Assembly (NCBI GenBank): GCA_947589485.1
Contig: CANQBK010000019.1
Coordinates: 1-32,572, forward strand
Direction: 5' to 3'
Length of the DNA stretch: 32,572 nt
Source of the DNA: an uncultured Clostridia bacterium
Lineage (GTDB): Bacteria; Bacillota; Clostridia; Oscillospirales; Acutalibacteraceae
Below the pieces are notes generated by a model. The model saw only the letters and a list, made by a program, of their open reading frames with translations, did no database searches and was not told where the DNA came from. Shown in pieces: positions 1-32,572 of the stretch (position 1 is its first letter; each line of letters begins with the position of its first letter). Both the position numbers and the translations under genes were made by a program.

Positions 1-80
1 AAGCAGGAGGGGCGAAAAACAGTCCGGTGGACTGTTTTTCGGTGGGGAACCCACGCAAGGGGTTCCCCGTAAACAATTAA
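1..80. repeat. 80-bp direct repeat, left copy
   Basis: This block is repeated base for base at 568-647. It contains two strong hairpins. One has arms CGAAAAACAGTCC and GGACTGTTTTTCG. The other has arms GGGGAACCC and GGGTTCCCC. The window starts inside or at the edge of the block, so it may extend further left. No coding function is seen. Confidence 0.85.
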
Positions 81-100
81 GTTTTTGCCTTTGTTAATGA

Positions 101-318
101 CGGTTAAGGGCTCCGCCCTTAAAAACCCGCCAAAGGCTCCGCCCTTAAAAACCCGCCAAAGGCTCCGCCTTTGGAAACCGCAAGCCTTTGAAAAGGCTTG
201 ACCGAAACTTTTAACTATGGGAACATTAACTAACGCCGCGCGATTGTACTTATTGTTTGCAATACGAGCGAGCGGAGCGAGCGATAACGCGAATCGCCTG
301 CGCCGGCTCGGCGCCGCC
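101..318 (+). repeat. Composite hairpin repeat, copy 1 (forward)
   Basis: The modules in order are hairpin AAGGGCTCCGCCCTT, hairpin AAAGGCTCCGCCTTT, hairpin AAGCCTTTGAAAAGGCTT, a spacer reading ACCGAAACTTTTAACTATGG, a stretch around AACTAACGCCGCGCGATTG, the tandem 9-mer GAGCGAGCGGAGCGAGCG followed by ATAACGCGAAT, and hairpin GCGCCGGCTCGGCGC. The first two hairpin types partly recur before the full unit, so the block is already a mosaic. The same modules recur at about 8485, 25571 (inverted), 27223, 27413 and 32412. Confidence 0.85.
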
Positions 319-567
319 AAAGGCTCTGCCTTTGGAAACCGCAAGCCTTTGAAAAGGCTTGACCGAAACTTTTAATTATGGCTAAAATAACTAACGCCGC
401 GCGATTGTACTTATTGTTTGCAATACGAGCGAACGGAGTGAGCGACAACGCGAATTGAGGGCGCAGGCACTGCGCGTTTTCGCCCGCCTTTTGAAAAAGG
501 CGGCAGGGTCAAGGGACAGCGTCCCTTGTCGCAGTCCGCAGACTGCGAAATTCTTATTACTTCTAAA
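319..567 (+). repeat. Composite hairpin repeat, copy 2 with extra hairpins
   Basis: This is a second forward copy of the module chain, with the variant 9-mers GAGCGAACGGAGTGAGCG then ACAACGCGAAT. It is followed by additional small palindromes: GCGCAGGCACTGCGC, CCGCCTTTTGAAAAAGGCGG, AAGGGACAGCGTCCCTT and CGCAGTCCGCAGACTGCG. Open frames crossing the block translate to repeat-derived peptides and are not credible genes. Confidence 0.8.
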
Positions 568-647
568 AAGCAGGAGGGGCGAAAAACAGTCCGGTGGACT
601 GTTTTTCGGTGGGGAACCCACGCAAGGGGTTCCCCGTAAACAATTAA
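568..647. repeat. 80-bp direct repeat, right copy
   Basis: This is identical to bases 1-80. The two copies bracket composite repeat copies 1 and 2, giving a direct-repeat-flanked block of about 650 bases immediately beyond the 3' end of glgA. Confidence 0.85.
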
Positions 648-665
648 CAAAACAAAGAAAATAAC

Positions 666-696
666 CGGCACACTTGAAAATTTTCATTGTGTGCCG
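666..696 (-). terminator. Terminator of glgA
   Basis: An inverted repeat has arms CGGCACAC and GTGTGCCG around an AT-rich self-complementary loop. On the minus strand it follows the glgA stop by about ten bases and leads into a T-rich run. Confidence 0.75.
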
Positions 697-706
697 ATTA
701 TCGTTA

Positions 707-2155
707 TTACCAACTTGTAATATTGTGATACAATTCACGGTACCTTTCCGCCGAACGTCCCCAAGAGAAATCTTGACGCATACCTCTTTCTGCAATTTCA
801 TTCCAACGCTGTCTGTCGGTAAAGTAAACCGTTTTTGCATAGTTGATGGAGTCGAGCATCTCATTTGCATTGTAGTTGGCAAACGAGAAACCCGTACCCG
901 TATTGTCATACCAGTTATACGGCTGAACCGTGTCACGAAGTCCGCCGGTTTCACGGACAATGGGTACTGTGCCGTAACGGAGAGCTATGAGCTGAGTTAA
1001 TCCGCAGGGTTCAAATCGTGACGGCATAAGCATGGCATCGGCAGCCGCATAGAGCTTATGTGCGTGGTTGTCAGAATAATAAATATTTGCCGAAACTCTT
1101 TCGGGATATTTCCACTGATAATGTCTGAAAAGATTTTCGTATTTTTCCTCTCCCGTGCCGAGAACAACAAACTGAGTATGCTCGTCAACAATACTTTCTA
1201 TCACATAATTTACAAGATCCAGTCCCTTTTGGTCGGTAAGACGGGAAATTATACCAATCATAAATTTATTGTCATCAACGGGAAGTCCTATTTCCTGTTG
1301 GAAACCTCTTTTGTTCATAACTTTCTTTTGGAAAGAATCAGCCGTATAATGTTCAAAAATCTGAATATCATGTTCGGGGTTGTAAACATTGTAATCAATT
1401 CCGTTTACAATACCGCACAAAGTATTGTTGCGGTGCCTCATAAGACCGTCCAAACCTTCACCGTAATAAGGCATCTGTATTTCACCTGCGTATGTATCGC
1501 TTACGGTTGTGATATAATCCGAAAAGACAATGCCGGCTTTCAGCATATTTCCGTCCTTGTAATATTCCATGTGGTGCGACGTAAAAACATAATCGGGGAA
1601 CGCCGTAAGATATTTGAATGTTTTAATATCCCAAATTCCTTGAAATTTAAGATTGTGAATGGTCATAATAACCTTTGTTCCCCAGAAAAAGCCGTTATCC
1701 TTGTAAAGCGTTCTTAAAAACACGGGTACAAGAGAAGCCTGCCAATCGTGACAGTGAATTATATCGGGCTTAAAGCCTATAACAGGCAGTATAGCAAGAA
1801 CAGCCTTGTCAAAAAAGGTGAACTTTTCAATATCACGCCTTATATCGCTGTAAGGTCTGTCACCGCCGAAGTATCCCTCGTTATCTATAAAGTAATATTT
1901 TATGCCGTCATGCTCGTATTCCATAATTCCGACATATACATGATCGGGCATATAACCGAGATCCATATAAAAGCTCGTTATATACTTAAAATCCTTACGA
2001 TATTCCCACGGAATACACATATATTTTGGAATTACCACACGAACATCAAATTCGTCTTTGTTAATTGCTTTCGGAAGCGCACCCACAACATCGGCAAGAC
2101 CTCCCGTTTTTATAAACGGGTAGCACTCAGATGCAACAAACAAAATATTTTTCAT
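707..2155 (-). CDS. glgA: Glycogen synthase (ADP-glucose type)
   Basis: This is a GT5-family glycogen synthase, which transfers glucose from ADP-glucose to a growing alpha-1,4-glucan in the cytoplasm. The protein has 482 residues, the normal length. The N-terminal KTGGLADV motif (about residues 17-24) is the nucleotide-sugar-binding signature. The C-terminal half carries PSRFEPCGLTQL and the following GTVPIVRETGGL motif of the GT-B nucleotide site. The ATG is preceded by a good GGAGG site. The gene stands alone in this window: no glgB, glgC, glgD or glgP is adjacent. It has its own promoter at 2242-2270 and terminator at 666-696. Confidence 0.95.
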   Translation of the reverse strand: MKNILFVASECYPFIKTGGLADVVGALPKAINKDEFDVRVVIPKYMCIPWEYRKDFKYITSFYMDLGYMPDHVYVGIMEYEHDGIKYYFIDNEGYFGGDRPYSDIRRDIEKFTFFDKAVLAILPVIGFKPDIIHCHDWQASLVPVFLRTLYKDNGFFWGTKVIMTIHNLKFQGIWDIKTFKYLTAFPDYVFTSHHMEYYKDGNMLKAGIVFSDYITTVSDTYAGEIQMPYYGEGLDGLMRHRNNTLCGIVNGIDYNVYNPEHDIQIFEHYTADSFQKKVMNKRGFQQEIGLPVDDNKFMIGIISRLTDQKGLDLVNYVIESIVDEHTQFVVLGTGEEKYENLFRHYQWKYPERVSANIYYSDNHAHKLYAAADAMLMPSRFEPCGLTQLIALRYGTVPIVRETGGLRDTVQPYNWYDNTGTGFSFANYNANEMLDSINYAKTVYFTDRQRWNEIAERGMRQDFSWGRSAERYRELYHNITSW

Positions 2156-2241
2156 ATTGATCCTCCGTTCAGATTTAAATTTTTTATCGACATAAGGTAA
2201 TTTTTTTACCGTAAAATACCGCCGACATCATCTTGACTAAT

Positions 2242-2270
2242 ATTATAATAGAAAAGTTTAAAACATTCAA
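2242..2270 (-). promoter_or_regulatory. Promoter of glgA
   Basis: Reading the minus strand, TTGAAT and TATAAT are separated by 17 bases, about 90 bases upstream of the glgA start. The leader contains a short GGTAA/TTACC hairpin of unknown relevance. Confidence 0.6.
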
Positions 2271-2296
2271 TATATTTTCAAAAAAACAAACAAATA

Positions 2297-2329
2297 AAAA
2301 CGGAACGAAAATAATTTTCGTCCCGTTTT
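2297..2329 (-). terminator. Terminator of the lipoprotein cluster
   Basis: The arms AAAACGGAACGAAAA and TTTTCGTCCCGTTTT form a nearly perfect hairpin followed by T-rich sequence on the minus strand. It lies just past the stop of the last lipoprotein gene. The other strand also has a T-rich tail. Confidence 0.75.
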
Positions 2330-2335
2330 GTTTTG

Positions 2336-2737
2336 TTACGATACACTGTCGGAATAAATTTCGGTTCCGTCAGCATTTATATACTTTACGGCAATTGTAA
2401 GTTTATCCAATCCCGTTTCCTCTTTTATTTGTTGTGCCTGTTCGGAGAAAGTTGCTCTTTGTTTATTGAACTGAGTTCTTATGGCGGATTTTACAGTGCT
2501 GTCAACCTGCCATTGCTCGTTCATAGTTACTTCATATACCAAGGTATCGTCACCTTCGGGATATATTTTCATTGTTTGGTCATCGTTTGAACACGATTTT
2601 TCAATTGATGTAAACGCCGCTGTGTTATTATTGTAATATTCTCTAACGTTAGCGGGTTTTGAAAAACACGCGGTAAGCGAGAATATCAATACAAATACTG
2701 TAAAAAGCAGAGAAACGGATTTGATTGTTTTTTTCAT
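2336..2737 (-). CDS. Small lipoprotein with a single DUF4854-like domain
   Basis: This 133-residue protein has a lipoprotein signal peptide (hydrophobic residues about 8-21, lipobox LTAC, lipidated Cys24). The rest is one copy of a domain shared with the next two genes: a YxNN-type start, an EGDDTLVYEVTMNE strand pair, a helix, then a KYINADGTEIY ending. I recognise this pattern as resembling the DUF4854 family of Clostridia lipoproteins, from memory and without a search. No catalytic residues are evident. It is expected to be anchored on the outer face of the membrane. The start has a clear AAGGAG site. It is the last of three paralogous genes and is followed by a terminator. Confidence 0.8.
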   Translation of the reverse strand: MKKTIKSVSLLFTVFVLIFSLTACFSKPANVREYYNNNTAAFTSIEKSCSNDDQTMKIYPEGDDTLVYEVTMNEQWQVDSTVKSAIRTQFNKQRATFSEQAQQIKEETGLDKLTIAVKYINADGTEIYSDSVS

Positions 2738-2755
2738 TTTTTTACTCCTTATTTA

Positions 2756-3697
2756 TTAATTGTCTGTAAATTCTCTTTCAACAACAGTGTTGCCGTTTTG
2801 GTCACAATATCTTATAATAACAGAAATATCTTCCTGTTCTACATTGTTTTTTATTTGGGAAATAAACAGCTTCATATAAGATTCGTAAGCTGTAAGTCCG
2901 TTTTCCAAAACGGATTTTGTGCTGTCGTTAATTTCGATTGTGTCGTTCATTGTAAAAACGTAAACTATTTTGGAACCGTCTTCAACTGTAATATTCATTT
3001 CTCCGTATTCGTTGGAGCCTACTGACATTGCGTTGTCAAGCTGTTTTTTTACATCGGGATTGTTAATGTACTCTTCAAGTGTGGCGTACTTGCCTGTGGC
3101 GGATACAAGGGTTTCAGAGCTTTGAGAACCCTCCGAGCCGTCTGAAATGACCTTTTCAAAGATAACGCTTCCGTCTGCATTAAGACATCTGATTATCAAT
3201 TTTATATCATAATTTCCAAACATACCCGTCGACAGGTTTTTCTCTGCAATCTGTTTGTTTACAAGTTCTTCTACAATGGATTTTTGACTGTCGGTAATCT
3301 CAATTTGCTCTTTGTACTTCATTTCAAATATGATATTTTCGTCGTCACATTTGATGTCTGCGGTGTACTCGTCGGTAGAGTAAGCATCTCTAAAGTCTTT
3401 AATCTGCTCCTGCATTTCGGAAGATTCAAAAAATTCTTTCAGCGAAAATTTGGTGCTTTCTGAAGATTCTTTTGCAGACTCAACCGTGCTTGACTCGGCG
3501 TTGCTTTTTTCCTTGGAACTTTCGTTGATGGAGCTTTCGTTGACGGAGCTTTCCGTGCTTTGCGCCGAAGAAACTCCGGACGATTCTTCCGGCATACGTG
3601 TTTCCTTGTTTTTGACAAAAAGACTGCACGATGCGGACGAAAGCAACATTGATACAGCGGCCATAATAATAATGACTTTTTTTGTTCCCTTCTTCAA
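2756..3697 (-). CDS. Lipoprotein with two DUF4854-like domains
   Basis: This 313-residue lipoprotein probably starts at TTG, set by AAAGGAGG seven bases upstream. The signal peptide ends in SASC with lipid-modified Cys24. A Ser/Glu-rich low-complexity spacer (about 38-82), probably crossing the cell wall, is followed by two tandem copies of the same domain at about 86-190 and 203-313. Each copy begins with a L-x-E-[FY]-[FI] helix, passes through a [FV]xxx[MF]K/N-x-x-[IE] strand and ends in an [IV]IR-C/Y-x-[ND]x[DN]G strand. This looks like an internal duplication of the domain in the neighbouring genes. The function is unknown. A candidate promoter sits directly upstream at 3743-3771. Confidence 0.85.
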   Translation of the reverse strand: MKKGTKKVIIIMAAVSMLLSSASCSLFVKNKETRMPEESSGVSSAQSTESSVNESSINESSKEKSNAESSTVESAKESSESTKFSLKEFFESSEMQEQIKDFRDAYSTDEYTADIKCDDENIIFEMKYKEQIEITDSQKSIVEELVNKQIAEKNLSTGMFGNYDIKLIIRCLNADGSVIFEKVISDGSEGSQSSETLVSATGKYATLEEYINNPDVKKQLDNAMSVGSNEYGEMNITVEDGSKIVYVFTMNDTIEINDSTKSVLENGLTAYESYMKLFISQIKNNVEQEDISVIIRYCDQNGNTVVEREFTDN

Positions 3698-3742
3698 TAC
3701 ATTTCCTCCTTTGCATAAAATAAAAATTGTCCTCTGTCTTAA

Positions 3743-3771
3743 ATTTTATATTAATTTTTTTTAAAAGTCAA
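3743..3771 (-). promoter_or_regulatory. Promoter of the two-domain lipoprotein gene
   Basis: On the minus strand TTGACT and TAAAAT are 17 bases apart, about 45 bases upstream of the TTG start. The lower two lipoprotein genes can therefore be transcribed separately from the first. Confidence 0.55.
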
Positions 3772-3792
3772 TTATAAATAATTACAATATAA

Positions 3793-4503
3793 TTATTCAT
3801 TGTTGTTGCCTTTGTTTCCGTTTTCGTCATTTCCGTTATCGTCGGAATTTTCAAAAGATATTTCCTCTGTTTTGACCACGCCCTTTTCGTCAAATGTCCG
3901 CTCGAATATTTTATTTCCGTTGCAGTCAAAATAACGCACAACAACATTTAAATTGTTGTTATCCACACAGCTTTCCAGCACATTTACCAGTTTAGTATAA
4001 GTTTTTTGCTGACTGTCCATTGTGGATTCAAGCGTTTTCAAGAAAGCCTCAGGATATTCAAGCTCTTCATTAATCGTGCGTTCAAAAACCAGTTTTGTAT
4101 TCTTTTCCGTTTTAACACGGCTGTCAATCGGCAGGGAATTTTCGTCATCGTTTTTTTCTATATCGTCTATTGCTTCTTTGGCGGTATCCGATTTTATATA
4201 TTCGTCAAGTGTTTTATATTCTTTGACCGCCTTAATACTGCTGTCCGTATAGAAACTTGTTTCTTTTATGCTTTCGGTATTCGATTCAAGAATTATTGTT
4301 TCCGAACTATTTGTTTCGTCCGAATTTTTATTGTCTGCGGACGGCTCGTTCAAATTTTCGGAGGAGTCCGACTGTCGGGAGCTTACCGTCTGCGATTCGT
4401 GATTTGACACTTTTTTGTTTGATGTTCCATCGCAAGCTGTCATTGATATTCCGATAACGGCGCTCAATGCCAGCACGGAAATAAATGTTTTTAAATCTTT
4501 CAT
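3793..4503 (-). CDS. Lipoprotein with one DUF4854-like domain and an acidic tail
   Basis: This 236-residue protein has a lipoprotein signal (lipobox MTAC, Cys24). A Ser/Asn/Glu-rich spacer (about 27-85) is followed by one domain copy (about 94-215) that starts KTLDEYIKSD and ends VVRYFDCNGNKIFERTF. This matches the two domains of the next gene in layout. A final Asn/Gly/Glu/Asp-rich tail is unusual among the three. The ATG has an AAAGGGG site. The gene follows the Cys-rich membrane protein gene by about 25 bases, suggesting co-transcription. Function unknown; it is surface-exposed by inference. Confidence 0.8.
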   Translation of the reverse strand: MKDLKTFISVLALSAVIGISMTACDGTSNKKVSNHESQTVSSRQSDSSENLNEPSADNKNSDETNSSETIILESNTESIKETSFYTDSSIKAVKEYKTLDEYIKSDTAKEAIDDIEKNDDENSLPIDSRVKTEKNTKLVFERTINEELEYPEAFLKTLESTMDSQQKTYTKLVNVLESCVDNNNLNVVVRYFDCNGNKIFERTFDEKGVVKTEEISFENSDDNGNDENGNKGNNNE

Positions 4504-4527
4504 TAAAAAATCCCCTTTATTAAGATT

Positions 4528-4722
4528 TTATACATCTGATTTTTTAGATTTGTTTTTGTTTTCGCATTTTTTGCAGTTAAAACAATTTTCACAATCACCC
4601 CCACAGCACCCGTTGTGTCTGTTCTTTATAATATACCGTATTGCGAAAAAAAGACATACCGCAATAATAAAACATACCAAAAGCGTCGGAAAGTTAAAGT
4701 TTTCTTCAAACCATTCAGCCAA
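4528..4722 (-). CDS. FeoB-associated-type Cys-rich membrane protein
   Basis: This is a small one-TM protein. A frame from 4785 is open, but the best start is TTG at 4722, preceded by AAAGGGGAG. That gives 64 residues and the usual family layout: a short N-terminus (LAEWFEENF), one membrane helix (about residues 11-31), then a cytosolic Cys cluster with the pattern CCGGDCENCFNCKKC and a Lys-rich end. It resembles the FeoB-associated Cys-rich membrane proteins, thought to act in iron handling. No feoA or feoB is present in the window, so the role here is inferred only. Confidence 0.7.
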   Translation of the reverse strand: MAEWFEENFNFPTLLVCFIIAVCLFFAIRYIIKNRHNGCCGGDCENCFNCKKCENKNKSKKSDV

Positions 4723-4785
4723 AACAATTCTCCCCTTTAACGTACCGCAATATATATACAGATAATAAAAGTATTGAAACGTCAT

Positions 4786-5126
4786 TTAATTATCCTTTAT
4801 TTCCCGACGAAACCTTGTCATTTTTTGGTCGTACAAGACAAATTAGTAAAAGCCCGAAATACTGCCGCCGCAAATCCGTGTCGGCTCCCGTGTTTCGGTC
4901 ATTCGGGATATAAGCCCTCCGACGTTTTGATAAACAGTTCGTATTTTTGTTAATGCCCATAGGATACGCCGTTTTTATCGTTTAGTCAAGTTCCGTTATA
5001 AAATTATCGGCAGTTTTAACATATAAAGAGGAATCGAAAAAATCATTTTTATTTGGTTCGTGAACGACACGGCGGTCGGTTAAAGGTAATATGATTTTAA
5101 ATTTGAAATTGTAACGGCTTCCACGC
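4786..5126. other. 341-base gap without a gene
   Basis: This lies between the divergent Cys-rich membrane protein gene and the ilv promoter. I see no credible open frame. I also see no T-box specifier/antiterminator motif and no terminator hairpin before ilvB. It must contain the minus-strand promoter for the upstream gene, but no good hexamer pair stood out. Confidence 0.5.
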
Positions 5127-5155
5127 TTGACACATATTTTGGCTAATGTTATAAT
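5127..5155 (+). promoter_or_regulatory. Consensus sigma-A promoter of ilvBNC
   Basis: TTGACA (5127-5132) and TATAAT (5150-5155) are separated by exactly 17 bases, a full consensus. Transcription should begin near 5162, leaving a leader of only about 20 bases before the ATG at 5182. Leader-peptide or T-box attenuation from this promoter is therefore not possible. Confidence 0.85.
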
Positions 5156-5181
5156 TGTTGGTATCCGAAAGGAGGAATTAC

Positions 5182-6801
5182 ATGATAAGCGGTGCTGAAA
5201 TAATGGTCAAGTGCCTTCAAGAGGAAGGCGTCGAAATTGTCTTCGGTTATCCCGGAGCGGTTATATGCCCGTTTTTTGACAAACTTTGCGATACGGACAT
5301 CAAAGCGGTACTCGTGAGGCAGGAACAAAATGCCGCCCACGCTGCCAGCGGATATGCAAGGGCTCTTTTAAAGGTAGGCGTATGCGTTGCAACATCGGGT
5401 CCGGGTGCGTTAAATTTAATAACAGGCATTGCGACTGCTTATATGGATTCCATACCTATGGTAGCTATTACGGGTCAGGTACGCAGCGATGTTTTGGGAC
5501 GCGATGTGTTCCAAGAGGCGGATATAACCGGTGCGTGTGAATCCTTTGTAAAACACAGCTACCTTGTAAAAAATACGGCTGATTTGCCGAGAGTATTTAA
5601 AGAAGCATTTCATATTGCCTCCACAGGTCGTCCGGGACCGGTTCTTATAGATGTTCCGGTAGATGTTCAGGAGGGTACCGTAGATAGTTTTGAATATCCC
5701 GAAAAAGTTAATATTATAGGTTACAAACCCAGTGTACACGGACACCCTATGCAGATAAAACGCGCGCTTGAAATGATAAGCAAATCCGAGCGTCCCGTTA
5801 TATGTGCAGGCGGCGGAGTTCTTACATCGGGTTCAAAGCCGAAATTCCGCGAATTTGCTCAAAAAACGAATATACCCGTTGTTTCTACAATGATGGGAAT
5901 AGGCGTTATGCCGTCGGAAGACCCATTGTATGTGGGTATGATAGGTTCTCACGGTGTAAAAGCGGCTAATATGACGATACATAATGCGGACCTTGTAATA
6001 TTGTGCGGCGCAAGAGTGGGCGACCGTGCGGTTGCTGCGCCGGAACAGGTCGCAGAACGGGCAAAAGTAATACATATTGATATAGACCCTGCCGAAATAG
6101 GGAAAAATATGAAAACGACTATCCCGATTGTCGGGGATATGAAAAATGTCATTTCTCAAATGCTCGAGGATATTGATTATACAGCGCCTGCCGAATGGAC
6201 TGAAAAGGTTTGCAAATGGGAAGAAGATTATGTTGCCAAGCCGAAAAAGTTTGACGGATTTGTGGAACCCAAGAGCTTTATTGCAAAACTGTCATCAATG
6301 CTGCGTCAAAAGGCGATACTTATTGCAGATGTAGGACAGAATCAAATATGGTGTGCAAACAATTTCAAAATGTCAGACGGTCGGTTCTTTACATCGGGCG
6401 GAATGGGAACTATGGGATATTCCGTTCCTGCGGCGGTCGGCGCAAAATTCGCAAGACCGAACCGTGACGTTGTTGCGGTCTGCGGTGACGGTTCGTTCCA
6501 GATGTCGCTTAACGAGCTTGCAACTATTGCCCAAAACAATTTGAATGTTAAAATTATAGTAATGCAAAACAATGTTTTGGGTATGGTTCACGAATTGCAG
6601 GATATTCATTACAACGGACGTTACGCCATAACGGAGCTTAGCGACGTTCCCGATTTTGGAGTAATTGCAAAAGCATACGGAATAGAATCGGCGGTTGCCG
6701 AGTCGAATGAGGACGCCGAGAAATATGCCGAAAAAATGCTGAAAAGCGACAAACCGTTTATATTGATATGCAAAGTAAATCCGAAAACGTCCTCAAGATA
6801 A
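5182..6801 (+). CDS. ilvB: Acetolactate synthase, large catalytic subunit
   Basis: This thiamine-diphosphate enzyme condenses two pyruvates to acetolactate, or pyruvate with 2-oxobutyrate, the first common step of branched-chain amino acid synthesis. Visible signatures are the N-terminal VFGYPGAVICPFFDKL region, the catalytic Glu in RQEQNAAHAASGYARA, the central FAD/DHS-like domain and the ThDP motif GDGSFQMSLNEL with downstream N-N. The frame is open from a TTG at 5155, but that lies inside the promoter -10. The ATG at 5182 behind AAAGGAGG is the real start and gives 539 residues. It is the first gene of an ilvB-ilvN-ilvC operon. Confidence 0.95.
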   Translation: MISGAEIMVKCLQEEGVEIVFGYPGAVICPFFDKLCDTDIKAVLVRQEQNAAHAASGYARALLKVGVCVATSGPGALNLITGIATAYMDSIPMVAITGQVRSDVLGRDVFQEADITGACESFVKHSYLVKNTADLPRVFKEAFHIASTGRPGPVLIDVPVDVQEGTVDSFEYPEKVNIIGYKPSVHGHPMQIKRALEMISKSERPVICAGGGVLTSGSKPKFREFAQKTNIPVVSTMMGIGVMPSEDPLYVGMIGSHGVKAANMTIHNADLVILCGARVGDRAVAAPEQVAERAKVIHIDIDPAEIGKNMKTTIPIVGDMKNVISQMLEDIDYTAPAEWTEKVCKWEEDYVAKPKKFDGFVEPKSFIAKLSSMLRQKAILIADVGQNQIWCANNFKMSDGRFFTSGGMGTMGYSVPAAVGAKFARPNRDVVAVCGDGSFQMSLNELATIAQNNLNVKIIVMQNNVLGMVHELQDIHYNGRYAITELSDVPDFGVIAKAYGIESAVAESNEDAEKYAEKMLKSDKPFILICKVNPKTSSR

Positions 6802-6851
6802 TTAAATCAAACTCCGCATAAAACGGTTATCGGCAGGTCAAGGAGAAAAAA

Positions 6852-7352
6852 ATGAAATATACACTATCGGTTCTTGTAGAAAACCACCCCGGCGTACTTT
6901 CAAAGGTTTCGGGGCTGTTTTCAAGACGAGGATTTAATATAGACAGTCTTGCGGTCGGAATTACCGAGGACAGCAACATATCACGGATAACAATAGTTGC
7001 ACACGGTGACGAGTACATAATCGAGCAGCTTGAAAAGCAGCTTAATAAATTAATACCCGTAATAAAAGTGCGTACATATACTGACGGTGAGTTCATAAGC
7101 CGTGAATTGTCGCTTATAAAGGTAAACTGCCCCGCAAAACAAAGGCTTGACATTATGAAAATTGCCGAGCTTATGGAAGCCAAAATCGTTGATGTTGCAA
7201 TAAACACAATGACGCTGCAATTTGCGGATACATTGGAGCGCTTTGAAACATTGACGGATTTGTTAAAACCGTATGGTATCCGTGAAATCGTCAGAACGGG
7301 TACGGTTGCAATCGAAAAGGATTCAGCCGCACAGCGCAAACCGACGGTTTAA
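6852..7352 (+). CDS. ilvN: Acetolactate synthase, small regulatory subunit
   Basis: This is the 166-residue regulatory partner of IlvB. An N-terminal ACT domain (VLVENHPGVLSKVSGLFSRR, about residues 6-25, then GFNIDSL) is expected to bind valine and mediate feedback inhibition. The C-terminal domain (about 80-160) matches the usual IlvN fold. The ATG follows AAGGAG. It lies about 50 bases after ilvB. Confidence 0.95.
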   Translation: MKYTLSVLVENHPGVLSKVSGLFSRRGFNIDSLAVGITEDSNISRITIVAHGDEYIIEQLEKQLNKLIPVIKVRTYTDGEFISRELSLIKVNCPAKQRLDIMKIAELMEAKIVDVAINTMTLQFADTLERFETLTDLLKPYGIREIVRTGTVAIEKDSAAQRKPTV

Positions 7353-7364
7353 CGAATTTCATAA

Positions 7365-8405
<1,041 letters not shown>

Positions 8406-8432
8406 TAATTATATATAATATAACTGTATAAC

Positions 8433-8472
8433 AAAACTGCGTGTCCATAAATTACGGACGCGCAGTTTTTTC
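8433..8472 (+). terminator. Terminator of ilvBNC (probably bidirectional)
   Basis: The arms AAAACTGCGTGTCC and GGACGCGCAGTTTT are followed by a run of T, 28 bases past the ilvC stop. The complementary strand also ends in TTTTGTTA, so it may stop transcripts from the convergent lipid operon too. Confidence 0.85.
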
Positions 8473-8484
8473 TTAAAAATGAGA

Positions 8485-8792
8485 GTTAAGGGCTCTGCCC
8501 TTAAAAACCCGCCAAAGACTCGCGCAGTGCCTGCGCTCTCAATTCGCGAAGTCGTTCGCTCCGCTCACTCTTAATTCAAACAATAAATTTCTTGACGCGG
8601 CATAAGTCAATATGATTGGAAATGATAGTTAAGGGCGCAGTGCCTGCGCCGAAACTTTTAATTTGGGCAATATTAACTAACGCCGCGCGAATGTACTTTT
8701 GGTTCTCAGTACGAGCGAACGGAGTGAGCGACAACGCGAATCGCCCGCGCCGGCTCGGCGCCGCGAATCGACAGTGCGGGCTCGGCACCGAG
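8485..8792. repeat. Composite hairpin repeat, copy 3 (two partial units in opposite orientations)
   Basis: This contains the AAGGGCTCTGCCCTT hairpin, an inverted copy of the 9-mer module (TTCGCTCCGCTCACTC), a GCGCAGTGCCTGCGC hairpin, and then a forward unit with GAGCGAACGGAGTGAGCG and GCGCCGGCTCGGCGC. It lies between the convergent ends of ilvC and the lipid operon. It overlaps the last codons of the GNAT-like gene, so the repeat supplies that gene's stop codon. Confidence 0.8.
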
Positions 8793-9872
8793 CAAAATAC
8801 TTTTTTCAAATAAAGCGTATTCGTATTTATCAATAATTAGTTGTTTGTAATATTCTCCGGAAATTTTTCCATCGTGAATTAACGCACCGACGGAACACGA
8901 CTGCCTTTTTTCAAGCTCCTTTTTTATGATTTCCGACATAGCCGAGCCAAGCCCCGGATGCTTTGAATCAATTCCCATATAAAGCGCAATATATTTTTTG
9001 TTTTTTCCGTTTTTTATTTTTAATATTTTCATTAAATTTATAATTGTTATTTTTTGGTGCGTAAGATTTTTGTAATCGGGTACGCATATAAAAAATCCAA
9101 CCAACTTGCTCTCCTTATATACGAGCTTTACAAGGTTGAAATCCAGTATATATTTAAGCCCTCTAAACATATTGAAAAAATCTTCTTCATTTATTTTCTT
9201 AAACATCGGAAAGCCTGAATATGTACGTATGAGCAGTCCGTATATCTCCCTAAGATTTTTGTTAAATGTGCTTTTTGTCGGTGACTTGATTATATAACCC
9301 GAATTTTTTATCATTTGAAGTCGCTTTATACATTTTGCGCTTTGGTCGTTTTCTGTCGGAGCCCTCATAATATTTGAAAAATATTTTTCCTTTATCTTAA
9401 ATCCCGCATCTTTCCACAAGTCCAAATAATAGGCTTTATTGTAAGGTTCGGAAGTATATACCGAGTCGAATTTGTTCGTTTTAAGTCTGTATCCTATCCA
9501 AAAAGAAGCGTTCAGCGGTCCGACAAGTTTTGTTTTTCCGTTTTTTGATGCGAGCATTTCAGATGCTTTGAAAAGACAACTACTTGCTTCGGTGCTGTTT
9601 ACGCTTTCAAAAAATCCTATATATGCGTTGGAATCGTTTTCGTAAAACGTAAGTAAACATCTGCTTGCGATTTTTCCGCTTTCATTTAAAACTATTATCG
9701 GAACGACAGTAAAATATTTGCTTAAAATATGCGAGCCGGACAAAATCTGTTTTTCCAAAACAATGTCCTGAACGTATGTGTTTTTGTGGTAAAGCATACG
9801 GGGCAGTTTTAAAAACAGTTTATTTATTTTATCGGAATTACCGAATATTGCACGATATGCTATTTTAATCAA
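8706..9872 (-). CDS. GNAT-like acyltransferase, C-terminus replaced by repeat
   Basis: This is an acyl-CoA N-acyltransferase-fold protein of up to 388 residues. It resembles a family with a GPLNASFWIGYRL core and a later YNKAYYLDLWKDAGF segment, then YMGIDSKHPGLGSAMSEII, a typical GNAT acyl-CoA-binding turn. Related proteins include bacterial lipid N-acyltransferases, so amine or lipid acylation is a reasonable guess, not a demonstrated role. The TTG start overlaps the stop of the preceding gene but its Shine-Dalgarno spacing is poor, so the start is uncertain. About 22 C-terminal residues, from GAEPALSIRG to AHSVRSY, are encoded by the composite repeat and are not family sequence. It is the last gene of the lipid operon. 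Confidence 0.65.
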   Translation of the reverse strand: MIKIAYRAIFGNSDKINKLFLKLPRMLYHKNTYVQDIVLEKQILSGSHILSKYFTVVPIIVLNESGKIASRCLLTFYENDSNAYIGFFESVNSTEASSCLFKASEMLASKNGKTKLVGPLNASFWIGYRLKTNKFDSVYTSEPYNKAYYLDLWKDAGFKIKEKYFSNIMRAPTENDQSAKCIKRLQMIKNSGYIIKSPTKSTFNKNLREIYGLLIRTYSGFPMFKKINEEDFFNMFRGLKYILDFNLVKLVYKESKLVGFFICVPDYKNLTHQKITIINLMKILKIKNGKNKKYIALYMGIDSKHPGLGSAMSEIIKKELEKRQSCSVGALIHDGKISGEYYKQLIIDKYEYALFEKSILLGAEPALSIRGAEPARAIRVVAHSVRSY

Positions 9873-12015
9873 TCCTTTTTAATATTTTTACAGTGCCGGA
9901 ATCGGCGTCAATTTCTATTAAATCTCCTGTTTTTATAATTTTTGCCGCGTCTTTCACATTGACGACAGCAGGCTTTTTAAGCTCTCTGCTGATAATTGCT
10001 GTGTGGCTTAAAACCGAGCCCCGTTCCGCCACTATGCCTTTGCATTTTTCTATCAGGAATACCCATCCGGGGTCTGTCGATTTAGTTATTATAATTTTAT
10101 CCGTAACATCAGTATCCATATTTGGGTCAAAAATTACCGCCGCTTTTCCGACAGCTTTTCCCAATGATGTTTGTGTACCGTGAAGAACCGTTGAACCCTC
10201 AAACTGTTTTTCGCAGGTTATCCTTTGATTGTCAATTATACCGTTCCCGAATACTATTCTCCTTGGCGGAGGTGATGCCCTGTACATATCAAACCGCTTT
10301 TTTCTTTCGCTGATTAATTCTTGGTATCTGTCCAATGAATTTATTTCATTTTGATATAAAAAGAAAATATCTTCTTTTTCGTCCAGTTGACTGTTTCTCT
10401 TCAAAAGTTCACCGGTCTTGAGCATAATTTCCCTTGCGAGTCCGAAAAGACGGCTCCGATTAAGTCTTGATTTCTCTCTGTTTGATATTCCGCGCTTTGC
10501 GGCTCTTATAAAAGGATTTAATACCCTCCCTGTATTTTCGTGTTCACATTTTGTCGGAATTTCAGATGATAAAATTTGCTGACGTAAAAGCTCCGGATTT
10601 GTTCTGTAAGTTTTTGTTTCTAACTTCAATTCACCGTAAATCCTGTCCCCGAACAGCTCTATATATTCGTTTTCCTTTAATCTGTATATATCGCTGTCAA
10701 TTCCCTCCTTATGTGCGGTTACACGAAGTTCGTTCATTGCGTTTACGGGCTTCATACTTTCCAAATTGTTTATGCTTGCAATTTTCCCGTTTTTCTTTCC
10801 GCCGGAAAGAGCGGTAAATATAAATGTGTAAATGTCGTTTATCAGTGTAATATCCCATACGTCTGTTACAGACTTTTCGGTTTTATGGAACAGTTCAAGC
10901 AATTCTTCCACGGTATTTGTACTTTTAATTTTTTCTTTGTATTTTGGGTAAATATCGTCAAAGTATTTGTTAAGTTTTTTCATTAATCGCGGTGTTATCA
11001 TTAAATAATATAAGAAAGATATACTTATTTTCAGCTTTAGGACTTTGTTGACTTTAAGCCTGCTTTTGGATACGCTTTTATTTTCCACACCCAGCATTTC
11101 CTGCCATATTTTAATTATTTTATTCGAGAACGGCAAAAGATGCAAAATCTCGTACCAATTGTTTATTACATAATATATGCCTCCGTGATAGTCGGTTACC
11201 ATATTTTCCGTTATTTCGTCCGCAGCTTTCAGCAGATTTTTATTTTTGACAAATCGGGATATGCAGCTGCCAAAAATATCTTTGTAAGCGTTATGCACAA
11301 AGTCCTGAGTCAAAGGCATTGTAATTCCGGGGTAGCTTTCCACAATATTGCTGTTGTCCAGAATTATGGGATTTTCGGTATTGAGTGAGGTTACGGGGCG
11401 TGCCTGAAGTATATAGATTACGCCGTTTTTTACGGCAAATTCTATATCCGATTCCTTTTTGAATATATTTTTTATTTTTAATGCAATATCGGTAAGTTCA
11501 TTTAAAATTTTGTGGTCAACGGATATGTTGCTTTTTTCTTTTAAGTAAAATAATGATTCGTCTTTGTTGTAATAATAAGTGACCGTTTCGGTTTTGTCCT
11601 CAACAACATTTTCGCCCAAGCCGTATCCTGCTGTTATTACCGATTCATTTAAAATTCCCAGCGGATTTGCGGTAAAAATCACGCCTGAAATATCGGGATA
11701 TATCATTTCCTGAATGATAACGGGGGATTTGGATAAGGAATCTGCCGATATACCCTTGTACAGCTTTTTTTGGTCGTAACTTTTTATTACGTCCAAAACC
11801 GCGTTTTTTATTTCGTCCCTTTTTACGTTAAGGATTGTTTTGAACTGACCCGCAAAGGAATTATTATCGTCATCTTCAAGACAGTATGATGACCTTACCG
11901 CAAAAAATTCGGAATTGCTGAATGACATATCAATTTCGTTTTCGCCGTTTACCGTAATGAAGTTGGGTACGTTTATTCCGTTTTCTTTTAAGATTCGCAA
12001 ATTTTTTGCTTTCAC
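9865..12015 (-). CDS. PEP-synthase-like phosphotransferase without a PEP barrel
   Basis: This 716-residue protein has an N-terminal ATP-grasp PEP/pyruvate-binding domain (about 20-225, including RSSYCLEDDD, SFAGQF and YILQARPVTS). A long middle region (about 225-620) has no recognised motif. The C-terminal mobile phosphohistidine domain carries RGSVLSHTAIISRELKKPAV, with His671 as the expected phosphocarrier. It lacks the C-terminal PEP/pyruvate TIM barrel of PEP synthase. The architecture instead matches rifampicin-phosphotransferase-type enzymes, which use ATP to phosphorylate an alcohol. In this operon a lipid or polyol acceptor is plausible by inference. The GTG start follows AAAGGGTG. 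The 3' end overlaps the next gene by eight bases. Confidence 0.8.
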   Translation of the reverse strand: MKAKNLRILKENGINVPNFITVNGENEIDMSFSNSEFFAVRSSYCLEDDDNNSFAGQFKTILNVKRDEIKNAVLDVIKSYDQKKLYKGISADSLSKSPVIIQEMIYPDISGVIFTANPLGILNESVITAGYGLGENVVEDKTETVTYYYNKDESLFYLKEKSNISVDHKILNELTDIALKIKNIFKKESDIEFAVKNGVIYILQARPVTSLNTENPIILDNSNIVESYPGITMPLTQDFVHNAYKDIFGSCISRFVKNKNLLKAADEITENMVTDYHGGIYYVINNWYEILHLLPFSNKIIKIWQEMLGVENKSVSKSRLKVNKVLKLKISISFLYYLMITPRLMKKLNKYFDDIYPKYKEKIKSTNTVEELLELFHKTEKSVTDVWDITLINDIYTFIFTALSGGKKNGKIASINNLESMKPVNAMNELRVTAHKEGIDSDIYRLKENEYIELFGDRIYGELKLETKTYRTNPELLRQQILSSEIPTKCEHENTGRVLNPFIRAAKRGISNREKSRLNRSRLFGLAREIMLKTGELLKRNSQLDEKEDIFFLYQNEINSLDRYQELISERKKRFDMYRASPPPRRIVFGNGIIDNQRITCEKQFEGSTVLHGTQTSLGKAVGKAAVIFDPNMDTDVTDKIIITKSTDPGWVFLIEKCKGIVAERGSVLSHTAIISRELKKPAVVNVKDAAKIIKTGDLIEIDADSGTVKILKRID

Positions 12016-12030
12016 TGCAATTCACCCTTT

Positions 12031-12939
12031 TTAAATTTTGCCGAAAATCAAAAAAGCAATAATAGTCAATATCATAAGTGATTCCTGTATGTAAGTGTAC
12101 CTTTCGACTTTATCGACTATTTTATATTTTGTCGGGTCTTTTTTAAATTCAATAAACTTGACGCTCATCCAAAGCACGTTTACCAAAAGCAGGAGTACGG
12201 CTATTTTATTTAAATTCCATACAAGAATAAGATTTGTTATAATATCGACCCACGTCAATACAAAAACAAAATTTGTAGCTTTTTTATAGCCGAACAGCTT
12301 TGAATAGGTCACATATTCGGTTTCGTCCTTTGGAGCTCTTATTTTTCTGGATACTTCCCAAATAAGCGCAGGAAAGTAAAGCGTAAATGCGGCAAGAATA
12401 TTTGTAAGGTCTATTGCCGTGATGCCGTACTTTATTACGGTGAATGATATGATATAAATATTCATAATCATTTGAACGGGATTATGTGTTACCAACGCTT
12501 TGGGAAGTGACGATTGAATTTTATGCTTTTGAAAGAACCATACCGCCATAAGCGAACCGTATGTATATAAGAATATACAGAAGATAAAATTATTCATAAA
12601 CAAAAGATTTATGATTAAAGTAAAGGCTATTAAAATGCTTACAAATACGGCAAGGTCTTTTTTGTGTACCCTGCCCGATGGAAGCGGTCTTGAAGCAAAA
12701 AGCCGACAGTCCAACTCGTAGTCTTTGAAATCGTCGGCTATACGAAGCCAGCAAAGGAAGCTGAACACCGTAAACGCGCAGACAACTTCCTGAATACCTA
12801 TGTCAAATTTTGTTACGCCGTGGTTTAAAAGCACAACAAAATATATTTCCGAAAATACCAGCGCACCCAAAAACAGCCTCGGTAAAATCGGGTACATTTC
12901 TTTAAAATATATATTTAACCTTTTAAGAGCCGCAGTCAA
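12031..12939 (-). CDS. UbiA-family membrane transferase with altered second motif
   Basis: This is a polytopic protein of about 302 residues, mostly hydrophobic helices. The first Asp-rich motif, ADDFKDYELDC (Asp69, 70, 73, 77), followed by RPLPSGR, is the metal/diphosphate site of UbiA prenyltransferases. The second Asp motif expected near residue 200 is replaced by EVSRKIRAPKDETEYVTYS, which has Arg, Lys and Glu in its place. Family members attach prenyl chains to aromatic or glyceryl-phosphate acceptors in the membrane; the substrate here is unknown. The TTG start follows AGGTG and overlaps the psd gene by 17 bases, implying coupled translation. Confidence 0.8.
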   Translation of the reverse strand: MTAALKRLNIYFKEMYPILPRLFLGALVFSEIYFVVLLNHGVTKFDIGIQEVVCAFTVFSFLCWLRIADDFKDYELDCRLFASRPLPSGRVHKKDLAVFVSILIAFTLIINLLFMNNFIFCIFLYTYGSLMAVWFFQKHKIQSSLPKALVTHNPVQMIMNIYIISFTVIKYGITAIDLTNILAAFTLYFPALIWEVSRKIRAPKDETEYVTYSKLFGYKKATNFVFVLTWVDIITNLILVWNLNKIAVLLLLVNVLWMSVKFIEFKKDPTKYKIVDKVERYTYIQESLMILTIIAFLIFGKI

Positions 12940-13783
12940 TTATTTCACCTATCCTTTCACCGATTACAACCTTTGTTTCAATATTGTTTTTGCTGTTTTC
13001 CAAAATATCTCCGTCTATTTTTATTTTGTCTTTTATCAAAACTATTATGGTAGAGCCGCCGTATTCAAAGTATCCCTTTTCGTCCAGCTTTGAAAATTCG
13101 CTTATGGGACGGTTTCTAATACACCCCACAAGAAGTGCGCCCACCTCAACGGTTATAACCTTTCCGAGTGTTTCCGTTTCAAGGACGGAAACCTCTCTTT
13201 GATTTCTTACAAAAACCTTGTATCGTGATGATATGGGTCTTACCGTGTGGAGAAGCCCGCGTATACGGTAACGTCGGAGGTATCTCCCACTGTCTATAAA
13301 GCAATATCTGTGATAATCGGATACGGATAATCTGAATACAAGACAATATCCGTTTTCAAACTGTTTTAAATCCTGTTCCGTTTTTAAAATTTCGTTTAAT
13401 GTATAGACGCTGTGTTTTATGTTGAGCCTTAAATTTTCATCTATTCTGTAAACCGACAGCTTTGAGTCTGCAATTGCGACAAGCTCATTTTGTGATGATG
13501 TGTTTTTAATCGTTCTTTTTCTTATGAAAAAATCGTTGAAACATTTATAGTTTTCATTATAGTATGTCATATCTATGTTATATTTTTTTATAAAAGGAAT
13601 TATATCTTTTTTGCTTGCCGTACTTTTCATATAAATGGCTCTGATTTTTGAAAAATACGGTCTTGCCGCAACGAGTTTCAATATTATACGTCCCGTTACT
13701 GTGTTGTAAAGAAAGTCGAGCGCACCCTCTTTATATTCGTTTTCACATATTATTTTTTTTGTTTTTCTGTCGTAAATGTTCAT
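12923..13783 (-). CDS. psd: Phosphatidylserine decarboxylase proenzyme
   Basis: This is a pyruvoyl enzyme that converts phosphatidylserine to phosphatidylethanolamine at the membrane. The 286-residue proenzyme has the self-processing residues: Asp in AIADSKLSV, His in SVSDYHRYCF, and the cleavage site in EYGGST, where the Ser becomes the pyruvoyl group of the small alpha chain. GGST rather than LGST is common in Gram-positive enzymes. The ATG follows TTAGGAAA, eight bases after pssA. It sits between pssA and the UbiA-like gene and presumably acts on the PssA product. Confidence 0.93.
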   Translation of the reverse strand: MNIYDRKTKKIICENEYKEGALDFLYNTVTGRIILKLVAARPYFSKIRAIYMKSTASKKDIIPFIKKYNIDMTYYNENYKCFNDFFIRKRTIKNTSSQNELVAIADSKLSVYRIDENLRLNIKHSVYTLNEILKTEQDLKQFENGYCLVFRLSVSDYHRYCFIDSGRYLRRYRIRGLLHTVRPISSRYKVFVRNQREVSVLETETLGKVITVEVGALLVGCIRNRPISEFSKLDEKGYFEYGGSTIIVLIKDKIKIDGDILENSKNNIETKVVIGERIGEIIDCGS

Positions 13784-13791
13784 TGTATTTC

Positions 13792-14409
13792 CTAAAAAAC
13801 TATAATCAGCGTTATTAAAGCGATTGCCAATATTCCGAATATAATATAAAATATGCCCCTTGGTTTTGGAATGTCAATATTCAATACAAATAGAACTCCT
13901 AAAACAAAATATGCCGCAGGCAGAACCGATTTGAGAAGCGAATCTCCCAAAAAAACATACAGGCACGGAATAATCAACGCCGAATATGTTACAGGAAGTC
14001 CCTTGTATGTATTATCGAATTTTTCAGTGTTTATATTGAACCACGCCAATCTGTTTATACCGCATAGAACATAAAATGCGATTATCGTAAAAACCAAAGC
14101 CCAATAAGGATTTGATTTACCGCAAATAAAATAAAGAAGTACCGAGGGGAAAACAAGAAATGAAACAACGTCCGCGAGCGAATCTATTTGTACTCCGAAC
14201 TTTTTTTGAGTTTCATTTCTTTTGCATTTTCTTGCGATGGCACCGTCAAACAGGTCGCATATACCCGCGAGAATAAGGCAGATAACGGCAATGTCGGTTT
14301 GACTTATATATTCGTTTTCCGCAGTGAAAATAAGACTGCATATTCCGAACAGCGACAGAGCCGTACCGAGGTATGTCAAAATTACAGATTTGTTAAAGCA
14401 GCCTATCAT
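13792..14409 (-). CDS. pssA: CDP-diacylglycerol-serine O-phosphatidyltransferase (PssA type)
   Basis: This is an integral membrane CDP-alcohol phosphatidyltransferase of 205 residues with about six hydrophobic segments. The catalytic motif reads DGAIAR followed, after 11 residues, by GVQIDSLAD. The usual gap is eight residues, so three are inserted. The GVQIDSLADVVSF and YKGLPVTYSA segments are characteristic of serine-specific (PssA) members. It is expected to exchange CMP for serine on a CDP-activated lipid. The start codon directly abuts the stop of the cytidylyltransferase gene upstream, and psd is next, so activation, serine transfer and decarboxylation are encoded in order. Confidence 0.9.
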   Translation of the reverse strand: MIGCFNKSVILTYLGTALSLFGICSLIFTAENEYISQTDIAVICLILAGICDLFDGAIARKCKRNETQKKFGVQIDSLADVVSFLVFPSVLLYFICGKSNPYWALVFTIIAFYVLCGINRLAWFNINTEKFDNTYKGLPVTYSALIIPCLYVFLGDSLLKSVLPAAYFVLGVLFVLNIDIPKPRGIFYIIFGILAIALITLIIVF

Positions 14410-14991
14410 TTAAAAATTTCTCCTTATTTTTATTTTGAAAAGAACCGCATTTATTACAATATGTGTTATCCCGCCAAGGGCGATATAACCGAGGTACTTT
14501 AAAAAGGAAATGCCCGAAAAGAAATAAATAACAGCCATAACGCCTATGAGAGAGTCTATTTGGTCGGCAATGAAAAAAATCAGCCCGATAGGGGAAAAGA
14601 CAGTTTTTCCCGGTTCAATGTTCAGCCTTCTTTTAACAAAGCTGTTCGGCAGTTCAAAAAGCATATATGTAAGACCGAAAAGGAACCCTATTAAAAGGTT
14701 ATAGACAAAGCTGTTGTCATATATGCCGTAAAGCTCGTTATGTGATTCAAGTCCGGTTTGTTTTAAAATAAAACCGAAAATAATTTGTGTCAGGATACAA
14801 AAAAAAATCATGGAAAAGAACCCTATCCATGTTTTATTTTTACCGAAAATACGTTTACCGTCCGAAAGGCATTTGCCGCGGTCTATCGGTGAGCAGTGCC
14901 GCTTATAAAATTTTGTTTTTGTAAAAATCATATTTAAAATTCCGGACGCTATTACCGGCAATGCGGTTACATACATATCGAGTATCAGCAC
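14410..14991 (-). CDS. CDP-archaeol-synthase-like lipid cytidylyltransferase
   Basis: This polytopic protein of about 193 residues resembles CarS/CDP-archaeol synthase more than ordinary CdsA. It has SPIDRGKCLSDGKRIFG then KNKTWIGF near the start, NSFVKRRLNIEPG in the middle, and ADQIDSLIG, the CdsA/CarS signature, near the end. The family uses CTP to activate a lipid phosphate to a CDP-lipid. The best start is GTG at 14991 behind AGGAAGG, overlapping the stop of the DgkA gene as GTGCTGA. Upstream in-frame codons to 15048 lie inside dgkA. Whether the substrate is phosphatidate or an ether/prenyl lipid cannot be told from sequence. Confidence 0.8.
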   Translation of the reverse strand: MLILDMYVTALPVIASGILNMIFTKTKFYKRHCSPIDRGKCLSDGKRIFGKNKTWIGFFSMIFFCILTQIIFGFILKQTGLESHNELYGIYDNSFVYNLLIGFLFGLTYMLFELPNSFVKRRLNIEPGKTVFSPIGLIFFIADQIDSLIGVMAVIYFFSGISFLKYLGYIALGGITHIVINAVLFKIKIRRNF

Positions 14992-15341
14992 AGAACAGCC
15001 CTTCCTATAAAAATAAATTCGGCGGTAAAGAAAACCGCTCCCCAACAAAGGACCGAGCCTGCGGCAATATCTTTTATCAATTTTATTTTCGGGTCCTTGT
15101 CTGTGGTGATTTTATTACAAATATGTTCAATGGCGGTGTTTGTACATTCGCTTGAAAATACTCCGAAAGTGGCTGTAAATTGAAAAATATAGCAGTAAAA
15201 ATCGACCCTCACCAAAATATTGACTAAGAGGAAAACAAGAGTTACAGCCAGATAATAAGCATAATTTTTTTCCGTTTTCAGGGCGTATGCAAAGCCCCTT
15301 ACGGCGCATACAACACTTTTAAAAAACGTTTTGTTTTTCAC
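14985..15341 (-). CDS. dgkA: Diacylglycerol/undecaprenol kinase family protein
   Basis: This 118-residue protein has three membrane helices and the DgkA core: TNTAIEHIC (helix 2 glutamates), then KLIKDIAAGSVLCWGA. The family phosphorylates diacylglycerol or undecaprenol with ATP at the membrane. The Asp usually found just after the NTAIE helix is Asn here. The GTG start at 15341 follows AAAGGA at good spacing. It is the first gene of the seven-gene lipid operon and has a promoter at 15396-15424. Placement directly before a lipid cytidylyltransferase suggests it supplies the lipid phosphate. Confidence 0.85.
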   Translation of the reverse strand: MKNKTFFKSVVCAVRGFAYALKTEKNYAYYLAVTLVFLLVNILVRVDFYCYIFQFTATFGVFSSECTNTAIEHICNKITTDKDPKIKLIKDIAAGSVLCWGAVFFTAEFIFIGRAVLC

Positions 15342-15395
15342 TTTAAAGTCCTTTCCAAAATCATCTGCAATAATTAATCATAAAAATTTTCGCAT

Positions 15396-15424
15396 ATTAT
15401 AGCACGGTAAATCGAATAAATCAA
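15396..15424 (-). promoter_or_regulatory. Promoter of the lipid operon
   Basis: On the minus strand TTGATT and TATAAT are 17 bases apart, about 55 bases upstream of dgkA. No other promoter of similar quality was seen between the seven genes, and most of their junctions overlap or abut. Confidence 0.65.
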
Positions 15425-15482
15425 TATATTTTTGAGTTATTTTTGCTTTGGAATATTGACCTGTAACGTCCTGTCGATGTAA

Positions 15483-16004
15483 TTATTTTACCTCCTGTTC
15501 CAGATTATTGAAATAGTCGGTATCAAAAAATTCGGTAAGTGTGATACCTAAACCGTCACACAGCATTTTTATGGTGGACAGCTTTGGATTTTTGCTTTTG
15601 CCGTATAAAATATTGTTTATTGTTCCTGTCGGGACCGAGGTAATGTTTGTCAGCTTATATATTGCAACATTGTTTGTTTCGCAAAGCTCCAATATTCGGT
15701 ACTTGACTGCGGTTACCGTATTTACCGCAAGCCCTTTTTTGCTCTTTGGAATTATTTTTGTTGATTTTTCGCATTTGGTGTTTTTGTTAAATTCGGGTAT
15801 GTCAAAAAATTCCGCAAGAGTTATGTCCAAGCCGTCGCACAGCATTTTGACGGTAACTATTTTCGGATTTTTACTCAGTCCGTATATAATATTTTTCAGT
15901 GTTGTCGGAGGAACTGCCGATATGTTTGCTAATTTGTTCACAGTTATATTTTTTGCCGCACAAAGCTGTAAAAGTCGGCTGCTTATGACTTTAATCATAT
16001 CCAT
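15483..16004 (-). CDS. Tandem-HTH (XRE-like) transcriptional regulator
   Basis: This 173-residue protein is made of two copies of the same helix-turn-helix domain. The first (about 5-70) contains PPTTLKNIIYGLSKNPKIVT and ends CDGLDITLAEFFD. The second (about 98-165) contains VPTGTINNILYGKSKNPKLS and ends CDGLGITLTEFFD. A basic linker with KSKKGL joins them. The pattern is that of small XRE/Cro-type repressors, duplicated in one chain. There is no sensor domain. It is divergent from the SLOG gene, and the region between them carries direct repeats that could be its operator. It could equally regulate the lipid operon downstream. The start is the first ATG, with a weak ribosome site. Confidence 0.8.
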   Translation of the reverse strand: MDMIKVISSRLLQLCAAKNITVNKLANISAVPPTTLKNIIYGLSKNPKIVTVKMLCDGLDITLAEFFDIPEFNKNTKCEKSTKIIPKSKKGLAVNTVTAVKYRILELCETNNVAIYKLTNITSVPTGTINNILYGKSKNPKLSTIKMLCDGLGITLTEFFDTDYFNNLEQEVK

Positions 16005-16034
16005 AATATCATACTTTCAATATATTTTTAACAT

Positions 16035-16103
16035 TAGAATATGAAATAATGTTGCAAAATATAGTCCGTATATGTTAGAATATAGACCGTGCAAGATAGA
16101 ATA
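16035..16103. promoter_or_regulatory. Direct repeats and promoter between divergent HTH and SLOG genes
   Basis: AATATAGtCCGT at 16058 and AATATAGaCCGT at 16079 repeat with a period of 21 bases. TAGAATA occurs at 16035, 16076 and 16097. A plus-strand promoter candidate, TTGCAA (16052-16057) with TAGAAT (16076-16081) and an 18-base spacer, overlaps them. The spacing of about two helical turns fits binding by a regulator with two HTH domains. Confidence 0.5.
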
Positions 16104-16124
16104 CGCGTTTATGAGGGGATAAAT

Positions 16125-16454
16125 ATGAAAGTGGCAATTGTTGGTTCAAGAAGTCTTAATATCAAAAATCTTAAAAAATATCTTCCGGAAAATACGACCG
16201 AAATAGTAAGCGGAGGGGCAAAGGGCGTTGACAGCAGCGCAAGAGATTACGCATTGAAGAATAACATATCCCTTAAAGAGTTTTTGCCAAAATACGAAAA
16301 ATTCGGAAAGTATGCGCCTCTTAAAAGAAATCTTGAAATGATAGATTATGCGGACGAGGTTATCGCCTTTTGGGACGGGAAATCAAAGGGAACAAAATTT
16401 GTTATTGACAATTGTAAGGAAAAAACAAAAAAAATTACCGTATTTAAAATATAA
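16125..16454 (+). CDS. Small SLOG/DUF2493-type nucleotide-binding protein
   Basis: The start is the ATG at 16125 behind GAGGGG; an upstream in-frame ATG at 16089 lacks a site. The 109-residue protein is a Rossmann-like domain with KVAIVGSRS at the N-terminus, VSGGAKGVDSSARDYA (the loop that binds a nucleotide or nucleotide-derived ligand in SLOG, DprA and LOG proteins) and a DEVIAFWDGKSKGTKFVID strand-helix. Proteins of this type are common stand-alone genes in Clostridia with no assigned function. It is transcribed divergently from the tandem-HTH gene and has its own terminator. Confidence 0.8.
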   Translation: MKVAIVGSRSLNIKNLKKYLPENTTEIVSGGAKGVDSSARDYALKNNISLKEFLPKYEKFGKYAPLKRNLEMIDYADEVIAFWDGKSKGTKFVIDNCKEKTKKITVFKI

Positions 16455-16498
16455 ATACCGCTGCGGGAATATTAATAAATGCCGGCAGCGGTATTTTT
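16453..16498 (+). terminator. Terminator of the SLOG-type gene
   Basis: A perfect 12-bp stem (AAATACCGCTGC and GCAGCGGTATTT) is followed by T residues. It begins at the stop codon itself. Confidence 0.85.
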
Positions 16499-16588
16499 GA
16501 CACTTGGGCAGGTTACGGCGGTAAACATAGCAACGGCGGCGCGATTCGGCGTAAAGGGCGGGTCGGAGTGAAAACAACGCACAGGGTA

Positions 16589-16617
16589 TAGACAAAAATA
16601 TAAAATTCTGTTATTAT
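16589..16617 (+). promoter_or_regulatory. Candidate promoter of the glutamine-synthetase gene
   Basis: TAGACA and TATTAT are 17 bases apart, about 40 bases before the GTG start. The sequence just upstream (about 16505-16570) is notably GC-rich, without an open frame. Confidence 0.45.
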
Positions 16618-16658
16618 AATAAATTGAATATAAATAAAAACGTAAAGGGGATATTAAG

Positions 16659-17951
16659 GTGAAATTTACTGTAAAGGAAGTTTTGCAGTTTGTCGAAGAG
16701 AATGACGTCAAGTTTGTGCGTCTTGCTTTCTTTGACATTTTCGGAATTAAAAAAAATATTTCCATTATGGCAAACGAGCTTGAATCGGCATTTGAGCACG
16801 GTGTAAGTATAGTCCCGTCCAACATAGACGGTTTTAGAGGTGCGGCAAATACCGACCTTTTGCTGTTTCCCGACCCCGCAACGCTTAAAATACTTCCGTG
16901 GCGTCCGCAAAACGGCAGAGTCGCAAGGTTGTTTTGCGACATAAGGAATCCGGACGGCTCACTGTTTGACGGCGACGTTCGCAGCGTGCTGAAAAAATCC
17001 GTTGAAAAATCGGAGCAGATGGGGTTCAGCAGCCGTGTTGGGCTTGCCTGCGAATTTTACCTGTTCAAGCTGGACGACAACGGTCTTCCCACAAGAGTGC
17101 CGCACGACAATGCGGGTTATCTTGACGTTGCGCCTTTGGACAAGGGCGAAAATGTCCGCCGACAAATTTGTCTTACGCTTGAGGAAATGGAAATAGATCC
17201 TCTTTCTTCACACCACGAGAACGGTCCCGGTCAAAATGAAATAGATTTTAAGCACAGCGACCTTCTTACTGCGGCAGATGACTTTGTTACATTTAAGGAC
17301 GTTGTAAAAACTTCAGCAGCGTCAAACGGTCTGTTCGCATCGTTTATGCCGAAACCTTTGCCGCACGAAAGCGGCAGCGGTATGCACATTAACCTTATGC
17401 TTAGAAAGTACGGTTTCAATATTTTCAGGGATAAGGGCAAGGGTCTTTCGGACACAGCAAAAAACTTTATTGCGGGCGTTTTGGACCACGCCGCCGATAT
17501 GACGGTGTTTTTTAATCCTTTGCCTAATTCCTATGCACGTTTTGGGGCTTACAAGGCTCCCGATACCGTGGACTGGTCTTATCAGGGGTTTAACTCTCTT
17601 GTACGGCTGCCCGAATACGGAACCGACAACGCAAGAATGGACTTCCGTTCTCCCGACCCGTCCTGTAACCCGTATCTTGCATTTTCATTGCTTTTGTATG
17701 CGGGACTTGACGGAATAGAAAACGGTACGGAATTGTGTCTCCCGACAAACGGCGGAGCAGAGCCGCCAAAGCTGCCGAAATCACTTGCGGAGGCGGTCGA
17801 TTGTGCCAAAAACAGCGCGTTTATAAAAAAATGCCTGCCGCCGGTCATATTTGAGAACTATCTTGAGCTAAAAACCGAGATGATAAGTAAATCTCTTCAA
17901 AGCTCGGAACAGCGGCGCATGCTTGACGAAAGATATTTTGAGATTATTTGA
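16659..17951 (+). CDS. Glutamine synthetase family protein, divergent at the active site
   Basis: This 430-residue protein has the type I glutamine synthetase fold throughout: a beta-grasp N-terminus, then HHENGPGQNEIDF (185-197), SGSGMHINL (238-246), NPLPNSYARF (286-295) and RSPDPSCNPYLAF (330-342). Several catalytic positions differ from classical enzymes. The first Glu of the ExE metal pair is Ala130 (ACEFYLF). The second His of GSGMHxH is Asn245. The flap Glu that precedes AP in classical enzymes is Lys299 (YKAP). The metal Glu in RxExR is Asp328. The first two may be normal in a Clostridia subclade; the flap Lys is harder to reconcile with ammonia activation. The GTG start follows AAAGGGG. 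An ANTAR regulator gene follows, as NitR follows glnA in some clostridia. Confidence 0.85.
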   Translation: MKFTVKEVLQFVEENDVKFVRLAFFDIFGIKKNISIMANELESAFEHGVSIVPSNIDGFRGAANTDLLLFPDPATLKILPWRPQNGRVARLFCDIRNPDGSLFDGDVRSVLKKSVEKSEQMGFSSRVGLACEFYLFKLDDNGLPTRVPHDNAGYLDVAPLDKGENVRRQICLTLEEMEIDPLSSHHENGPGQNEIDFKHSDLLTAADDFVTFKDVVKTSAASNGLFASFMPKPLPHESGSGMHINLMLRKYGFNIFRDKGKGLSDTAKNFIAGVLDHAADMTVFFNPLPNSYARFGAYKAPDTVDWSYQGFNSLVRLPEYGTDNARMDFRSPDPSCNPYLAFSLLLYAGLDGIENGTELCLPTNGGAEPPKLPKSLAEAVDCAKNSAFIKKCLPPVIFENYLELKTEMISKSLQSSEQRRMLDERYFEII

Positions 17952-18066
17952 TTCGATTTTGATTCGATTGTTAAGAAGTTACCGCCTATAAGTGAACGCA
18001 GGCGGCGTGAGTGTGTCATATATGTTAATTTTCCTTTGGTATATTTTAAAATATTCTTGATAACAC

Positions 18067-18095
18067 TTGATTGATATATAAAAATTTTGTAAAAT
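18067..18095 (+). promoter_or_regulatory. Candidate promoter of the ANTAR regulator
   Basis: TTGATT and TAAAAT are 17 bases apart. Transcription would start near 18102, almost at the ribosome site. Between the synthetase stop and this promoter there is a CCGCCT/AGGCGG hairpin (about 17982-18005) without a T run. Confidence 0.4.
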
Positions 18096-18116
18096 AAAGA
18101 GAAGGGTGTTTGGCTT

Positions 18117-18686
18117 TTGGATAATGTGCTGATAATATCATCGAATGAACAAAGTATCGGTCTTTTTTCTCAGCTTCTGAAAGCCGAACGGTGCGGCGAA
18201 ATTGACAGCGTAAAAAGCGGCTCCGAGGGGCGCAGGCTTTTGTCCGAGCGTGAATATGAGCTTGTTATTGTCAATGCGCCGATTAAAGATGAGTTCGGCG
18301 ATATGCTTGCTGTAGATGCAGTGCAAAATACCGGAGCGGGAGTTATACTGATAGTTAAAAATGAGCTTGAAGCGGAGCTGGAAAGCCGTGTTTCAAAATA
18401 CGGAGTGTTTGTTATAGGCAAACCGCTGAGTAAAACTGTTTTTTATAAGGCACTCAGACTGCTTGAGGCAATGAGGAACCGTATGAGCGGAGTCAGGCTT
18501 GAAAACGTAAAGCTGCAAAAGAAAATTGACGATATTCGGGTCATAAACCGTGCAAAGTGTATCCTTATGGAATATCTGTCAATGACCGAACCTCAGGCAC
18601 ATAAATATTTGGAGCGGCAGGCTATGGATTTGCGTCTTACAAAAATTGAGGTTGCCAAGCGTTTGCTCAGCACTTATGAAAATTGA
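18117..18686 (+). CDS. ANTAR-domain RNA-binding antiterminator (NitR/NasT-like)
   Basis: This 189-residue protein has an N-terminal receiver-like domain (about 1-118) and a C-terminal ANTAR domain (about 130-185: RAKCILMEYLSMTEPQAHKY then the EVAKRLL helix). ANTAR proteins bind paired hairpins in leader RNAs and prevent termination. The phosphoacceptor Asp of the receiver is Asn here (YELVIVNAPIKDEFG), so activation is probably by ligand or partner and not by phosphorylation. The position after a glutamine-synthetase-type gene matches NitR of solventogenic clostridia. The TTG start follows AAGGGTG. It is likely to regulate nitrogen assimilation genes, perhaps including its neighbours. Confidence 0.85.
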   Translation: MDNVLIISSNEQSIGLFSQLLKAERCGEIDSVKSGSEGRRLLSEREYELVIVNAPIKDEFGDMLAVDAVQNTGAGVILIVKNELEAELESRVSKYGVFVIGKPLSKTVFYKALRLLEAMRNRMSGVRLENVKLQKKIDDIRVINRAKCILMEYLSMTEPQAHKYLERQAMDLRLTKIEVAKRLLSTYEN

Positions 18687-18761
18687 CGGAAACGATTTCC
18701 GCACGCCTTAGATGCGGACGGGAACGTATGTTATTGTAATTGCGTATTTATTCGCATTTTT
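18687..18761 (+). promoter_or_regulatory. Overlapping hairpins in the ANTAR-carA gap
   Basis: The stem CGGAAA/TTTCCG (18687-18701) shares bases with the stem TCCGCA/TGCGGA (18698-18718), so the two are mutually exclusive. A short TGCG/CGCA hairpin followed by TTTTTAT comes next (about 18740-18761). The order resembles an attenuator, but the stems are short and the loops are not the six-base loops of known ANTAR targets. Confidence 0.3.
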
Positions 18762-18781
18762 ATGAAAGGATGGTCAACGGT

Positions 18782-19859
18782 ATGGATAAAAAAGCCTATC
18801 TTGTATTGGAAAACGGTGATGTTTACGAAGGCTTTGCCTTTGGTGCGGAAAAGGAAATTGTGGGTGAACTTGTTTTTACGACGGCAATGACGGGCTATCT
18901 TGAAACGATTACCGACCCCAGCTATTACGGTCAAATTGTTTGCCAAACATTTCCTCTTATAGGAAATTACGGCGTTATTTCGTCCGATTTTGAAAGTAAA
19001 AAGCCTGCTTTAAGGGCTTATATAGTAAGAGAGTGGTGTCAACAGCCTTCAAATTTCCGTTGTGAGGGTGTGCTTGACACTTTTTTAAAGGACAGTGACA
19101 TTCCGGGACTTTACGGAATAGATACGCGCCTTCTTACAAAAACCGTAAGAGAGTACGGTGTAATGAATGCTAAAATAACATATAAAAATCCGATTGACGG
19201 CAAATGTCCGGAGCTTAAAGACTATAAAATAGTAAATGCCGTAAAGTCGGTGACCATAGATGAACCGAAGGTGTTCAAAGCGGAAAATGCAAAATATAAT
19301 GTGGTACTTATGGATTTCGGCGCAAAAGAAAATATATGCCGTGAGCTTTTAAAGAGGAATTGTAACGTTACCGTCGTTCCGAGCTTTACATCGGCAGAGC
19401 AGATAAAGGCGTTGAATCCCGACGGAATAATGCTTTCAAACGGTCCGGGAGACCCCCGCGAAAATGTTGAAGTTACTGAACAGCTTAAAATTTTGTGCAA
19501 AGAAAAAATACCGACATTCGGCATTTGTTTGGGTCACCAGCTTTTGGCGGTTTCACAGGGCGCAAAAATTGAAAAACTTAAGTACGGTCACAGGGGTTCC
19601 AACCAGCCGGCTACGGAAACAAAGACCGGCAGGGTATATATAACAAGCCAGAACCACGGCTATGCGGTAGTAGCCTCGACATTGCCGGAAAATGCACAAG
19701 AGAGCTTTGTAAATGCTAACGACGGCACCTGTGAGGGAGTTACCTATACGGATATGCCGGCTTTTACAGTCCAGTTCCACCCCGAAGCCTGCGGAGGTCC
19801 GCTTGATACGTCGTTTCTTTTCGATAAATTCATAAATATGATTCAGGAGGATAAAAAGA

Positions 19860-19867
<8 letters not shown>
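18782..19867 (+). CDS. carA: Carbamoyl-phosphate synthase, small (glutaminase) subunit
   Basis: This subunit hydrolyses glutamine and channels ammonia to CarB for carbamoyl phosphate, the precursor of pyrimidines and arginine. With the start at ATG 18782 (AAAGGA about eleven bases upstream) it has 361 residues, the normal size. The N-terminal half is the CarA-specific domain. The C-terminal class I amidotransferase has its nucleophile, Cys249, in FGICLGHQ, and the His of QFHPEACGG. Earlier in-frame ATGs (from 18740) lack ribosome sites. The stop overlaps the carB start by eight bases. Confidence 0.95.
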
Positions 19868-25510
<5,643 letters not shown>

Positions 25511-25514
25511 ATAG

Positions 25515-25571
25515 TTAAGTTATGTACCCATAATTAAGTTATGTACCCATAATTAAGTTATGTACCCATAG
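25515..25571. repeat. Tandem 19-bp repeat, three copies
   Basis: The unit TTAAGTTATGTACCCATAA occurs three times head to tail with a strict 19-base period; the last copy ends in G. Its complement resembles the module boundary of the composite repeats (TTATGG-TACATTAA), so it looks like local amplification of a fragment of the adjoining inverted copy. Confidence 0.9.
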
Positions 25572-25802
25572 TCAAAAGTTTCGGTCAAGGCGCCGAGCCG
25601 GCGCTGTCAATTCGCGGCGCCGAGCCGGCGCAGGCGATTCGCGCTGTCGCTCACTCCGTTCGCTCGTACTGCAAGCAAAAACTACACTCGCGCGGCGTAA
25701 GTCATTTTAACCATAGTCAAAAGTTTCGGTCAAGCCTTTTCAAAGGCTTGCGGATTCCAAAGGCAGAGCCTTTGGCGGGTTTTTAAGGGCGGAGCCCTTA
25801 AC
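25571..25802 (-). repeat. Composite hairpin repeat, copy 4 (inverted)
   Basis: This carries the same modules in reverse order and on the opposite strand from copies 1, 2, 5, 6 and 7: GCGCCGAGCCGGCGC hairpins, TCGCTCACTCCGTTCGCTCG, AAGCCTTTTCAAAGGCTT, AAAGGCAGAGCCTTT and AAGGGCGGAGCCCTT. It lies between pyrG and dapL. Confidence 0.85.
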
Positions 25803-25892
25803 TGTGCAATGCCCGTGTTTTAGATTCGCAGTGTTAGGCAAGGATTTGGTTCTTGTATAGATATAATAATAAATTATGAGAAGGGGATAAAA

Positions 25893-27074
25893 ATGAAAGT
25901 AAACAGAAAATTCGACAATTTGGTACCAAGTTATCTTTTTGCTGAGATTGCAAAGAGAGTAAACGACTATCAAACCGCAAATCCGGATAAGGATATTATT
26001 CGCTTAGGTATAGGTGATGTAACACTTCCTCTTGCACCCGTTGTTGTTGACGCAATGAAAAAGGGCGCAGACGATCTTGCAAAGAAAGAAACATTTAAGG
26101 GTTACCCCGATTATGAGGGATATGCCTTTGTAAGAGAAAAAATTTCCGATTATTACAAATCGTTTGGAGTAAGTGTTTCGGCGGACGAAATTCTTATTTC
26201 CGACGGTGCAAAGTCCGACTGCGGAAATATAGGCGATATTTTTGATGAAGATAATGTAGTTCTTGTAACAGACCCGGTATATCCTGTTTATGTTGATTCA
26301 AATATTATGGCGGGCAGAAAAATAATATATGCAAACAGCACAAAGGAAAATAATTTTACGGCTATGCCCGACGACAGCGTTCATGCCGATATTATTTATC
26401 TTTGTTCACCGAACAATCCCACGGGAGCGGCATATACGGCGGAACAGCTTAAAGTATGGATAGATTATGCAATAAAGAATGACGCCATTATTTTGTATGA
26501 CTGCGCTTATGAGGCTTTTATTACCGAAGATATTCCGCGGAGTATTTTTGCTGTTGAGGGCGCAAGAAAATGTGCGATAGAGTTTTGTTCACTTTCAAAA
26601 ACGGCAGGATTTACTGGTACACGCTGCGGTTATACTGTAATTCCAAAAGAACTTGAGCGTGACGGACATAATATATATGGGCTTTGGTACCGCCGTCAGG
26701 CAACAAAGTTTAACGGTGTTTCTTGGCCTGTACAATGTGCGGCAGCCGCTGTCTTTTCTGAAGAAGGTCAAAAACAGATAAAGGTCAATCTTGAGTATTA
26801 CAAGGAAAACGCAAAAATTATAGCTTCGGCTCTTGACGAATTGGGTATATATTATACGGGCGGCAAAAATTCACCGTATATTTGGCTTGAGTGTCCGAAC
26901 GGTATGAAATCTTGGGATTTCTTCGACAAGCTGCTTAATGAGGCAAATGTTGTCGGCACACCGGGTGCGGGATTCGGTGAAAACGGCGAGGGATTTTTCC
27001 GTCTTACCTCATTCGGTGACAGGGACAAGACGGCGGAGGCTGTTGAAAGAATAAAAAAAGTTCTTTCAAAATAA
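25893..27074 (+). CDS. dapL: LL-diaminopimelate aminotransferase
   Basis: This PLP-dependent fold-type I aminotransferase converts tetrahydrodipicolinate directly to LL-diaminopimelate, bypassing the acylated intermediates. The 393 residues match the DapL family: N-terminal NRKFDNLVPSYLFAEIAKRV, GIGDVTLPLAP, LCSPNNPTGAAY, and the PLP lysine in CSLSKTAGFTGTRCGY. The product is the substrate of DapF, encoded at the end of the carB fusion just upstream. The ATG follows AAGGGG; a TATAAT at 25862-25867 is the only promoter element seen, with no convincing -35. A terminator follows at 27147-27183. Confidence 0.94.
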   Translation: MKVNRKFDNLVPSYLFAEIAKRVNDYQTANPDKDIIRLGIGDVTLPLAPVVVDAMKKGADDLAKKETFKGYPDYEGYAFVREKISDYYKSFGVSVSADEILISDGAKSDCGNIGDIFDEDNVVLVTDPVYPVYVDSNIMAGRKIIYANSTKENNFTAMPDDSVHADIIYLCSPNNPTGAAYTAEQLKVWIDYAIKNDAIILYDCAYEAFITEDIPRSIFAVEGARKCAIEFCSLSKTAGFTGTRCGYTVIPKELERDGHNIYGLWYRRQATKFNGVSWPVQCAAAAVFSEEGQKQIKVNLEYYKENAKIIASALDELGIYYTGGKNSPYIWLECPNGMKSWDFFDKLLNEANVVGTPGAGFGENGEGFFRLTSFGDRDKTAEAVERIKKVLSK

Positions 27075-27146
27075 TAAAAAATAAAATTGTTGGGGTGGTC
27101 TGATTCCTGTCAGCACCCGTGTATTCAGCAGGTTACAAACACGTTT

Positions 27147-27190
27147 GAGAACTGTCCGTTGACTTTTGCAATGGACAGTTCTCTTATATT
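27147..27190 (+). terminator. Terminator of dapL
   Basis: A 15-bp stem has arms GAGAACTGTCCGTTG and CAATGGACAGTTCTC (one wobble pair), followed by the T-rich TTATATTTTG. It lies 72 bases past the stop. Confidence 0.8.
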
Positions 27191-27222
27191 TTGTATTCCG
27201 AAATTACGAAACGTAAAAAATA

Positions 27223-27412
27223 GTTAAGGGCTTTGCCCTTAAAAACCCACCAAAGGCTCCGCCTTTGGAAACCGCAAGCCTTTGAAAAGGCTTGACCGAA
27301 ACTTTTGACTATGGTTACATAAACTTATTGCGCGCGAACGTACCTATTGTTTGCAGTAAGAGCGAGCGGAGCGAGCGACAACGCGAATCGCCTGCGCCGG
27401 CTCGGCGCCGCC
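27223..27412 (+). repeat. Composite hairpin repeat, copy 5 (forward)
   Basis: The order is AAGGGCTTTGCCCTT, AAAGGCTCCGCCTTT, AAGCCTTTGAAAAGGCTT, ACCGAAACTTTTGACTATGG, GAGCGAGCGGAGCGAGCG with ACAACGCGAAT, and GCGCCGGCTCGGCGC. The module order is the same as in copy 1. Confidence 0.85.
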
Positions 27413-27597
27413 AAAGGCTCCGCCTTTGGAATCCGCAAGCCTTTGAAAAGGCTTGAGCGAAACTTTTAATTATGGATACATTAACCTGTTGCGCGCGAAC
27501 ATACTTATCGCTTTCAGTACGAGCGAACGGAGTGAGCGATAACGCGAATTGAGAGCGCAGGCACTGCGCCGCGAATCGCCTGCGCCGGCTCGGCGTG
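27413..27597 (+). repeat. Composite hairpin repeat, copy 6 (forward)
   Basis: This is directly joined to copy 5. It starts at the AAAGGCTCCGCCTTT hairpin, carries the variant GAGCGAACGGAGTGAGCG with ATAACGCGAAT, and ends with GCGCAGGCACTGCGC and CTGCGCCGGCTCGG. The copy 5/6 pair mirrors the copy 1/2 pair: both pair a GAGCGAGCG unit with a GAGCGAACG unit. The rest of the gap, 27598-27831, shows nothing I can assign. Confidence 0.8.
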
Positions 27598-27831
27598 TTC
27601 TTTTTCCAAGATGTTTTGACAGATTATAATACCTAAAAAGCAAAATAAGAACCGACCGTTTGATTCGGACGATTGGCTATGTAAAAGCAAAAACAAACAG
27701 AAATAGGGCGGAACGGAAATGTATCCGAAAAAATGGCCTGTATTGTTGTGAATGTGCAAAAAATCATTTTTATCCCAAAGTCAGTGAAACAGTTTTAAAT
27801 ATCATTACTTTTGTAATATTATGAAAGTGAC

Positions 27832-27877
27832 AAAATCCCCGAATTGCGTTTTAAAAAACGATAATTCGGGGATTTTT
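27832..27877 (-). terminator. Terminator of the tRNA-Ser gene
   Basis: A 14-bp perfect stem (AAAATCCCCGAATT and AATTCGGGGATTTT) has T-rich sequence on both strands. It lies about 50 bases beyond the 3' end of the tRNA. Confidence 0.75.
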
Positions 27878-27928
27878 CGGAGATAAAAAATAAAAGCCGC
27901 ATATTATTGCAGCTTTTAAAATATTGAG

Positions 27929-28014
27929 CGGAGACGGTGGGATTCGAACCCACGAGCCCATGAGGACTACCTGATTTCGAGTCAGGCCCGTTATGACCAC
28001 TTCGATACATCTCC
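27929..28014 (-). tRNA. tRNA-Ser (anticodon CGA)
   Basis: On the minus strand the acceptor stem GGAGATG pairs with CGTCTCC. The anticodon arm is CCTGA-CTCGAAA-TCAGG, giving anticodon CGA (codon UCG). A long serine-type variable arm (AGTCC/GGGCT) precedes the T arm GTGGGTTCGAATCCCAC. The discriminator base is G, and CCA is not encoded. Confidence 0.95.
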
Positions 28015-28118
28015 ATACAAGTTACCTTTTTGTTTGACGGCTTTTAATACATTTTAGTAAAATATCCGTAAATAATATTTCAAAACTAAAATTTCTAACA
28101 AACCGAGTTAACAATATA

Positions 28119-28147
28119 ATTCTATATGTTTTGACTGCAATTGTCAA
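28119..28147 (-). promoter_or_regulatory. Promoter of tRNA-Ser
   Basis: On the minus strand TTGACA and TAGAAT are 17 bases apart, about 100 bases upstream of the tRNA. Confidence 0.6.
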
Positions 28148-28300
28148 TACTTTTTTAAAATATTTTCCAAAATCCGTGTAAATAAAATCCGAATTACAAA
28201 CTTTCGTAAATCATTAAGTAAATGATAAAATTTCCGTAAAGATTTTAATGGTTTTTTATTTACAAATGGTTTCTTGACATTTAGCGTCCATAACGGTAAA

Positions 28301-28480
28301 TTAAAATTTTGATTTAATACTATCAACAAGCATCTGCATTTCGATTTTTGAATTTACAGAATGAGCAGCGTCTATAATTTCTTGTTTTTGTTCCTCGCTT
28401 AAAGAGGCAAATTTATTCATAGCCTCGGTATCCATTGCAAGTGCCATTCCGAAACCTACGGGTAATTCATTCTGATACAT
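28301..28480 (-). CDS. Conserved small protein of unknown function (59 aa)
   Basis: This short gene reads MYQNELPVGFGMALAMDTEA followed by MNKFASLSEEQKQEIIDAAH and a C-terminal SVNSKIEMQMLVDSIKSKF. The ATG follows TAGGAG at good spacing. The LPVGFGMALA start with an AM-x-x-F-x-x-LSEEQKQ-x-I-I helix and a final SKxEMQxxVDS helix is a pattern I recall from many Clostridia genomes, always without a function; that is memory, not a search. It is soluble, helical and acidic, with no signal peptide. It follows no obvious operon partner and is transcribed towards tRNA-Ser. Confidence 0.75.
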   Translation of the reverse strand: MYQNELPVGFGMALAMDTEAMNKFASLSEEQKQEIIDAAHSVNSKIEMQMLVDSIKSKF

Positions 28481-28810
28481 ATTTAATCTCCTAAAAACAA
28501 TTTTAAAATTATTTTTTCAAATGTATCAATAATTATTCATTTTCAAAAGTTTTTACTTGTCTTTAAAAGGGCGATAATAAGGTATGGATTCCGTTTTTAT
28601 TTTAATAATTGTATTTAGTACTGATTTTTGTGTAATTTTGACCATACTTAACGGATACAGTAAAATCCGTGAGGATTTTAGAATTTCATTTAAATAATTT
28701 TTTTGGCAGAAAAAGCATAATAAACTTAAATAACAAGCTCTCGGAAGAACGAAAATACTATTACAGCCGTGCAAACCTATTGAGTAACTTTTTATTCGCC
28801 AAAATAAAAA
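28481..28810. other. Gap without a recognised gene
   Basis: This AT-rich stretch lies upstream of the 59-aa gene. A minus-strand frame at 28553-28819 has no ribosome site and unconvincing composition. A weak TTGATA/TAAAAT pair near 28503-28540 may serve the small gene. Nothing else is seen. Confidence 0.4.
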
Positions 28811-28838
28811 ACGGCACAAAGAAAATTCTTCGTACCGT
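28801..28838 (-). terminator. Terminator downstream of the serine hydrolase
   Basis: On the minus strand the stem ACGGTACGAAGAA / TTCTTTGTGCCGT (two wobble pairs) is followed by TTTTTATTTT. It is about 155 bases past the serine hydrolase stop. Confidence 0.6.
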
Positions 28839-28992
28839 ATATTATGTCCACTGTTAATCAGCTTGCATTTAGAAAGGAAAAATCAAACACATCAAAACGT
28901 CCTAAATTTACTGTTTATCACTTGTTAAGGTATTTTGTAAGGCACTCCGTATAATAAATATAAAATGAAAATGGGGTTAATTTTTCATATTA

Positions 28993-30147
28993 TTATGTTA
29001 ATTCGGTGTGCAGGCGTGACGCCATTGTTACTGTCTTAAAAGGGTCTAAATTATTACAGGAAACAAACAGTGTAAAACCATTGTCTTGATTTATGTAATC
29101 GTATGCGCTGTAAATTCCGATTAGACCGCCATGCCACGGATTTCCTCCGGTGTCAATATAAAAACCGAATCCGTAGTTTTCCTGAGGAGAATAGTTTGAG
29201 GTCATTTGTTTGTAGCTTTCTTTGGAAATAGTTTTTCCGTTATACAATGCCTCCATCCATAGCGTCATATCGGCTCCGGTTGAAATTAAATCGCCTGCGC
29301 CTTTTGTAAGTCCGGGCTGGGTGTCAACCTTTTTATAAGATATTCCGTTTGCCCATTTTGGGGAAGAGGGTAATTCACCTATGGAACCGGTATGTTCCAT
29401 ACCGAGAGGTTCAAAAAAATTTTCTCTTAAAAAGTCAATGTATTTTTTGCCCGATACCTGTTCAACAATATTGCCGAGTAAAGTGTAATTTGCGTTTGCA
29501 TATTCAAACATTTCATCGGGTTCAAATCGTAGGTCATTTTCAAAAACCCATTTTTTAATAGAAGCGGTATTTTCCTCATCTGTTTTGTTTACGTCCGCAA
29601 TTTGGTCTGTTAAAATATCAGTGATACCCGAACGCATAGAGAGCAAATTTTTAAGGGTGATTTTTTTGCCGTCTTTATATTCGGGAAAATACTTGTCAAG
29701 AGTATCGTTTATGCTTAATTTTCCACGTTCTTGCAGAAGCAGTATAGCCGCGGCGCAAAACTGTTTTGAAACCGAGCCGAGCGGCATAGGGGTGTTTAAT
29801 GTAATTTCTTCTCCGTTTTCAAGAGTGCCTTTGGCATAAGATGCAACGGGTTTTCCGTTTTTTGCAGCATATATTACACCCTCAAAAGCAAAATCGTTAA
29901 TAATTTCTTTCATTGCTTTTTTTGCGTTTTCGTCGTCAGCGGTAATTTTTGAATCATCGACAGTTGTTTCAGAGCTATCCGAGGAAGTTGTTTTGGACGA
30001 ATCGGAAGTATCAGAAACCGTACTTTGAGATGACTCCGTAATATTTGGGGCAGTTGAAGATGAAGAAACATTTGAGTTGCCTGCGGAGCAGGCGGCAGTT
30101 GAAATCAGTGTGAGAGAAGATAAAAGCAAAGCACATATTTTTTCCAT
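28993..30147 (-). CDS. Secreted serine hydrolase lipoprotein (class C beta-lactamase/penicillin-binding type)
   Basis: With the start at ATG 30147 (AAGGAGG eight bases upstream; an in-frame TTG at 30153 is too close) it has 384 residues. The lipobox STAAC places the lipid on Cys20. A Ser/Thr/Asp-rich spacer (about 25-70) precedes the hydrolase domain (about 75-384). The active-site motifs are SVSK (Ser125, Lys128), YAN (216-218) and WHGGLIG near the C-terminus, in place of the usual KTG/HxG. The family includes D-Ala-D-Ala peptidases, esterases and beta-lactamases; the substrate cannot be told from sequence. It is expected outside the membrane. The spacer style matches the lipoproteins at 2336-4503. 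Confidence 0.88.
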   Translation of the reverse strand: MEKICALLLSSLTLISTAACSAGNSNVSSSSTAPNITESSQSTVSDTSDSSKTTSSDSSETTVDDSKITADDENAKKAMKEIINDFAFEGVIYAAKNGKPVASYAKGTLENGEEITLNTPMPLGSVSKQFCAAAILLLQERGKLSINDTLDKYFPEYKDGKKITLKNLLSMRSGITDILTDQIADVNKTDEENTASIKKWVFENDLRFEPDEMFEYANANYTLLGNIVEQVSGKKYIDFLRENFFEPLGMEHTGSIGELPSSPKWANGISYKKVDTQPGLTKGAGDLISTGADMTLWMEALYNGKTISKESYKQMTSNYSPQENYGFGFYIDTGGNPWHGGLIGIYSAYDYINQDNGFTLFVSCNNLDPFKTVTMASRLHTELT

Positions 30148-30170
30148 ACTCAAAACCTCCTTATGCCATT

Positions 30171-30199
30171 ATTATAAACTCTCGGTTGATTTATTACAA
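30171..30199 (-). promoter_or_regulatory. Promoter of the serine hydrolase
   Basis: On the minus strand TTGTAA and TATAAT are 17 bases apart, just upstream of the AAGGAGG site, giving a short leader. Confidence 0.55.
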
Positions 30200-30481
30200 T
30201 CAAATAATTGTGTTATTTAGCAATTACTTCGCCATAGAATCAACGCAAAATTTACTTATGCACAACTCCTATTCTCAATTTAGGATTTTTCCCTGTTTTC
30301 ATTGAGCGTCTTGTCTATAAAATCTGCTGATTCTCTTTTGCCATACATACTACTTACTCTGTTTACGATATATTGAGCTTGTTTTTTATTTTTAGAATAT
30401 CAATATTTTTTGACAGCACAATGTCATCATAATGTCATTCAAATCTATTAAATTTTTAATTTTATTTGATTATTTTGATAA
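30200..30481. other. AT-rich gap with a possible coding remnant
   Basis: On the minus strand, about 30285-30395, a closed frame reads QAQYIVNRVSSMYGKRESAD then FIDKTLNENREKS and stops. It has no start with a ribosome site, and the upstream reading is broken by stops. It may be the end of a decayed gene. Nothing else is seen. Confidence 0.25.
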
Positions 30482-30510
30482 TTGACATTTTTTTCAAAGA
30501 TATGTATAAT
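30482..30510 (+). promoter_or_regulatory. Consensus promoter of the large surface protein
   Basis: TTGACA (30482-30487) and TATAAT (30505-30510) are 17 bases apart, a full consensus. The resulting leader is about 130 bases and contains a possible 17-codon frame at 30585-30638. Confidence 0.8.
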
Positions 30511-30649
30511 TTCGTATTAACAGACAAAAGTGCTGCTTTTAAAATTTATATTCAGGAAGATTTACACTAAATTGAAGTGAGGTGATGAATTTCGCTCTAA
30601 TGTTGGGTGGCCTTTTTTCTGTTGAAGTAAAATTTTAAGGAGGAATTTT

Positions 30650-32287
30650 GTGAAATTGCTAAAAAGAGCCTCAGTATTTGCTGTTACAGCAGCTATGATG
30701 TTAGGCACGGCCGCAATGCAGGCGTTTGCAGCATCGACCTATGAACAAAATGGTATTCATGCTGAACTGTCAACTTATAAGCAGGAATATACTGAAAATG
30801 AAAATATTTCCGCGTTTATACAAATAAAAAATATTACCGGTGAGCCCGTTAAAAATGTTAATGTTGTGCCGGTGATTCCCGATGGTTACAAACTTGCTGA
30901 TGATTCAGCTGAAATTTTAAAGAAGGAGCAAAATAGAAATTTAGTTGAAGGAATGGCCTTCGGTATGGTCCTGACATTTGAGCCTATCTCTGAGGAAAGC
31001 AGCCAACCGGAGGAAAGCAGCGAACTTGAAAGCAGTCAACCGGAGGAAAGCAGCGAACCTGAGAGCAGTCAACCGGAGGAAAGCAGTGAACCTGAAAGCA
31101 GCCAACCGGAGGAAAGCAGCAAACCTGAGAGCAGTCAGCCCGAGGAAAGCAGCAAGCCTGAGAGCAGCCAACCCGAAGAAGGCAGTAAGCCGCCTGTAGA
31201 AAACAGTAAGTCCGGGGGCAATATACTCGTAGAAAGCAATAAACCTCAGAGCAGTACAATTGAGGGCAAAGCAGCAAATGACCAAACTGTTAATACCGGT
31301 GATAACGATATAGCACTTATTATTTTCGGTATAGTAATGCTCGGTTCGGTAGTATTAGTATTAGCAACATTAAAGACAAAGAAAGGCAGAAAGCTGTTTT
31401 CTATCCTTTTGAGTGTTGCACTTATCGGCAGTGTTGCTGTTATAGTACCGCTCGATATATATGCCGCAGCTCCTGTTGAAAAGAATATTCAGCTTGATAC
31501 CGAGGTTTCAGTCAACGGTAATACAGTACCAATAATATTTAATATTAGTTTTACAACCGAAGAAGAAGATCAGAACCTTGTTACTATTTCCGGTAAGACT
31601 GTCGGTGAAAACGACGAGCCGCTTGATGCAGTAAAAGTCACAATATATGATGCTGACCATAACACTATTGACAGCGTGGATACTGCAGAGGACGGTACAT
31701 ATTCTTTTGAAGTTTCCTGTGATAACAATACTACCTTTACGCTGGATTTTGTAAAGGACGGCTATGTAACTCAGTCTAAAACAATCATTGATGTTGCGGA
31801 AGACCGTACTGTGAATGTAAAATTATATAATGAAGCGATTACTCAATCATACTCACAATATTTTGTGTTAGAGCCTGTTGTATCGAGTAAGGGTGACCAG
31901 TTAATAAATGAGTACGGTATAATGCTTATCACTAACGAAGATGCCGTTATTGAAAAGTGCGCCGTATATATGGAATATGTAGATGGCGAATGGGAGAGAA
32001 CAATGGCATTTGTCGGTGATAATATCACATCTGCTCTATATGTACCGTATCTTGCGTATGACGATGTTATATATTATGACGGTATTAACACCTCCGATAT
32101 AAATATATTTAAAATGATTCCGGATTCTGACGGTATTTGGAGCAGCGATGGTATATATACTTTGCATGGTGCAAATATTGATGATAAGGACGGCAATTAT
32201 CTGACGCTGAGATCGAAGGACGTTGTCGGAAGAAACGTTAGGATTTTCGACGATTTGTCAAAAATGAAGGAATGGCTTCTTTCATAA
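30650..32287 (+). CDS. Exported surface protein with SQPEE repeats, internal membrane hairpin and carboxypeptidase-regulatory-like domain
   Basis: This is a 545-residue protein; the GTG start follows AAGGAGG. A Sec signal peptide (residues 1-27, ending QAFA) precedes an Ig-like N-terminal domain (about 30-112). Then come six copies of an 11-residue Ser/Gln/Pro/Glu repeat (117-182), a sortase-like NTGD (215-218), a membrane helix (221-240), basic KTKKGRK, and a second hydrophobic helix (249-272) ending YAAA like a signal peptide. Beyond this are a beta-rich segment, a carboxypeptidase-regulatory-like domain (about 311-393: ISGKTVGENDEPLDAVKVTI, DGTYSF) and a C-terminal domain of about 150 residues that I do not recognise. 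If both helices insert, both flanking parts lie outside the cell. Function unknown; adhesion or wall interaction is a guess. Confidence 0.85.
   Translation: MKLLKRASVFAVTAAMMLGTAAMQAFAASTYEQNGIHAELSTYKQEYTENENISAFIQIKNITGEPVKNVNVVPVIPDGYKLADDSAEILKKEQNRNLVEGMAFGMVLTFEPISEESSQPEESSELESSQPEESSEPESSQPEESSEPESSQPEESSKPESSQPEESSKPESSQPEEGSKPPVENSKSGGNILVESNKPQSSTIEGKAANDQTVNTGDNDIALIIFGIVMLGSVVLVLATLKTKKGRKLFSILLSVALIGSVAVIVPLDIYAAAPVEKNIQLDTEVSVNGNTVPIIFNISFTTEEEDQNLVTISGKTVGENDEPLDAVKVTIYDADHNTIDSVDTAEDGTYSFEVSCDNNTTFTLDFVKDGYVTQSKTIIDVAEDRTVNVKLYNEAITQSYSQYFVLEPVVSSKGDQLINEYGIMLITNEDAVIEKCAVYMEYVDGEWERTMAFVGDNITSALYVPYLAYDDVIYYDGINTSDINIFKMIPDSDGIWSSDGIYTLHGANIDDKDGNYLTLRSKDVVGRNVRIFDDLSKMKEWLLS
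30998..31195 (+). repeat. 33-bp coding tandem repeat, six copies
   Basis: Six 11-codon units encode SSQPEESSEPE and close variants (Leu or Lys at one site; the last unit is degenerate). At DNA level the units are similar but not identical, with Ser and Gln codons varying, so the array is fairly old but could still change copy number. Confidence 0.9.
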
Positions 32288-32340
32288 TGACAATGTGTCG
32301 GTAATACGAAATTCACATCGAATATATAATCTATTAATTT

Positions 32341-32380
32341 AAGCCGACCGATTTTACTAAGGTAAGATCGGTCGGCTTTT
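32341..32380 (+). terminator. Terminator of the surface protein gene
   Basis: A perfect 12-bp stem (AAGCCGACCGAT and ATCGGTCGGCTT) ends in TTTT, about 54 bases after the stop. Confidence 0.85.
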
Positions 32381-32411
32381 ATGTGTCGTACAAATTCTCT
32401 ATATTTCTTTG

Positions 32412-32572
32412 GCGCAGTGCCTGCGCCTTGAGCGAAACTTTTAATTTGGGCTAAAATAACTTATTGCGCGCGAACATACTTATTGTTTGCAGTACGAGCG
32501 AGCGGAGCGAGCGATAACGCGAATTGAGAGCGCAGGCACTGCGCCGCCAAAGGCTCCGCCTTTGGAATCCGC
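32412..32572 (+). repeat. Composite hairpin repeat, copy 7 (runs off the window)
   Basis: This begins with GCGCAGTGCCTGCGC and continues through the ACTTTTAATTTGGGC spacer, GAGCGAGCGGAGCGAGCG with ATAACGCGAAT, GCGCAGGCACTGCGC and AAAGGCTCCGCCTTT. It is cut by the window end, so its true length is unknown. Confidence 0.85.

Follow-up and report, generated by a model that had tools for sequence, protein, structure and literature searches.

Closest described systems

Lipid pathways with exchangeable heads are already known, and the steps by which a head would be installed (kinase, CarS, PssA and Psd) follow the established enzymology of these families. The described systems closest to the present locus are the archaeal phospholipid pathway, bacterial PE synthesis (CdsA, PssA, Psd), the phosphotransferase Rph, and betaine-lipid synthesis by BtaA (DUF3419). 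Like the archaeal pathway, the operon combines a CarS-family enzyme, a serine transferase with a decarboxylase, and a UbiA-superfamily transferase whose predicted fold is nearest to MjDGGGPS. Unlike that pathway, it contains an extra kinase, a phosphotransferase (PPS1) and an acyltransferase (GNAT), it lacks the second Asp motif of digeranylgeranylglyceryl-phosphate (DGGGP) synthase, and no convincing GGGP synthase was found in its genome. Serine transfer and decarboxylation, with the only Psd of the genome, recall bacterial PE synthesis, whereas a CarS-type enzyme in place of CdsA, a dedicated kinase and the linked UbiA, PPS1 and GNAT genes set the operon apart.

PPS1 resembles Rph in pairing an ATP-grasp domain with a C-terminal phospho-His domain and in lacking a PEP-binding domain, but its N-terminal lobe is shorter, it scores below the NCBIfam Rph cut-off and it sits in a lipid operon. 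In three distant loci (L023, L024 and L025) the PE head genes give way to a BtaA-like gene next to a similar core, whereas the stretch analyzed here has no BtaA-like gene. The parts are already known; the combination is new within the open literature searched, that is, open-licence PubMed Central papers, a set to which most subscription papers do not belong and in which no description of the operon was found.

Organization of the operon

The window is the whole stretch of DNA that was analyzed, 32,572 nucleotides of contig CANQBK010000019.1 from an uncultured Clostridia bacterium. The tight minus-strand run of seven genes (15341-8706) that the initial annotation had described was confirmed, each gene lying at the coordinates given there. 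The DgkA and CarS genes overlap, CarS and PssA abut, and PssA and Psd are 8 nt apart; Psd and UbiA overlap by 17 nt, UbiA and PPS1 are separated by 15 nt, and PPS1 and GNAT overlap by 8 nt, so that no gap in the operon exceeds 15 nt. The arrangement is not due to chance, because the same gene order recurs in many genomes.

Upstream of DgkA, a promoter-like site, TTGATT-17-TATAAT with TG before the second hexamer, lies at 15396..15424 on the minus strand as a consensus match. The region holds 37 such sites where shuffled sequence gives 27.0 on average (sd 5.2), no clear excess; at counts this near the shuffle level, it is position alone that favors this site as the candidate promoter. Just upstream of the operon, on the same strand, a regulator-like protein with two tandem Cro/C1 HTH domains is encoded at 15483-16004.

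Motif patterns found the catalytic motifs intact in the window proteins. In the relatives, the typed patterns were matched by 87/87 UbiA, 82/85 PPS1, 11/11 PPS2, 46/47 Psd and 36/38 PssA frames. Those for DgkA (14 of 35 frames) and GNAT (47 of 77) were too narrow to be very informative, and the GNAT pattern missed even the protein of the window.

Distribution and gene order in relatives

UbiA was detected in 2 of 60 relatives searched, namely the genome of the window and one of 36 other genomes of the same genus. In a class-wide sample, family matches occurred in 11 of 391 genomes, seven of them full length at more than 380 bits. A phylum-wide search with a wider UbiA profile matched 9 of 398 genomes, and the genome of the window was the only clear carrier, the other eight scoring 24-37 bits; among 72,556 plasmid records there was no match. 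A scan of named genomes returned 330 relatives, and the best 80, ranked by similarity to the UbiA of the window, were kept. These 80 come mostly from gut, rumen and mouth, belong for the most part to Lachnospiraceae, Oscillospiraceae and unclassified Clostridia, and include Roseburia inulinivorans, Oribacterium (among them the oral Oribacterium sinus) and the oral Lachnoanaerobaculum. Cultured carriers include the rumen isolates Lachnospiraceae bacterium NK4A144, MC2017 and KH1P17, as well as Oribacterium sp. P6A1. Together with seven others they make up the 87 loci compared below, in which some species may be shared between both sets and whose proportions, owing to selection by UbiA similarity, are not proportions in nature.

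The exact gene order of the window is present in 19 of the 87 loci, a conservation whose absence, by the initial annotation, would have counted against its proposal. A further 6 have this order with an AMP-ligase before GNAT, and in 7 the PPS1 and GNAT genes have moved to the front. PPS1 accompanies UbiA in all 87 loci, in most as a direct neighbor, while GNAT is present in 79 and the AMP-ligase in 28. The eight loci without GNAT in the stretch compared include L048, L066, L070 and L091, which stop at a contig end, and in the genome of L021 GNAT lies on another contig. The loci thus form a modular set with a core of UbiA, PPS1 and tandem GNAT, often with the AMP-ligase, and with exchangeable head parts. 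Beside the core stand DgkA-CarS-PssA-Psd, as in the window, or kinase and CarS alone, a BtaA-like enzyme, or nothing. Loci free of PssA and Psd or of the ligase number 60 of 87, and consequently no locus holds every module; it is only the relatives that reveal the exchange of kinase, the frequency of the AMP-ligase and the swap of head group.

CarS is present in 72 of the 87 loci, always with exactly one of two kinase candidates: DgkA without PPS2 in 61 and PPS2 without DgkA in 11, with no case of both or neither. PPS2 is a second Rph-like protein whose ATP-grasp domain is complete, and its distribution suggests that it does the job of DgkA; CarS would then act on a lipid alcohol that had been phosphorylated. 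Twelve loci with 5.1 kb or more of sequence ahead of UbiA lack CarS, and neither kinase was found in them; UbiA and PPS1 are retained in all 12 and GNAT in 11.

On a UbiA tree of 85 rows, which leaves out L076, L081 and L096 because they offered no suitable UbiA frame, the PPS2 rows form a basal grade with 2 changes, and the three labels together need 6. The tree thus reduces the kinase swap to one or two events, and the 72 of 72 are not 72 independent observations. The head states (PssA-Psd, CarS only, none) require at least 12 changes, or 11 when L106, L099 and L079, which are cut by contig ends, and L073, which is not, are set aside. PssA and Psd are missing from 23 of the 72 CarS loci. The congeneric genome G002 falls in the PPS2 group, whereas the window groups with loci from rabbit gut and other Lachnospiraceae (five rows, support 99/89), a placement that suggests horizontal transfer.

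Proposed pathway

The loci themselves show conserved and linked genes, exchanged modules, intact catalytic motifs and the folds; we infer the reactions, their sequence and the kind of chains, relying for the core on linkage and fold. On balance we favor a pathway of modular build that is dedicated to a non-canonical membrane lipid, in which the core would build a lipid alcohol and the head module would add an ethanolamine-type head. UbiA would transfer a chain, most likely a prenyl chain, from its diphosphate to an acceptor, and PPS1 would phosphorylate, through its phospho-histidine, either the product of UbiA or one of its substrates. GNAT may acylate, aided in many relatives by the AMP-forming ligase, to leave the lipid alcohol as core product. 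This alcohol would be phosphorylated by DgkA, or in other genomes by PPS2, as diacylglycerol is in ordinary bacteria. CarS would convert the phosphorylated alcohol to a CDP-lipid, to which PssA would add serine, and decarboxylation by Psd would yield the ethanolamine lipid. In favor of this pathway count the joint occurrence of UbiA and GNAT, the kinase beside every CarS, the loci that retain the core without head genes, the repeated changes of head state, the BtaA-like protein beside a core, the cdsA and second dgkA outside an operon that carries the only Psd, the fold of UbiA and the HMG-CoA-reductase neighbor in L027. Against it weigh the few events behind the kinase swap, the lack of the second Asp motif in UbiA, the variation of PssA, Psd and ligase among the loci, and the single further carrier among 36 congeneric genomes.

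A wider proposal is tentative, and stands clearly short of an even chance: a new lipid class in Clostridia of gut, rumen and mouth, in which a mixed prenyl/acyl lipid alcohol from a new type of core would carry lineage-specific phosphoethanolamine, other CDP-derived or BtaA-type betaine-like heads. This core would combine a tandem GNAT with an Rph-like phosphotransferase and with a UbiA whose second motif reads E-xx-RK, and either DgkA or another phospho-histidine enzyme would serve as the lipid kinase. If the favored pathway is right, a set of common gut and oral Clostridia would make an uncharacterized membrane lipid with enzymes like those of the archaeal pathway. Module exchange would then predict the head group genome by genome, as well as an Rph-like enzyme serving as lipid kinase. 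A function would also be gained for the PRK13592 prenyltransferase family and for one branch of the proteins that currently carry the name PEP synthase.

Head genes and possible ordinary PE synthesis

The operon copy of the DgkA-type lipid kinase (14985..15341, minus strand) scores 73.6 bits with PF01219, and the genome has a second dgkA on contig C50 (120.9 bits, against 73.2 for the operon copy in the own-genome profile search). The gene for a CarS-like CTP:lipid-phosphate cytidylyltransferase follows at 14410..15048 (minus strand), with a true start probably nearer 14990, the relatives aligning from residue 15-22. With 56.5 bits for PF01864 (cut-off 22) it is a CarS-type CDP-lipid synthase as in the archaeal diether phospholipid pathway, at 68.3 bits below the cut-off of 148 for PRK04032. 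The initial annotation had left room for this gene being the sole CDP-lipid synthase of the organism; a canonical cdsA (172.2 bits) lies on another contig, and so it is not. Canonical-level cdsA matches were found in 12 of 13 genomes searched, and the exception is a genome 79% complete.

The CDP-alcohol transferase (13792..14409, minus strand; PF01066 53.8 bits) retains the motif DGAIAR...G..ID...D. Its NCBIfam scores are 98.6 bits for archaetidylserine synthase and 96.5 bits for pssA, near-equal and both below cut-off, so that sequence cannot choose between the two. The phosphatidylserine-decarboxylase-type enzyme (12923..13783, minus strand; PF02666 139.8 bits) has the GGST pyruvoyl cleavage motif of bacterial PE synthesis.

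These genes could also serve to make ordinary PE from recycled diacylglycerol through DgkA, CarS, PssA and Psd, with UbiA, PPS1 and GNAT making an unrelated product from the same transcript. That the operon Psd is the single Psd match in the genome speaks for this explanation, as does the fact that, among three CDP-alcohol transferases, only that of the operon has a PssA-type score, and this score favors neither bacterial pssA nor the archaeal family; the other two (150.6 and 115.8 bits with PF01066) look like PgsA-type enzymes. Among 8 genomes with a PE-type operon, six have one Psd and two have two. However, the operon uses a CarS-type enzyme although a separate canonical cdsA exists, and head genes and core are linked across many genomes, the PE genes lying with the core in 52 of the 85 tree loci. 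Ordinary PE synthesis with an unrelated core is accordingly considered unlikely.

PPDK_N matches occur at only two places in the genome of the window, a PPDK-sized protein on contig C5 and PPS1, from which it follows that PPS2 is absent there. Of the seven PPS2 genomes, four have one dgkA match elsewhere and three have none.

The phosphotransferase PPS1 and possible prenol salvage

The core gene PPS1 (9865..12015, minus strand) encodes an Rph-like ATP-grasp/phospho-His phosphotransferase, with 113 bits for PPDK_N and 75.9 bits for PEP-utilizers. Its best PDB sequence matches (E 3.3e-78) are 5fbs and 5hv2, which are filed as phosphoenolpyruvate synthase and which we take to be rifampin phosphotransferase (Rph). 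Both parts of the Rph type, the ATP-grasp domain and the phospho-His domain with its catalytic His (H671), are present, and the N-terminal lobe is shortened; the score with the NCBIfam Rph model NF041857 is 158.2 bits, below the cut-off of 999. K2, R41, E47, D48, D190, E192, Q204, R206 and H671 are invariant in 43 rows, which fits a working pair of ATP-grasp and phospho-His domains. A true PEP synthase (PpsA) was rejected, since Pfam gave no match to the PEP-binding C-terminal domain and the TIGR01418 score is 146.9 bits against a cut-off of 739.75. This corrects the earlier description of the protein as PEP-synthase-like.

PPS1 might instead make the (di)phosphate of a free prenyl alcohol, for instance a diet-derived one such as phytol, which UbiA would attach to a lipid acceptor. 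The constant pairing of UbiA and PPS1 would agree with such a salvage route, as would the many named carriers that are gut or rumen Clostridia, and the pyrophosphoryl-histidine intermediate through which PEP-synthase-type enzymes proceed would suit it. Carriers from the mouth (Lachnoanaerobaculum, Oribacterium sinus), however, meet little phytol, and no uptake gene was recognized, so that salvage appears improbable beside the dedicated lipid pathway.

Some loci are irregular around PPS1. In Roseburia inulinivorans DSM 16841 it is split into three frames (L057:10920-13035), and in L071 (10891-14246) about 3.3 kb of other frames lie between UbiA and PPS1, direct neighbors in related loci. In Lachnoanaerobaculum (L082:3284-4381 and 10971-12068) a DegT-type aminotransferase overlaps the start of PPS1, and a UDP-galactopyranose-mutase-like gene follows UbiA.

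The UbiA-superfamily transferase

The UbiA-superfamily transferase (12031..12939, minus strand) is encoded by a core gene and belongs to the PRK13592 'prenyltransferase' family, with 422.5 bits against an NCBIfam cut-off of 443; its Pfam score with PF01040 is 28.0 bits, under the cut-off of 34.2. By the initial annotation, grouping with menaquinone enzymes would have counted against its proposal. The eight NCBIfam families matching it at E up to 1 include neither MenA nor 4-hydroxybenzoate UbiA, and its AlphaFold model (mean pLDDT 87.6) is closest to the archaeal MjDGGGPS structures 7bpu and 6m31, the sole two matches with E <0.001, so that this refuting result did not occur; the protein has the predicted fold of a DGGGP synthase.

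The first Asp motif, D-x3-D, is present (D69 and D73 in 47/47 rows). The second motif of MjDGGGPS comprises D183, D187 and D190 (PMC9385802). No D-x2/3-D-x2/3-D other than the first motif was found in UbiA, and the loop matched to it by eye has E195, R198, K199, P203 and E206 in 47/47 rows. A pattern search also found the Y-x5-K motif of DGGGP synthase absent; Y127 and K140 are invariant, yet 13 apart.

Archaeal lipids proper, which the initial annotation had already held not to be implied, were rejected for lack of a convincing GGGP synthase. In the genome of the window (100% complete, 160 contigs) PF01884 reached 22.2 bits over 51 of 226 positions, under the cut-off of 23.9. The G1P dehydrogenase model PF13685 is over-broad, matching 12/12 genomes and 13/14 controls, with an own best of 52.1 bits over part of the profile. 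Despite the fold, archaeal-type diether synthesis in a bacterium, with UbiA as DGGGP synthase and an archaetidylethanolamine-like product, is very unlikely, as the PcrB/GGGPS matches in 12 genomes were all partial (best 25.2 bits, covering 47-52 of 226 positions), E195..R198-K199..P203..E206 stands in place of the second Asp motif, and a kinase before CarS would be needless if UbiA acted on phosphorylated glycerol as DGGGPS does.

The tandem-GNAT acyltransferase

No family model matches the last protein of the operon (8706..9872, minus strand). Its AlphaFold model (mean pLDDT 94.7) has a tandem GNAT fold, consistent with the acyltransferase that had been proposed. About the last 29 residues of the frame (359-387) come from a dispersed repeat present elsewhere in the genome.

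Above 400 bits, the GNAT profile matches exactly those 7 of 391 class genomes in which UbiA scores above 380 bits; it then falls to 100 bits, with 75 more genomes at 18-100 bits (82 altogether). Among 17 stretches around GNAT matches, those with weak matches had no neighbor in common except GNAT itself, the BtaA-type locus L176 apart. In genome G367 the GNAT gene is on a separate contig from UbiA.

The initial annotation had placed N-acylation of the ethanolamine head as the last step. This was set aside: GNAT remains beside UbiA and the phosphotransferase in the BtaA-type loci and in 11 of the 12 loci that have no head genes and 5.1 kb or more of upstream sequence. The core lipid is thus its most likely substrate, and N-acylation of the head is less likely.

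Distant loci and the nature of the chain

L023, L024 and L025 contain a UbiA-like gene, a PPS, GNAT and a ligase (incomplete in L023) together with a DUF3419/BtaA-like protein (225-229 bits), and CarS, PssA and Psd are not among the genes found in them. Their core is only distantly related, with UbiA 22-29% identical. A further protein of these loci, cl8, was considered as a relative of phytol and dolichol kinases through a motif that we take to be shared with them. It was not used: PF01148 gave a sub-threshold 16.8 bits (E 0.0067) in one genome, profile comparison was weak (probability 8.4%), and Pfam and NCBIfam gave nothing useful.

In L178 a PPS, a BtaA-like gene and two ligase-like genes accompany a half-length UbiA-like frame (4293-4796, 167 aa), which has only the first Asp motif and overlaps the PPS. 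L027 has CarS, PssA, PPS and a UbiA-like gene beside an HMG-CoA reductase fused to an ecdysteroid-kinase-like domain (6131-8902). With neighbors part-scanned against the family library, no isoprenoid gene besides this fusion was recognized in the loci. A prenyl chain on the lipid alcohol, proposed because of the UbiA fold and this one distant neighbor, is a real possibility that falls a little short of an even chance. L178:1290-2342 resembles the fusion (24% identity, E 2e-21), probably in its kinase part.

Repeats in the window

A dispersed repeat family occupies 120-580, 8478-8789, 27214-27674 and 32427-32572 of the window, in copies 60-100% identical. One copy provides the GNAT gene with its final residues and stop codon; contig C65 also carries related sequence. 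About five copies of a 33-nt tandem repeat lie at 30962-31191, within a long frame at 30650-32287.
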